NCBI GenBank assembly: GCA_029259335.1
Contig: JAPDIY010000008.1
Span: forward strand, 1 to 64,000
Direction of reading: 5' to 3'
Origin: Archaeoglobi archaeon
GTDB lineage: Archaea; Halobacteriota; Archaeoglobi; Archaeoglobales; Archaeoglobaceae
DNA: 64,000 bases
Positions 1 through 64,000 of the stretch are shown piece after piece; positions within the stretch are counted from its first letter, which is position 1, and every line of letters starts with the position of its first letter. The notes beneath the pieces are model-generated. The model was not told where the DNA came from, did no database searches, and worked only from the letters and a program-made list of their open reading frames with translations. The position numbers and the translations under genes are program-made.

Positions 1-927
1 TTTCATCAAATCCTCCTGCTCTTTCCTGCTGGTAGCAACGAAAACTTCAATCGCCCCGTACTTTTCCGCAATTCTTGCAGCCTCCTCAGCCTCCTCGAAT
101 CTCTCGAATACCATGAGCAGGTGTGCCTCTCCATCTCTGCTCACCCATCTCCTCCCGCTAACCCTCTCTCCGATCTCCACTGCCTTCCTTTCCATGAATT
201 CAAGGGCGAGAGGAAGCATTTTTACCGAAACCTCAATAACGCAGTTCAGAGCCTCCTTCATAGTCCTGAAGGGTACTCCCAGCACAGTTATTTCCCTCAT
301 CGCCGGAAAAAGGCGGATGATGGCCCTGGTTACCACGCCCAAGGTGCCTTCGCTGCCGACCATCAGATGCAGCAGAGAGTAGCCACTTGAGTTCTTTATC
401 GTCTTTCCACCAAGTTTCAGAATTCTGCCATCTGCCAGCACAACTTCGAGGCCGAGAACGTAGTTCCTCATTGTCCCATACTTGAGCGCCCTCACACCCC
501 CAGCGTTTGTGGCAATCATCCCACCAACAGTCGCTGTTTCAGCACCCGGATGGGGAGGAAAGCTCAAATGGTGTTTGTAAGCCGTATCATCAAGTTGCTT
601 TAAAGTAACACCTGCTCCACACAGAGCAACTCTGTTTTCTATATCAACCTCAATTTCCGTCATTCTCTCCGTCGAGAGTACTATTCCCTCCTCTGTCGGT
701 ATTGCTCCGCCACTCAAACCCGTTCCACCACCTCTGGTGAATACTGGGATGTTATTTGCGTTTGCAAACCTCAATATCCTGGAAACTTCTTTTGCATCTG
801 CAGGTTTAACAACCACAAAGTTCTCGGCAGGTTTGGGAGCTATAAGAGGGGGAGTCTCATCGTATCTGTACGAATCCGATGCTGAAAAGACATCACAGAT
901 TTTGCCAAGCTCCTCGATCCATCCCAT
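1..927 (-). CDS. FAD-linked oxidase (GlcD / D-lactate dehydrogenase-like), C-terminus truncated by window edge
   Basis: Minus-strand translation from CAT at 925-927 gives MGWIEELGKICDVFSASDSYRYDETPPLIAPKPAENFVVV...FTRGGGTGLSGGAIPTEEGIVLSTERM...HPGAETATVGGMIATNAGGVRALKYG, a typical PCMH/FAD-binding type 4 motif; no stop before position 1 (absent from ORF track because it runs off the edge). Confidence 0.88.
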   Translation of the reverse strand, partial: MGWIEELGKICDVFSASDSYRYDETPPLIAPKPAENFVVVKPADAKEVSRILRFANANNIPVFTRGGGTGLSGGAIPTEEGIVLSTERMTEIEVDIENRVALCGAGVTLKQLDDTAYKHHLSFPPHPGAETATVGGMIATNAGGVRALKYGTMRNYVLGLEVVLADGRILKLGGKTIKNSSGYSLLHLMVGSEGTLGVVTRAIIRLFPAMREITVLGVPFRTMKEALNCVIEVSVKMLPLALEFMERKAVEIGERVSGRRWVSRDGEAHLLMVFERFEEAEEAARIAEKYGAIEVFVATSRKEQEDLMK

Positions 928-941
928 AAAAAATGGTGTAA

Positions 942-2255
942 TTAGAATTTAAGAACTCTTGCCGCAACGATAACCGGATCCCAGATTGGAGTGAATGGAG
1001 GAGCATAGCCGAGATCGGCAAAGAAAACATCCTTTGTTGTAAAACCTGCCTGAATCATTGCAGCAAAAACGTTCACTCTCATTGCAACATCTGCTCCAAG
1101 TATCTGTGCTCCCAAAATTCTGTTTGTCTCCTTCTCAGCTACAACCTTCAGCCATGTATCTTTCGCTCCGGGATAGTAGTGGACTCTCGTCTTCGCACTA
1201 ATCATGACCGTTTTCACATCAAAACCATCTTTGACAGCTTCTCTCTCAGTTAGACCGGTTGAACCGATCTCAAGGTCAAAGAACTTGGTTAACTGCGTTC
1301 CCAACACTCCCGGAAACTCGATGTCTCCACCTGCAGCATTCACTCCAGCCACGTAACCCATTTTATTCCCACCAGGAGCGAGTGCTATCCACACTCTCTT
1401 TTTCGTTAGCATGTGGGTCGTCTCAGCGCAATCGCCTGCAGCGTACACGTTCTCAACACTAGTCTGCATTCTGCTGTTTGTCCAGATTGCCCTTGTTTCT
1501 CCAATTTTGCATCCAAGCTGCTCCGCAATTTCTGTGTTCGGCTTAACTCCAGTTGCAACAATGACCAAGTCGGCAGGATACTCTCCTTTGTCAGTAACAA
1601 CCTTCTCTGCCTTTTCTTTCCCCTCTATCGCTACTGCATGCTCGTTCATTCTCAAATTCACTTTCTCAGCCATTTTTTCCTTGATAATCTTGCCCATCTC
1701 CTCATCAAATCGAGGTAAAGGATAATCGTAGATTCCGATTAGCGTTACATTCTTGTTGAGGGCTGCAAAAGCTTCCGACATTTCGACGCCAATATATCCG
1801 GCACCAATGACCACAACATTCTTTGCATCTCTACTCGCTGCTTTTATCGCATCTGCGTCTGGCGGAAGATCTGCTGTAAAAACGTTTTTGAGATTGATAC
1901 CATCTATAGGTGGTATTCGGGGTGAAGCACCAGTTGCAATAATCAACCTGTCCCAGTCGTAATTGCTCTCCTTTCCATTCTCCTCTACCCTCACATACCC
2001 ATCTCCCGCCTCCACAACCTTGGCGTTGATATGTAAATCAATTCCCCTCTTCTCCCTGAAAAATTCTGGAGGATAGTACATCAGCTCTTTGCTCGACTCG
2101 GCAAGCCCCTCAACAACATAGGGTATACCGCATGGAGCATGGCTGACAAAACTAGTTTCTTCAAAAACCTTCACATCCCATTCAGGCCTCAAAGCCTTTA
2201 CTCTCGAAGCAGCACTCATCCCTGCTGCTCCACCGCCAATAACAACAACTTTCAT
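942..2255 (-). CDS. CoA-disulfide reductase / NADH oxidase-like FAD-dependent pyridine nucleotide-disulfide oxidoreductase
   Basis: N-terminal [12 protein letters not shown] dinucleotide fold, SHAPCGIPY active-site region, second GAGYIGVEM fold, C-terminal dimerisation domain. Confidence 0.9.
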
Positions 2256-2378
2256 GCTTTATTCTTTCCCATAACCAATTTATGCTTTTCGCGGTTTTGA
2301 CAGATTTAACTATTCTTTTCGCTCACCGCTGAGGAAAGCATAATTTTTAAATATTCGACCGAACAATTAAATTATAGA

Positions 2379-2786
2379 ATGCGAATCCCTACTAAATTCG
2401 TGCTACTTGCGCTGTATATAATTTTACTGTATCTTGCCCTAACTAATCATCAATTCCAAGAATTCGCAGGTCTAAGTAGCTTTGAGAGTAACCTAAAGGA
2501 GAATCTAACCAAGAAAAATCTGAATTCTTCCACAAGCACACTAGATATGATAGAAAACATATTCAACCTCGGAACACCGGAATCTTTAAAACCATTTGTT
2601 GGCGAACTTTTGAAAGTTTACGAAAGGAATTTCTCGGAGTATGTGTCAAATCCTGCCTCTGTCGAGAACATAAACATGACTAACATCAGTAAATCTCTCC
2701 AGAATTTAAAGAATCCACAGCAAGAGTTAAATAACGTGGTCAACAGAGTGCTGGAATTTTTCAAACAGGAAATTTATAACCAGTAA
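2379..2786 (+). CDS. Hypothetical protein with N-terminal signal anchor
   Basis: 135-aa ORF; hydrophobic N-terminus KFVLLALYIILLYLAL followed by a polar region; no recognised domain. Confidence 0.55.
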   Translation: MRIPTKFVLLALYIILLYLALTNHQFQEFAGLSSFESNLKENLTKKNLNSSTSTLDMIENIFNLGTPESLKPFVGELLKVYERNFSEYVSNPASVENINMTNISKSLQNLKNPQQELNNVVNRVLEFFKQEIYNQ

Positions 2787-2802
2787 CTCCCCACGTCGTT
2801 TC

Positions 2803-3624
2803 ATGATAATAACAGACGACCACATGCACCTCTACAATCACCTCAGGTTAAAGGCTCTGGAGCAGTTTAAGGAGGCTGGAGGTACGCACGTTTTACTCGT
2901 CTCCCTGCTCTGTCACCACTATGATGTGAGGCCGAATTCCGGCAAAGACTTTGCTGAAGTATTTGACAGACATGTAAACTTGGTTGAAAAAGCAAACAAA
3001 ATCGTTAAGGCCTATGCTGTTCTGAGCGTGCACCCAGCGGAGATTACGGTAATTGGCGGAAGATTGGGATTTGAAAGAGCGGCTGAAATTATGAAGGAGG
3101 CTCTGGACTTGGCAGGGAAATACGTTGAGGAGGGAAAAGCCATTGCCATAAAATCAGGCCGCCCTCATTATCCTGTGAGCAAGCAGATATGGAAGCTTAG
3201 CAATGAGGTTCTTATGCACGCCTTTGAGGTTGCGAAGGATGTCGGATGCGCAGTGCAGCTTCACACTGAGAGTTATACGAAAGAAGGGATGATTGAGATC
3301 GCTGAGATGGCCGACAGGGTTGGGTTGAGGAGGAAAAAGGTTGTAAAGCACTTCTCACCGCCAAGAGTTAAGGAGTTCGAGGAGATCGGAATTTTTCCCT
3401 CGGTTCTTGCTGGAAATGACAACGTCTTAAAGGCAGCGGAGCAGGGAGACAGGTTCATGGTCGAGACGGACTACATAGACGACAGAAAAAGGCCTGGAGC
3501 TGTTCTTGGGCCGAAAACCGTTCCGAGAAAGATAAGAGAACTTCTTGAGAGGGGTTATGACGAAGATTTCGTTTACAAAATCTGTGCTGAAAATGTAGCG
3601 AAGGTTTACGGTGTTGATCTATGA
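2803..3624 (+). CDS. TatD-related metal-dependent hydrolase (archaeal type)
   Basis: [12 protein letters not shown] start, VQLHTES and VKHFSPP motifs, [10 protein letters not shown]-terminal metal site. Confidence 0.82.
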
Positions 3625-4535
3625 GGGGAGATTTTGCAGTCATCAGCGCGAAAAAGTCGCTCGAAAGAAGAGGTTTTGGAGTTAAGAGGGGAGACAAAAT
3701 ATACCTCCATCCTTTGGAGGCAGTGTATCTTCAGATCAAGGGGCTTGTAAGCTTTGGAGAACTTGAGGAGGTTCTTGAATGGGCTAGATCCAGAATGGAG
3801 GATTTTTCCACCTACTATTTTGTCTATGAAGACCTGAGGGAAAGGGGGAACAGGGTAAAGATTCAGGGGGAGTATTTGCTCACAAAAAAGGCATATCTTC
3901 CAGTTTCCGAAAGAGAGGTGGTCAAAGTACCCGATCTCGCAAGAAAAGCCCTGAAATTTGACGATTTCAGGTTGGCCGTTGTTGACGAGGAATCCGAGAT
4001 AACATACTATCGCGTTTACCAGCCTGATATGACGGGGGAGCAGAGGGAGGAACTACCGGAAATCAGAGGAATACTGATGAAGGACAGAGTATTAACTCAG
4101 AACACAGAGATTTTCTCGAAATACTTTTATGGTAGCGAGAAGGGCGAGTTGGTTGCACTCTCAATGATCGAAAGTGTTTATCTGGCCGAAAGGGGGGCTT
4201 TGAAGTTGGTCAACGCAGACGAGGATGAGCTGAGAAGAAGGGCAAGGGAGGTTGAAGTGGATTTTGACAGGAAGTACGAGGTTTACAGAGATTTGAAGAA
4301 CAGAAATTTTGTCGTTAAAACTGGATTTAAGTTCGGCAGCGATTTCAGAGTTTACAGGAAGGTTGAAAACGTTGAGGATCTACCCCATTCCCAGTACCTT
4401 GTTGACATTGCTGACGATAAAGAGATGAAGCTAAGTGAGATTGCAAGAGCTGTCAGATTGGCGCAGAATGTAAGAAAGAGAATGGTTTTTGCTTACGATG
4501 ATGGTTATCTCTGCATTGAGAGGGTGAGAGTGTGA
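3621..4535 (+). CDS. endA: tRNA-splicing endonuclease (two-repeat, homodimer-type)
   Basis: 304 aa with duplicated endonuclease unit; C-terminal [29 protein letters not shown]...PHSQYLVDI...[14 protein letters not shown] is characteristic of archaeal EndA. Confidence 0.9.
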
Positions 4536-5065
4536 AGGTCGTTGTCGGCTCCACGAATCCTACAAAGGTTGAGGGAGCTAAGCTTGCTTTCGAGCAATAC
4601 TTTGAGGATGTGGAGGTTGAGAGCGTGGAGATTAAAACTACCGTTTCTCCACAGCCATTTGACGACGATACGATTAAAGGTGCGATTGAGAGAGCGGTTA
4701 AATGCTATTCCGCTGAGTTCGACTTCTCAGTGGGTATTGAGGCTGGCCTCTTCAGGTTTGAGGGTACAATTTCGGGCTACATTGACTTTCAGGTTGCCGC
4801 CATTTACAATGGACAGGTTTACACGCTTGGGTTTGGGCCTGGATTTGAGTACCCAAAATCCGTTGTTGACGAGGTGATGAAGGGGAAAGAGGTCGGGGAG
4901 GTTATGTCGAGGCTTTCGGGAATAGAGAATCTTGGAAGGAAGGTCGGCGCTGTGCATTATCTGAGCAAGGGGAAAATATCGAGGTCAGAGTTATCGAGGC
5001 TGGCAGTTACAATGGCCCTGATCCCGTGGCTGAATAGAGAACTTTACTATGAAAGTAATCCGTAA
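4532..5065 (+). CDS. Inosine/xanthosine triphosphatase (YjjX/DUF84 family)
   Basis: [24 protein letters not shown]...VGIEAGL...[12 protein letters not shown] start overlaps the endA stop. Confidence 0.85.
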
Positions 5066-5858
5066 ATTCGATCCCTGGAAGTCAGAGCTATGCACATGCC
5101 CTGAAAAATACTCTTTCAACCCCTATACCGGCTGCGCTCATCAGTGCCTCTACTGCTACGCAACCTACATACCCCGATTTTACCATCTCAGAGAGAAGAA
5201 AAATCTGTTCAGGGATTTTGAAAGAGATCTGAAGGATTTACCAGAAAACTCTCTGATCTCGATGTCAAACAGTTCAGATCCCTATCCGCCAGTTGAGAGA
5301 GAAAGAAAGGTGACAAGAAAATGCCTTGAGATCCTCAGAGATTACGATGTGAGGTTGCTGGTTGTGACCAAGAGCGATATTGTTGTTAGAGACGCTGATA
5401 TTCTGTCCGAAATGAGGTGCGCGGTTAGCATCACCATTACAGGCCTTGATTTACTCGAACCTAACGCTCCTCCGACTGAAAAGAGAATTGAAGCAATAAA
5501 GAATCTCAAGGACTTTGGCATTCCAGTTATTCTACGTTTCGACCCCATAGTTCCCGGTTTGAATGAAAGTAGAATGGATATAATCGAAAAATGCATGCCT
5601 GATCACGTTGTGACTTCAACCCTCAAACTGAAACCGGACTCTCTTGCAAGGGTTTCGAGTGTGCTGCCGGAGATAAAAACAATTTATCAGCGCGGCGAGA
5701 AGGTTGGCAGATACACGTACCTGAAGAGGGAAAAAAGATATGAGATGCTCAAAAGAGTTGAAAAATACTGTAGAGACTTGGGCATAAGCTGTGCTTTTTG
5801 CAGAGAAGGCTTCGAGTTCGATGCGAAATCCTGTGACGGAAGTCATCTGATTAAATGA
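5049..5858 (+). CDS. Radical SAM protein (SPL/photolyase-like family)
   Basis: YTGCAHQCLYCYATY CxxxCxxC cluster motif, SNSSDPYPPVE, ILRFDPIVPG. Confidence 0.85.
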   Translation: MKVIRKFDPWKSELCTCPEKYSFNPYTGCAHQCLYCYATYIPRFYHLREKKNLFRDFERDLKDLPENSLISMSNSSDPYPPVERERKVTRKCLEILRDYDVRLLVVTKSDIVVRDADILSEMRCAVSITITGLDLLEPNAPPTEKRIEAIKNLKDFGIPVILRFDPIVPGLNESRMDIIEKCMPDHVVTSTLKLKPDSLARVSSVLPEIKTIYQRGEKVGRYTYLKREKRYEMLKRVEKYCRDLGISCAFCREGFEFDAKSCDGSHLIK

Positions 5859-5927
5859 TAGCACAAATAACACGTTAAATAGGCTGGAAAATTTTTAAAT
5901 ATTTTTCCCAGAAAAGAGAATCGGGAG

Positions 5928-6401
5928 GTGCAAAATTTGAGCCTTGCCAGACTGTTTCTTCATGAAAGAACAGTAGAGATAATACTTAGAATTCTCGAAG
6001 CTGAGGAAGCAAATGAGAAAATTTATCCTCTCCAGATTTCTAACGATATAGGCTCTCCATACAGTTACATTTCAAAAGTTCTGAGCGAGTTCGAGAAAAA
6101 CTCGATTGTTGAGAGCAGGGTTGAGGGAAGGATGAGAGTGATCTCCCTAACCCCATACGGCAGGAAAGTAGCAATAATGCTGCGAGAACTGAAAAAAGAG
6201 CTTGAGAAGGACTTCAACGCAAGGAGAAAGCTAGACATACTAAAGGAAGTTGCACTGAATGGTAAAAAGGATTGGAGAGTGTTTCTGCCCGTCATTGCTG
6301 AACTTGAAATTCTGAGGAACTCAACTGATGACAGGGAGGTTATTAAAGAGGTTGAAAACATGATTGGCAAGGTCGAAAAGATGATTGAGGAGGTAGTATG
6401 A
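5928..6401 (+). CDS. Winged-helix transcriptional regulator (MarR-like)
   Basis: ISNDIGSPYSYISKVLSEFEKNSIVESRVEGRMRVISLTPYGRKVA wHTH pattern; stop overlaps next start (ATGA). Confidence 0.75.
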   Translation: MQNLSLARLFLHERTVEIILRILEAEEANEKIYPLQISNDIGSPYSYISKVLSEFEKNSIVESRVEGRMRVISLTPYGRKVAIMLRELKKELEKDFNARRKLDILKEVALNGKKDWRVFLPVIAELEILRNSTDDREVIKEVENMIGKVEKMIEEVV

Positions 6402-7609
6402 AGGTACTGGACATTGTGGAGAGTTACAGAGATAACATGGTCAAAACCCTCTGCGATCTTATTGAGTTAAAGGCAATTCCTCCAGAATTTGGTGGTGATG
6501 GAGAGTTTAAGAAGGCTGAATACCTGATGAGATACCTTGATGGGTTCGATTACGTGGAGAGGTTTGATGTAGAAGATGAGAGAGTTAGCGATGGGCTGAG
6601 GCCGAATATTGTTGCCAAAATCAACGGTGCCCTTGAAAAAACAATCTGGATTATCGCTCATCTCGATGTTGTTCCTGAGGGTGATGAGAGGCTCTGGAAC
6701 ACCCCGCCATTCAAGGGCGTTGTGAAGGATGGTAGAATTTACGGAAGGGGGAGCGAAGACAACGGGCAGAGTGTTGTTTCATCACTTTTTGCGGCAAAAT
6801 CCATAATAGACAGCGGTTTAACTCCAAAATACAGTTTTGGAGTTGTTTATGTTGCAGATGAGGAAGCCGGGAGCAATTACGGAATAAAGCACCTCATTAG
6901 TCAGAACATCTTCGGGAAGGAAGACATGTTTGTAATACCCGATGTTGGGACTCCAAAGGGAGATATGATTGAGATTGCCGAGAAGAGCATACTGTGGTTG
7001 AAGTTCAAGGTTTATGGCCAGCAGAGTCATGCGAGCCTTCCGGCTGGTGTTAACGCAGCGAGGAGGGCTATGGAATTCATACTTGATCTCGACAAAAAGC
7101 TTCACTTGAAGTTTGATGCCGAAAACAGACTGTTTATCCCTCCTCACTCCACCTTCGAGCCGACGAAGAGGGAGAAGAATGTAGACAACATAAATACGAT
7201 TCCGGGACTTGATATCAGCTATATGGACTGCAGAGTTATCCCGGACTACGATCTGGATGAGGTTCTTGAGTATGTGGAGGATATCAGGCTTTTCCATGAG
7301 ATGAAGGGAAATGGAAAGATAGAGGTTGAGGTTGTGCAGAAGGTCTCCTCCCCTCCAACTCCTGAGACGGCTGTCATTGTGGAAAGGCTGAAAAAGACAC
7401 TTGAAACACTGAGAGGAGTGAGCCCAAAACTTTATGGCATTGGTGGTAATACCTGTGCTTCATTTTTCAGAAAGAAGGGGTTTACAGAAACAGCAGCGTG
7501 GTGCACTGCAGATGGAGTTGCTCACCAGGCTAACGAGTACTGTGTGATTGACAACATGGTTGAGGATGCGAAGGTTTTCGCAATGCTTGCATTTGATCCT
7601 GAGTATTAA
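6398..7609 (+). CDS. M20-family metallo-hydrolase (ArgE/DapE-like)
   Basis: IIAHLDVVPEGD, GRGSEDNGQ, VADEEAGSNYG, GIGGNTCASFFRKKGF motifs. Confidence 0.88.
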   Translation: MKVLDIVESYRDNMVKTLCDLIELKAIPPEFGGDGEFKKAEYLMRYLDGFDYVERFDVEDERVSDGLRPNIVAKINGALEKTIWIIAHLDVVPEGDERLWNTPPFKGVVKDGRIYGRGSEDNGQSVVSSLFAAKSIIDSGLTPKYSFGVVYVADEEAGSNYGIKHLISQNIFGKEDMFVIPDVGTPKGDMIEIAEKSILWLKFKVYGQQSHASLPAGVNAARRAMEFILDLDKKLHLKFDAENRLFIPPHSTFEPTKREKNVDNINTIPGLDISYMDCRVIPDYDLDEVLEYVEDIRLFHEMKGNGKIEVEVVQKVSSPPTPETAVIVERLKKTLETLRGVSPKLYGIGGNTCASFFRKKGFTETAAWCTADGVAHQANEYCVIDNMVEDAKVFAMLAFDPEY

Positions 7610-7826
7610 TTGGTACCGCTAATTTTTCCCTTTGGAAATTTTGGAGGATTAAAGCTCGAAACCTAGAATCACACACCTAGAAATTCCAGACCGCTGAATT
7701 TTTCAGAAGAAGTATTTAGAAGTCCAAGACTTTAGAAAGTCCAACCAAATACACCTGATTGGCTTAAGGTAAAAAAAGTATTACAGGAAAACGCGACAGA
7801 AAGTTATATAGAAATTGAAAACCAAC

Positions 7827-8058
7827 ATGGATGAAGAAAGGATAGTCGTAAACCCGAAATTATGGCAGGTAAACCGGTCATAAGGGGAACGAGAATTCCG
7901 GTGGATGCTATTATCAGGCGATTAGTGAAGGAATGAGCGTGAAAGAGATACTGGAGGAATATCCGAATCTAAGTAAGGAGGACATTAAAGCGGCTTTGGA
8001 ATATGCTGCAAAAGTGGTTTCCGGAGAAGAAGTGGTACCGCTGGTGGAGAAAGCTTGA
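7827..8058 (+). pseudogene. Frameshifted DUF433-family antitoxin-like gene
   Basis: Reading across two frameshifts (near 7858 and 7920): MDEERIVVNPK/IMAGKPVIRGTRIPVDAII../SEGMSVKEILEEYPNLSKEDIKAALEYAAKVVSGEEVVPLVEKA, the DUF433 consensus. Confidence 0.8.
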
Positions 8059-8326
8059 TGCTGAAGTATATGAACGTACGCTGGGTACGACGTAGTTTTC
8101 GTAGGTTACTAGAAGCTCTCAGCATCAGATGAAGATGTTCTTAAAAAGGCAGAAGAAGAGGGTAAAATCCTGATCAGAGAAGACAAGGATTGGTGAACTG
8201 GTTTTTAGACTGGCAAAAACCTTGAGGGGTGTAATACTCTTAAGAACTTCTACGAGCGATCCGGTGAGAAGACTTAAGTTATTGGAGAGAGTCTTGAAAT
8301 CCATTGAAGTGGAAGACAAGTTGTGA
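8058..8326 (+). pseudogene. Degraded DUF5615 (PIN-like toxin) gene
   Basis: Frame-shifted pieces: GYDVVFVGY* / SASDEDVLKKAEEEGKILIREDKDW* / GELVFRLAKTLRGVILLRTSTSDPVRRLKLLERVLKSIEVEDKL*; start overlaps antitoxin stop (TGATG). Confidence 0.78.
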
Positions 8327-8697
8327 AAGACTATGCCTTGAAAATTCGCAGGATTAAGTACGATTCACAATCGCGATCTTACGACTTATTTACTGCAGCA
8401 CACAACAAGCAGAACAGCCGTCAGCACAGCCAAAGACGCTTGGTGTACAACTTGCTTATGTGCTATCCAAGAAATAGAGTTCTAGAAGATGTTCTAAACT
8501 GCGGACGAGTGCTTGATAAGTACTGTATTCTAACGAGATACCCGAATGGTTCTGAGAAAGCAGCCCCCTTTGAGTACTTTACGGAGGAGGATGCAAGAAG
8601 AGTTTGGATTAGCAGAGACTTTTTTACTCTCTTGCAGAAAACAGAGCCGTGCCGAGAGGGTGATGTGGATATAGCCATTCCTGCTAAAAGAGTATGA
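8323..8697 (+). pseudogene. Probable degenerate HEPN-domain ORF
   Basis: LEDVLNCGRVLDKYCILTRYPNGSEKAAPFEYFTEEDARR matches the C-terminal HEPN pattern (LDKYYIPTRYPNG...PFEYFTEEDA); N-terminal half does not look like a coherent HEPN helix pair. Confidence 0.5.
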
Positions 8698-8810
8698 CAA
8701 ACCCACAGAAAGAGTCCAGATAGCAGGGGCTTCGAAATAGAGTTCCTCGTCGAGTTTTTCCCACCTCGCCAGCGACGATAGACTTTCTACAAGGCTTTTA
8801 GCTTTAATAG

Positions 8811-8931
8811 CGCCCGGGCCGGGATTTGAACCCGAGTCGCGGGCTTTCCGCAGGGTTCAAGGTTTTCATCTTCGCCCTTCCCCGAACCCCACGACAGGCC
8901 CGCATGATAGGCCGGACTACACCACCCGGGC
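8811..8931 (-). tRNA. tRNA-Asp (anticodon GTC) with 46-nt intron (8846-8891) at 37/38
   Basis: Minus strand GCCCGGG...CATGCGGGCCTGTCG|intron|AGCCCGCGACTCGGGTTCAAATCCCGGCCCGGGCG; acceptor GCCCGGG/CCCGGGC, T-arm CGGGTTCAAATCCCG, anticodon stem CGGGC/GCCCG; exon-intron junctions fold as bulge-helix-bulge. Confidence 0.92.
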
Positions 8932-9013
8932 TTCTGACCTGCTTAGGGCTGTTAGATTTTTAAGGATTTTGGTGTTAAATACGACAAACCAACTCGCTCG
9001 ACAGCAAGCAACT

Positions 9014-10657
9014 TTAGGGGTGGGCGTATATTGAAAGAACCTCATCTCCAACCCTCTCAATCCTGCAGAACGCAAACCTTTCAAATTGAACTACTCTTCC
9101 CTCATCCTGTGCAACGTTCCTCTCCACCAGTCCTTCCCATCTTTTCTCTCCGATAACAACACATGGCATGACTTCACTTTCAGGCAGCCAGTGAATAATA
9201 TTTCTGCCCTTCTTAACATCTCCAAGTTCAAAGCCCCTGAACTCTGCCTTACTGTCGAGCAAAACATTGCAGAAATCCTTTAGTCTCACCACCTGACCCC
9301 TAAGCCTCTCGAAATCATCTTTAGTCACATAAACTACCTTCTCTCCCTTCAACCTCCTCTTCGTCCCCTTAGTGGGATTAAGCGGTAGCTCAACATCAAT
9401 TTCCTCAGGCAATCCGTCAATCTCTACCCTGACTGGATCCCAGACAAAAAAGTAGCGGTTAGCTTTGGGATCAACAATCTTCCTGTTCTCCGCATATAAG
9501 TTCTTCAGGCTGATTGAAATATCATTTTCTCCTACCCCGAGCGAGATAAAGAATCTCTTGATTGCCTCGCTCTCAAATCCCCTCCTCCTGAATGCCCTGA
9601 TCGTCGGCAGCCTCGGATCGTCCCAGCCCTCGTACTTTCCGCTATCGATGTCCCTTCTGAGCGAGGAGGTCGAGAGCTTGCCAAACTCGAATATCTTCAC
9701 CCTCCCCCAGTGCTTCGTAACCGGATATTCCCAGCCGAAGTATTGGTAGATGTATCTCTGCCTTCTCTCAGAGTCTATCAAATCCTTGCCTCTGATGATG
9801 TGCGTTATCCCGCAGAGATGATCTTCAATCGCAGACTCAAAATCAAGGGTAGGATAAACTACAAAGCTATCACCGGTTAAGGGATGTGATTCCTTGATTA
9901 TCCTGAAAGCCACCCAGTCCCTTATCGCCGGATCTTTGTGCTTCATATCCGTCTTGATTCTCAGTACCACCTCACCCTCCTCGTATTCTCCATCAAGCAT
10001 TCCCTCCCAGACTTCAAGAGACTCTTCCGGTTCAATATTTCTGTGAGGACATTCAACACCCTTATCCCTGTACTCCTTGAACTCCTTCTGGCTGCAGAAG
10101 CAAGTGTAAGCTTTGTCCATCTCGATCAGCTTTCTGGCGTAGTCATAGTAGAGAGGAATTCTCTTTGACGCGTAAATAACCTCATCCGGCTTATACCCAA
10201 GCCACTCAATATCTTCAAGATACCAGTCGTAAGCTTCGAGCATTGGCCTCTTCGTCCTCGGATCTGTGTCATCAAATCTGACAATGAACTTCCCATCATA
10301 CATCCTTGCATACTCCCCGTTGACAATAATCCCCCTTGCAGAGCCAAGAGTTGGTGGGCCATTGGGGTTGGGAGCGAATCGCATTACAACTTTGCCCTTC
10401 TCCGCCTTCTCTAAGGGCGGTAAAGCGGTCTCCTGCTCCTTCCTTTTCTCTCTTTCTCCTAAATCACCGTACTTCTGAATTAACCTCTCTCTCCCTTTTT
10501 CATCCATGCTCTCAAACTCGTTAATGCACTCCCTGACGATCTCCAGCACCTCCTTCGCCCTACTCCTCAGTTCAGGGTTCTCAGCCATCACCTTACCCAT
10601 CACTGCCTTCTCACTCGCTTTCCCGTATTTTGACGCATTTGCAACCACGTATTTCAT
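9014..10657 (-). CDS. gltX: Glutamyl-tRNA synthetase
   Basis: RFAPNPNGPPTLGSARGIIVNGEYA, RFDDTDPRTKRP, HIIRGKDL; start chosen at MKYVVANASKYGKA rather than the upstream ORF start. Confidence 0.93.
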   Translation of the reverse strand: MKYVVANASKYGKASEKAVMGKVMAENPELRSRAKEVLEIVRECINEFESMDEKGRERLIQKYGDLGEREKRKEQETALPPLEKAEKGKVVMRFAPNPNGPPTLGSARGIIVNGEYARMYDGKFIVRFDDTDPRTKRPMLEAYDWYLEDIEWLGYKPDEVIYASKRIPLYYDYARKLIEMDKAYTCFCSQKEFKEYRDKGVECPHRNIEPEESLEVWEGMLDGEYEEGEVVLRIKTDMKHKDPAIRDWVAFRIIKESHPLTGDSFVVYPTLDFESAIEDHLCGITHIIRGKDLIDSERRQRYIYQYFGWEYPVTKHWGRVKIFEFGKLSTSSLRRDIDSGKYEGWDDPRLPTIRAFRRRGFESEAIKRFFISLGVGENDISISLKNLYAENRKIVDPKANRYFFVWDPVRVEIDGLPEEIDVELPLNPTKGTKRRLKGEKVVYVTKDDFERLRGQVVRLKDFCNVLLDSKAEFRGFELGDVKKGRNIIHWLPESEVMPCVVIGEKRWEGLVERNVAQDEGRVVQFERFAFCRIERVGDEVLSIYAHP

Positions 10658-10744
10658 TATCAAATCTTTCACGAATAACGGCCGAGGGATAGAAATATAA
10701 AGACTGTGAAAAAGAGTTAAAAGACAGAAGACTACCAAAGAGAG

Positions 10745-11911
10745 ATGGATCAGAGCCTTGCCTTATTTGCATCAATCGCACTCGTTCTCGTACTTATCAG
10801 AAAACTTGGTATCGGTATATCCCTCTTCATAGGTTCAGCGGTGCTTAGCTACTTGCTGTTCGGATACAACGGATTCGAAGTTCTTCTCCAAGCATTGATC
10901 AACATTCAAACTCTCAAAATTGTGACAATGGTCATTCTCGCATTCACACTCGGCTACTCCATGGAGTACTTCGGCATGTTGAATGAGCTTGCAGAAGAGC
11001 TTTCACAGGCGATTGGAGCGTTAAGCTTCATATTAATCCCACTCCTGATTGGCCTTCTTCCAATGCCCGGTGGAGCTTTGATCTCTGCTGTAATGCTCGG
11101 TCCTTTGATGAAAAAATACACTTTAACCCCTGAGAGAGCGACACTGCTGAACTACTGGTTCAGACACGTATGGGTTACTTTCTGGCCACTATATCCGAGC
11201 GTGATTATAGGTGCGGCAGTCCTTAACGTGGACTACTTCACCTTTGCAGCCGCAACTCTGCCGATCTCAATTTTTGCAATGATTTCGGGGTTAATGCTTA
11301 CGAGGGGTATTGAGAAAAAGTTTCAGATTTCCAGAAATACCCTCAAAGCTCTGACCAATCTCTACCCAATAATCATCCTGCTTTTCCTGTCTGTGATTTT
11401 AAAGCTTGACCTGCTGATTTCCCTCCTAGTCGCTATTTTTGCCGTTGCAATCCACAGAAGAGCCAAGTTAAAGGACTTTGAAAAAATTCTGAAACGAACA
11501 ATTGATAGAAAGATTATAGTGCTGGTTTTCGCGGTTATGTGCTATAAGTCTGTAATACAGTCCAGCGGTGTTGCAGAGAGCATTCTGACCGACATCTCCC
11601 TCGAATTTCCCGCCCCTGTCGCTGCCTTCATCCTCACTCTAATCGTGGGATTTGCAACCGGTATTGAGATGAGCTATTCCTCTATCGCTCTCCCACTGCT
11701 CACAGGCTTTACAGGAGTTGGAACAATAGATCCAAAGAACCTCATGCTCGTCATAGCTGCAGGATACCTTGGCGTCATGCTCTCACCACTGCACCTCTGC
11801 TACGTATTGACTGCTGAGTATTTCGGCACAGAGATCAGCAGGACCTACAGGCAACTCGTCTTGGTTGCAGTGGCGGTTGCCGTGCTGGTATGGCTGTTAT
11901 ACCTAATTTAG
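10745..11911 (+). CDS. DUF401-family integral membrane protein
   Basis: 388 aa polytopic; LLPMPGGALISAVMLGPLMKKYTLTPERATLLNYWFRHVWVTFWPLYPSVI resembles the DUF401/AF0261-type family. Confidence 0.8.
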   Translation: MDQSLALFASIALVLVLIRKLGIGISLFIGSAVLSYLLFGYNGFEVLLQALINIQTLKIVTMVILAFTLGYSMEYFGMLNELAEELSQAIGALSFILIPLLIGLLPMPGGALISAVMLGPLMKKYTLTPERATLLNYWFRHVWVTFWPLYPSVIIGAAVLNVDYFTFAAATLPISIFAMISGLMLTRGIEKKFQISRNTLKALTNLYPIIILLFLSVILKLDLLISLLVAIFAVAIHRRAKLKDFEKILKRTIDRKIIVLVFAVMCYKSVIQSSGVAESILTDISLEFPAPVAAFILTLIVGFATGIEMSYSSIALPLLTGFTGVGTIDPKNLMLVIAAGYLGVMLSPLHLCYVLTAEYFGTEISRTYRQLVLVAVAVAVLVWLLYLI

Positions 11912-11917
11912 CTCTAT

Positions 11918-13582
11918 TTAGCTTAGGCTCTCCATGTAGTAATCCTTGTACTTCTCCCTCAGCATTCTCTTACTGAACTTCCCCACACTGGTCTTCGGGA
12001 TATTATCCGTGATGATTATATCGTCTGGTAGTTGCCACTTCGCAAATCTCTGCTTGAGGTGCTCATACAGCTCCTCCTTTGTTATACTGTCTTTGAACTC
12101 AGGTTTTGGCACGACAAAGGCAAGAGGTCTCTCCTCCCATTTTGGATGCGGGATACCAACGACACACGCCTCAAAGACTTTCGGATGGGCCATCAGGTAG
12201 TTCTCAAGATCAACACTGCTGATCCACTCTCCACCACTCTTTATGAGGTCTTTAAACCTGTCAACGATTTTTATATACCCATTCTCATCGATTGTCGCTG
12301 CATCCCCGCTCTTCCACCACTTCATAACTCCTTCCTCAATGAATGACTCAAAAGTTCTTGGATCCTTGTAGTAGCTTCCGGTAATCCAGTGACCCCTTAT
12401 GCACAGCTCTCCGATTGTCTTACCGTCATGGGGCAGCACATTTCCTTCATCATCAGTAATCATCACCTCAACCCCGAAAACCGGAATGCCCTGTTTCCTC
12501 CTCAACTCCCACAGTTCATCCTCCGACATCACCTTCTCAAGCCCCGGCTTTACGAAATTGTAGCAGACGAGCGGAGAGGTTTCGGTAGCACCATAAGCAT
12601 GGACTACTTCAATACCAAACTCCTTCAAGCCCTTCATCATCGCAAGTGGAGGTTCGGTAGCACCACTCCATGCTCTTATGTTGAACTTGGGTTTTGGCTC
12701 CATCTTCTGCAGATAATTCAGTAGCGGAATGAATATAGCTGGTGCTCCCGCTGTTGCCGTTACGCCCTCACTCTGCATCAGCTCAACGACGGGAGCGAGA
12801 TTATCGACCCCATACCTTCCCGGAAATACGAGTTTGCTTCCAGCAAGGGTTGCAGAGAAGAAAACTCCCCAACCATTTGCATGGAACATAGGCACAATCT
12901 GCATGTAAACGTCCTCTGGCCTTAAACCCATTCCAATTGCTGCAACCATAGAATGCAGTACCATAGACCTATGGGAGTAGTAAACGCCCTTTGGATTTCC
13001 TGTAGTGCCAGAGGTGTAGCATGCTGCATATGCTGAGGTCTCATCCACCATTGGGAAGTCATACACATCATCCGCCTCCTTTAGCAGTTCTTCGTAGCTG
13101 TAAACTTCAGGCAGCTTGGTCTCCGGAATTTCGCCATCAGTCATGACAACGTATTTTTCAGCTTTTATTGCAGGAGCTATGGCTTCAGCCAGCGGTATCA
13201 GAGATTCGTCAACGAATATTACCTTAGCTCCGCTGTGGTTGGCAACGTATGCAATTTCTTTCGGATGCAGTCTTAAATTCATCTCAAGCAGCACCGCCCC
13301 TATTCCAGACACTCCAAAGAAGAGTTCATAGAATCTGTGGGTATTCCAGCTCAGCACACCAACCCTATCACCAACGTCAACTCCGATGCTTTCAAGGGCA
13401 TTGGCAAGCTTTGAAACTCTCTTAAAAGCCTCACCGTAGTTGTATCTGAAAAGACTCCCGTCCAGATTTCTCGAAACGATTTCCCTCTCAGGGAAATTTG
13501 TCGCCGCATATCTAAGAATGTTTATCATGTTCAGCTGGTAATCATCCATCATTGTAGACGGAAAACCCCTTACAAAACGCAT
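11918..13582 (-). CDS. Long-chain acyl-CoA synthetase (AMP-binding)
   Basis: YTSGTTGNPKGVYYSHRS AMP-binding P-loop, WKSGDAATIDENGYIKIVDRFKDLIKSGGEWISS, C-terminal SVGKFSKR. Confidence 0.92.
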   Translation of the reverse strand: MRFVRGFPSTMMDDYQLNMINILRYAATNFPEREIVSRNLDGSLFRYNYGEAFKRVSKLANALESIGVDVGDRVGVLSWNTHRFYELFFGVSGIGAVLLEMNLRLHPKEIAYVANHSGAKVIFVDESLIPLAEAIAPAIKAEKYVVMTDGEIPETKLPEVYSYEELLKEADDVYDFPMVDETSAYAACYTSGTTGNPKGVYYSHRSMVLHSMVAAIGMGLRPEDVYMQIVPMFHANGWGVFFSATLAGSKLVFPGRYGVDNLAPVVELMQSEGVTATAGAPAIFIPLLNYLQKMEPKPKFNIRAWSGATEPPLAMMKGLKEFGIEVVHAYGATETSPLVCYNFVKPGLEKVMSEDELWELRRKQGIPVFGVEVMITDDEGNVLPHDGKTIGELCIRGHWITGSYYKDPRTFESFIEEGVMKWWKSGDAATIDENGYIKIVDRFKDLIKSGGEWISSVDLENYLMAHPKVFEACVVGIPHPKWEERPLAFVVPKPEFKDSITKEELYEHLKQRFAKWQLPDDIIITDNIPKTSVGKFSKRMLREKYKDYYMESLS

Positions 13583-13723
13583 GTTCTATCACCAATTTTA
13601 AGTATAATTGAATACCATATTTAAAATTAACTACAGCAACTTTAAGGATTGTGATAAACTGTTTGCTGGCCTAAACCTGCCTCAGGACAAAGTTTAAATT
13701 CATTATGGCAGAAAAGCTGATGA

Positions 13724-13796
13724 GCCGCCGTAGCTTAGCTGGTAGAGCGTCCGGCTGTTAACCGGACGGTCGCAGGTTCGAATCCTGCCGGCGGCG
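13724..13796 (+). tRNA. tRNA-Asn (anticodon GTT)
   Basis: GCCGCCGTAGCTTAGCTGGTAGAGCGTCCGGCTGTTAACCGGACGGTCGCAGGTTCGAATCCTGCCGGCGGCG; full cloverleaf. Confidence 0.96.
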
Positions 13797-13922
13797 CTCT
13801 GGACTGAGATTACAATTACTTGGATTTATTCCAACTTTGCAACTGTGAGAAGTTTCTAAGCAAGTTTGCTTGGTTTGGTTTCTGAACAAAAAATATAAAT
13901 ATTTAACAAACTTAATAATGAT

Positions 13923-14435
13923 ATGAGTAAGATCAACATTTCAGCCTTTTATAAGATAAGTTACGGGTTGTACATAGTAACCTCCGCCAAAACTGGAAGG
14001 CTGGCAGGACAGATAGCAAATACGGTCTTTCAGGTTACGAGCGAGCCAGTTCAGATAGCTGTATGCCTGAACAAGGAAAACACCACACACGATTTCGTGA
14101 GGGAGAGCGGGGCTTTTGGTATAACCGTTCTCGAACTCGATACACCGATGGAGTTCATAGGCAGATTTGGATTCAGAAAGAGCAGCGAATTTGACAAGTT
14201 CAAGGGGGTAAACTATAAGGTGGGGAAAACTGGCGTCCCTCTCGTTCTCGATCATGCAGTTGCGGTAATAGAGGCGAGAGTCGTGAAGGAATGCGACGTT
14301 GGCAGCCATACGCTCTTCATTGGAGAGGCCACTGATGCAGAAGTTGTCAAGGATGCAGAAGTTCTCACCTACGCCGACTACCACCTTATCAAGAAGGGAA
14401 AAACTCCAAGGACGGCGACGGTTTACTTCGAGTAA
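13923..14435 (+). CDS. Flavin reductase domain protein (flavoredoxin-like)
   Basis: ISYGLYIVTSAKTGRLAGQIANTVFQVTSEPVQIAVCLNKENTTHDFV...SHTLFIGEATDAEV. Confidence 0.85.
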   Translation: MSKINISAFYKISYGLYIVTSAKTGRLAGQIANTVFQVTSEPVQIAVCLNKENTTHDFVRESGAFGITVLELDTPMEFIGRFGFRKSSEFDKFKGVNYKVGKTGVPLVLDHAVAVIEARVVKECDVGSHTLFIGEATDAEVVKDAEVLTYADYHLIKKGKTPRTATVYFE

Positions 14436-14480
14436 TTTCCAATTAAAAATTGAAAAGCCGTTAAATAGTAAGTCGAGGTT

Positions 14481-16085
14481 ATGCCGATGACTCGCTTTGA
14501 GGATGGTCGCCTACAGGAGCATCCGATTCTCGAGTTCGAGAGGAAAAGAGAGGTGACGATATACTTCAACGGGAAGCCGATAAAGGCTTACGAGGGTGAA
14601 ACGGTAGCTGCAGCCCTCTACGCTGCTGGCATCCGAGTTTTCAGCCGCTCCTTCAGGTGGCATCGCCCAAGAGGCTTCTTCTGCGCGATTGGGAAATGCT
14701 CTGCGTGTATGATGGAGGTTGACGGCATACCAAACGTAAGGACTTGCAAAACTTACGTCAGGGACGGTATGCAGGTGAGAACGCAAAGCGGCGTGCCTGA
14801 TGCCGAGAAAGACGTTTTTGCCGTATTCGACAACATCATAGATCGCTTCTTCCCACATGGGAGCCATTACAAAAAGTTCACCTCGCCAAAACCCCTCAGG
14901 AACTTTGTAACCAGACAGTTGAGAAAAATGACCGGGTTCGGCAACCCACCAAAGGCTACTTTCGGTGGCAAGGCAGGCTATGAGGAGATCGATGTTGACG
15001 TCCTCGTTATTGGCGGAGGATCAGGAGGGATGTCGGCAGCCATCAACGCTGGGAAGTACGGTGCGAAGGTTTTACTGGCTGACGAGAACCCGTTTCTTGG
15101 AGGACAGCTCGTGAAGCAGACACATCGCTTTTTCGGTTCTGCAAGGCACAGGGCTGGGACAAGGGGTATAAGGATCGCAAAAATCCTCGAGGAAGAGATC
15201 GCAAAGCTTGAGAACGTGGACGTGAGGAAGGAGACGTGGGTATTTGGAATTTACAGCAGAGAAGTAGGAGCCTTTCAGCGCGGCGATGAAGATAAGCTCC
15301 TCAGAATAAGGGCTAAGAAGATAGTCGTGGCGACAGGAGCTTACGAGAGAACACTCGTCTTTGAGAACAACGATCTTCCGGGAGTTTACGGAGCTGGTGG
15401 TGTGCAGACGCTCATGAACGTTTACGGTATAAAGCCTGGCAACATCGGGCTGATAGTAGGATCGGGTAACGTCGGCTTGATTCTGACATATCAGCTGAGG
15501 CAAGCTGGAGTTGAGGTTGCAGCGATCGTCGAGGCCATGCCCCACATAGGCGGATATTTTGTGCATGCTGCCAAAGTTCGCCGCCTTGGAATTCCAATAT
15601 ACACCCGCCACACGATTCTGAAGGCTTTGGGCAAGAGGAGTGTGGAAGGAGCAATCATATCGAAACTCGACGAGAACTGGAAGCCAGTGAAAGGGAGCGA
15701 GAGGAGGATAGACTGCGACTTCATCTGCGTTGCTGTGGGATTATCTCCAACCCATGAACTGCTCTATCAGGCTGGCTGCGAGATGAAGTTCGTCCCTGAG
15801 GTTGGGGGAATAGTTCCACTCCGCACCCGCTACAACGAGACGACCGTTAGCGGAATCTACGTTGCTGGAGACGTTGCGGGTATAGAAGAGGCAACTGCTG
15901 CGATAATGGAGGGGAGGATAGCTGGTATTCATGCAGCCACAACCCTCGGCTACGGTGGGGATGAAGCTAAGCAAGAGCTTGAAGAGGCGGTGAAGGATCT
16001 GGAGGAGTTCAGAGCGGGACCATTCGGAGAGAGAATATGCCAGGGACTTGAGAAGTGTGTGATAGGGAGTGAGGTGAGGATATGA
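14481..16085 (+). CDS. Amino-acid dehydrogenase complex alpha subunit: Fer2_4 [2Fe-2S] + FAD/NAD(P) oxidoreductase (sarcosine oxidase alpha / HCN synthase-like)
   Basis: FSRSFRWHRPRGFFCAIGKCSACMMEVDG N-terminal Fer2_4; VIGGGSGGMSAAINAGKYGAKVLL; VGSGNVGLILTYQ; YVAGDVAGIEEATAA. Confidence 0.88.
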   Translation: MPMTRFEDGRLQEHPILEFERKREVTIYFNGKPIKAYEGETVAAALYAAGIRVFSRSFRWHRPRGFFCAIGKCSACMMEVDGIPNVRTCKTYVRDGMQVRTQSGVPDAEKDVFAVFDNIIDRFFPHGSHYKKFTSPKPLRNFVTRQLRKMTGFGNPPKATFGGKAGYEEIDVDVLVIGGGSGGMSAAINAGKYGAKVLLADENPFLGGQLVKQTHRFFGSARHRAGTRGIRIAKILEEEIAKLENVDVRKETWVFGIYSREVGAFQRGDEDKLLRIRAKKIVVATGAYERTLVFENNDLPGVYGAGGVQTLMNVYGIKPGNIGLIVGSGNVGLILTYQLRQAGVEVAAIVEAMPHIGGYFVHAAKVRRLGIPIYTRHTILKALGKRSVEGAIISKLDENWKPVKGSERRIDCDFICVAVGLSPTHELLYQAGCEMKFVPEVGGIVPLRTRYNETTVSGIYVAGDVAGIEEATAAIMEGRIAGIHAATTLGYGGDEAKQELEEAVKDLEEFRAGPFGERICQGLEKCVIGSEVRI

Positions 16086-16573
16086 AGTATCTGGAAAGAG
16101 GGTATCTTGAGAAGGATGAACTTCCACCTTTTCCCAGTAAGGAGAGGTTGAGAAAGAAGTCGGTTGCCTACATAGAATGTCCTCAACCTATCCCATGCAG
16201 CCCCTGCTACGAAGCATGCCCGGCGGATGCCATAAAGATGGAGAACATAAACGATCCGCCTGAAGTTGATTACGAGAAGTGTACGGGATGTATGAAATGC
16301 ATAAGAGTCTGTCCGGGTTTAGCAATATTCATGCTCCGTCTCCGCAATGGTGGAATTGGAGAGGTAACGCTTCAGTACGAGTTCCTGCCTTGGCTGAAGA
16401 AGGGGGACAGGGTTAGGCTGCTCAACAGAAAGGGAGAGATTGTTGGTGAGGGTGTCGTGAACTGGGTTCTTCCGCCCGAAAGAAATGATCACACTTCTCT
16501 CGTCAGAGTAGAGATGCCTGCTGAACTTATCTTCGAGGTCAGGGCTGTAAAGCCTGTTGAGGTGAGAAAGTGA
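16082..16573 (+). CDS. 4Fe-4S ferredoxin subunit of the same complex
   Basis: PIPCSPCYEACPADAIKM and CTGCMKCIRVCPGLAIF cluster motifs; ATGA overlap with upstream gene. Confidence 0.85.
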   Translation: MKYLERGYLEKDELPPFPSKERLRKKSVAYIECPQPIPCSPCYEACPADAIKMENINDPPEVDYEKCTGCMKCIRVCPGLAIFMLRLRNGGIGEVTLQYEFLPWLKKGDRVRLLNRKGEIVGEGVVNWVLPPERNDHTSLVRVEMPAELIFEVRAVKPVEVRK

Positions 16574-16881
16574 GGGATCGTAAAGTCGTCTGCAGATGCG
16601 AGGATCTGACAGAGGAGGAGATAATTCACGCGATCGAAGAAGGTCATGACGACATAGAAAGCCTGAAGAGATACACCGGAGCTACCACCGGTCCATGTCA
16701 GGGGAAAGGATGCCTGATGCATATAATAAAGATTCTGTCACAGAAGACAGGCAAGAGTCCCGATGAGATAGGCGTAACAACTCAAAGACAGCCTGTAAAT
16801 CCCGTTCCTCTCTACATTCTCGCAGCGGGAGATGTTGAGGGTGGGGAGGAGGATAGTAGAGAAGGTGGTGCAGATGGGTGA
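16570..16881 (+). CDS. BFD-like [2Fe-2S] protein subunit
   Basis: [47 protein letters not shown]. Confidence 0.85.
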
Positions 16882-17944
16882 GAAGGGTGAGTTCAGGGTT
16901 GCAATAATCGGCGGAGGGGTTGCAGGGCTATCTGCTGCCTACTTCCTCGCAAAGCGTGGTGCGGATGTTGAGGTTTTCGAGAAGGAGTATTTAGTTTACG
17001 GGGCGAGCGGGAGAAATTCAGGGGGCTTAACGGCTTAGTTCGATGATGAGTTGCTTGTAAAGCTCGCAACTCGAAATCTCAAACTCTACGACAATCTGCA
17101 GGCTGAAGCAGGCTTCAACTTTTTGCTGAGAAAAAGCGGATACGTCAAGATCGCAAAGGAAGAAGATGCTGAGGTAATCGAGAGGGAGACGAGATTTTTG
17201 AGGAAGCAGGGTGTTGAGGTTGAGCTGATGCAGCCAGAAGATGTCGGATTGCTCTTTCCCGACATAAACGTCGAAGCTTTTTCTGCTGCAAGCTACTTCG
17301 CTGATGGCGGAGTTGTTTTTCCGTGGCCGGTTATATGGGGTCTTGCAAAGGGTTGCAGGAAGCTCGGAGTTAGGATTTACGACTACACGCCTGCAAACGT
17401 TGTTGTTGAGAACAGGAAGGTGAAAGGAGTAAAGACACCGGAAGGATTTCACAGAGCGGACTACGTGATAAACGCTGCCGGGGCGTGGAGCAATGAGGTC
17501 AGCAGAGAAGCTGGCGTGGATCTTAACAACCGCATTGTCAGGGAGGAGATCTGCGTTATCGAGAGCCTCAAGCCCTACATAGATCCCTACATCATAGACA
17601 TTTCGAGAGGGCTTTACGTGAGTCAGTCAATGAGAGGAGAGATCGTAGGCGGTATTGTGGGAGAGGTAAACGGGATTAACATGAAGAGTTCCCTCGACTT
17701 CCTAGTAAGGTACGCAAGGAGTGTTACGCAGCTAATCCCCAAGCTTCGCGGACTCTCAGTTCTGAGACAGTGGGCTGGAATTTACGATGTTAGCAGAGAC
17801 AACAGACCTGTAGCTGGTTTTACGAACGTCGAGGGTTTCGTTCAGCTCAACGGTTTTGGAAGGCAGGGTATGTCGATCGGTGTTGCTGCGGGTGAGGAAC
17901 TTGCGAAGCTCCTCTTCGGAAAGAGAAGCCTGTTCGGAGATTGA
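16874..17944 (+). pseudogene. FAD-dependent proline/sarcosine dehydrogenase-like beta subunit interrupted by one in-frame TAG
   Basis: [57 protein letters not shown](17036-17038)-FDDELLVKLATRNLKLYDNL...; both halves are in the same frame and continuous with the family fold. Confidence 0.82.
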
Positions 17945-18533
17945 AAGTCTTTTGAGAAGACGTAAATTTGGCAATATCCGTAAACCTTCTCGTGTTATCT
18001 CATTTTTGTATCATCCCGACGAATTTTTGAGATTTAGAGCTGCCGAAGCTCTTGGACATCTTTGCAAAGGTAAGACGGCAAGAAATTTCATACTGAGGCT
18101 CTTCTGGCATCTCAGCGATGAGAGCGGGGCTTACTGCGTCGGCGCACCGCTTGGCATAGCTGAAATCGGCAGAACGAATTTTGAAGTTTTTGAAGGCTTC
18201 AAGAACAAGTACGTCTCGCTACTCGACGACTGGGAGGTTGAGAGGAAGTACGTGGCTTACGGAATAGGCAGGACTGCTGAGATCGTGAAAAACGCCTACC
18301 CAGATCCGGTGGAGAAGCTGAGGGAGAAAATCGAGGAGATTGAGAGCTTGGATTTTGCAGTTTATGCTCTCTGGGCGCTCAAAAAACTTGGATATGACAT
18401 AAAGACATATATTCGGAAATTTTGTGAGTATGACGACACCGTGAGCTTCTACGATGGCAAGACGATCCTAAAAAATAAATTCTCAGTCATAATTAGAGCT
18501 CCACGATTCGCGGATTGTGCGGAAATTTTTTAA
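17941..18533 (+). CDS. HEAT-repeat-like hypothetical protein (start uncertain)
   Basis: Frame of ORF 17856..18533: FLYHPDEFLRFRAAEALGHLCKG...GAPLGIAEIG...EVERKYVAYGIGRTAEI...ALWALKKLGYD; overlap with upstream gene makes the start uncertain. Confidence 0.6.
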
Positions 18534-18555
18534 ATGATTATAAACAAACAATACT

Positions 18556-18654
18556 ATGGGAGAGGAAAAGAAAAAGTATGATAAAGAAACTAAAGCTGAG
18601 AAAAAGAAGCTCTACTACTACGGCGAGGAGACAAAAGCAGAAAAAAGGGAATAG
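18556..18654 (+). CDS. Putative 32-aa highly charged microprotein
   Basis: MGEEKKKYDKETKAEKKKLYYYGEETKAEKRE*; A/T-rich box TTTTTTAAAT (about 18526-18535) lies ~25 nt upstream of the ATG, consistent with a leaderless archaeal promoter. Confidence 0.4.
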   Translation: MGEEKKKYDKETKAEKKKLYYYGEETKAEKRE

Positions 18655-19435
18655 CTTGCTTTCTTGGATCAAACTTCACAACTTCCTCTATACCCAGAGG
18701 GATGCAAACCCGCGATACAAGCCCATTCAACGAATAAGGCAGGCGGATTAGTCTCATCTCTCCACTCGTTACCCACTCATCAATTGCATACTCCGAATAC
18801 TTCTTAGCAATCTCTTCTCTCTCGTCTCTGCTCAATCTAATGGCTTTTTCGTCCAGAACATGAATGTGGAAGCCCCTACCTGAAAAAACGACCCTTATGT
18901 TCTTGAATTCATTTTCCAGATCCTCATACAGCATTACCGTCAACTTTCTAACTTTCCTGAATTCTAGCATACAAAAGCTAAGTCCCTGTCCTTTCCTCAT
19001 CTTGTCTTCGACACTACCGTGATACGGACAATTCACGTTCTCAGGATCAATGTCGAAGGCTAGCTCTTGACCAATGAAGTTCTCACAGTCCCAGCAATTA
19101 CGATAATCACAGTCTCTCTGCACACAAAGCTTTATGTCCGAGTAAACATTACGGTCATAGTAAACACCCTCTGGTAGATACTGCAAAATATATTCAAGCA
19201 CGTCCTCCAGTCCTTTATGCTCGTCTATTATCACAGCCTTTTTCTTGATGTCCTCGTATTCTGGTAGATATATGTTCGAGTGTCTCCCAATAACTACAGC
19301 AAAGACCGTGTTTAGCAGGTCCCTCCATTTAAGCCACTCTGAAACAGATTTTAGGTTAAACTCCCTTTCGTAGAACACTCTCCTCTCCTCAAGCGTTGAG
19401 GGTCGCATTCCTCGCGGAAATCTGTATTTACCCAT
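18590..19435 (-). CDS. Archaeo-eukaryotic primase (PriS-like) superfamily protein, stand-alone
   Basis: ELAFDIDPENVNCPYH (DxD metal motif), CVQRDCDYRNCWDCENF Cys cluster, VVFSGRGFHIHVLDEKAIRLSRDEREEIAKKYSEY (sxH motif), RLIRLPYSLNGLVSRVCIPL. Confidence 0.8.
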   Translation of the reverse strand: MGKYRFPRGMRPSTLEERRVFYEREFNLKSVSEWLKWRDLLNTVFAVVIGRHSNIYLPEYEDIKKKAVIIDEHKGLEDVLEYILQYLPEGVYYDRNVYSDIKLCVQRDCDYRNCWDCENFIGQELAFDIDPENVNCPYHGSVEDKMRKGQGLSFCMLEFRKVRKLTVMLYEDLENEFKNIRVVFSGRGFHIHVLDEKAIRLSRDEREEIAKKYSEYAIDEWVTSGEMRLIRLPYSLNGLVSRVCIPLGIEEVVKFDPRKQAIPFFLLLSPRRSSRASFSQL

Positions 19436-19556
19436 ACATTATCAAAACATCTAAGTCAATAATTAAAAATTTTGGATGTCTTCTAGCATCAAACTTAAAG
19501 TTTAAAGTTCGAAAATCGAGAGAAACCAATTAATAGGTTGAGCTCCAAATACTAAT

Positions 19557-20726
19557 GTGAAACCAGTTGAGATTAAGGACGGCATATTTTGGGTTGGAGC
19601 GATAGACTGGGACGAGAGGGATTTCCACAATTTCACGACGAGAAGGGGGCTCACGTACAACTCCTACCTGATCGTCGATGAAAATGTTACGCTTGTGGAT
19701 ACTGTGAAACACAAGTCCGTAAGAGAGTCCCTGGACAGGATAAAGAAGGTTGTTGATCCATCCCAGATTGACTACATCATCGTGAACCACATCGAGCCAG
19801 ATCACTCAAGCGGTCTGCCGGATATGATGAGGATTGCGAAGGAGGCCACCATTGTCTGCACTCAGAGGGCTAAGGATGGGCTCTGCAAGTACTGCGACTG
19901 CGACGGATGGGATATCAGAGTTGTTAAGGGCGGAGACGAGCTGAAGATAGGGAAGAGAACGCTAACTTTCATTGACATGACCATGCTTCACTGGCCCGAC
20001 AGCATGGCGACCTATCTCAAAGAGGACAAACTGCTGCTTTCCAACGACGCTTTCGGGCAGCATGTTGCAAGTGAGGAGAGGTTCGACGAGGATATTGGAA
20101 TCGAAGAGGCACTTTACTGGGCGAAGCTCTACTATGCAAACATCCTCATGCCCCTCGCAGGCTTGATAAAGAAGAAATTAGCCGAAGTTCAGAAGCTCAA
20201 CCTCGAAATCGATATGATCGCTCCAAGTCACGGCGTGATCTGGAAGAATCCTGCCAAAATCATCGAAGCCTACTCGAAGTGGGCAGAGTTTGAGAGCGAG
20301 AACAAAGTTGTCATTGTCTTCGATTCAATGTGGCATTCGACGGAGAAGCTGGCGATGGCTATTGCTGATGGTGCAGGCAGCGAAGGTGCTGAAGTCAGAG
20401 TTTTCCATCTCAGGAAGGATTCGTGGGCTGACATCGTGACGGAAATACTGGACGCCAAATCCATTGCCATCGGCTCTCCAACTATTCACAACAGCATCTT
20501 CCCGCCCGTTGCTGGATTCCTGACCTATCTAAAGGGTTTAAAGCCGCAGAAAAAGAGGGCTTTAGCTTTCGGCTCCTACGGCTGGAATGGAGTCGCTGTG
20601 AAGGAGATCCAGAAGGTGCTGGAGGAGCTCAAGTTTGAAACGCTTGAACCACTAATGGTGAAGTTCAAACCCAGTGAGGAGGAACTTCAGAAGGCTTTTG
20701 AGCTCGGAGCGGAGCTTGCAAAATGA
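19557..20726 (+). CDS. fprA: F-type/A-type flavoprotein FprA (diiron MBL + flavodoxin)
   Basis: NHIEPDHSSGLPDM diiron MBL motif, MTMLHWPDSMATYL, C-terminal flavodoxin VIVFDSMWHSTEKLAMAIADG; GTG start. Confidence 0.92.
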   Translation: MKPVEIKDGIFWVGAIDWDERDFHNFTTRRGLTYNSYLIVDENVTLVDTVKHKSVRESLDRIKKVVDPSQIDYIIVNHIEPDHSSGLPDMMRIAKEATIVCTQRAKDGLCKYCDCDGWDIRVVKGGDELKIGKRTLTFIDMTMLHWPDSMATYLKEDKLLLSNDAFGQHVASEERFDEDIGIEEALYWAKLYYANILMPLAGLIKKKLAEVQKLNLEIDMIAPSHGVIWKNPAKIIEAYSKWAEFESENKVVIVFDSMWHSTEKLAMAIADGAGSEGAEVRVFHLRKDSWADIVTEILDAKSIAIGSPTIHNSIFPPVAGFLTYLKGLKPQKKRALAFGSYGWNGVAVKEIQKVLEELKFETLEPLMVKFKPSEEELQKAFELGAELAK

Positions 20727-21880
20727 TAGTTGGCATATCCGGCAGTCCGAGGAAAAAGGCCACGGAATACGTTCTCAGGGAAGCGCTGAGAATACTCGAA
20801 GCGCAAGGTTTCCAGACCAAATTTTTTACCGTCAGGGGGAAGGAGATAAAGCCCTGCCAGCACTGCGATTACTGCCTCAAGCACAAGGTCTGCAGGATTG
20901 AGGATGACATGCAGGAGCTTTACGGGATGCTGAAGAATGCGAGAGGAATAGTGATGGCAACTCCTGTTTACAATGGTGGCGTGAGCGCCCAGATAAAGGC
21001 TGTCATGGATCGCTGTAGGGCTCTCGTTGCCGCAGACTACGACTTCTTCCGCGGCAAGGCTGGAATGGCTATAGCGGTTGGCGGGGACAGAATTGGAGGT
21101 CAGGAGCTGGCTATACAGCAAATAATAACCTTCTACATTTTAAACGGTGTGATCCCGGTTAGCGGGGGTTCGTTTGGGGCAAATCTCGGTGCAACTTTCT
21201 GGAGCAAGGACACGCTTGAAGGTGTGAAGGAGGACGAAGAGGGGTTCAGGAGTCTGAGGAAGACCGTTAAGAGATTCGCTTCCACACTTAAAATGTTGGA
21301 AGGTGATGAAATGGCTGAGGAAAAGAAAAAGAAGAAAAGGGTTGCTTGGGGCATAACCGGGAGCGGCGACAGGTTGCCTGAGACTGTTGAGGTTATGAAA
21401 AAGATTAGAAGACAGTATCCAGACGTTGAGATTGCCGTCTATCTCTCAAAGGCTGGAGAGCAAGTGATTAAATACTACAAGCTGATGAACGATCTCAAGG
21501 AGAATTTCGGAGCTGCTAGAGTTGAGATTGACGCGAATACTCCTTTTCTTGCAGGTCAGGTTCAGGTTGGAAGGTACGAGTTTCTGCTGATAGCTCCTGC
21601 AACTTCAAATACCGTCGCCAAGATTTCAATGGGTATAGCCGACTCCCTGCTTTCAAATGCCGCAATAATGGCTTTAAAGGCGTTTGTGCCCGTTTACATC
21701 ATGCCCTCTGACTACAAAGAGGGAGAGGTGATCACCAAGCTTCCAGATGGCAGAGATCTGAGGCTTAGAGTTAGAAAGGAAGATGTGGAACATGTCAGAA
21801 AGATTGCTACCATGGATGGCGTTTTCATTCTAGAAAAACCTGAAGATATCCACGGAGTTTTCAAGAAACACTTCGGCTGA
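20723..21880 (+). CDS. Fusion: iron-sulfur flavoprotein/NADPH-dependent FMN reductase domain + AfpA-type archaeoflavoprotein
   Basis: N-term MIVGISGSPRKKATEYVLREAL...CQHCDYCLKHKVCRIEDDM...ATPVYNGGVSAQIKAVMDRCR; C-term VAWGITGSGDRLPETVEVMKKI...LLIAPATSNTVAKISMGIADSLLSNAAIMALKAFVPVYIMP. One continuous frame. Confidence 0.85.
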   Translation: MIVGISGSPRKKATEYVLREALRILEAQGFQTKFFTVRGKEIKPCQHCDYCLKHKVCRIEDDMQELYGMLKNARGIVMATPVYNGGVSAQIKAVMDRCRALVAADYDFFRGKAGMAIAVGGDRIGGQELAIQQIITFYILNGVIPVSGGSFGANLGATFWSKDTLEGVKEDEEGFRSLRKTVKRFASTLKMLEGDEMAEEKKKKKRVAWGITGSGDRLPETVEVMKKIRRQYPDVEIAVYLSKAGEQVIKYYKLMNDLKENFGAARVEIDANTPFLAGQVQVGRYEFLLIAPATSNTVAKISMGIADSLLSNAAIMALKAFVPVYIMPSDYKEGEVITKLPDGRDLRLRVRKEDVEHVRKIATMDGVFILEKPEDIHGVFKKHFG

Positions 21881-21912
21881 AAAAACTTTAAGTTTTTGAG
21901 ATAAATAAATTC

Positions 21913-22407
21913 ATGAATAATCCCTCTGAAAATCTGTACTCCGAGTTCTACGAGGACAAGACAGGCGCGATAATTCTCGTCACCCGCTATGTTCCTGAGG
22001 AGAGGGAGAATTTAATAAAAATGTACGAGGAATTTGATTCTGAAAGGAAATGCTGTGGACTGCCACCAAACACTAGGAAAGGAATAGAGGCGTGGATAGA
22101 CTACCTCGACGAGAAGGGCTACGGATTCATCGGGAAGCTTGGTGAGAAGGTTATAGGACACATCGCAGCCGTTCCGGAGAACGGTGAGGCGGAATTTGCT
22201 ATCTTCGTTCATCAGGATTACGAGGACAGGGGGATAGGCAGCGAACTGATAAGGTTCGCCTCCAAGTTTCTGAAGGAGAAAGGGATAAAAAAGCTGAAAG
22301 CGATGACCGAGAGTACGAACAGGAGGGCGATTGAAACCTACCGCCATCTGGGCTTTGAAGTGGTCAGCAGAGACCCACAGCACCTCTACCTAGAAAAGGA
22401 GCTATGA
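21913..22407 (+). CDS. GNAT-family N-acetyltransferase
   Basis: EAEFAIFVHQDYEDRGIGSELIRFASKFLKEKGIKKLKAMTESTNRRAIETYRHLGFEVV. Confidence 0.85.
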   Translation: MNNPSENLYSEFYEDKTGAIILVTRYVPEERENLIKMYEEFDSERKCCGLPPNTRKGIEAWIDYLDEKGYGFIGKLGEKVIGHIAAVPENGEAEFAIFVHQDYEDRGIGSELIRFASKFLKEKGIKKLKAMTESTNRRAIETYRHLGFEVVSRDPQHLYLEKEL

Positions 22408-22511
22408 AAGTTGGGGGCGAGTGGGGAGGGGGGCTGCTATCGTGTTTGCTGCAGCGGTTCCCGCAGTTAGTTTAATGCAAAAGATTTATAATCGTATTAT
22501 CTAATAAAAAC

Positions 22512-23560
22512 GTGGAGTATCTTTTGTTTGCCCAGAACGATCTCGAAAATGTTCTGTCAGAGATAAAAAAGGCAAAACCAGCCTTTAAGAGATACAGATT
22601 TGCCGAAATTCTTGCTGAATTTGAGTACGGGATAGTTGGCAGCTACAGAGATATTGTTTTCCTCTTCACCACACGCGAACTTACGCTCTCAGCGGAGCCG
22701 CTGGAAAGGGTTGCCGTTGAAATTTCCGAAGATGACGGAAGCTTTAAACCCTTCAGATTCGGAAAGTACAGATACGACGACGAGCTTCTTATTGATACAG
22801 AATTCAGAGAAGACTTGTTCCACGATTACCTGCCCGCCCTTCTTTCAGAAATGGCAATGGCAAGGATTCTGATAAAGGAATGCAGTATGAGAGCCATGCA
22901 TCTTGCAGAGAAAGAGACGGAGATTGTGAAGGAAATTACGAAGCTGTCTGAGGAGACAAAAACTCTGAGCCCCGAAAGGCTTGAAGAGCTGTCATTTGAG
23001 GTTTCAGCACTGCGTGTAGAGTTCTTTTCAGGCTACATGCACTTCAAGGATGCTGTCGAGGAAGTATTCTCAGCTCTTTCAAGGGCTGAGAGAATTTCAG
23101 GCTTTCTCGGTGGGATGCTCGGTGAGAAAATTCAGGAGCTACGATCAGAACTGGAAACGATAAGCTACTACGAGTCGAGATTTGAGCAGACCCTTGCTGG
23201 AGTCAGGGAGGCTCTGGATGTTGTACATCTGCGCCTCGAAATGCTAAGGGGAAGGGAGAACTTGAGCTTCAGAAGAGAACCTCAGCCCTGCAGGCTGCTG
23301 CAGCAATCATCGAATTCGTTGCCGTTTACTACTACACCACGAAGATTTGGGAGAGCTTCCTCCCCGTCAAGGAAGTGCCCGCAAGTATCTCATTCTCGCT
23401 TCTTGCAGCCTTTACAACAGTTGTTGTTATCTACACTGAAGCTCTCGGCGAGTATATAAAAGAGAGGAAAATTACAGCGAAGCTCATTTCGCTATCTCTG
23501 CTGTTGCTTGCGATCTTGATTTTGATGGCATCTCTACCTACTCTTTTTTCAAAAGCCTGA
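22512..23560 (+). pseudogene. Frameshifted helical membrane-anchored protein (coiled coil + C-terminal TM helices)
   Basis: Frame A to ...RLEMLRGREN; frame B (-1) resumes ELQKRTSALQAAAAIIEFVAVYYYTTKIWESFLPVKEVPASISFSLLAAFTTVVVIYTEAL... to stop at 23560. Junction near 23264. Confidence 0.65.
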
Positions 23561-23729
23561 CAGCTTTCAGCCTGTCATTGAGCAGCTTTATATGTTCTCT
23601 CTCCTGCGATATCAGATACTCTAAAAGTTCGGCGGTCTGGGGATCTGCATCCCTCTTCATTTCGGAGTAAACCTCTATCGCCTCCCTTTCCATCTCTATA
23701 GCCTTCTTCAAAATTTCTTCTGGTGTCAT
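23538..23729 (-). CDS. Short ferritin-like/rubrerythrin-type helical hairpin protein (63 aa)
   Basis: MTPEEILKKAIEMEREAIEVYSEMKRDADPQTAELLEYLISQEREHIKLL: E..EREA..Y and EREH ferritin-like motifs. Confidence 0.65.
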   Translation of the reverse strand: MTPEEILKKAIEMEREAIEVYSEMKRDADPQTAELLEYLISQEREHIKLLNDRLKAVRLLKKE

Positions 23730-23808
23730 GGACTTAATCTGGTTCGAGTTTAAAATAAATGTGCAAATTTTTGGTTGCGCCTTAGTTCAGGACTGGTATT
23801 CGGGCTGA

Positions 23809-25050
23809 TTATGCACCGAACTTCTTTGCAATGTTCAGCAAGTCCAAAGCAATGTTCAGCAAGTCCATACCCCTTATTCTGCAGAGTCCACCCTTGTAGG
23901 CTTCAAATTCCGAGAACTTCCTGACCTCATCCGTTCTGACATCTTCGTGAAGGATTACAACCGGGACCGGATCGGCAGTATGCTCTCCAACCTTAACAGG
24001 CGTTGAGTGGTCGGCTGTTATTATCAGACAGTTCTTCGCAATGTTTATCCCCAGAAGTTCTGAAATATGTCTGTCAAGCCTCTCGATAAACTCTTTTTTG
24101 CCTTCAAAATCCTTGTCGTGTCCAAGCTCGTCGGTAGCCTTGAAATGCAGCAAAACAACATCATATTTCTCGATTGCTTCCTTCGCTGCCCTAATTTTCG
24201 CCCCAATGTCTGTATTCCTGTTTCCCGTCGCACCTTCGGGAGTTATGATGTCTCCTCCAACGATGCTGCCAACCCCCTTTATGAGGGCTGTTGCGGCTAT
24301 AACGGCAAGTTTCAATCCAAATTTCTCCTCAAAGCTCGGTATGTGTGGCATAACACCGGCACCGCGTAAAAGCAGAGCATTTGCCTTCGGTAACCCCTTC
24401 TTTTCTCTCTCTGCGTTCATAGGATGATTTTCAAGAACTTCATGAGCTTTCTGCATGAACTCGTTGACTATCTCAGCAGTCCACGCAGCATCCTCGCTGA
24501 GCGCCTTACATTGCTTAACTTTCTTTCCCACCTCTTTTGGGTCGGTGTCAGTAATTTCATGCGACAATCCCTCTCCTCTCAGCACCAGTGCAGCCCTATG
24601 TCCCGTTCCCTTCTCAATTAAGAACTCAACTGGAAGCTTCACATTCTCTCTTATCGCTTTGATCAATTCCTCAGTGTCTTGAATTCTTCCCGCTCTTCTG
24701 TCAACGACCGTTTTATCAAATATGCTCCCCTCTCCCTCAACTGTCGCAAAGTTGACCCTGAATGCAATGTCTCCCGGCTTTACCTCGATCCCAACTCCCG
24801 CAGCCTCAATCGGCCCCCTGCCAGTGTAGTATTTAAATGGATCGTATCCGAGAAGAGCGAGGTGGCTTGTGTCACTTCCCGGTCTTATACCCGGAGCTAT
24901 CGTGTCCATTATTCCATTAATACCCATTTCAGCCATTTTATCCAGATTGGGCGTATTAGCAACGCTGAGTGGTGTTTTACCGTTTACCGGCCTGTCCGAG
25001 AGACCGTCTATAACGACAATCAGTACTGGCAAGCTATCCCCTCCAAGCAT
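23809..25050 (-). CDS. apgM: 2,3-bisphosphoglycerate-independent phosphoglycerate mutase (archaeal type)
   Basis: [74 protein letters not shown]. Confidence 0.94.
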
Positions 25051-25148
25051 CTCTCAACCTAACATACTCGGCATAAACCAGTACTTTAAACTTCTCCTCT
25101 GCTTCTGCACGTTTGCCAGAAACTCAGCAATCTATCCCTTTTAATTTT

Positions 25149-25454
25149 TTATAAAATTGTGTTTACAACGAAATAACCGACAACGCCTGAAATAACCGAT
25201 ATTCCGAGGTTTTTCCATCTGAGGTAAGTTAGTATCACAAAAACCATCGCCACAGTTCTCACAGCAAATTCGTGCGGCTGGAACGATACAAAGGATGTGA
25301 CGAAGAGGGCTGAGATGAGTGCTGTGGATGAGTAAGTTAGGAATTCATCCAAGCTACTGAGCTTTCTGAACTTATCCTTCAGCTTGAAAGGTAAGAACCT
25401 CGTCATATATGTTCCAATGGCAACCACAAGCACAGCCAACAGCTTTTCGCTCAT
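25149..25454 (-). CDS. azlD: AzlD-family branched-chain amino acid transport protein
   Basis: 101-aa polytopic; IGTYMTRFLPFKL; adjacent to and overlapping azlC. Confidence 0.82.
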   Translation of the reverse strand: MSEKLLAVLVVAIGTYMTRFLPFKLKDKFRKLSSLDEFLTYSSTALISALFVTSFVSFQPHEFAVRTVAMVFVILTYLRWKNLGISVISGVVGYFVVNTIL

Positions 25455-26092
25455 CCCATCATCCTCCTGAGTTTCATTACGAGGGCGGGGCTAAGAATTC
25501 CTGCAAGCAGTATGCCTGCTGAGGACATGCCAATGAAGTGGAAGGACAAAGCTATCGCCCCACCAAAAAAAGCCGCCAGAGTGCTGTATTCTTTGAGGTT
25601 GGGAAGGAGAAGAACGAGGAATAAAGCCGGAAGTGAGAAGACAAGTGCAGAAGCAATAGCGTCGTCTGACAGTGCTGAACCTGCAAACACTCCTAAAGCA
25701 GTTCCACCCACCCACGAAATGTAGCTTCCAGCCTCCAGCCCCCGGATGAACCTCTCATCTCCTCGAGTGTTTACCGATGTAGCGAACACCTCGTCGGTTA
25801 AACCGAAGGCTGTAATGCTGGCTTTCTTTATCTCGAACTTCTGGGAAAGTATTGAGCTATAAACGAGATGTCTGAGGTTCAGGATGATCGGAATTATCAC
25901 TCCACTCAAAAAGGACTCCGGGAGAATCGAAATCAGGGCGAACTGGCTCGAACCGGCGAATATGAGGGCAGATGTCAGAATCGCTTCAGTTTTGCTGAAT
26001 CCAAGCGTCACGGCAAGAATGCCGAAGGTCATGGACACGGGCAGATAACCTGCCACAATTGGAAAACTGTAACTAAACCCCTTTCTGAACAT
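25451..26092 (-). CDS. azlC: AzlC-family branched-chain amino acid exporter subunit
   Basis: PVSMTFGILAVTLGFSKTEAILTSALIFAGSSQFALISI...LNLRHLVYSSIL. Confidence 0.88.
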   Translation of the reverse strand: MFRKGFSYSFPIVAGYLPVSMTFGILAVTLGFSKTEAILTSALIFAGSSQFALISILPESFLSGVIIPIILNLRHLVYSSILSQKFEIKKASITAFGLTDEVFATSVNTRGDERFIRGLEAGSYISWVGGTALGVFAGSALSDDAIASALVFSLPALFLVLLLPNLKEYSTLAAFFGGAIALSFHFIGMSSAGILLAGILSPALVMKLRRMMG

Positions 26093-26123
26093 TTTTATAC
26101 CTCCATCTGTCCGAGTACTGAAT

Positions 26124-27134
26124 TCAGAGAATTATGTTCTGCTCATAGCCACAGTTGGGACATCTGGGCGGGTTATCCTTTATCAGATTTATATTATAAA
26201 CATAAAACCCCTCGCGTTCTATCAGAAGCTCTCCGCAGTTCGGGCAGATGGTATTCTCGTGCTTATGCCCCCAGACGTTGCCCGCATAGACATATTCAAC
26301 CCCTGCATCCTTAGCGATCTTTATCGCCTCCTCAATTTTCTCCACAGGCGTTCTCGGCTTGTCCAGCATCTTGTAATCGGGATGAAATCTTGAAAAGTGA
26401 ACGGGAATTTTTTTGCTGAGAGAAACAACCCACTCTGAGAAATCCTTTATCTCCTCTCTGCTGTCGTTCTCTCCGGGAATAATCAGATATGTGAGCTCAA
26501 GAAATATCCCCTTTTTGTGCATGTACTCGACACTCTCAAGAACTCTGTCCAGCTTTGCCTTGCAGATTTTCGTGTAAAACTGCTGGTTGAAGGCTTTGAC
26601 ATCAACGTTCGCTGCATCGAGAACGCCCTCAAACTGGTCGATAGCTTCTGGAGTCATGTATCCGTTTGTAACATAGACGACATAGTAGCCAGCCTCCTTT
26701 ACAAGCTTTGAACTATCCAGAGCAAATTCGTGCCAAATCGCCGGCTCGTTGTAAGTCCATGCAACACCATCAGCATTCTTGTCTATGCACATCCTCAGAA
26801 CTCCATCCGGCTCAATCTCCCTCAGATAGGCGTAATTGAGGTCGGCAAATGCTATCTCATAGTTCTGACAGTGCAGGCAGCGGAAGTTGCAGCTAACACT
26901 CCCGAAGGAGAGAACCTTGGTTCCAGGTTTAAAGTTGTTCAGAGGTTTCTTCTCAATGGGGTCAAGGGCGACGGACGAGACCATGCCGTAGTTGTACACC
27001 TTGAGAACCCCTCCATCATTTTTCCTGACTCTGCATATTCCCCACTTGCCATCCTTCAGCTTGCATCTGTGCCAGCAGGTGTTGCATCTCACTTCTCCAT
27101 TCAGCTTCTCATAAAGGTAAGATTCTACAATCAT
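26124..27134 (-). CDS. amrS: AmmeMemoRadiSam-system radical SAM enzyme
   Basis: CNTCWHRCKLKDGKWGICRVRKNDGG..., FGSVSCNFRCLHCQNYEIAF CxxxCxxC, CPNCGELLIEREGFYV...CPNCGYEQNIIL. Confidence 0.9.
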   Translation of the reverse strand: MIVESYLYEKLNGEVRCNTCWHRCKLKDGKWGICRVRKNDGGVLKVYNYGMVSSVALDPIEKKPLNNFKPGTKVLSFGSVSCNFRCLHCQNYEIAFADLNYAYLREIEPDGVLRMCIDKNADGVAWTYNEPAIWHEFALDSSKLVKEAGYYVVYVTNGYMTPEAIDQFEGVLDAANVDVKAFNQQFYTKICKAKLDRVLESVEYMHKKGIFLELTYLIIPGENDSREEIKDFSEWVVSLSKKIPVHFSRFHPDYKMLDKPRTPVEKIEEAIKIAKDAGVEYVYAGNVWGHKHENTICPNCGELLIEREGFYVYNINLIKDNPPRCPNCGYEQNIIL

Positions 27135-28123
27135 AACTCTTCCCAGACCTCCTTTATCTCTCCGGCATAATCCTCCGGGAGGAAGAAAACAACGCTCTCA
27201 TCGTGTAGCATTTTCGGATAGAATACATCGCACCAGTAGTACTTGCCGAAAGGTGTTCTCGCAACTATGTGGAAGTTCGTCCTGAAGTGCTCCCCCAGCC
27301 TGTCTGCGCAGTAAAGCGTGAAGTTGAAGGAGTTTAAATTCTTCCTCTCGTAATACTTCAGAACCTTGACTATACCTTCCGAAATACCCTTCAATTGCTC
27401 CGAACTCATATTGGCGAATTCCTTCTCCTCTGGAACTGCCATGAAATGGAAAAACCCCTTCGGAGCGAAAGCTGCAAGCCACTCCGTTTTCTCCGTCTTT
27501 CCTATATACCTCTCCCCCTCCCTTTCAACCTCTACCAGCTTTTGCCAGTAGTCCGTACCGTTGGATTCCATGAACTCAAGGGCACTCCAATCGAGTCTTG
27601 CGAAGTAGTCGGTCGAAATGTCCGAAATCATAACCTGCACGTGGGGATGCATGATACTGCTTCCTGCTGGCTTGAGGTAGTTCATCCCTATGGTTATGTA
27701 GTACTTCCCCTCAGGAATCTTCTTGATGTAATCCTGAATCAGCCTAAAGGCGTCAACAAAGTGCTCCGCTTTGAACTCAGACAGCTTCACGAAGTGAGCT
27801 TCAGTAATCCTTATCACCAGAGAATACTTCGAGTAAGGCATCAGGTTTGAAAAAAGTATCGCCTCTCCCCTCTTCCACAACTCGCCCTGCATGATTTCTG
27901 GGTCGCGAGCAGCCATCTGTTCAATTCTTTCGGAACAAAAAGGGCACCAGCTCTTCGTGCTAATGATTTCCTCCTCAAAATCTCCGCTCTGAATCGGAAA
28001 ATCCTTTTTAACGATTCTGGATGTTTGGAGAGTTAAAGGATCATACCGCACCTCAACAACACTCTCGTCAACTTTGCCACCAACGAGAACTTTCGAAACC
28101 TCAACCTCCTTTCGGAACTCCAT
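27131..28123 (-). CDS. Galactose-1-phosphate uridylyltransferase-like (HIT superfamily)
   Basis: CPFCSERIEQM, YLKPAGSSIMHPHVQVMIS, NFHIVARTPFGKYYW. Confidence 0.75.
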   Translation of the reverse strand: MEFRKEVEVSKVLVGGKVDESVVEVRYDPLTLQTSRIVKKDFPIQSGDFEEEIISTKSWCPFCSERIEQMAARDPEIMQGELWKRGEAILFSNLMPYSKYSLVIRITEAHFVKLSEFKAEHFVDAFRLIQDYIKKIPEGKYYITIGMNYLKPAGSSIMHPHVQVMISDISTDYFARLDWSALEFMESNGTDYWQKLVEVEREGERYIGKTEKTEWLAAFAPKGFFHFMAVPEEKEFANMSSEQLKGISEGIVKVLKYYERKNLNSFNFTLYCADRLGEHFRTNFHIVARTPFGKYYWCDVFYPKMLHDESVVFFLPEDYAGEIKEVWEEL

Positions 28124-28194
28124 GTAGGTTCTTGGTTATCAAAGATTTAAAGATTATGAACAACATTAAAGTTCTGCAAGTTGAAGATAACGCA

Positions 28195-28743
28195 ATGAAC
28201 ATAGATGAGCTCCTACTCCTCGTCGAGAAAAATCGCACGCAGTTATCCAAAATTGACGATGAGCTTTATGAGAAGATAAGGGAAAGAATAAGAGAGCTTG
28301 AAGAGCTTAAAAGTTCTGCAAGCGATGCTGAGTTTTTCAGATTTGAAGACGAGATTAGAACTTTAAGGAGGATCCAGAGGAAGATTTTTGAGCTCAGGAC
28401 TGGTAAAATAATTAGTGCTGCCTGGGCTGAAGTGTGCGGGCAGCAGATAGGTAGTGATGTTGAAAACATGTGCAGCCACGAGAGGTCTTTTTTCAAGAAG
28501 CTTATGGATGTCATCAAAGAGTTCAAGAAGACAATTTTCGAAGGAGAAGGTAAGAAAAAAGAAGACAGGGTGCTTGTAAGGATTAAAAAGGATGTTGAGA
28601 TACAGGGGAGTGACGGAAAAACATATAAATTGAGGAGGGAAGATGTGGTTACACTCCCTCAGTTGAACGCTGATGCTCTGATAAAAGGTGGTATCGCTGA
28701 GAAAATTGAGGTGAAAGAGAATGAAGTATCCCAAGAAGGTTAA
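28195..28743 (+). CDS. Archaeal GINS complex subunit Gins51-like (start at 28156 or 28195)
   Basis: N-terminal helical domain with [35 protein letters not shown]-terminal [49 protein letters not shown]-domain; directly precedes L44e. Confidence 0.8.
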
Positions 28744-29002
28744 GACATTCTGCAGGTATTGCGGAAAACATACGCTGCATGAGGTTGAGAAAGTCAGCAA
28801 GGGGAAGGCAAGCTCCCTGAACTGGATTAACAGGCAGAAAAAGAGAAGGGGTAAGGTCGGTAACCTCGGAAAGTTCAGCAAGGTTCCCGGTGGGGATAAG
28901 CCGACGAAGAGGGTAAACATAAGATTCAGATGCACTGAATGCAAGAAAGCCCATCACCGCCCGACGTGGAGAGCAAAGAGGTTTGAGCTTATTGAGGGGT
29001 GA
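28721..29002 (+). CDS. rpl44e: 50S ribosomal protein L44e
   Basis: [31 protein letters not shown]...[28 protein letters not shown]. Confidence 0.96.
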
Positions 29003-29198
29003 GGAGGTGATTGCTCTGAGTGTCACGAAAAGCAGGTTCGTGAAGGTAAAATGTCCTGACTGCGAGCACGAGCAAGTCATTTTCGACCACCCCTCAACGG
29101 TTGTGAAGTGCCTCATCTGTGGAAGAACTCTCGCCGAGCCTACGGGTGGTAAGGGAGATATAAAGGCCGAGGTTCTTGAGGTTGTGGATGTGCAATAG
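28983..29198 (+). CDS. rps27e: 30S ribosomal protein S27e
   Basis: [52 protein letters not shown]. Confidence 0.96.
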
Positions 29199-29346
29199 CT
29201 TTTTGGCTTACGACCTCTTTCTTCCTTAAATGTTATTTGAGACGAGTTCTCTGATCTCATAAATTTTCGGTTGCTGAAAGTTCAGTTTCCTCGGAAAAGT
29301 GCAAAGTGACAGATAAGTTATTTGAAAAGCACGCTGACTTGGTAAT

Positions 29347-30060
29347 GTGAGCAACCCGCCCGAAGACAAAGAACTTGAAATAACTGAACACATCGCGGAG
29401 TTGAGAAAGAGAGTGCTGAGAATCTGCATTGCTATGATTTCCTCAATTTCTGTAATGTTCTATATTTCCTACAGCCTCCTTCTCAATTTCTGGTACACTC
29501 TTGTCGGCAACAGGCCGCTTTATGTTTTCTCACCTATTGAGTGGGTTGTTATCAGGCTAACCTTCTCAACTCTGCTTTCGCTCGTTATTCTCTATCCATA
29601 CATAATCTACGAGCTTTACCTTTTCGCCAAACCCGGACTTTACGAGCACGAGAGAAAATTTCTGAGAGCTATTCTGCTGCCGAGTTACCTAATATTCATC
29701 TTCGGTTTCTTTTTTGCTTACGAATTTGCCATCCCCTTCCTCTACAAGTTAGCTCTGACCAACTCAGCCGAACCGTACCTTTCAGCGGAAAGAACAATAA
29801 CAAATGCCTTTAAACTGCTTTTCACTTTTGGAATTTTCTTCCAGATTCCCCTCGCTATGGTTCTTGCCGACCGCTTTAAAATTGTTGATTACAAAACCTT
29901 CAAGAGCTTCAGAATTCCCGTCTATATTATCATCCTTTTGCTCGTGACTAATTTGACGATGGATTTCACAGGTTTAACGCAGTTTGCAAGTCTCGCTCTA
30001 TTTGTTGCCATGTACGAGCTGGGGTTGCTAATGTTGAGAATTTTTCAGAAGAGTGAATGA
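29347..30060 (+). CDS. tatC: Twin-arginine translocase subunit TatC
   Basis: ITEHIAELRKRVLR, PLYVFSPIEWVVIRL, YELYLFAKPGLYEHERKFLR, FGFFFAYEFAIPFL; GTG start. Confidence 0.9.
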   Translation: MSNPPEDKELEITEHIAELRKRVLRICIAMISSISVMFYISYSLLLNFWYTLVGNRPLYVFSPIEWVVIRLTFSTLLSLVILYPYIIYELYLFAKPGLYEHERKFLRAILLPSYLIFIFGFFFAYEFAIPFLYKLALTNSAEPYLSAERTITNAFKLLFTFGIFFQIPLAMVLADRFKIVDYKTFKSFRIPVYIIILLLVTNLTMDFTGLTQFASLALFVAMYELGLLMLRIFQKSE

Positions 30061-30100
30061 GTAGGAAATGATTAAATATGGGTTAAACATTACTTGAAAT

Positions 30101-31759
30101 ATGAACACCGAGAGACCTTGGTTTAAACACTGGCCTCCGCTGCTTACAAAAACCCTCGAATACCCAAAAGTTCCTCTTTTCGAATTTGTCGAGACCTCCG
30201 CAAGAAGATTTGGAGACAAAGCTGCAGTAATTTACTATGGAAGAGAAATCACCTACTCAGAGCTTCTTGATAATATAGAAAGATTTGCCACCTATTTGGC
30301 CTCAGCGGGGATAAAGAAGGGAGATAGGGTTGCAATTTACGCCCAGAACTCACCACAGTTCATCATATCCTTCTTCGGCATAATGAGGGCAAATGCCATT
30401 GCAGTTCCACTAAATCCAATGCTCGTAGAGAGGGAGCTTGAGTACGTTCTCGCTGATTCAGGGAGCAAAATTGTTTTTACGAGCTCCGAGCTTGCTTCAA
30501 GAATTCTTCCAGTAGCAAAAAAACTTGGTATTAGTGTCATTTGCGGAAACCTCTCAGACTACATTCCAGAACAACCAGATCTACCTGTTCCAGATTTTGC
30601 GAAGTTAAAGCTGGATGTTGAGGGGGCTGTAAGCTGGAAAGAAGTGATGGCAGCAAGAGCACCGCCTGAAGTTGATGTAGAAAGTGATGATCTAGCCCTA
30701 ATTCCATACACTGCCGGAACCACGGGAATGCCAAAAGGCTGCATGCACACGCATTTCACGGCAACTGCCAACACTCTAAGCTCAGCACACTGGTTCAACC
30801 TAACACCCGCTGCTGTCAGCTTGGCAACTCTGCCATTCTTCCATGTCACGGGCATGGTCCACTCGATGCTCGCCCCAATTTATGTTGGGGCAACAATAGT
30901 TCTGATTACTCGCTGGGATCGGGAGACGGCTCTGCAGGCTATCGAAAAATACCGCTGTACGCACTGGGTGAACATAACAACGATGGTCGTTGATCTGCTC
31001 AGCGATCCGAAAATAGCTGAAAGAGATCTCAGCTCTTTGCTCGTTGTTGGAGGTGGTGGAGCGCCAATGCCCAAAGCTGTGGCAGAGAGGCTTTATCAGC
31101 TTACTGGAATAAGGTACATGGAAGGTTATGGCTTGACGGAAACGATTTCGCAGACCCACTTGAATCCCCCGCAAAATCCGAAGTTGCAGTGTCTCGGAAT
31201 ACCTGATTTCGGTGTTGATGCTCTGGTTGTCGACATCGAAACTGGCAAACCACTACCACCGAAGGAAGAAGGTGAGATCGTCGTTTCTGGCCCCGAAGTT
31301 TTCAAGGGATACTGGAACAAGCCTGAGGAAACGGAGAGGGCTTTCATCGAAGTTGACGGCAGAAGGTACTTCAGAACGGGAGATTTGGGCTACATGGATG
31401 AGGACGGCTACTTCTTCATCGTTGACAGAATAAAGAGGATGATAAACAGGTCAGGGTTCAAGGTGTGGCCAGCTGAGGTCGAGGGTGTGCTTTACAGGCA
31501 TCCTGCGGTGAAAGAAGTCTGCGTCATCGGAGTTCCAGACGAGAGAGTTGTTGAAGAAGTTAAGGCTTTCATAGTTCTCAATCCGGAGTACGAGGGTAAG
31601 ATTACAGAGAAGGAGATTATCGAGTGGGCGAAACAGCAGATGGCTGCTTACAAATATCCGAGGATTGTAGAGTTTGTTAAAGAATTGCCAAAGAGTGGTG
31701 CTGGTAAGATCTTGTGGAGGTTGTTGCAGGAGAAGGAAAAGGAGAAGATGAGGAGGTGA
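30101..31759 (+). CDS. AMP-dependent acyl-CoA synthetase
   Basis: YTAGTTGMPKGCMHTH, YGLTETISQTH, RTGDLGYMDEDGYFFIVDRIKRMINRSGFKVWPAEVE, SGAGKILWR. Confidence 0.93.
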   Translation: MNTERPWFKHWPPLLTKTLEYPKVPLFEFVETSARRFGDKAAVIYYGREITYSELLDNIERFATYLASAGIKKGDRVAIYAQNSPQFIISFFGIMRANAIAVPLNPMLVERELEYVLADSGSKIVFTSSELASRILPVAKKLGISVICGNLSDYIPEQPDLPVPDFAKLKLDVEGAVSWKEVMAARAPPEVDVESDDLALIPYTAGTTGMPKGCMHTHFTATANTLSSAHWFNLTPAAVSLATLPFFHVTGMVHSMLAPIYVGATIVLITRWDRETALQAIEKYRCTHWVNITTMVVDLLSDPKIAERDLSSLLVVGGGGAPMPKAVAERLYQLTGIRYMEGYGLTETISQTHLNPPQNPKLQCLGIPDFGVDALVVDIETGKPLPPKEEGEIVVSGPEVFKGYWNKPEETERAFIEVDGRRYFRTGDLGYMDEDGYFFIVDRIKRMINRSGFKVWPAEVEGVLYRHPAVKEVCVIGVPDERVVEEVKAFIVLNPEYEGKITEKEIIEWAKQQMAAYKYPRIVEFVKELPKSGAGKILWRLLQEKEKEKMRR

Positions 31760-31763
31760 TGGT

Positions 31764-32552
31764 ATGTATAAAATTATGCCGTTAAAACAGGCTGAAATTA
31801 CTGCTCCGGTTGGAGTGACTTTTATGCTCGGACACATGAGGGTTCTCACAACCGGTCCTGTTTACGTGTGGGTTATTGAAGGAGATGGTGAGAAGATAGT
31901 GGTTGATGCTGGTATCGAGGAACCACAGAACGGATTCGTTCATGGGTTCCCCGTAAAAGGCGGTGGAGAGAAGAGTTTGAGAGATGCTTTGTCCAAAGCC
32001 GATCTGAAGCCTGAGGATGTGGATAAGCTGGTAATCACCCATCTCCACTTCGATCATGCTGCGAATGCAAAGCTGTTCACCAATGCGAGGATATACGTCC
32101 AGAAGAAGGAGTGGAAGTCTGCCTTAAATCCCCCAATGCACTACCGCCAGACCTACGACTCAAGCATGATAACGCCGCTGGAGGACATGGATCTCTGCTT
32201 GGTTAACGGGGATGTGGAGATTGCCGATGGCATCAGGCTGATTTTGCTGCCAGGTCATACCAAAGGCTTGCAGGGTGTGGCGGTTGAGACGGAGAAAGGA
32301 ACCTATCTGCTTGCAGGAGACCATTTCTACACCTATTTCAACTTCTTCCCACCAAAGCAGCCCCTTGAATTTACAGACATGGCGGGCAACAAAATCGAGA
32401 TACAGCCACTCCAAATCCCCTTTGTTCCGCCCGGACTGCATGTTGACCTGTCGGAGTGGTATGACAGCTGCTTTAAAGCACTGAGCATTGCAAAAAAGGC
32501 AAACATACTGCCGGGGCACGATCCCAGCTTGGAAGGAAGGGTTTTTCCTTGA
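31764..32552 (+). CDS. Metallo-beta-lactamase-fold hydrolase (lactonase-like)
   Basis: VITHLHFDHAANAKLF, LLPGHTKGLQGVAVE, LLAGDHFYTYF, ILPGHDPSLEG. Confidence 0.88.
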   Translation: MYKIMPLKQAEITAPVGVTFMLGHMRVLTTGPVYVWVIEGDGEKIVVDAGIEEPQNGFVHGFPVKGGGEKSLRDALSKADLKPEDVDKLVITHLHFDHAANAKLFTNARIYVQKKEWKSALNPPMHYRQTYDSSMITPLEDMDLCLVNGDVEIADGIRLILLPGHTKGLQGVAVETEKGTYLLAGDHFYTYFNFFPPKQPLEFTDMAGNKIEIQPLQIPFVPPGLHVDLSEWYDSCFKALSIAKKANILPGHDPSLEGRVFP

Positions 32553-32605
32553 TTACTTTTCTTTTTTAGTAAAATTTATTAACTTATCTTACCATTTATT
32601 AAAAG

Positions 32606-33142
32606 ATGAGGCCAAAGATCAAGAGAATTTCAGCAGCCCTTAATAAAGAGTTATATGAAAAGTTAAAAAAAGCGGCGAATAAAGAAGATAAAGCTGTTTC
32701 TGAAGTCCTTAGGGATGCTATAAACCTCTATCTTACCGTAAAGAGTTACGAAGTGGATATAAAGGATGTTGAACTGTACAGTAACTTTATTGCGAGTGGG
32801 GAGAATGTTATAGTTGATACTGAGACTTGGATAACGATTCTCGGCGAGATCAACAGATGTGCCTCAGACCTTTTTTGGGAGAATATAAGACAGATAGGGC
32901 GTGAACAGGGCGCTGAGTTTAAAGTGAAAGGAATTAAAAATCTACGAGATGTGCTTGAATTCCTTGAGGCCAAAAAATTGTATACCTTAAAGCTTGAAAA
33001 TAACGTCTACACTCTGATACTCACTGCAAGACCCGAACAGAGATTTTTGAAAGAATTCATACTTGGACTCTGCGAAGAACTGGGAATAAAAGTAGAGATA
33101 GTCGAGGGAGTGAGGAAGCTTGTAATTGCAGAGATAAAATAA
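32606..33142 (+). CDS. Ribbon-helix-helix (CopG/MetJ-like) regulator with extended C-terminal domain
   Basis: RISAALNKELYEKLKKAANKEDKAVSEVLRDAINLYL RHH motif; ~130-aa uncharacterised C-terminal domain. Confidence 0.78.
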   Translation: MRPKIKRISAALNKELYEKLKKAANKEDKAVSEVLRDAINLYLTVKSYEVDIKDVELYSNFIASGENVIVDTETWITILGEINRCASDLFWENIRQIGREQGAEFKVKGIKNLRDVLEFLEAKKLYTLKLENNVYTLILTARPEQRFLKEFILGLCEELGIKVEIVEGVRKLVIAEIK

Positions 33143-33238
33143 TAAAGTTGATGAAAATATGCTACATCCTTAGTTAATGTTAATATATGATAAAAAAATT
33201 TGGTAAAAGTTATATTAAGGATTCAGAAGACTATCTAC

Positions 33239-34126
33239 ATGCTGACAGAAATGTGGTGGTTCTGGCCTTCAGTATTGTTTGTTTTCACATTCATAATTGG
33301 AATTATTGCACCGATTTCAGGTGTTGGAGGAGGAGTTCTGTTTGTACCACTAACAACAGCTTTCTTCCCTTTCAACGTTGACTTCATAAGAGGTACAGGA
33401 CTTATAATGGCGCTGACAAGCTCTCTTTCATCAGCTCCACAGCTAACCAAAAAAGGATTGGCCAACATTAGAATTATGGCTCCGATTGTCGCGGTTTCAA
33501 GCATAACATCGATAATAGGGGGTATAGTTGGACTGTGGATAACAAACTCGTTTCCAGAGGGCAAGCACTACATCACCATAATGCTCGGCATCGTTCTTTT
33601 CATAATCTTCGCAGTAATGGCAACTTCCAAAAGAGTTGAGTTTCCTGAGGTTGAAAGACAGGACGCTCTTTCAAGAAAGCTTGGTATAATAGGGGCGTGG
33701 TACGAACCATCACTGGAGAAAGTTGTGGAGTACAGGACAAAGAATATGCCAATAGCCATTCCGGCTTTTGCAATGGTTGGGTTCATAGCTGGTATGTTCG
33801 GCTTGGGAGCGGGATGGGCAAACGTTCCCGTGCTCAATCTGATAATGGGTGCTCCGATTAAGGTGGCAACATCCACAAGCATGCTGATTATCACCGTCAA
33901 CGATGCTGCTGCTGCGTGGGTTTATCTTGCAAAGGGAGCCGTGTTGCCAGTAATTGTCATCCCATCGGTAATTGGGATAACAATAGGAGCGCGAATTGGA
34001 GCAAAACTTGCAGTTAGGGCAAAGCCAAAGTTCGTCCGATATCTGGTTATGGGAATAATGCTGATGTCGGCAATTCTCGACATTTGGAAGGGGCTGAGTG
34101 GTTTGGGTTACGTTCCGGGTTTTTGA
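33239..34126 (+). CDS. TSUP (TauE/SafE) family transporter, copy 1
   Basis: ISGVGGGVLFVPLTTAFFPFNVDFIRGTGL...GMFGLGAGWANVPVLNLIMGAPIKVATSTSMLIITVND. Confidence 0.9.
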   Translation: MLTEMWWFWPSVLFVFTFIIGIIAPISGVGGGVLFVPLTTAFFPFNVDFIRGTGLIMALTSSLSSAPQLTKKGLANIRIMAPIVAVSSITSIIGGIVGLWITNSFPEGKHYITIMLGIVLFIIFAVMATSKRVEFPEVERQDALSRKLGIIGAWYEPSLEKVVEYRTKNMPIAIPAFAMVGFIAGMFGLGAGWANVPVLNLIMGAPIKVATSTSMLIITVNDAAAAWVYLAKGAVLPVIVIPSVIGITIGARIGAKLAVRAKPKFVRYLVMGIMLMSAILDIWKGLSGLGYVPGF

Positions 34127-34130
34127 GGTG

Positions 34131-34556
34131 ATGAAAATGGCAGAAACGGATGTTGAAGTTGAACCGATGAACAAAATTTTTGCAAGAGTTATGGAGCTGA
34201 CGACAATCGTAGGGCTTGTAGTGATGATTGTTCCTGGCTTAATTTCCCTTTCCGGCGAAAACGTTTACGTTGATCCGATCCACACCGTGAACAACTGGGA
34301 CAAATCTGCAGAAGAGTTTTGGCACGATGCAAAAGGTATTAGTATTCACGGCTACGATTGGATTTTTGAGAATTTAGAGCGTTTTGACTGCATCAGTTTA
34401 TTTGGTGTTGTAATCTTAGCACTGGCACCAATGTTAAGCATTCTTGCAGCAATACCTTCTGCTCCAAAGATTTACAAAGTAATTCTTGGAATAGTAGCAG
34501 CAGAACTCGTCTTCGCCATTGTCAGACCGCTCATCATGGCGGGAGGGGGGCATTAA
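34131..34556 (+). CDS. DUF1634-like small membrane protein, copy 1
   Basis: Three predicted TM segments; immediately downstream of TSUP gene; ISLFGVVILALAPMLSILAAIPSAPKIYKVILGIVAAEL. Confidence 0.7.
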   Translation: MKMAETDVEVEPMNKIFARVMELTTIVGLVVMIVPGLISLSGENVYVDPIHTVNNWDKSAEEFWHDAKGISIHGYDWIFENLERFDCISLFGVVILALAPMLSILAAIPSAPKIYKVILGIVAAELVFAIVRPLIMAGGGH

Positions 34557-34996
34557 TGCAAACTCGCTTCCCAAGCCAGCAAAAGCATTACTGAGAGTAT
34601 GGTAATAGCCAAGATTGTATATAATCCTTTTTTATAGAATAATATTTCTCTACTTCTGAACATGGATGCGAAAAGACAGATCATTCCCGCAATCCCACCG
34701 TAAACGACTGTTGCAATTCCAAACATGGCGATCCCATCACCTGTATGCAGTATGGTCAAAAACCAGTATCCATGTAGCTCTGTATGCATATAAGTGTCCT
34801 TTTCCCATACTTTCTCTTCATTAAGCCCGCTGAGAAGATCCTTTACAGTAGACTGGTAGTCGAAAATGGAATTGCCAGAAATCCCGATTATAACTCCTGC
34901 AATGGCTACTAAAATGCCAATAATCGTGAGCCAACCACTAACTTCTCCATAAATTCTCCCTTCCAGAGGAGATTTTACCCTCATCTCATCATCCAT
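34553..34996 (-). CDS. DUF1634-like small membrane protein, copy 2
   Basis: EVSGWLTIIGILVAIAGVIIGI...GDGIAMFGIATVVYGGIAGMICLFASMFRSREILFYKKGLYTILAITILSV; overlaps the copy 1 stop. Confidence 0.7.
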   Translation of the reverse strand: MDDEMRVKSPLEGRIYGEVSGWLTIIGILVAIAGVIIGISGNSIFDYQSTVKDLLSGLNEEKVWEKDTYMHTELHGYWFLTILHTGDGIAMFGIATVVYGGIAGMICLFASMFRSREILFYKKGLYTILAITILSVMLLLAWEASLH

Positions 34997-35862
34997 AATC
35001 CCACCCAGACAAGCCTAATACCAGCGAAAAGCAAAATAAGTGTCAGAATGTACCTCACATACCTTGCTTTGGTTCTTACAGCAACTCTCGCTCCAATTCT
35101 CGCCCCAACCATAAGTCCCATTACAGCAGGAACCGCAAATATCGGAATTAGCGAACCTGAAATAAAATATGGCACGATTGCAGCGGTGTCGCCAATACTG
35201 ATTATCACAGCACTCGTTGTCGTAGCAACTTTCAGCGGTGCGAGCATTATCAAGTTAATTGTTGGTCCTATCGCCCATCCAGCCCCCAAACCGAAAGTAC
35301 CAGAAATGAAGCCCACCCCGCAGCAAATTAAAAAGGCAAGTGGAGCGTGTTTTAGTTTGTATTCCACAACCCTATCGAGAGATTTTTCATAATAGGGTAT
35401 TTCAAGGCCGAGTTTCTGAGTAATTCTATCCCCCTCGCTTTCGGGATACTCTGTTTTTTTAATAAAAATGTACAGTATACCTATGAATAAAACAATCAGA
35501 CCGAGCATCAACTTGAGGATCGCAACACCGTAACTTCCAAAATGACCTGTGAGGTAAAGTCCGAAGTAGGCACCAATCACCGCAAAAACTGTGTAGGGTG
35601 CGGCAAGAAAGAGGGCGATTCTGATATTTGCAATGCTCCGCAGGTACGTCTGGGCACCCATTCTCGTTCCCGCTACGGCAGATAGCAGACCTGTAGCACG
35701 GACTATATCGGGGTGAATTGAAGTAAATCCGAGAAGAAAAGACGTGAAGAGTACTCCACCACCTGTACCAGCAATGATAGCTACAAACCCAATAGAAAAG
35801 CAGAAGGCAAATATCTCAACAAAAAATTTTATTGTAGTTGGGATAACCACGAGCGTCTGCAC
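34981..35862 (-). CDS. TSUP (TauE/SafE) family transporter, copy 2
   Basis: IAGTGGGVLFTSFLLGFTSIHPDIVRATGL...GTFGLGAGWAIGPTINLIMLAPLKVATTTSAVIISIGD. Confidence 0.9.
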   Translation of the reverse strand: MQTLVVIPTTIKFFVEIFAFCFSIGFVAIIAGTGGGVLFTSFLLGFTSIHPDIVRATGLLSAVAGTRMGAQTYLRSIANIRIALFLAAPYTVFAVIGAYFGLYLTGHFGSYGVAILKLMLGLIVLFIGILYIFIKKTEYPESEGDRITQKLGLEIPYYEKSLDRVVEYKLKHAPLAFLICCGVGFISGTFGLGAGWAIGPTINLIMLAPLKVATTTSAVIISIGDTAAIVPYFISGSLIPIFAVPAVMGLMVGARIGARVAVRTKARYVRYILTLILLFAGIRLVWVGLWMMR

Positions 35863-35903
35863 GTTTGATAAGTATAAATAATATGATTTAAAAATCTTGC
35901 GTT

Positions 35904-37232
35904 TTACTGCAACCCCTCAACGTATGCCATGAATTCTTTTTCAGACATCTTCACCCATTTCGAATACCATCCACGGATTTTCTCCAGTCTTCCCACTTCA
36001 ACATTGTAGAAGTTCAGCACTCCAAGCATCTCCCCTTCTCTTATCTTCCCATCCATCACTGGCAGAAACACGACTTTCTGAATGACTCCGCCCTCCTCAA
36101 CTCTCCACGGTATACAATCGCAGAAAATGTCAACAACCGTTCCATATGCATGTCTCATGATGTGTAACGGATAAACGATCGTATTCGGCGGAACTTTCAC
36201 TTTCTTGACCTTAACAACAGCGGGCTCTCCGTATCTCAGCTCCTTGTTTTCATCCGCAACCAGCACCTCCCACTTCGCAACAGGGCTCCTTTTGTATCCG
36301 AAAGGTTCAACAGTAACTTCCTTCTTAATTATACCTTCGCCACTCCTGTAAATCATTCTGACTCTCTCTGGACTTTTCTCCTGAATGACGCTCTCAACCT
36401 CAGTGAGACCAACATAATAAACGCTGATCACTCCAATCAAATCTCCCTTCTCTATCTTACCATCCTCAACCGCAAGAAATATTGCCTGCTGTAAATTTTT
36501 CTCATCTTCAACTCTCTTCGGCCTTCCGAGTTCAACAACATCGAGGACTGTGCCATAGGCGTTTCTCATTATGCTGAGGGGAACTACAACCGTGCTGGGT
36601 GGCAGGTTGATCTCTTTTATATTTACACGAACAATGTCTCCCTTCTTAACAGTAATATCCTCGTCTGCAATCAGCATTTCCCACACTCCGATGTGACTAC
36701 GTGTGTATCCAAGAGCGTCAAGCTTGGCTCTCTTCCGATAAACATTCCCGTTATCTCTCCATGTAATATTTGCTTCCGTAACCTCCCTCTTAATCTCAAC
36801 CTTAGGAGGATTCAGACCAAAAATGCGATTCAAAATACCCGCTCTAATGTAGAAAACTTTCAGAACTCCAATCAGATCATCTTTTTTAACTTCTCCACTT
36901 TCAACAGGAATGAAAAGGACTTTATTTATGCATTTCTCATCCTCAACTCTTTCCGGAATTCCACATTCAACCACATCCTGAACAACCCCAAGAGCGTGCC
37001 TCATTATGCTCAAAGGCCCGACCATCGTATTCTCTGGAAGATATATCGGCTTAACTTTTAGTATAACCGGCTTTCCCTTTTCAACGGTAATATCCTCGTC
37101 TGCAATCAGCATTTCCCACTGCGTAACTGGGGCCATCCTGTAACCAAACGGTTTGAGTTCCAGTTCTCTGCGCTCCAGCTTCCCTCCAATCTCATCAACC
37201 CAATAGGTCATCTCCACTTTCATATCAACCAC
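35904..37232 (-). CDS. Protein made of three tandem DUF22-like repeats
   Basis: Three repeats each with MAPVTQWEMLIADED / RSHIGVWEMLIADED / RSPVAKWEVLVADEN and PLSIMRHALGVVQDVVECGIPERVEDE / PLSIMRNAYGTVLDVVELGRPKRVEDE / PLHIMRHAYGTVVDIFCDCIPWRVEEG. Confidence 0.8.
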   Translation of the reverse strand: MVDMKVEMTYWVDEIGGKLERRELELKPFGYRMAPVTQWEMLIADEDITVEKGKPVILKVKPIYLPENTMVGPLSIMRHALGVVQDVVECGIPERVEDEKCINKVLFIPVESGEVKKDDLIGVLKVFYIRAGILNRIFGLNPPKVEIKREVTEANITWRDNGNVYRKRAKLDALGYTRSHIGVWEMLIADEDITVKKGDIVRVNIKEINLPPSTVVVPLSIMRNAYGTVLDVVELGRPKRVEDEKNLQQAIFLAVEDGKIEKGDLIGVISVYYVGLTEVESVIQEKSPERVRMIYRSGEGIIKKEVTVEPFGYKRSPVAKWEVLVADENKELRYGEPAVVKVKKVKVPPNTIVYPLHIMRHAYGTVVDIFCDCIPWRVEEGGVIQKVVFLPVMDGKIREGEMLGVLNFYNVEVGRLEKIRGWYSKWVKMSEKEFMAYVEGLQ

Positions 37233-37373
37233 CCACTACAATTCGAAATGATTATATGTTATATATCCTTTTCCTTTTTTACAATTTTGAGCGCTTCACT
37301 TATCGTACGATGACCTAATTTAAATTTAATATTTTTGCTTAAAGTTTAAGTTCAAACCGTTTTATCCATATAC

Positions 37374-38492
37374 ATGAAAATCGCGCATATTTCAGACTTA
37401 CATTTCGGAGAAGAACTTGTAAGAGAGAAGGTGGAGAAAGCTGTTAGGCAGATAAACGAAGCTGAACCTGATCTTGTTGTTATTACCGGAGACCTCTCGT
37501 GCTGGGGGATACACTCCGAGATGAGGGATGCTTATGAAACACTCATTGATTTAAAACCTGAAGTTGTGGCGGTACCGGGCAATCATGACGCGAGAAACAT
37601 CGGGCATGAGTTTTTCGAACTGTATTTCGGCGATACAAAAAAACATTACAAGAATGATGTCATATCTTTAATTGCTGCAGACAGCACACAACCGGATCTG
37701 GATGACGGATATATCGGCTACGAACAGAGAGAGTGGATAAGGAACAAGACCAAGAAGAACAAGTTCAATATCCTCGCACTGCATCACCACATAGTTCCAG
37801 TACCGAAAACGGGGAGAGAAAGGAACGTTCTCATAGATGCAGGCGAAATGGTAGAACTCATAACAACATCTGGCATAACTGCTGTACTCGCAGGACACAG
37901 GCACATGCCCTATTCAATAAGATTGATGAGGACACATATAATACACGCCGGAACTCTCGGCTCGTTCAAGGTTCTTGGAATGCCAGATCAGAATTACAAT
38001 ATAATCGAGATTGAAAATGAAACTCTCATATTAAAGCTCAAGTTCGTTGATTTCGGGGAGGTTGAGGTGGGAAAATTCGCGATTAAAACAGAAACACCCG
38101 AATCTATTGATATATACCACAGAATTGCCAAGCCTAAGCGTGTTCTTTTCGTTTCAAAGGCAAACGATTGCAGAACGCAGATGGCCGAGGCCATTTTCAA
38201 CAAGATTTCCCCCAACAACATGCTCGCTCTAAGCGCGGGTTTAGAGCCAGCGGAAAGCGTTGATTTGAGGGCAATAGCAGTTATGAAAGAGCTTGACCTG
38301 AAGGTAAACGGTAAGCCGAGGAAGATAAGCAAAGAGATGTTGAGAGACTTTGATGTGATTATCGAATTTGATGAGCTTGGGCTTGGTGAGTATTGGGACG
38401 TGAGAAAGCCTACAACCATGGAGGAGTACAGAGAGGTAAGAAGAGAAATATGGGGCAGAGTTGAGGAGCTTGTAAAAAGGCTTCTCTATTGA
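37374..38492 (+). CDS. Calcineurin-like metallophosphoesterase fused to LMW protein tyrosine phosphatase-like domain
   Basis: N-term MKIAHISDLHFGEE...VVITGDLS...VPGNHDARN...LALHHHIVP...LAGHRHMPY; C-term KRVLFVSKANDCRTQMAEAIFNKISPNNMLALSAGLEPAESVDLRAIAVMKELDL...DFDVIIEFDE. Confidence 0.87.
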   Translation: MKIAHISDLHFGEELVREKVEKAVRQINEAEPDLVVITGDLSCWGIHSEMRDAYETLIDLKPEVVAVPGNHDARNIGHEFFELYFGDTKKHYKNDVISLIAADSTQPDLDDGYIGYEQREWIRNKTKKNKFNILALHHHIVPVPKTGRERNVLIDAGEMVELITTSGITAVLAGHRHMPYSIRLMRTHIIHAGTLGSFKVLGMPDQNYNIIEIENETLILKLKFVDFGEVEVGKFAIKTETPESIDIYHRIAKPKRVLFVSKANDCRTQMAEAIFNKISPNNMLALSAGLEPAESVDLRAIAVMKELDLKVNGKPRKISKEMLRDFDVIIEFDELGLGEYWDVRKPTTMEEYREVRREIWGRVEELVKRLLY

Positions 38493-38825
38493 CCGAAAAT
38501 TTTTGTTATCTGGGCTGTTTTCAAAAACGGAAAATTATGCACCTATGTTCATACCCACTCTATCCCGATTGTACAGTTCGCAATTAAAATCGTCCTCTCG
38601 AGAGTAGCCTACGATACCTTTGAACTAATATTGAAGGTTGGAAACCGATCCAAATGATTTTGGACTGCAATACGAATGTTTGTAGTAGTTAGCTGGGGGC
38701 AGAACGAATCCAATTGGAGAGATATCCACTGGAGAGAGGAAGCAGGATAATAACAAACTCTTCCGTCTGTCAAGCCTAAAAAAAATGGATACTGTACCAA
38801 TAATCAAAGCTCAAGGAAAAAAAAA

Positions 38826-39311
38826 CTAAATTACGAAAACAGCAGCAGCAACAGCAGTGGTGCACTTCTCAACCTTTCCTTTTGCCGTAACGCTAAGAGT
38901 TTTTGCAGTTCCGTTCCCCTGCGTTCTTACCATCTCCGCAGCGAGTTTCTCTGCATGCTTCTCTGCCCCTTCATACCACTCTCCACTGTGCTCTGCTATG
39001 TAGCCATTAATGTTTCCACTGTCCGGAATTGCTGCTCCGATGCTCGCAAAAATCTCCTTGCCCTCTTCACAGCTTGTGTACCTTGCCATAACGCAGAAAA
39101 CGATTTCACCGGGATGGAGTTTTCTCAAACCCTCTTCCTTCTCCACCACAACGCATCCAGGGGGTAATATGCTACTGACGGGAACGAGATTAAACCTCTC
39201 TATTCCTGCATTCCTCAGTGCAAGCTCGAAACTCATAAGTCTGTCCTCATGTCTGCCTATTCCTGAGACAAAGAACACTTCTTTCGGTAGAAGCACAGCT
39301 TTCCTGCCCAT
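38826..39311 (-). CDS. pdaD: Pyruvoyl-dependent arginine decarboxylase
   Basis: MGRKAVLLPKEVFFVSGIGRHEDRLMSFELALRNAGIERFNLVPVSSILPPGC (SS cleavage site), GEIVFCVMARYTS, TAVAAAVFVI. Confidence 0.92.
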   Translation of the reverse strand: MGRKAVLLPKEVFFVSGIGRHEDRLMSFELALRNAGIERFNLVPVSSILPPGCVVVEKEEGLRKLHPGEIVFCVMARYTSCEEGKEIFASIGAAIPDSGNINGYIAEHSGEWYEGAEKHAEKLAAEMVRTQGNGTAKTLSVTAKGKVEKCTTAVAAAVFVI

Positions 39312-39369
39312 GCCTGCTCTTCTGCTATCAAAATTTAACATTTGCTGTGGGAAAAACTATTTATCTCAA

Positions 39370-40233
39370 ATGAATTATCGAAATGCAATGAAGGCATCGG
39401 AAATAATGAACTCAAACGTAATTTCCGCAACTCTTCCGAGTACCCGTGACAAGGTACTTGAACTCTTCAAAAAATATGAAATTTCTGCAGTCCCTGTCCT
39501 GAAGAATTCAAACCTTGTGGGAATAGTTACAAGGAAGGATATTTTGAGAAAAATAGAGGAAAACCAGCTTGCACTGCTTATGACTCCAAATCCGGTTACG
39601 GTTAGTGCAGATGCTGATGTTAAGGAGGTAGTCAAAATCCTCACATCCACACCCTTCAGGAGGCTTCCGGTTGTGGATGATAACAAGCTTGTGGGAATAA
39701 TCACGGTTAGAGACATAGTCAAAAAGATAGCCGAGATGAACATTGAGAAGAGTGTGAGGGAGTACATAACTCCCCATATAGTTTGCGTGTGGGAGAAGAC
39801 ACCGCTCAACGTTGTAGGTGAGATAATGAGGCTCTCCAACTCCGAGCTATGTGGAATACTCAACGAAAATGATGAGCTTGTTGGTATAATTGACGAGAAA
39901 ATCATGCTGACCGAAACGCTAATTGAAGACTTTATAGAGCAAACTGCCTATTTCTCATCAAGTGATACGGATGATAGCTGGAGCTGGGATGCTGTCAGAG
40001 ACTACACGGTAAAGTACTTTGAGGTCAGTGTTGTTAAGCTGCCAAAAGAGCCCGTTAAAAATTACATGAAGAAGCCAGAGTTTGTATATCCGCAGACAAA
40101 CGTTTCTAAATGCGCAAGAAAGATGGTTCAGAGCGATTTGGACTACATACCCGTTCTCGACTCCGAAAACAGGCTGATGGGTACTGTCAGGGACAAGGAT
40201 TTAATCAGGGTTCTTCTGGAGGTTGACGTTTAA
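39370..40233 (+). CDS. Four-CBS-domain protein
   Basis: MKASEIMNSNVISATLPSTRDKVLELFKKYEISAVPVLKNSNLVGIVTRKDILRK, VTVSADADVKEVVKILTSTPFRRLPVVDDNKLVGIITVRDIVKK, plus two more CBS units. Confidence 0.9.
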   Translation: MNYRNAMKASEIMNSNVISATLPSTRDKVLELFKKYEISAVPVLKNSNLVGIVTRKDILRKIEENQLALLMTPNPVTVSADADVKEVVKILTSTPFRRLPVVDDNKLVGIITVRDIVKKIAEMNIEKSVREYITPHIVCVWEKTPLNVVGEIMRLSNSELCGILNENDELVGIIDEKIMLTETLIEDFIEQTAYFSSSDTDDSWSWDAVRDYTVKYFEVSVVKLPKEPVKNYMKKPEFVYPQTNVSKCARKMVQSDLDYIPVLDSENRLMGTVRDKDLIRVLLEVDV

Positions 40234-40800
40234 AAATTCGCATATAACCCTCTTTACCTCCTCCTTAACTTTATCAAGGGGATTTGAAGCATCGATAATT
40301 ACCGTACTTTCGTCAGCATACTTCAAAAAATTCTCTCTGACCTTTTTTAGGTACTCAAGGTCTTCAAAAGGTGTTAAATCTCCTCTCGACTTGATCCTTT
40401 CCAGAACCACTTCAGGTTCAGCATCAAGAAGTATCACCAAATCAGGTTTGGGTGCCATCTTCTCATTCATTTTCCTTATTTCCTCAGCATCCAGTCCTCT
40501 CGCTCCTTGATAGGCAATGCTTGAGAAGTAGTATCTGTCCATAACCACAACCTTACCTTCCTCCAGTGCAGGCAGAATATTGTTCTTCACGTCCTCAATC
40601 CTGTCCAACATGAAAAGCTCAAGCTCCTTCTCAGGGCTAAGTCTTTTCTTAGAATTCCTTATCCTCTCCCCATACTCACTATCTCCCGGTTCTCTGAGCA
40701 AAACACATTCAAAACCTTTTTTTCTCAGAAGTTCCACAATATATCTGCTTACTGTCGTTTTTCCAGTTCCGTCAATCCCTTCGACGGCTATAAGCATCAC
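40201..40800 (-). CDS. tmk: Thymidylate kinase
   Basis: MLIAVEGIDGTGKTTVSRYIVELL P-loop, LFMLDRIEDV, MDRYYFSSIAYQGARG. Confidence 0.93.
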   Translation of the reverse strand: MMLIAVEGIDGTGKTTVSRYIVELLRKKGFECVLLREPGDSEYGERIRNSKKRLSPEKELELFMLDRIEDVKNNILPALEEGKVVVMDRYYFSSIAYQGARGLDAEEIRKMNEKMAPKPDLVILLDAEPEVVLERIKSRGDLTPFEDLEYLKKVRENFLKYADESTVIIDASNPLDKVKEEVKRVICEFLNVNLQKNPD

Positions 40801-40834
40801 TACAAAGTTTGGGGCTGATTAATATAACATTCGG

Positions 40835-41092
40835 CTAAGAATAATACTTCAGCTTTGCCCACAGAAACATGCAGAAATTTGCCACATCTAACAGCTCATC
40901 CATGATATTTTCGCTGCTTGAATTACTAACAGCTTCCTTCAACTCCTCAATCTCTTCAAAAAGCCTTTTAATCAGCAAATACATCGAGAAATCTTTCCAC
41001 GGTTCAGGAGTGTTACCCGGTCTGTCAACTCTTCTCAGGTATTTTCCGTACATCTCTCTGGAGAATTTGTCCGCAACTTCCCAGTAGTCCAT
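40835..41092 (-). CDS. MazG-like nucleotide pyrophosphohydrolase family protein
   Basis: LLIKRLFEEIEELKEAVSNSSSENIMDELLDVANFCMFLW: EExxE...ExxD pattern of MazG-like all-alpha NTPases. Confidence 0.7.
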   Translation of the reverse strand: MDYWEVADKFSREMYGKYLRRVDRPGNTPEPWKDFSMYLLIKRLFEEIEELKEAVSNSSSENIMDELLDVANFCMFLWAKLKYYS

Positions 41093-41190
41093 AAAAGCAA
41101 TCCGAATGAGAACCTTAAGAATTATTGTAAATGATTAATTGCTAAATTGACCGAAAGTGATATATTCTGGTTTTTGAAAATGTATGGACG

Positions 41191-41601
41191 ATGTACAGGT
41201 ATCCGGTTGAAGTCGTTTCGGACACGTATCTGAGCAAGGTTGGCGGATTTAGTTACGAACTCGGAAAAAGGGAGATTGGGATAAACGCAAAAGCTTTGGA
41301 GGTGAACACATCCATCATACCTAATGAGACATTTGCAACTCTCAGGACTTTCGATGACAGGAGGCCGTATTTCTTCAAGCAGCGATTTGTCGTTGTGGCT
41401 GTGGAGGAAAACATGGACTGCTACAAAATGACGGCAAACGGAGAGGTTGTGCTGCCTGATGAAATTAGAGACAGAATGGACGTTAAGGTGGGAGAAGACG
41501 TGATAGTGAACACCGTCGAATCCTTCAGGGTTGACGGGGATTACAGTAACGTGGCAAGGGCGATGTTATGGCACTTAGAGAGCCGAATAAGAAGGAACTG
41601 A
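41191..41601 (+). CDS. Conserved-looking hypothetical with AbrB/MazE-like C-terminal hairpin
   Basis: MTANGEVVLPDEIRDRMDVKVGEDVIVNTVESFRV resembles the swapped-hairpin motif; N-terminal half unknown. Confidence 0.6.
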   Translation: MYRYPVEVVSDTYLSKVGGFSYELGKREIGINAKALEVNTSIIPNETFATLRTFDDRRPYFFKQRFVVVAVEENMDCYKMTANGEVVLPDEIRDRMDVKVGEDVIVNTVESFRVDGDYSNVARAMLWHLESRIRRN

Positions 41602-42104
41602 AAGTAATTAAAAAAGCCCTAAACTATTTTGACTCAAAGAGTTTTCTTAACAAATACGCAATTTTCGTGAGAGAGACGAAAAGCAAAAAGGAGGTCTTTG
41701 CCGTTTCAAAAGATCTTGCAGAGTTTTTGAGGTATTTAGATCCGAATTTGATCTATAATGCTGGAATAAAAATTGGAGAAGTTGGTAGAAGGTTGAGATT
41801 GTCTTTGGAGGGGTCCTTCTGGCTTATGGGAAATGACAAAAAGAAGGTGTGGGTGAACGAGAAGGGAGAGATGCTTTTCTTGTACGGCAGGGATATCTTC
41901 TCCTCCTCAGTCGTGAAAACAGGGGATTTTGGAGAGAATGAAGTAGTTTTTGTGTCCAATAGGCATGGAGACATAATAGGGATAGGAAAGAGCAGATTTT
42001 CGGCAGAGAAAATTTGGGATGTCGATCCTGAGAGAGTTGTAGTTGAGAACTTAACTGACAGGGGCGAGTACATCAGGCACAAAAGGCTGTACGATTCGTT
42101 TTAA
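41568..42104 (+). CDS. NIP7-like PUA-domain ribosome biogenesis protein
   Basis: REPNKKELKVIKKALNYF...GIKIGEVGRRLRLSLEGSFWL...LFLYGRDIFSSSVV...VVFVSNRHGDIIGIGKSRFS (PUA). Confidence 0.8.
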   Translation: MALREPNKKELKVIKKALNYFDSKSFLNKYAIFVRETKSKKEVFAVSKDLAEFLRYLDPNLIYNAGIKIGEVGRRLRLSLEGSFWLMGNDKKKVWVNEKGEMLFLYGRDIFSSSVVKTGDFGENEVVFVSNRHGDIIGIGKSRFSAEKIWDVDPERVVVENLTDRGEYIRHKRLYDSF

Positions 42105-42135
42105 ATCTGCAATCAGTTTGGTGGGAAAATATTAA

Positions 42136-42411
42136 ATGCAATCCCCACTCTCAAACTTCATGGGCAGAACCAAGAAAGTGAAGTCAGCGGGCAGGTTCGG
42201 AACGAGATACGGTCTTAGAGTACGAAGGACGTGGGTTGAGATCGACGTCTTGCAGAGGCAGAAATACATCTGCAAGAAATGCGGGAAGAAGGCAGTGAAG
42301 AGAGTCGGAACGGGTATCTGGGAATGCAGGCACTGTGGTTACAAGTTTGCAGGTGGTTGCTATCAGCCAGCCACACCGGGTGGTAGAATTGTTGACAAGT
42401 CTTTGAGGTGA
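42136..42411 (+). CDS. rpl37ae: 50S ribosomal protein L37Ae
   Basis: GRTKKVKSAGRFGTRYGLRVRRTWVEIDVLQRQKYICKKCGKKAVKRVGTGIWECRHCGYKFAGGCYQPATP. Confidence 0.95.
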   Translation: MQSPLSNFMGRTKKVKSAGRFGTRYGLRVRRTWVEIDVLQRQKYICKKCGKKAVKRVGTGIWECRHCGYKFAGGCYQPATPGGRIVDKSLR

Positions 42412-42414
42412 TTT

Positions 42415-42555
42415 ATGTCCTACATCTGCCTTATTTGTGGAGCGGAGGTTGATATTGACCCCGAAAGGAGCCTTATTCAATGTACTAACTGCGGCGGTAG
42501 GATTCTGATTAAGCCGCGACCACTTGCGAAGAAGAAGAGGGTAAAAGCCATATAA
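42415..42555 (+). CDS. rpoP: DNA-directed RNA polymerase subunit P (Rpb12-like), missed by ORF track due to size
   Basis: MSYICLICGAEVDIDPERSLIQCTNCGGRILIKPRPLAKKKRVKAI* (46 aa, CxxC...CxxC zinc ribbon) directly after L37Ae. Confidence 0.93.
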   Translation: MSYICLICGAEVDIDPERSLIQCTNCGGRILIKPRPLAKKKRVKAI

Positions 42556-42575
42556 TAATTGATACCACTACTTTT

Positions 42576-42974
42576 GTGAAATTCAGATGCAAGATCGTGA
42601 GCAGAGGTTACGCTGAGGGAAAAGCACTCGTATCCAAGGAGTATATTTCGTTTCTTGGAGGTGTGAACAAAGATACGGGTGTGATAGAAGCAGAATCGGA
42701 ATTAAAGGGTCAAACAGTGGCGAACAAGATTCTGATTTTTCCCGGTGGCAAGGGCTCGACAGTCGGAACGTATGTTCTCCTAAATCTGAAAAAGAACGGT
42801 GTTGCTCCAAAGGCAATAATAAACAGAAAGACAGAGCCAATCATCGCCGTTGGTGCTGTAATCGCAGGTATCCCGCTTGTTGAGGTGAAAGATGAGAAAT
42901 TTTTCGAAATCGTTAAAACTGGAGACAGAGTGAGAGTGGATGCAAACAGCGGCTATGTAGAGTTGATAAAATGA
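42576..42974 (+). CDS. AcnX small subunit / DUF126 (phosphomevalonate dehydratase small subunit-like)
   Basis: GYAEGKALVSKEYISFLGGVNKDTGVI...KILIFPGGKGSTVGTYVLLNLKKNGVAPKAIIN...ILVEVKDE swivel-domain motif GKGST; GTG start. Confidence 0.87.
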   Translation: MKFRCKIVSRGYAEGKALVSKEYISFLGGVNKDTGVIEAESELKGQTVANKILIFPGGKGSTVGTYVLLNLKKNGVAPKAIINRKTEPIIAVGAVIAGIPLVEVKDEKFFEIVKTGDRVRVDANSGYVELIK

Positions 42975-43990
42975 ACCTAAAAGAGGAAATAGGAAGATAC
43001 TTTAAGATCTACTCAGAGGAAAAAATCGGAAACACTCTGAGATTTTACGTTGTACCGGTTGCCAGCGATGTTGAGATAAGGAGACTTCTTCAAATACTTT
43101 CGCAGGAATATGAGGTTGCTTTGCGTTACCATTACGGTGAGATGGTTCTCGAATTGAGAAAGGTAGAGGTGAAGGAGAACTACACCGTCAACATCCTTCT
43201 CTTTATCGCCACGTTTGCCACAACTACCCTTGTCGGATCAACATTCTACGGTAAGGAAATTGATCTGATTGGGGGCTTGGCGTTCTCCACTGCAATAATG
43301 TTCGTCCTTGGAAGCCATGAGATGGGACACTACTTTGCTGCAAGAAGGTGGAAAATGAAGACTTCTCTACCATATTTCATCCCCTTTCCGACGATTATCG
43401 GCACTCTCGGCGCGGTCATAAGACACAGAGGAGCGATACCGAGCAGAAAGGCTCTTTTCGATGTAGGCGTCTCAGGCCCACTTACGGGAATCGTGGCTTC
43501 AATCATAGTCGTTATCATCGGATTGCAGATTCCCTTTGAGCTCAAAATCGAGCCAACACTCTGTATCGGCACCCCTCCGATCTTCGATGTCATACTTTAC
43601 ATCTTCAATTACCAGAGGGAGGTGATTCACCCCGTCGCCTTCGCCGGGTGGGTTGGCTTCTTTGTTACCTTCCTTAACATGCTACCTGTTGGTCAGCTTG
43701 ATGGTGGACATGTGATGAGGGCGATGGTAGGGGAGGCAAGTGAGACCATTTCAAAATTCATACCATTAATTCTCATCGCCTATGGTGTGTATATAATGAA
43801 GACATTAAACCAACCGAATACGATATGGCTTTTCTGGGGGGTTATCACGTTCTTCTTCTCAATGCAAAGGCATCCCAAGCCAATCGACGATGAAACGCCG
43901 ATAGGGCTAGAAAGATATATTTTAGGAGTGTTTGCGTTTATACTGGCTCTGCTCTGCTTTACGCCTGTGCCCTTCTCTTCCTGTCCTTAG
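42971..43990 (+). CDS. Site-2 protease family (M50) membrane metalloprotease
   Basis: GSHEMGHYFAARRW (HExxH), NMLPVGQLDGGHVMRA. Confidence 0.9.
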   Translation: MNLKEEIGRYFKIYSEEKIGNTLRFYVVPVASDVEIRRLLQILSQEYEVALRYHYGEMVLELRKVEVKENYTVNILLFIATFATTTLVGSTFYGKEIDLIGGLAFSTAIMFVLGSHEMGHYFAARRWKMKTSLPYFIPFPTIIGTLGAVIRHRGAIPSRKALFDVGVSGPLTGIVASIIVVIIGLQIPFELKIEPTLCIGTPPIFDVILYIFNYQREVIHPVAFAGWVGFFVTFLNMLPVGQLDGGHVMRAMVGEASETISKFIPLILIAYGVYIMKTLNQPNTIWLFWGVITFFFSMQRHPKPIDDETPIGLERYILGVFAFILALLCFTPVPFSSCP

Positions 43991-44282
43991 GATATTTCGC
44001 CTCATTTTTTGGCATCCTTCCTTCAATTGAATCTACGCCGGTTGCATCGCAGAAAAAAGCTTGTTGATTGCCTCTATCTTCTCACCTCGTGGATCAGTTC
44101 TTCAAAATACTCCAAGCACGGTCTTTGTGTTTCTGGTGCTTAACGATCTCAGTAGCACTATACAGCTTCACTTGCACATCCTTCTATATCGTTGTAGCAT
44201 CTTTAATACGTTGTGGGCGGATTAAGCTTATTCGTTGGAAAGAGACGTAAAGGATAACTGTTCTAAAGATTGCATAGAATTT

Positions 44283-44302
44283 AAAAATTAAATTTAATTT
44301 TT
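44283..44302. repeat. 20-bp perfect AT-only palindrome AAAAATTAAATTTAATTTTT
   Basis: Seen directly; lies in a ~500 bp gene-poor segment before tRNA-Val. Confidence 0.9.
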
Positions 44303-44512
44303 TATGAGAAATAATCAGAAAGTCCGCCAAAGAAACGAGAAAAGAAAACTCCGCCAAGAGAAGCCATCAGGTTGATTTACACACCAGAATTTCATTAGAA
44401 AACTAATATTTCTAAAAGAACACTTCAGAAATCGCTTCTCCGAGACTATAGACAAGCTATTGGACTCTTTGAGGACTGAACAACCTACAGAACTTTAAAA
44501 TTTTAAGAATAG

Positions 44513-44585
44513 TGGGCTCGCCCGGATTCGAACCGGGGACCTTCGCCTCGTCAAGGCGACGTCATAACCCCTAGACCACGAGCCC
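44513..44585 (-). tRNA. tRNA-Val (anticodon GAC)
   Basis: Minus strand GGGCTCGTGGTCTAGGGGTTATGACGTCGCCTTGACGAGGCGAAGGTCCCCGGTTCGAATCCGGGCGAGCCCA; full cloverleaf. Confidence 0.95.
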
Positions 44586-44660
44586 CTTTAATCTATCCAG
44601 CCAGATGTCTTATGAATTTTGCGGTAAATGATATATAACCGATGTGTATAACCATGCATA

Positions 44661-45905
44661 ATGATCAGAGAAATCGGATTCTGGAAAAGAGAAAAGGTTG
44701 ATTCAGGTATACAGAAGCTTGTTGACAGACTAAAAGCTTTGGAGATTGAAGAAGTTAACGTTTTCTCCTGCCAATCACGTGTACTTGCTGAAGACGTCTA
44801 TGCCAAATCTGATGTCCCACCCTTCGACAGGGCGACGATGGATGGCTATGCTGTGAGAGCGGAGGACACTTTCGGAGCTTCGCAAACAAATCCTATAATG
44901 CTCGAAATTGCCAGCAATGTTGAAATTGGTGAGACTCCAGACGTTGTTATCGAGTCAGGAAAAGCAGCAAAAATAGTAACGGGAGCGATGATGCCCAGAG
45001 GAGCGAACGCGGTTGTTATGTTGGAATACACGAAGAACAATGGGCAATTTATCGAAGTTCTAAAATCCGTTACCCCGATGAAAAACGTTTCGAGGAGAGG
45101 AGAGGACATAAAAGCAGGAGAGCTAATACTGAAAAAAGGAGAGATCTTGCAACCACAGGATGCGGGAGTTTTGGCGTCTCTCGGCATTGAGAAGGTCAAG
45201 GTTTACAGGAAACCAAGAGTTGCAGTCATATCCACCGGCAATGAACTTGTTGAGCTCGGAAGCAAAATTGAGGGCGCAAAGATCTACAACTCCAACAATC
45301 CGATGCTGTGCAACGCCTTAGCGGAGTTCGGGTTTGAGGCCGTAAGCCTTGGAATTGCCAGAGATAACAGGGAAAGCATAAAGAGTAAGCTTGAGGAGGC
45401 TTTGAGTTACGATGCGATCCTGATTACAGGCGGAACCTCTGTTGGGCACAGAGATATAGTCCCGGAGATCGTGTCCGAGTATGGTGAAATCCTTTTCCAC
45501 GGTGTCTCCATGAAACCCGGAATGCCAACTGCTGCCGCAGTTATTGGAAACAAGCCAGTTTTCATGCTTCCCGGATCTCCTGCTGCGGCTCTGCTGAGCT
45601 TCTACATCTTTGTCGTTCCTGCCCTTTACAGACTGATGAATGTAAGAATTCTGGCGAGAAAGTGGAGCAGGCAGAAGGGAGTTTTGCAGAGGAAGATACC
45701 GTCTGATATTGGTGTAAGGAGCAATGTGAGGGTGTTGTGGGAGGATGGGAAAGTGTATCCCATCAGAATCTCAGGTTCAGGAATTCTAAGCTCTTTTGTC
45801 AGAGCAAATGCGCTCCTCATCGTTCCAGAAGAGAAGGAGGGCTACGATGAAGGGGAGGAGGTTGAGGTGACGCTTTTAAGAGATGTTACAGAGGTGTTCG
45901 AATGA
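44661..45905 (+). CDS. moeA: Molybdopterin molybdenumtransferase MoeA
   Basis: DVPPFDRATMDGYAVRAEDTFGAS, TGAMMPRGANAVVMLEYT, STGNELVELG, LPGSPAAAL. Confidence 0.93.
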   Translation: MIREIGFWKREKVDSGIQKLVDRLKALEIEEVNVFSCQSRVLAEDVYAKSDVPPFDRATMDGYAVRAEDTFGASQTNPIMLEIASNVEIGETPDVVIESGKAAKIVTGAMMPRGANAVVMLEYTKNNGQFIEVLKSVTPMKNVSRRGEDIKAGELILKKGEILQPQDAGVLASLGIEKVKVYRKPRVAVISTGNELVELGSKIEGAKIYNSNNPMLCNALAEFGFEAVSLGIARDNRESIKSKLEEALSYDAILITGGTSVGHRDIVPEIVSEYGEILFHGVSMKPGMPTAAAVIGNKPVFMLPGSPAAALLSFYIFVVPALYRLMNVRILARKWSRQKGVLQRKIPSDIGVRSNVRVLWEDGKVYPIRISGSGILSSFVRANALLIVPEEKEGYDEGEEVEVTLLRDVTEVFE

Positions 45906-47863
45906 GAAAGATTTTCAGAGATATCGTTACGGTGAATGAGGCCATTGATAGGCTTTACAGCTTTTATACCCCCAAAAAGCAGGTTAAGGAGGTTGAGATA
46001 AGATATGCCGTTGGCAGAATAGTTGCTGAAGACGTCTATGCCAAATCTGATGTCCCACCCTTCGACAGGGCGACGATGGATGGCTATGCTGTGAGAGCAG
46101 AGGACACCTTTCAGGCTGAGGAAGATAATCCTGTCCGGCTAAAAATTGTGGGGGTTGTTGAGGCCGGAGAGAGGTCAGAACTTGAGGTTAAAGAGGGAGA
46201 GGCCGCTGAAATAGCAACGGGAGCGATGATGCCCAAGGGGGCAAATGCAGTTGTGATGGTGGAGTACACAAAGAGGTCCGGTGATTACGTAGAGGTATTC
46301 CGTCCCGTATCGCCGGGAGAGAACGTGATGTTCGCAGGTAGCGATGTGATGGTAGGAGAGCTTATTGTCAGGGAGGGGACAAGGCTGACGCACAGGGAAA
46401 TCGGAGTGATGGCAGCCTGCGGGATAAGCAGGGTGAAAGTATACAGAAAACCCATAGTTGCTGTCATATCCACCGGCAATGAACTCGTGAGTCCGGGAGA
46501 GGAGCTGGGAGAGGCGAAGATATACGATGTGAACTCCTACACCATTTCCTCTGCTATTGTTGAGAATGGAGGTGAAGCGGTATTTCTGGGGATAGCAAGG
46601 GACAGGGAAGAGGAGATGCGAAGTTTAATTGAGGAGGGGTTGAAAAGGGCAGATATTGTGATAACGAGTGGTAGCACTTCTGCTGGAGCCGGAGATGTGA
46701 TGTACAGAATCCTCGATGGCTTCTCGCCCGGAGTTATAGTTCACGGCATAGCGATAAAACCGGGGAAGCCTGCAGTAATAGCAGTTTGCAATGAAAAGCC
46801 CATTTTTGGATTACCGGGCTATCCAACTTCAGCCATGACGGTATTTGAATTGCTTGTGGCTCCGTTGATAAAGGAGCTTGCGGGAATAAGGGAGGTGGGA
46901 GGAGAGAGAATTAGGGCAAGACTTGCAGTAAAAGCATTCTCCGCCGAAGGTAGAAGAGAGCTGCTCCCGGTAAATGTTGTTGCGGGTTCTGAAGGTTATT
47001 CCGCTTATCCCGTCAGCGGGTCTTACAGCGGCGCTGTTACGGCCTTCGCCTTCACCGACGGGTTTATCGAGATTCCGGAGAATATTGTTATGCTGAATGA
47101 AGGAAGCGAGGTGGATGTAAGGCTGTACAGTAAACTTCGACCAGCGGATCTGATGATCATAGGTAGCCACTGCATCGGTGTCGAGATCCTCCTTTCAATC
47201 ATGCGAGGAAGGAGGCCATTTACAGCCAAAGTCATAAATGTCGGCTCAACATCTGGAATCCTCGCGGTGAAGAGAGGAGAAGCTGATCTTGCAGGAACAC
47301 ATCTGCTTGATGAGAGTGGGGTTTACAACGAGCCTGTGATTAGAAAGTATGGAGTAAGAGATGCGGTTCTGGTTAAAGGCTACCTAAGAGAGCAGGGGCT
47401 GATTGTAGCGAGGGAAAATCCAAAGGGTATAGGGGGCTTTGAAGACCTGCTGAGGGAGGACGTGAGCTTCATAAACAGGAACAGAGGGAGTGGTACGAGG
47501 ATTCTGACAGACATGTATCTCAAAGACCTTGCGGAGAGGGAAGGGGTGAGTTTTGAAGAACTGGTTGGTAAAATAAAGGGATACACAATAGAGGCGAAAA
47601 CCCACACATCTGTTGCTGTTGCGGTTGCGAGCGGTAAGGCGGATGTTGGAGTCGGAATTAAGACTGTAGCATCTCAGTATGGTCTGGATTTCATCCCCCT
47701 AAAGAGCGAGGAGTACGATTTTCTTGTGAGGAAAGACAGAATGAATAAAGGGATCGTCAAGGAGTTCCTGAATACCTTGACATCGGATGAATTTGCTGAA
47801 AAACTGGAAAAAATAGATGGACTGAGAGTTTACGAGAGAACTGGTGAGATCGTTGAGTTGTAA
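45902..47863 (+). CDS. MoeA fused to C-terminal periplasmic-binding-protein-like (PBP/LysR substrate-binding-type) domain
   Basis: N-term MoeA motifs as above; C-term IIGSHCIGVEILLSIMRGRRPFTAKVINVGSTSGILAVKRGEADLAGTHLLDESGVYN...FINRNRGSGTRILTDMYL...AVASGKADVGVGIKTVASQYGLDFIPL. Confidence 0.93.
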   Translation: MRKIFRDIVTVNEAIDRLYSFYTPKKQVKEVEIRYAVGRIVAEDVYAKSDVPPFDRATMDGYAVRAEDTFQAEEDNPVRLKIVGVVEAGERSELEVKEGEAAEIATGAMMPKGANAVVMVEYTKRSGDYVEVFRPVSPGENVMFAGSDVMVGELIVREGTRLTHREIGVMAACGISRVKVYRKPIVAVISTGNELVSPGEELGEAKIYDVNSYTISSAIVENGGEAVFLGIARDREEEMRSLIEEGLKRADIVITSGSTSAGAGDVMYRILDGFSPGVIVHGIAIKPGKPAVIAVCNEKPIFGLPGYPTSAMTVFELLVAPLIKELAGIREVGGERIRARLAVKAFSAEGRRELLPVNVVAGSEGYSAYPVSGSYSGAVTAFAFTDGFIEIPENIVMLNEGSEVDVRLYSKLRPADLMIIGSHCIGVEILLSIMRGRRPFTAKVINVGSTSGILAVKRGEADLAGTHLLDESGVYNEPVIRKYGVRDAVLVKGYLREQGLIVARENPKGIGGFEDLLREDVSFINRNRGSGTRILTDMYLKDLAEREGVSFEELVGKIKGYTIEAKTHTSVAVAVASGKADVGVGIKTVASQYGLDFIPLKSEEYDFLVRKDRMNKGIVKEFLNTLTSDEFAEKLEKIDGLRVYERTGEIVEL

Positions 47864-47931
47864 CTCGTATATGTGCGAGCATAGAATTTACAAAAAATAT
47901 GGTGTGCCAAAAAATGTAGATTCAACCAAAA

Positions 47932-49302
47932 TTAAATCCCAGGTGCCCTATCCTGCCACGGGCTTATATCCTGAAAAGCCTTGGAGATTCTAAGCACTCC
48001 AGCATCGTCGTAATGCCTGCCGACAATCTGCATTCCAACAGGCAAACCATCCTTGCTGAATCCAGCAGGAATTGAAGCTGCAGGCTGGCCTGTGAAGTTG
48101 AATGGATATGTAAAAGGCATCCATCCGATGGGGGTTGCTGGCTTGCCTGCAATCTCACTAGGACCAATATTTCCGAGCTCAAATGGTTTTACAGCAACAG
48201 TCGGGGTTACGAGGAAGTCATATTCATCAAAGACCTTTCTGAGAGACCTCCAGAGCTCCATCTTCTTCTCTTCAATCTTGATGTACTCTCTGAAGGACAG
48301 AGATTGGGCGAGAGTCATGAATCCAAGATACGGTGGAAACGCAACCTTCTCCCACTCTTCCATTCTGTCTCCCACGAAGGTCACAACTTCCAGTACAACC
48401 TTTGTGACGAGGTCTGCCTCAAGGCTTGGGGCAGAAATTTTAACCTCCTCAACCTCTCCGAACTTTTCAAGTTTGAACGCAGCCTCTCTAACAATCTCCT
48501 CAACTTCAGGGTCTACAACAGCATAGCCGAGGTCTGGCGAGAACGCTATTTTCACACCGTCCGGTACATCCTGTATGGCTTCAAGATAACTCACACCATC
48601 ATCTGGCAGAGAATGCATATCCCTGCTGTCTCTTCCCTTAACTAGATCCAGCATCAGCGCTGTGTCCTCTACATACCTCGTCAGAAATCCCTCTGAGTGC
48701 AGCCCGACAAACATCGGAAGGGAGGGATAGCATGGCACCCTGCCATAACTCGGCTTCAGGCCATAGAGGCCGCAGAATGAGGCAGGGATTCTTATACTCC
48801 CTCCACCATCATTTCCACTCGCAACTGGCACCATTCCGGCAGCTACGGCTGCAGCACTACCACCGCTGCTCCCTCCAACTGTCCTCGACAAGTCCCATGG
48901 GTTTCTTGTCGGCCCGAAAAGCGGGTTGTCGGTGTAGGCGATCAAACCAAACTCAGGCATGTTTGTCTTACCAACAATCACTGCTCCAGCCTTCTTCAAC
49001 CTTTCAACCAGCACTGCATCCTCTTCAGGCACATAATTCTCGTAAAGCTTTGAGCAGTAGGTTGTCCTGATCCCCTTCGTCTCCACATTGTCCTTGATTG
49101 CAACGGGCAGGCCTGCAAGGGGCGAGTTAACATCAGCTGCCTTCGCTTCTTCCATTGCCTTTTCGTTCATAGTAATAAAGGCGTTTATTTTAGGGTTTAA
49201 CTCCTCTATTTTCCTCAGACACTCTTCTAGAACCTCTGCTGGCTTCAATTCACCACTTCTCAGCTTTTCAACAATCTCAACAGCACTCTCCACTCTTACC
49301 AC
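47932..49302 (-). CDS. Amidase signature family enzyme (GatA-like)
   Basis: [30 protein letters not shown]-type [63 protein letters not shown]. Confidence 0.93.
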
Positions 49303-49364
49303 CTCAAAATTAATTATGTTACTAAACGCGGAAACACTTTAAAACATTTCCACCACCCCCAGCT

Positions 49365-50783
49365 ATGCTCTCAAAAATTGAGGTTATCCTCCTCAAATCA
49401 CTCGAAGTCGGAAGATCATATACACCTGAAGAGGCTTCAGAGCTTTCAGGAATGAGCAAAGATGCTGTTTTAAAGGCCGCCTACCTTTTGCAAGAGAAAG
49501 GGTATGCCAGAGTCATTGAAAAATCTGAGATAGAATACAGACTTACAAGAGAGGGAGAAAAGTATCTGAGAGAGGGGTTGCCTGAGGAGAAGCTTGCCTC
49601 TCTCGTTAAAAGCGGTATTGAGAGCATTGATGAGCTTCGCAAAACTATGGGAAGGGAGTTTCAGATTGGCCTCGGCTGGTTGAGAAAAAAGGGAGCAGCT
49701 GAAGTAAAGGACGGAAAAATTAAACTCCTGAAAGATCCGGATTTCAGAGAAAAAGAGATTTTGAAGGCCGTAAAGGAAGGTAAGGTTGTTGAAGTTGATA
49801 AAGTTCTTGAAAGAAGAAAACTCGTGGAAAGTCAGGAATCAAAGCAGGTTTTTATTGAACTGCTCAGAAAACCAGATATCGAGCTGCAGGAGCTGATTAC
49901 TGATCTGACTCCCGAAATGCTCCTCAACGGAACTTGGAAGGGCAAGGAGTTCCTGAAGTACGACATCAGAGTGCCCTCAAAGGAAATATACGGCGGAAAG
50001 ATCCATCCGTACGAGAGGATCATAGGGGAGTGCAGGAAAGTTTTCCTCGAAATGGGATTTAAGGAAATCAAAGGCCACTACGTCCAGCCAGCGTTCTGGA
50101 ACTTCGATGCGTTATACCAGCCACAGGATCATCCGGCGAGGGACATGCAGGACACCTTCTATCTCGACCACTATGTAGAGCTCGATGGAGATGTGGTTGA
50201 GAGAGTGAAGGAAACGCATGAGAATGGGTGGAGGACAGGCTCATCCGGTTGGGGAGGACAGTGGAGCCTTGAAAAGGCAAAGCAGCTTGTATTGAGGACG
50301 CACACAACCGCGATAACTATCCACCACCTCGCCGAGAATCCTGAGCCACCCCAAAAGGCCTTCTGCATAGACAGGGTTTACAGGAGGGAGACGATAGATG
50401 CAACCCACCTGCCAGAATTCGACCAGCTTGAGGGAGTTGTTCTTGACAGGGATGTCGGATTCAGACACCTCCTTGGCCTACTCAGAGAGTTCTTCAGCAA
50501 AATGGGCTTTGAGGATGTCAGATTCAGACCGGGCTACTTCCCCTACACCGAGCCAAGTGTGGAGCCGGAGGTTTACGTTGAGGGGCTTGGCTGGGTCGAG
50601 CTTGGAGGGGCTGGGGTGTTCAGGAAAGAAGTTACTGAACCCCTCGGCATAAAGGGGAAAGTCCTCGCCTGGGGGCTGGGCATAGGAAGGCTAGCAATGC
50701 TTAAGATAGGGCTCAAAGATCTCAGGCGGCTTTATCTGCCTGATATAGGGTGGCTTAGGAGCATGCCGGTTGCGAGGAAATAA
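49365..50783 (+). CDS. pheS: Phenylalanyl-tRNA synthetase alpha subunit
   Basis: HPYERIIGECRKVFLEMGFKEIKGHYVQPAFWNFDALYQPQDHPARDMQDTFYL, FQFRPGYFPYTEPSVE-type FRPGYFPYTEPSVEPEVYVEGLGWVELGGAGVFRKEV. Confidence 0.96.
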   Translation: MLSKIEVILLKSLEVGRSYTPEEASELSGMSKDAVLKAAYLLQEKGYARVIEKSEIEYRLTREGEKYLREGLPEEKLASLVKSGIESIDELRKTMGREFQIGLGWLRKKGAAEVKDGKIKLLKDPDFREKEILKAVKEGKVVEVDKVLERRKLVESQESKQVFIELLRKPDIELQELITDLTPEMLLNGTWKGKEFLKYDIRVPSKEIYGGKIHPYERIIGECRKVFLEMGFKEIKGHYVQPAFWNFDALYQPQDHPARDMQDTFYLDHYVELDGDVVERVKETHENGWRTGSSGWGGQWSLEKAKQLVLRTHTTAITIHHLAENPEPPQKAFCIDRVYRRETIDATHLPEFDQLEGVVLDRDVGFRHLLGLLREFFSKMGFEDVRFRPGYFPYTEPSVEPEVYVEGLGWVELGGAGVFRKEVTEPLGIKGKVLAWGLGIGRLAMLKIGLKDLRRLYLPDIGWLRSMPVARK

Positions 50784-50846
50784 AACTTCAATGATTAAGT
50801 ATTTTTTAACAAAATTTAAATTCCCGACTTTGCAACGAAACCTGAG

Positions 50847-51128
50847 GTGAAAAACATGGCTGAACAGGTCGTCTATGTCGGAAACAAGCCTGTAATGAAC
50901 TACGTGCTGGCAACACTGACCCAGTTGAACGAGGGAGCAGATGAGGTAGTTATTAAGGCAAGAGGAAGAGCTATCAGCAGGGCAGTGGATGTTGCAGAGA
51001 TTGTCAGGAACAGGTTTATGCCAGGCGTGCAGGTGAAGGAAATAAAGATTGACACTGAGGAACTTGAATCCGAGCAGGGTAGAAGGTCAAACGTTTCTAC
51101 AATTGAGATTGTTCTTGCTAAGGGTTAA
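50847..51128 (+). CDS. albA: DNA/RNA-binding protein Alba
   Basis: [61 protein letters not shown]. Confidence 0.95.
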
Positions 51129-51168
51129 TTACGGAAAATTTTTAATTTTTTAGCTTGCTAAACCCCTC

Positions 51169-52158
51169 ATGAACGTTGGATATCTCTGCACTTATACACC
51201 AAAAGAGCTTATAGACGGTGCTGGTTTCACTCCTGTTAGAATCTTTGCTGGCGATAATCCAATAAGTCTTGCAACAGCGCATATTCAGAGCTACGCCTGC
51301 TCTCAGGCAAGAGGGAGCTTTGAGAGGGCACTGAAGGGGGAACTTGATGTTCAGGCCGTTGTTTTCACAAGATGCTGCGACACTCTGATGAGATTGACAG
51401 ACATCTGGGAAAGAAACACGGATATGAAGGTTCACAACCTCGAATTTCCATCAAGAATAGATGAGAAGAGCAGGAACTTTTTCATCAGGGAGCTTGAGGA
51501 TTTTGTCGCGGTTCTTGAAAGCTGGGGAGGGGAGATTACGCTTGAAAGGGTTAAAGAGAGTCTATCTCTATATAGAGTGCTTGAAGAGAAACTGACGAGA
51601 CTTTTCGAAATCAAGCCAGATTATGAGGTTGCAATAAGGGTTCAGGAGATGAACGTGAGGGATGCGATAAAGCTGGTTGATGAAAAGCTTGAGAAAGCTG
51701 AGGGAAGTGAGGGAAGGCCGAAGGTTCTGATCACAGGTAGTGTCTGTCCCTTTGTTGATGTTTACAAGCTGTTTGAGGATGCTGGTTTCGCTTTGATGGA
51801 CGATATCTGTACCGGAACGAGGTTCTTCACTTTCAACACTCCTGAGAGAGAAATCAGAAATATGGAGGATGTTTATGAGTATCTGGCAGATAAGTACTTC
51901 AACAAGGCTCCATGCCCTACAAAGCACTTCAGCGATGACAGAAGGTTTGAATACATCCTCAATCTGGCAAAGGACTGTGATGGAGTTGTTTTCCTCCTCT
52001 TGAAGTTCTGCGAGCCGCATTTTTATGATTATCCGCAGCTTAAGGAGAAGTTAGAAGAAATGGGCAAAAAAACTCTCTTGATTGAGCTTGAATTTCCAAT
52101 TGCATCCTATGAACAGCTAAGGACAAGGATTGAGGCGTTTTACGAGGTGATAGAATGA
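51169..52158 (+). CDS. 2-hydroxyacyl-CoA dehydratase/benzoyl-CoA reductase-family subunit (HgdB-like), subunit 1
   Basis: YLCTYTPKELIDGAGFTPVRIFAGD...SYACSQARGSFERAL...VFTRCCDTLMRL...VLITGSVCPF...LKFCEPHFYDYPQLKEKLEEMGKKTLLIELEF. Confidence 0.85.
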   Translation: MNVGYLCTYTPKELIDGAGFTPVRIFAGDNPISLATAHIQSYACSQARGSFERALKGELDVQAVVFTRCCDTLMRLTDIWERNTDMKVHNLEFPSRIDEKSRNFFIRELEDFVAVLESWGGEITLERVKESLSLYRVLEEKLTRLFEIKPDYEVAIRVQEMNVRDAIKLVDEKLEKAEGSEGRPKVLITGSVCPFVDVYKLFEDAGFALMDDICTGTRFFTFNTPEREIRNMEDVYEYLADKYFNKAPCPTKHFSDDRRFEYILNLAKDCDGVVFLLLKFCEPHFYDYPQLKEKLEEMGKKTLLIELEFPIASYEQLRTRIEAFYEVIE

Positions 52159-53330
52159 CACTGAAAAAACTCAGGGCGAGCGACAGAATGAAGCAGCTTA
52201 TGGGAGGATACTACATGATGGGGAAGCAGGCAGAGGTCAATGCTTGGGTAACGAGCGGTGCACCGGTTGAGTTGCTCTATGCAATGGACATCTATCCAGT
52301 TTATCCCGAAAACCACGGTGCTCTGATTGGAGCTGCAAAGCAAGGTCCTTACTTCTCAGATTTTGCCGAGAAAAAGGGTTTTTCCCGTGATCTCTGCTCG
52401 TACGCCAGATGCGATATAGGCTGCGTATATGCCGGAACAAGCCCAATTGGAGGTTTGCCGGAGCCAAACTTTTTGTTTGCTTGCAACAACATATGCAACA
52501 CCGTGATAAAGTGGTATCAGGTTCTCAGCAGGATTTTCAAGGTGCCACTGTTCGTTCTCGACACACCCTTCGTCAGAAAGGAACTCAAAGAGAGCTATGT
52601 CAGATACGTCCACGATCAGCTTTACGAGTTCGTAGATTTCGTCGAGAGGGTGACTGGAAGAGAATTGAGCGACTCGAAACTGAGAGAGACACTAGCAAAG
52701 TCTGTTGAGGGTGTGAATGCCTACGCCGATGTTCTGCACATGGCCAAGCACAAGCCCTCTCCGCTAACATGCTTTGATGCCTTCATAAACATGGCTCCGA
52801 TTGTTTGTTTGAGAGGTACCGAGTATCCGATTGAATTCTACGCCGAGATGAAGAAGGAACTGATGGAGAGAGTTGAGAGGGGAGAGGGGGCTGTGGAGAA
52901 TGAAGAAGTGAGGTTGCTATGGGACAACATTCCCGTCTGGTATAGACTCAGGTGGTTTGCAGAGTTCTTTGCAGAGAGAGACGCCTGCCTTGTTGCTGAC
53001 ACATACACCAACGCATGGACGGGATTCATTTCGATGGATAAGAGCGATGTTTTCTGGAGTATGGCTGAAACCTACACCTTCATCTACCTCAACATCGGGC
53101 TTGAGCACATGGCTGAAGCGATAAACAGACTGATTAACTACTACGATGTGGATGGAGTTGTTATCCACTCGAATAGGAGCTGTAAACCCTACTCGTTTGG
53201 CCAGTATGAGATCCAGAAGATGATTGATGTCCCATCGGTTGTGATAGAGGCGGACATGGTTGATTCCAGAGCTTTCAGTGAAGCTCAGGTCGAGACGAGA
53301 CTTGAAGCCTTTCTTGAGATGTTGAAGTGA
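52155..53330 (+). CDS. 2-hydroxyacyl-CoA dehydratase/benzoyl-CoA reductase-family subunit (HgdB-like), subunit 2
   Basis: WVTSGAPVELLYAMDIYPVYPENHGALIGA...RDLCSYARCDIGC...FLFACNNICNTVIKWYQVLS...VIHSNRSCKPYSFGQYEIQKMID. Confidence 0.88.
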   Translation: MTLKKLRASDRMKQLMGGYYMMGKQAEVNAWVTSGAPVELLYAMDIYPVYPENHGALIGAAKQGPYFSDFAEKKGFSRDLCSYARCDIGCVYAGTSPIGGLPEPNFLFACNNICNTVIKWYQVLSRIFKVPLFVLDTPFVRKELKESYVRYVHDQLYEFVDFVERVTGRELSDSKLRETLAKSVEGVNAYADVLHMAKHKPSPLTCFDAFINMAPIVCLRGTEYPIEFYAEMKKELMERVERGEGAVENEEVRLLWDNIPVWYRLRWFAEFFAERDACLVADTYTNAWTGFISMDKSDVFWSMAETYTFIYLNIGLEHMAEAINRLINYYDVDGVVIHSNRSCKPYSFGQYEIQKMIDVPSVVIEADMVDSRAFSEAQVETRLEAFLEMLK

Positions 53331-53334
53331 TTCC

Positions 53335-54096
53335 ATGATTGTAGCCGGAATAGATGTTGGTTCGTTGACCGCCAAATGCGCTCTGCTGAAGGACAGAGAG
53401 CTGGTAGCCTACAGAGTTATCAAGGTATCGCCAAATCTTGAAGAAACAGCTGAAAAGGTGTTTTGCGAGACCTTGGAAAAGGCTGGAATCAGAAGGGAAG
53501 AGGTTGAGAAGATAGTTGCAACTGGCTACGGTAGGAACAAAGTCAGTTTTGCCGATAAAAAGGTTACAGAGATAAGCTGCCATGCTAAAGGTGCGATTTT
53601 TTTCATTCCAACAGCAAGAACCGTTATCGACATAGGAGGACAGGACAGCAAGGTTATATCCATATCAAACGGGAAGGTTGCCGAGTTTGTTATGAACGAC
53701 AAGTGTGCTGCCGGGACCGGAAGGTTTCTGGAAGTTATGGCAAACGCTCTTGGTGTTAAAGTTGAGGAGCTTGGCGACATCGCTGAAAGGGCCAAGAAAG
53801 CAACAAGGATATCCTCAACATGCACGGTTTTTGCCGAGTCAGAGGTAATCAGCCATCTCGCATCGGGCGAAAAAGTTGAGGACATTGTAGCAGGAATCCA
53901 CGAGGCGATAGCGTCAAGGATTGTTGCAATGGCTCAGAGGGTTAGGATAGTGCCTGACGTCGTGCTCACAGGTGGTGTGGCGAAAAACAAGGCGATGAAA
54001 AAGGCGCTGGAGGAAAAAATTGGGTTCGAGATTAAAATCCCACCTGAGCCGCAGATTGTGGGGGCCGTTGGGGCGGCACTATTTGCTCTCGCCTAA
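53335..54096 (+). CDS. Acyl-CoA dehydratase/reductase activase (BadF/BadG/BcrA/BcrD family)
   Basis: MIVAGIDVGSLTAKCALL, TVIDIGGQDSKVISI, MNDKCAAGTGRFLEVMA, VVLTGGVAKNKAMKKALEEKIGFEIKIPPEPQIVGAVGAALFA. Confidence 0.93.
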   Translation: MIVAGIDVGSLTAKCALLKDRELVAYRVIKVSPNLEETAEKVFCETLEKAGIRREEVEKIVATGYGRNKVSFADKKVTEISCHAKGAIFFIPTARTVIDIGGQDSKVISISNGKVAEFVMNDKCAAGTGRFLEVMANALGVKVEELGDIAERAKKATRISSTCTVFAESEVISHLASGEKVEDIVAGIHEAIASRIVAMAQRVRIVPDVVLTGGVAKNKAMKKALEEKIGFEIKIPPEPQIVGAVGAALFALA

Positions 54097-54097
54097 A

Positions 54098-54676
54098 TCA
54101 ATCGAGCTGCCTTATGGTGTGGATCATCCTGTGAAGGGTTGTGATGAATCCGAGCACAGCAATGATCCAGAGAGTTGTACTGTAAACCTGCACTTCATTG
54201 TGTGTTGCATAGCCGAAAAGCAGCCCCAGCATGATTATCGCAAGCCTCGTATCTCTACCACCTATTCCAACCTTGCATTCCGCCCCTTCAGCCTCAGCCA
54301 TTGCCCTCGTTATGCTAACTCCAAATGAGCCAACCGCTGCTAGGAAACCTTCAAACCATAGCTCCAGCGGGAAGAGATAAACGATGCCCATTACAATGGC
54401 AGCATCAACGAACCTGTCAAAAACTCTATCAAGATAAGCACCCTTTCTCGTCACCTTTTTCGTCAACCTTGCCAGATCTCCGTCGGTGCAGTCGAGTATC
54501 TGCGAAATGAACAGCACTATAACCCCCAAGTATATCTCACGCATTGCTATTATCGTAGCGGAAAGCAATCCGACGGCTGTGGCGATAAACGTCACCGTAT
54601 TCGGCGTAATGCTCGTTTTCGACAGCAATCTCGCAAGAGGTTTTGAGAACCTCCGATAGACGAGTTCGGTCAGCAA
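54098..54676 (-). CDS. CDP-alcohol phosphatidyltransferase (archaetidylinositol-phosphate / di-myo-inositol-phosphate-phosphate synthase-like)
   Basis: DCTDGDLARLTKKVTRKGAYLDRVFDRFVDA: CDP-OH-P signature D-x2-DG-x2-AR-x8-G-x3-D-x3-D. Confidence 0.85.
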   Translation of the reverse strand: MLTELVYRRFSKPLARLLSKTSITPNTVTFIATAVGLLSATIIAMREIYLGVIVLFISQILDCTDGDLARLTKKVTRKGAYLDRVFDRFVDAAIVMGIVYLFPLELWFEGFLAAVGSFGVSITRAMAEAEGAECKVGIGGRDTRLAIIMLGLLFGYATHNEVQVYSTTLWIIAVLGFITTLHRMIHTIRQLD

Positions 54677-54693
54677 ATACTCCCATTTAATTC

Positions 54694-54716
54694 AAACCAC
54701 CCCTTGGGGGTAGTTT
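54694..54716. promoter_or_regulatory. Imperfect inverted repeat AAACCACCCC-TTG-GGGGTAGTTT in divergent intergenic region
   Basis: 10-bp arms with one mismatch, 3-nt spacer; midway between two divergent gene starts (54676 and 54744). Confidence 0.5.
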
Positions 54717-54743
54717 TAAATAACTCCCCTTTTAACATTTTCC

Positions 54744-55475
54744 ATGGAGGCAGTAATACTCGCTGCAGGTTACGGTTCAAGATTGGGTCATCATACGCGC
54801 GAAATTCCCAAGGCTCTGCTCAAAATCGGTAACAAACCTCTGATATATTATGCAGTTCAAACCTTAATGGATAAAGGAATAAAAGATATAATCGTGGTTA
54901 CGGGCCATAAAGGATACAAGCTGAGGGAGTATCTTTCGCGATTTGATTTGAACTTTAAATTTGTTCACAACAGTCTGTACAAAAAAACGAACAACATCTA
55001 TAGTCTGCATCTTGCTATTGATCACGTAAGGAAAGGATTTTACATTTTGAACTCTGACGTCCTTTTCCACCCAGAGATATTCGATTGTCTTCACAACAAC
55101 GGGAGTGAAAACCTAACACTGTCGGTTGATATGGTAAAGAGATTAGGAGAGGAAGAGATGAAGGTGAAGATAGCTGATGGATCCGTAAAGGAAATCAGCA
55201 AGCAGATACCACCGAGCGAGGCAGATGGGGAGTACATCGGGATTGCGAAGGTTCACGAGAGTGCGGTTGATGACCTGAATGAGCACATCTCGCTGGTGAT
55301 GGACAGGAAGGGAAGAAGAGTGTTCTACGAGGAAGCGTTTCAGTCAATGATTGATGCTGGTCATGAAGTGTCCTATGAGTCCACAAAAGGTCTGCCGTGG
55401 ATAGAGATAGACACTCCATCTGATTTGATGACCGCAAGATACGTCGTTTACCCCAGCATAACTCACCAGAGCTAA
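54744..55475 (+). CDS. Sugar/inositol-phosphate nucleotidyltransferase (inositol-1-phosphate cytidylyltransferase-like)
   Basis: MEAVILAAGYGSRLGHHTREIPKALLKIGNKPLIYYAVQTLMDKGIKDIIVVTGHKGYKLREYL; acts next to CDP-alcohol transferase. Confidence 0.8.
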   Translation: MEAVILAAGYGSRLGHHTREIPKALLKIGNKPLIYYAVQTLMDKGIKDIIVVTGHKGYKLREYLSRFDLNFKFVHNSLYKKTNNIYSLHLAIDHVRKGFYILNSDVLFHPEIFDCLHNNGSENLTLSVDMVKRLGEEEMKVKIADGSVKEISKQIPPSEADGEYIGIAKVHESAVDDLNEHISLVMDRKGRRVFYEEAFQSMIDAGHEVSYESTKGLPWIEIDTPSDLMTARYVVYPSITHQS

Positions 55476-55513
55476 AAGTCAATTCTTATATATCTACATT
55501 CTGCATATGTATT

Positions 55514-56677
55514 ATGGCGATCGGTTTTACATTTACTGAGGAGCAAGAGGATATTAGGAGAGCCGCGAGAGAGTTTGCCGAGAAGGAATTCACACCTGAG
55601 CTGGCTAGGGAGTGTGACAGAGAGGAGAAATTCCCGTTTGAGCTCTGGAAGAAGTGCGCGAAGCTCGGCTTCCATGCTGTAGACATCCCTGAGGAGTATG
55701 GTGGCGGTGGATACGGACCGATAGAGAAAATGATTGTGATGGAGGAGTTCTCAGCAGTAAATCCCGGTCTCGGTCTTGCATGCCTGATTCCAACCTTTGG
55801 TTACGAGATTCTGCATCTGCATGGTAGTGAAGAGCAGAAGGAGAAGTGGCTGCCCAAACTGGCGAGAGGAGAAGTGATAATGGGTATGGCCAACACCGAA
55901 CCTGACGCTGGGAGTGATGCGGCAAACATCAAGACGAGAGCAGTGAAGGAGGGAGATGAGTGGGTGATCAACGGCACAAAGCAGTTCATAAGCAATGGCA
56001 CTATAGCGAACTTCTTGCTGGTTACCGCAAGGACGAGGGAAATGGATCCGAAGGCAAAGCACAGGGGAATTTCATACTTCATCGTCGAGACTGACAGGGA
56101 AGGATACAAGGCGACGAAGATAACGGGTAAGATGGGGATCAGGGCGAGTGACACGGCAGAGGTGAGCTTTAACAACGTTAGAGTGCCAGCGGAGAACCTT
56201 GTGGGAGAGGAAGGTAAGGGATTCTACTACATGATGGAGTTCTTTGACATAAGCAGAGTCTGGGTTGGAGCGCAGGCGGTTGGGATTGCCAAAGGTGCTT
56301 TGAAGCTCGTAACCGACTATGTGAAGCAGAGAAAGGCATTCGGTGTGCCTTTAGCTGCATTCCAGTACATCCAGTTCAGGCTCGCTGAGCTTGCCACGAA
56401 GATTGAGGCTGCAAGAACTCTCGTTTACAGGGCAGCGGCAGTGCAGGTTGAGCAGGGAAAGCCAGATAACATGCTGTCAGCGATGGCAAAGTGGTATGCC
56501 GGAGAAGTTGCTGTTGAAACTGCAAACTGGGCGCTTCAGTTCCACGGCGGTTATGGGTATATTGACGAGTACGCGATAAACCAGTTCTACAGGGATGCGA
56601 AGATAACCGAGATTTATGAGGGTGCTAAGGAGATAGAGAAGCTTATTGTAGCGAGGAATCTGCTTGGAGTTCGCTAA
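55514..56677 (+). CDS. Acyl-CoA dehydrogenase
   Basis: FTEEQEDIRRAAREFAEKEFTPELARECDREEKFP, GMANTEPDAGSDAANIKTRA, GGYGYIDEYAINQFYRDAKITEIYEGAKEIEKLIVAR. Confidence 0.95.
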   Translation: MAIGFTFTEEQEDIRRAAREFAEKEFTPELARECDREEKFPFELWKKCAKLGFHAVDIPEEYGGGGYGPIEKMIVMEEFSAVNPGLGLACLIPTFGYEILHLHGSEEQKEKWLPKLARGEVIMGMANTEPDAGSDAANIKTRAVKEGDEWVINGTKQFISNGTIANFLLVTARTREMDPKAKHRGISYFIVETDREGYKATKITGKMGIRASDTAEVSFNNVRVPAENLVGEEGKGFYYMMEFFDISRVWVGAQAVGIAKGALKLVTDYVKQRKAFGVPLAAFQYIQFRLAELATKIEAARTLVYRAAAVQVEQGKPDNMLSAMAKWYAGEVAVETANWALQFHGGYGYIDEYAINQFYRDAKITEIYEGAKEIEKLIVARNLLGVR

Positions 56678-56710
56678 ATTTTTCCAATTTTTAAATCTGA
56701 AATAAAAAAA

Positions 56711-57889
56711 TCAGGAAAGCTCAGAATACCACTCCTTGAGCACCTCAAACTGCTCGTGGGTGTTGATCACATTTGTATCCATGGGGCTCTTGAAGAAGAA
56801 AGCCATCTCCTTGACCACTCCCTTTATACCCTTCTTCTTTGCGAACAGCAGGAATCTGGCGATGTCAAGGATGAGCGGGGCTGCAACGATTGCATCAATG
56901 GCATCCCAGATGAAGTAGAACTTCATCATCCTTCCAAGGAATCCTCTAAAGTGTATGAAGTCGAATGCTGTTTTGTTGTCAACGAGGCTTGGGAAGTATT
57001 GTATCTCCGTGATGCTGTACGGAGAGTAGCCGAGCATTTTCTCCAGAACCTTGTCCTTGCTCAGAACCTTGCTCTCCTTGTTGTCCCTCGCCGACAGAAC
57101 TTTGCCGTCGTAATCGCCGAGAATGTTGTAGCTCATCCATCCCACAACCTCCATGTTTCTGTATGCGAACATCGGGGCAAGAGTCGTTTTCACAAGAGTC
57201 TCTCCTGTCTTTCCATCATTTCCCGCATGAGGTACTCCCTTCTCCTCAGCAAGCTGCTTCAATGCTGGTATAGCTGAGCCGGGACTTGGTGTGAAGTTGG
57301 CATAAGGCAATCCGAGTTTAAGCGCTGCGTAGGCGTAGAGCATGCTTGCCGAAGCGTACTCCTTCCTGTCCTCATCGATCATCCTCTCAAAACCCTCTAT
57401 GGTTCCGTGATACTCCTCGCTGAAGTTGGGCAGTGGCTCGGTGGATGCAACATTTATAACAACCGTCTCGTCATCAGCAAAACCCTTTATATCTTCCGTG
57501 ATTCTGTCAACTATCTCCCTCAGACTCAATCCTTCACTCTCCAGCGTCTCTATTTTGCCCAGCTCTTTGATACCCGTTCCGCAATTGAGGGCAGTGCCCT
57601 TACTTGCAACGATCTTCTCAAGATCGTCTCTGACAGCATCAAGCAAATCCCTCTCGAAATGCCTGTTCAGATTCCAGTGCTCCTCTGCGGCCTCAAAGGC
57701 ATTCTTGAGCATTCTTATTTCGTGACCACCAAATTCAAATTCGAGCGGTGCGTATCTGTCAATTCCTTCGAAATGAGGAAGTTCAGAAACTAAACCTGTT
57801 TTTGGGGCAATTCCTTTGGCTATTGCCTTTGCTCCCACCATTGCAGTGGTAGAAACTATACCATAAGCTCCAATAATCCAGATTTTCAT
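56711..57889 (-). CDS. ino1: Inositol-3-phosphate synthase
   Basis: MKIWIIGAYGIVSTTAMVGAKAIAKG...VVINVASTEPLP...NFTPSPGSAIPALKQLAEEKGVPHAGNDGKTGETLVKTTLAPMFAYRNMEVVGWMSYNILGDYDGKVLSARDNKESKVLSKDKVLEKMLGYSPYSITEIQYFPSLVDNKTAFDFIHF. Confidence 0.95.
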   Translation of the reverse strand: MKIWIIGAYGIVSTTAMVGAKAIAKGIAPKTGLVSELPHFEGIDRYAPLEFEFGGHEIRMLKNAFEAAEEHWNLNRHFERDLLDAVRDDLEKIVASKGTALNCGTGIKELGKIETLESEGLSLREIVDRITEDIKGFADDETVVINVASTEPLPNFSEEYHGTIEGFERMIDEDRKEYASASMLYAYAALKLGLPYANFTPSPGSAIPALKQLAEEKGVPHAGNDGKTGETLVKTTLAPMFAYRNMEVVGWMSYNILGDYDGKVLSARDNKESKVLSKDKVLEKMLGYSPYSITEIQYFPSLVDNKTAFDFIHFRGFLGRMMKFYFIWDAIDAIVAAPLILDIARFLLFAKKKGIKGVVKEMAFFFKSPMDTNVINTHEQFEVLKEWYSELS

Positions 57890-57955
57890 GAGTCGTCACC
57901 TCCAGAAATCTATGGTCTTTTTTGATTCCTAAGTCTCCCGAAATAAAAATTTTCT

Positions 57956-58990
57956 CTAAAAGTAATCTTTGGCGCTCTCCAGAGCTTTTGCCACTATTTC
58001 AACAGCACTCTCAACATCTCTGATATCTACTACCTCCACCGGACTATGTATGTACCTTGCCGGAACGCTGACAACTCCTGCAGGAATCCCCTCTTTTGTG
58101 AGATGAATTGCGGTCGCATCTGTAGTTCCCCCCTCAGCAACCTCAAGCTGATAGGGTATGTTGTGTCTCTCTGCAGTTTCTGTAAGCCACTTCAAAACTT
58201 TTGGCGAAGCTATCAAACCCCTACCCGATGCATCAATCACTGTTATCGCCGCCCCGTTACCCAGCTTAACATCCATATGGGCAGACTCGCTACCGGGAAA
58301 GTCTGCTGCAACGCAACTATCAATTGCAATGGCTGCATCTGGCTCTATGGCAAAGGCTGAAGTTCTCGCCCCCTTCAACCCAACTTCCTCCTGAACAGTT
58401 GCGACTGCGTGAATCGTAACATCAGCCTTTGTCCTTTTTACAGCCTCAATCATCACTGCTACTCCAACCCTGTTGTCGAAGGCCTTTCCAGTGAGCCTTC
58501 CATTTGCTAGCTCTACAACTTCTCTGTCCAGAGCAACAGGGGTGCCAACGTTTATTCCCATCTCCAGAACCTCATCCTTGCTGCTCGCCCCTATGTCAAC
58601 AAACATATCTTTAATCTCAACGCTCTTTTTCCTCTCATCATCCTTCATCAGATGCGGTGGTTTGCATCCTATAACGCCGTAAACCTTCTTTTTACCATAG
58701 AGAATAACTCTCTGAGCCAAAGCTATCTGCGAGAACCACCCCCCAATCGGTGCAATCCTGATGAATCCTTTGTCATCTATGTACTTAACAGCAAATCCTA
58801 TCTCGTCCATGTGGGCCGCAATCATGATTTCCGGCTTGCCACCATTTTTCGTGCATATGAGATTCCCCATTGAATCCGTCCTGACTTCATCTGCCCATCC
58901 TTCAAGTTCAGCTTTGACTACTTCTCTAATCTCATCTTCAAATCCGCTCACACCATGAGCATTGCTCAGTTTTGCTATAAGTTCCCTCAA
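57956..58990 (-). CDS. M42-family glutamyl aminopeptidase/endoglucanase
   Basis: IAAHMDEIGFAVKYID, GKAFDNRVGVAVMIEAVKR, ATVQEEVGLKGARTSAFAIEPDAAIAIDSCVA. Confidence 0.94.
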   Translation of the reverse strand: MRELIAKLSNAHGVSGFEDEIREVVKAELEGWADEVRTDSMGNLICTKNGGKPEIMIAAHMDEIGFAVKYIDDKGFIRIAPIGGWFSQIALAQRVILYGKKKVYGVIGCKPPHLMKDDERKKSVEIKDMFVDIGASSKDEVLEMGINVGTPVALDREVVELANGRLTGKAFDNRVGVAVMIEAVKRTKADVTIHAVATVQEEVGLKGARTSAFAIEPDAAIAIDSCVAADFPGSESAHMDVKLGNGAAITVIDASGRGLIASPKVLKWLTETAERHNIPYQLEVAEGGTTDATAIHLTKEGIPAGVVSVPARYIHSPVEVVDIRDVESAVEIVAKALESAKDYF

Positions 58991-58999
58991 ACTATCACC

Positions 59000-59566
59000 T
59001 CATTCAAGCACGGCATGCCTCGCCTCAAGGTCACTTTCAGTGAGATGCTTTCGCATCATTATCTCCGCAACAAGAGCATCGAGGAATGTCATGGTACTCA
59101 ACTCAAACATGGTGCCGAGAGGAGCAAGCTGAGATAAAGCCTCATCCTTCTCCTTCTTTATCTTGGCTTTTATCAGCACAACCACATCCGCCATTTCGGC
59201 GAGGCTTGAATTCCTATTTCCCGTTATCGCCACGAGCTTTGAGCCTATATCCTTCGCCTTCTTACTTATGTTCACAACAGATGTTGTCTCTCCACTGCCT
59301 GAAATGGCAATGAGTGTATCATCCATAGTAATTCTCGGCGTAACGGTTTCTCCAACAACATAAACGGCATAGCCGAGATGCATTAGGCGCATAGCAAACG
59401 CCTTTGCGATGTAACCGCTCCTTCCAGCACCAATGACGAAAATTGCTTTCGATCCGTCAATAAGCTTAATCATCTCCTCGACGTTCTCCAGATTTAGGTG
59501 ACTCTTCAGATTCCTTATGTGTTCTGAAACAACATCGAGAAATCTCAGCAGTGTTTCTCCCACCAT
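59000..59566 (-). CDS. hxlB: 6-phospho-3-hexuloisomerase-like SIS protein
   Basis: KAIFVIGAGRSGYIAKAFAMRLMHLGYAVYVVGETVTPRITMDDTLIAISGSGETTSVVNISKKAKDIGSKLVAITGNRNSSLAEMADVVVLI. Confidence 0.92.
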   Translation of the reverse strand: MVGETLLRFLDVVSEHIRNLKSHLNLENVEEMIKLIDGSKAIFVIGAGRSGYIAKAFAMRLMHLGYAVYVVGETVTPRITMDDTLIAISGSGETTSVVNISKKAKDIGSKLVAITGNRNSSLAEMADVVVLIKAKIKKEKDEALSQLAPLGTMFELSTMTFLDALVAEIMMRKHLTESDLEARHAVLE

Positions 59567-59606
59567 AGGCCTAACATCCCTTTCGTCCTTCTGTTTTTAA
59601 CCCTAA

Positions 59607-60572
59607 CTATACAACAGCCATATCAATTACGACTTCTGCAATGTCTGCGGAATAGCTTGCAATTCTCGAAAGGCTATCAATCATTGATTTGAGATGCAAA
59701 GCCTCCTCCACGTCAGCGGCCAGAACACTGCTGTAGTATCTATTCTCAAGCTCCTCAAATTCGTCAAATTCCTCAAGTACAACTTCTGCAAGCTCTATTT
59801 CGTTTTCAAGGAACGCTACAACTGCGGTGCGAAGCATGTCAAGATCTGCATCAACAAAATCGCAGAGATAGCCGACAGGTTTTCCCAGCTCAAGCAAGCT
59901 CTCTGCCATATTTGCAGCATGATCTGCGACCCTCTCAAGAGCCCTAACGACCGTTCTGTACTCCTGAATTTTCTCAACCGGAATTTCAAGCTCAGAAGCA
60001 ACATCAGCGTGCATATTTGCCAATTTCAACTGCCTCAGCAGTAAAAAGTGCAGTCTGTCAACCTCCCTTTCCCTTGCTATTATGGAGTTGCAGAGGTATC
60101 TATCAAACTTTCTGAGGGCTGCACAGAAATCTGACACCATTCCCACACACGTATTCCCCATTCTCCTCATTATATTTTCTGTCTTCAATCTTGAGTTGTC
60201 CAAAAAAATCTCCATGACAATCTCCTTTCCGGTATCCTCCACAACCTCTGCACCGATGAGTATGTCCGATGCCCTCGAAATGGCTGATCTCTGCTCCTCG
60301 TTATAAATTTTCAGTTTTATGGAATCGATGCCAGCAAGGTAGTAAGATATGATTCTCCGCATAAGCGACTCGTGCCTCAAATCTCTTGAATCGATACTGA
60401 TCGACTTTTTCTTCAAATCGCTTTTTTTCGGATAGATGGTGATGAAGTTCTTTCCGATACTCATTATAACTTCATTTCCAGCTTCAATCCCGTTCTCCTT
60501 CACCCATTTTTTCGGCAGAGTCAGGATGTAGCTACTTTTCCCGCTGAAGAACACCTTTCTACTCTCCAACAT
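59607..60572 (-). CDS. AbrB-domain + PhoU-domain phosphate uptake regulator
   Basis: N-term SYILTLPKKWVKENGIEAGNEVIMSI (AbrB-like); C-term two PhoU-like helical repeats (ALERVADHAANMAESLLELGKP; SLSRIASYSADIAEVVID). Confidence 0.88.
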   Translation of the reverse strand: MLESRKVFFSGKSSYILTLPKKWVKENGIEAGNEVIMSIGKNFITIYPKKSDLKKKSISIDSRDLRHESLMRRIISYYLAGIDSIKLKIYNEEQRSAISRASDILIGAEVVEDTGKEIVMEIFLDNSRLKTENIMRRMGNTCVGMVSDFCAALRKFDRYLCNSIIAREREVDRLHFLLLRQLKLANMHADVASELEIPVEKIQEYRTVVRALERVADHAANMAESLLELGKPVGYLCDFVDADLDMLRTAVVAFLENEIELAEVVLEEFDEFEELENRYYSSVLAADVEEALHLKSMIDSLSRIASYSADIAEVVIDMAVV

Positions 60573-60661
60573 CGGTATATAGTCAAAATGGAGATATATA
60601 TCTTTAACGCTTCCATCAATTGAAATGGAAAAGAATATATACCCAAAATTAAACGCATTTC

Positions 60662-61669
60662 ATGGTTCTGGACATTTTCATTGTTGCAGCGGCTGTAGTT
60701 GGCTTCTATGTTGCGTGGAATATTGGTGCTAACGACGCTGCGAACTCAATGGCAACATCTTACGGCAGTAGAGCTTTGACGCTGAAACAGATTGTTGTTC
60801 TGGCATCTATTCTGGAGTTCTGTGGTGCAGCATTTTTTGGTAAAAAAGTGACACATACCGTGGCGAAGGGAATAGTCCCGATTGAGTTGCTTGATCACCA
60901 CCTGGTTGTTTTTGGAGCCCTTGCAGCCCTTCTTTCAGCAGGATTCTGGATCACTATTTCGACTTACTACCATCTACCTATCTCTACCACCCACTCGATC
61001 GTTGGTGCAATGCTTGGCTTTGGTCTTGCAGCAGTCTCTCAGAACCATTTAACTCTTGACCAGATAAAATGGAACGTTTTGGCAAAGGTCGTTCTTAGCT
61101 GGATTATCTCACCCCTTCTGGGTGCGGCAATAGCTTTTGTGGTTTTCATGCTCATACGTTTTATTCTGCTTAATAGATTTGCAAGTGAAAGCATAGAACA
61201 TGTTTTCAGGTATCTTCAGGTTTTGACTGCTTCCTACATGGCTTTCGCCCATGGAAGCAACGATGTTGCAAACGCCACAGGCCCTATTGCCGCTATAATG
61301 GGATACAGCGGAGAAGTCCCGTTCTGGGTACTGTTTTTTGGCGGTCTGGGCATAGCTATCGGAATTGCAACATGGGGCTACAGAGTCATTGAAACGGTAG
61401 GTAAACAGATTACCGAACTCACATATACAAGGGGCTTTTCAGCCGAGTTTGCAACAGCCACAACGGTTCTGGCCGCATCATCTATTGGTATGCCCGTATC
61501 AACAACACATACTCTTGTTGGCAGCGTTATCGGTGTTGGACTGGCTGGAGGTCTGGCGAGCGTCAATCTGAAAATAGTGCAAAAAATTATATTCTCATGG
61601 ATAGTCACAGTCCCAGTAGCGGCTGCAATGACGATAAGCCTCTACACGCTGATGGTGGTGTTCGTATGA
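60662..61669 (+). CDS. pitA: Inorganic phosphate transporter (PiT family)
   Basis: [24 protein letters not shown]...[14 protein letters not shown]...[19 protein letters not shown]...[15 protein letters not shown]. Confidence 0.95.
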
Positions 61670-62346
61670 AGTTCTTCCGATCTGTGGGGGAAGTCTTTGG
61701 ATATTCCCCATTTCAATCTCTCGCCCAGCACGCCAGAATGTGCGGAAGGGCTGTAGGACTTCTTCAACAACAGTTTGAAGCTTTGAGGAAAGAAAATTTC
61801 GACGAAGTGGAAGAACTAAGAGAGGAGATAGATGAACTCGAACATCATGCAGATCAGATAAAGGAAGAGATTAGAGGGAATGTGACAAAATCTCTGATGC
61901 TTCCGGTTGATCGCCACGATCTTCTTGAATTTCTTAAGGTTCAGGATGATATTATCAACAATTGCGAGCATGTTGGGCACATGGTAACCTTTAGAAAGGT
62001 CAAAGTTCCTGAAGATGTTTGGGATGAGTTCTCAGTCCTGCTATCAAAACTGATGGAAGTAGTCAATCATTACGAAGAGATGGTTGAGAGCATCAGACAG
62101 CTAATTGAAACATCTTTCAGCAAGAGGGAGGTGCAAAGAGCGTTAGAGTACGTACCCGTTATTGAGCAGCTTGAACATGAATGTGACTTAATTCAGATCG
62201 GTTTGCATGCCAAACTTTTCAATCTTGAAGAAGCAAATCCGCTGGATGTTCATTTGATGGTTACTTGGGTCGCCCATCTCGGATATGTCGCAAACGCTGC
62301 TGCAAGAGCATCGGATAGGTTTAGGATTATGGTTCTTGGTCGCTGA
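61666..62346 (+). CDS. DUF47/TIGR00153-family PhoU-like PiT accessory protein
   Basis: ATGA overlap with pit[34 protein letters not shown]...[51 protein letters not shown]. Confidence 0.92.
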
Positions 62347-63343
62347 AATCCTCTTTTTCGTCGCTGGTATAGTAGTTGTAAATTGCCGTAGCCAGACCGG
62401 CAATCATCGGGGCAATAAAAAAGCCACTTATTCCACCTACAATCCCTCCCCCGATAAACGCGAGCATCAGAATTAGAGGGTGTATTTTTGAAGTGTACCC
62501 CACAAAATGCGGCCTTAGTATCAACTCAGGCAAGATGTAAAGAAAGACAACCCCTGTGGCGAGGAATGTTAACCCCTTTCCAACATCAACAAGAAGAAGG
62601 TAGAGGGAGACAGGAAGTATTATCATCCACTCTGCAAAAATGGGGATGAGAGCGGCGAGAAACATTAGTCCAGAAAGCAAGGGGGCAAAAGGTACGTTGA
62701 AGTATAGGAAAAACGGTAAGCTTGCAAGTCCGATAAGGATTGCCACGACGAAGTTCCCGAACCACAAGGACTCAAAGGTGTAGTCAATTTCCTCTATAAA
62801 TTTTCTGAGTTCTTCTCTGCTTTCAGACGGCACTATACTGGTCGTTCTGTTAACGAATCTTTCCATATCGGCGAGAGAGTAGAAGCAGACTACAATAGAG
62901 ATAAAAAAGTTCAATATCAACAGTGTAGCTCTTTTTGTGATCTCAACCACTGATGGCTGTACTGTGCTCTGAAGTATGGAGAATATGTCTGACGTTATCC
63001 GTTTCACGTACTCCTCTCCTCTTTCCACTCCAAACTTCTTCAGCAAATCGAGCAGTCCAGACTCTATTATCTGGTAATGGGTAATTAGGTATATGGCCTG
63101 ATTCAGCCCCTGAAAGAGACCGTAGAATATCAGAACAGAAATCGGAACGATTACGACTATGGTTGCTAGTGCAGAAGCCTTTATTTTTCCTATCGGCTCT
63201 AACCTCCTTTTTATCGGCTTTGCGACGTAGGCAAAAACGATGCCCATAACTATTCCATCAAGCAGGGGCATGAAAAAGTAGAGGGTGAGGCAAATTATAG
63301 CTACGACTGATATCAGTAGAAGTATAGTCCAGATTTTATTCAT
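62327..63343 (-). CDS. AI-2E-family transporter (PerM-like)
   Basis: LLDGIVMGIVFAYVAKPIKRRLEPIGKIKASALATIVVIVPISVLI...LILMLAFIGGGIVGGISGFFIAPMIAGLATAIYNYY. Confidence 0.9.
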   Translation of the reverse strand: MNKIWTILLLISVVAIICLTLYFFMPLLDGIVMGIVFAYVAKPIKRRLEPIGKIKASALATIVVIVPISVLIFYGLFQGLNQAIYLITHYQIIESGLLDLLKKFGVERGEEYVKRITSDIFSILQSTVQPSVVEITKRATLLILNFFISIVVCFYSLADMERFVNRTTSIVPSESREELRKFIEEIDYTFESLWFGNFVVAILIGLASLPFFLYFNVPFAPLLSGLMFLAALIPIFAEWMIILPVSLYLLLVDVGKGLTFLATGVVFLYILPELILRPHFVGYTSKIHPLILMLAFIGGGIVGGISGFFIAPMIAGLATAIYNYYTSDEKEDFSDQEP

Positions 63344-63347
63344 AGCA

Positions 63348-64000
63348 TTACTTGTTCATTCTCTTTATGTAGCTAACGGTCTTTCGAAAGATGGCGTTGA
63401 GAGTCTGTATTTCGTGCCTTCTAACCTTTGCCCTCCCAAGTATCCTGCGGAATACCACAACAGTCCTTTTTATCCTGTGCTGGGGATACTGAATAATTTC
63501 AAGCATGCTTACGAGATTACTCAGGAGAACTTCAATGTCTCCTGAAGTCGCTGGCTCATCCTCCTTATTTGTATCCTTATCAAACTTTGAAAGGAGTGGA
63601 CGGAGAAAGTAGAGGACTACCGCCGCAGCATGACTGACGTTCATGACGGGATACTCCTCGCTGGTAGGAATTCTCACAAGAATATGACATAAAGCAAGCT
63701 CATCATTGTAGAGGCCATAATCTTCTCTTCCGAAAAGAACAGCAACCTTCTGTGCCCCTTTCACGAGTTCGGGCAACTCTTCGGGAGTTGCTAAGGTTTT
63801 GCGCAGATACTTGTAATCTCCACCCTCAATACCCGTCGTCCCAACCACCACGTTCATCCGATTGAGGAAGTTCTGCAGATTTTCGACAGTCACAGCGTTT
63901 TCGAGCACATCCTTTGCATGTGCCGCTGTATGGTAGCTTTCTTCAGCCACATTGCAGTTGTAGAGGCACAGATTCTCGATTCCATAATTTTTTGCGACTC
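63348..64000 (-). CDS. TrmJ-like SPOUT tRNA 2'-O-methyltransferase, N-terminus truncated by window edge
   Basis: Frame is open past the listed ATG/GTG: ...NYGIENLCLYNCNVAEESYHTAAHAKDVLENA...VVGTTGIEGGDYKY...VAVLFGREDYGLYNDELALCHILVRIPTSEEYPVMNVSHAAAVVLYFL. Confidence 0.9.
   Translation of the reverse strand, partial: VAKNYGIENLCLYNCNVAEESYHTAAHAKDVLENAVTVENLQNFLNRMNVVVGTTGIEGGDYKYLRKTLATPEELPELVKGAQKVAVLFGREDYGLYNDELALCHILVRIPTSEEYPVMNVSHAAAVVLYFLRPLLSKFDKDTNKEDEPATSGDIEVLLSNLVSMLEIIQYPQHRIKRTVVVFRRILGRAKVRRHEIQTLNAIFRKTVSYIKRMNK

Follow-up and report, generated by a model that had tools for sequence, protein, structure and literature searches.

The 64,000-nucleotide stretch of Archaeoglobi DNA analysed here (the window), from a genome of 1.75 Mb in 101 contigs, carries on its forward strand, at 37374–38492, an ATG-to-TGA frame of 372 codons, encoding 372 amino acids. 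Pfam recognises a metallophosphoesterase (MPE) domain (Metallophos, PF00149; residues 1–179, E 3.7e-20, 73.6 bits against a cut-off of 21.5) followed by an LMW-PTP domain (LMWPc, PF01451; residues 257–334, E 1.4e-16, 61.4 bits against a cut-off of 23.2). A sequence-only reading of this DNA had described the frame as a full calcineurin-like phosphoesterase joined to an LMW-PTP fold, and both the frame and the two domain matches bear this out. An AlphaFold2 model of the fused protein, built from a 49-row alignment, has a mean pLDDT of 93.8 and a pTM of 0.77; it supersedes an earlier model from 16 sequences, in which the MPE half was poor. A scan for promoters and terminators around the gene gave nothing above shuffles. 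The parts of the gene are as follows.

37374–38492, + strand: fused gene, MPE plus pseudo-LMW-PTP/ArsC domain, 372 aa (frame and Pfam; the fused frame is kept in 17 of 57 Archaeoglobales genomes)
37374–37910, + strand: MPE catalytic core, residues 1–179 (PF00149; invariant residues D8 and H10, D40, N70, H71 and D72, H137, H138 and H139, H175 and H177)
37992–38081, + strand: C-terminal β-strands of the MPE half, residues 207–214, 217–224 and 228–236 (AlphaFold2 model from alignment A3)
38082–38135, + strand: interdomain linker and helix 243–252 (the lowest-confidence stretch of the AlphaFold2 model, block pLDDT about 78–90)
38136–38489, + strand: pseudo-LMW-PTP/ArsC domain, residues 255–372 (PF01451; matches to 1Y1L and other ArsC sequences, Foldseek matches to 1jf8 and 3rh0)
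38154–38177, + strand: degenerate P-loop, S261-K-A-N-D-C266-R267-T268, with TCA as the nucleophile codon (sequence and ortholog loops)
38394–38411, + strand: degenerate DP loop, W341-D-V-R-K345-P346, with Lys345 at the place of the general-acid Asp of active homologs (alignment)

The metallophosphoesterase half

The residues Asp8, His10, Asp40, Asn70, His71, Asp72, His137, His138, His139, His175 and His177 are invariant in 16 aligned fused proteins, and the same residues are likewise invariant across 13 rows that include two MPE-only proteins. The D-x-H, GD, GNHD, H and GHxH motifs of PF00149 are all present, and judged by sequence the MPE active site is complete. The model has the expected fold: its best PDB matches in Foldseek are GpdQ (2dxl, E 3.5e-15) and then Rv0805 (3ib7/2hy1), and the same two proteins lead when a profile of the MPE half is compared with solved structures (GpdQ 2zo9, E 5.4e-14; Rv0805, E 5e-13). 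GpdQ is the glycerophosphodiesterase of Enterobacter aerogenes (2dxl, 2zo9, 3d03) and Rv0805 a class III cyclic-nucleotide phosphodiesterase. Both resemble the N-terminal half in fold and metal-ligand motifs, but they share only ∼20% identity with it and neither bears an LMW-PTP domain; the likeness is one of fold and motifs.

None of the curated equivalog cut-offs for named phosphodiesterases is reached by the MPE half. The class III cAMP phosphodiesterase CpdA (PRK11148) was not assigned, with 42.5 bits against a cut-off of 225, and the top NCBIfam name, DS9_1, pointed to an anti-phage role that was rejected at 69.6 bits against a cut-off of 420, with weak matches in PADLOC. MPE proteins are promiscuous in their substrates, and a match to the family assigns none.

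The degenerate active site of the C-terminal domain

The nearest solved relatives of the C-terminal half are arsenate reductases, led by 1Y1L, an ArsC-like protein of A. fulgidus, and Foldseek likewise returns ArsC structures, among them 3rh0 and the engineered C10S mutant 1jf8. The domain thus has fold and sequence in common with the LMW-PTPs and with thioredoxin-type ArsC proteins such as A. fulgidus 1Y1L and S. aureus pI258 ArsC. Those proteins, however, have a nucleophilic Cys, a general-acid Asp and redox cysteines, whereas the fused domain is without all three, and in some members its loop is eroded as well.

In the window the phosphate loop reads VLFVS-KAND-CRT in place of the C(X)5R(S/T) signature. 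Ser261 occupies the position of the usual nucleophile and Cys266 and Arg267 are kept, just as the sequence-only reading had it. The substitution is conserved: of the 19 fused copies with a readable loop, 18 have Ser where the nucleophile would be, and the remaining copy has Ala. The Ser261 codon is TCN in most lineages and AGC in a Ferroglobus-type pair (G022 and G023); TCC and AGC are each one step from the Cys codon TGC, so that the Ser codons may represent either two separate losses or a retained Ser. The second Cys, Cys266, is replaced or missing in five of the 19 copies: the Ferroglobus-type pair has Ala there and a second G022 copy has Leu, and the residue is absent in G033 and L035. In these last two Arg267 is also lost or out of register, and in the Ferroglobus-type pair, with the loop SKDGDARV, both the conserved Asn and the Ser/Thr after the Arg are gone. 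A Ser at the nucleophile position is also seen outside the fused family, in a Clostridiales MAG, where the loop of a stand-alone LMW-PTP-like protein (L053, near 5991) reads FVS-TGNT-CRS.

Elsewhere in the domain, no fused member has an Asp immediately before the DP-loop Pro in the alignment. Some intact-Cys stand-alone homologs, such as 1Y1L (ENP), also have Asn at this place, and loss of the Asp is therefore not decisive by itself; what decides is the combination of losses. The ArsC redox pair VCxxxxC (corresponding to C82/C89) is absent from all the fused members and present in the pst-linked stand-alone homologs. Judged by sequence, then, the C-terminal domain has lost its nucleophile, its general acid and its redox cysteines, and the earlier description of it as non-catalytic is well supported.

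Distribution, selection and gene neighbourhoods

The fusion was found in 17 of the 57 Archaeoglobales genomes searched, including three single-contig genomes (G001, G019 and G022; 2,178,400, 1,901,943 and 2,196,266 bases) that, going by their size, are probably those of A. fulgidus, A. veneficus and Ferroglobus placidus. Among named records, Archaeoglobus sp. UBA230 has it at 90% identity. One further copy (L035) was found separately, in a MAG that bears the name Candidatus Hydrothermarchaeota. Other families of the same phylum, among them a second family within this order (G055, G056), have the MPE half by itself, as a protein of ∼220–280 residues. The viral contigs searched held no relative of the fused protein, and a viral fold library gave generic MPE matches only.

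G022 and G031 each carry a second copy. That of G022, a Ferroglobus-type genome (L086:6645–7766; G022:C1:702644–703765, minus strand), is diverged, with Ser at the nucleophile position and Leu at the second Cys; its only interruption is an in-frame TGA in place of the otherwise invariant Trp44, which is probably a recent nonsense mutation. The second copy of G031 (L089; G031:C2:102635–103682) is broken by frameshifts, its loop still keeping VLFVSKDDACRT.

In a tree, the fused LMW-PTP-like domains fall into a single, deeply branching group (support 99/99, one change) apart from the stand-alone proteins, and they are not nested in the pst-linked clade; by pairwise score the closest stand-alone is an intact-Cys protein of G014, at 45% identity. 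Both halves are under purifying selection, which is weaker on the pseudo-domain: for pairs with estimable dS, dN/dS is 0.021–0.032 in the MPE half and 0.045–0.10 in the pseudo-domain, the ratio being undefined where dS is saturated.

Stand-alone relatives of both halves occur beside phosphate-transport genes. In the other families of the phylum, MPE genes adjoin pst genes at 11 of 18 loci, typically in the order PstS-MPE-PstC-PstA-PstB-PhoU; in one such operon (L107) five genes exceed the curated cut-offs for PstS, PstC, PstA, PstB and PhoU. Methanosarcina-like MPE loci show no pst linkage. In the Archaeoglobaceae, intact-Cys stand-alone LMW-PTP/ArsC genes lie within pst operons at 14 of 21 loci, either between PstB and PhoU or directly after PhoU. 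These two independent associations tie both parent folds to phosphate uptake. The A. fulgidus 'arsenate reductase' 1Y1L is itself encoded inside a pst operon, beside PstB and PhoU (L152:7105–7509; G001:C1:1215107–1215472), and equivalent genes occupy the same place in many Archaeoglobaceae that have the operon. A precedent for the co-location of arsenate reductase and phosphate-transport genes exists in bacterial arsenic islands, which combine ars and pst genes (PMC3834237); in the archaea, by comparison, the LMW-PTP/ArsC homolog lies inside the pst operon itself and the fused form elsewhere.

The fused gene was in a pst operon at none of the 16 fused loci examined (L080–L094, L097), a PstB-like flag at L089 being due to low-scoring generic ABC ATPases. 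In eight fusion carriers (G000, G003–G006, G009, G029 and G033), some of them incomplete genomes, PstB went unmatched and nothing exceeded the family cut-off for PstC. Because the pst linkage belongs to the stand-alone relatives, the phosphate link of the fusion is indirect.

No operon partner of the fused gene was found to be conserved across genera. In A. fulgidus-type genomes a RIO kinase, a DUF460 protein, a TIM barrel and an enoyl-CoA hydratase lie upstream, and in some g7 genomes an Fe-S/CCG protein is near. DUF22 genes are near the fused gene in five genomes, in differing arrangements: in the window a 442-residue protein with three DUF22 stretches (35904–37232, minus strand; E 2e-123) is divergent from it, and DUF22 genes also occur near the fusion in G003 (two copies), G027, G028 and G030. 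A pyruvoyl-dependent arginine decarboxylase gene adjoins the fused gene in the window (38826–39341, minus strand) and in G001, G003 and G006. The window also encodes two related TauE/SafE-like exporters of 308 and 293 aa, with a small membrane-like protein (152 and 147 aa) following in each case; the two units, at 33200–34556 (plus strand) and 34553–35862 (minus strand), meet tail to tail in the manner of a mirrored duplication.

The role of the fused domain

We consider the fused protein of these heat-loving archaea, with moderate confidence, to be an active dinuclear-metal phosphodiesterase or phosphoesterase of the GpdQ/Rv0805 type, acting in phosphate metabolism and bearing a catalytically dead LMW-PTP/ArsC fold at its C-terminus. 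The MPE half would cleave a small phosphodiester, either a glycerophosphodiester or a cyclic nucleotide, in the cytoplasm. The pseudo-domain would perform no chemistry and might instead position, stabilise, oligomerise or regulate the enzyme; any binding of an oxyanion by it would be confined to lineages in which Arg267 is retained. The connection with phosphate metabolism comes from the gene-neighbourhood evidence, which is new here, and not from the argument of the sequence-only reading.

Some explanations can be given little weight. A sequencing or assembly artefact, whether a wrong base or a false gene fusion, has a negligible probability, as the same fused frame and the same Ser recur in independent genomes, among them the three single-contig ones; given Ser in the orthologs and a fused frame conserved under purifying selection, both the fusion and the Cys-to-Ser change are genuine, being neither errors nor isolated mutations, outcomes that had been named as refuting the earlier account. 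It is also highly improbable that the domain uses another nucleophile, as had been suggested, and is a working phosphatase or arsenate reductase by way of Cys266 or Ser261. Cys266 is indeed present in the window and in most orthologs, yet it is not kept in the Ferroglobus-type proteins or in the two further lineages described above; homologs with an intact loop (VCRENTCRS) have the equivalent Cys beside the true nucleophile, and the DP-loop Asp and redox cysteines are gone.

The pseudo-domain could instead be purely structural, mediating dimerisation or capping the active site while its loop drifts, which we rate as a real possibility if not a probable one. Erosion of the loop in several lineages while Leu258, Phe275, Asn276, Pro280, Asn282, Met283, Trp341 and Leu366 stay invariant is consistent with such a role, as is a dN/dS about twice that of the MPE half; against it, the 16-row alignment shows the loop Ser and Arg to be at least 90% conserved even so, above what pure drift would lead one to expect. 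The proposal that the domain is a sensor of phosphate or arsenate, in which the Ser-containing loop and its Arg bind free Pi or a phosphorylated ligand in the manner of a substrate trap and switch the MPE on or off, seems to us unlikely. In its favour, Archaeoglobus and most of the other lineages retain Arg267 with the greater part of the loop, engineered ArsC mutants such as 1jf8 (C10S) bear this very substitution of the nucleophile by Ser, Ser is kept though TCN and AGC codons both occur, and the stand-alone relatives are pst-associated. The two Ser codons may, however, reflect separate single-step losses, and the Ferroglobus-type pair has a degenerate loop. Moreover, with Arg267 and a normal loop missing from G033 and L035, sensing cannot be a general, conserved role of the domain; the earlier suggestion of a phosphate or nucleotide sensor regulating the phosphoesterase can hold where Arg267 is kept, but not for the family as a whole. 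Structural or oligomeric and oxyanion-sensing roles need not exclude each other. We hold as doubtful the more specific idea that a pst-associated LMW-PTP/ArsC fold, having lost catalysis, was co-opted to sense oxyanions and so regulate a metallophosphodiesterase that is itself pst-associated, to give a single-chain archaeal phosphodiesterase that responds to phosphate or arsenate.

For the preferred reading, an active phosphoesterase with a dead accessory domain, there are parallels among the pseudophosphatases. They include STYX and the tandem receptor PTPs, in which D1 is active and D2 is a pseudophosphatase (PMC10211241): an active phosphatase is accompanied in the same chain by an inactive domain of phosphatase fold that acts as a regulator or scaffold, and in receptor PTPs the pseudophosphatase domain regulates the active one. 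D1 and D2, however, share one fold, whereas the archaeal fusion joins a metallophosphoesterase to an unrelated Cys-phosphatase fold.

Our literature search, incomplete in coverage, found no paper on the combination of MPE and LMW-PTP domains in archaea. Both folds are well known; what is new is a fused pseudo-LMW-PTP kept across the family, together with the double pst link, and since all the parts are known folds this is a new arrangement and not a new kind of enzyme. The fusion contains a pseudo-LMW-PTP that occurs naturally in prokaryotes, has been retained in several genera of a single archaeal family and is joined to an unrelated phosphoesterase that looks active. How archaea sense phosphate downstream of Pst/PhoU is, so far as we are aware, poorly understood, and a family of pst-linked phosphodiesterases whose accessory domain can be tested therefore offers a concrete entry point.
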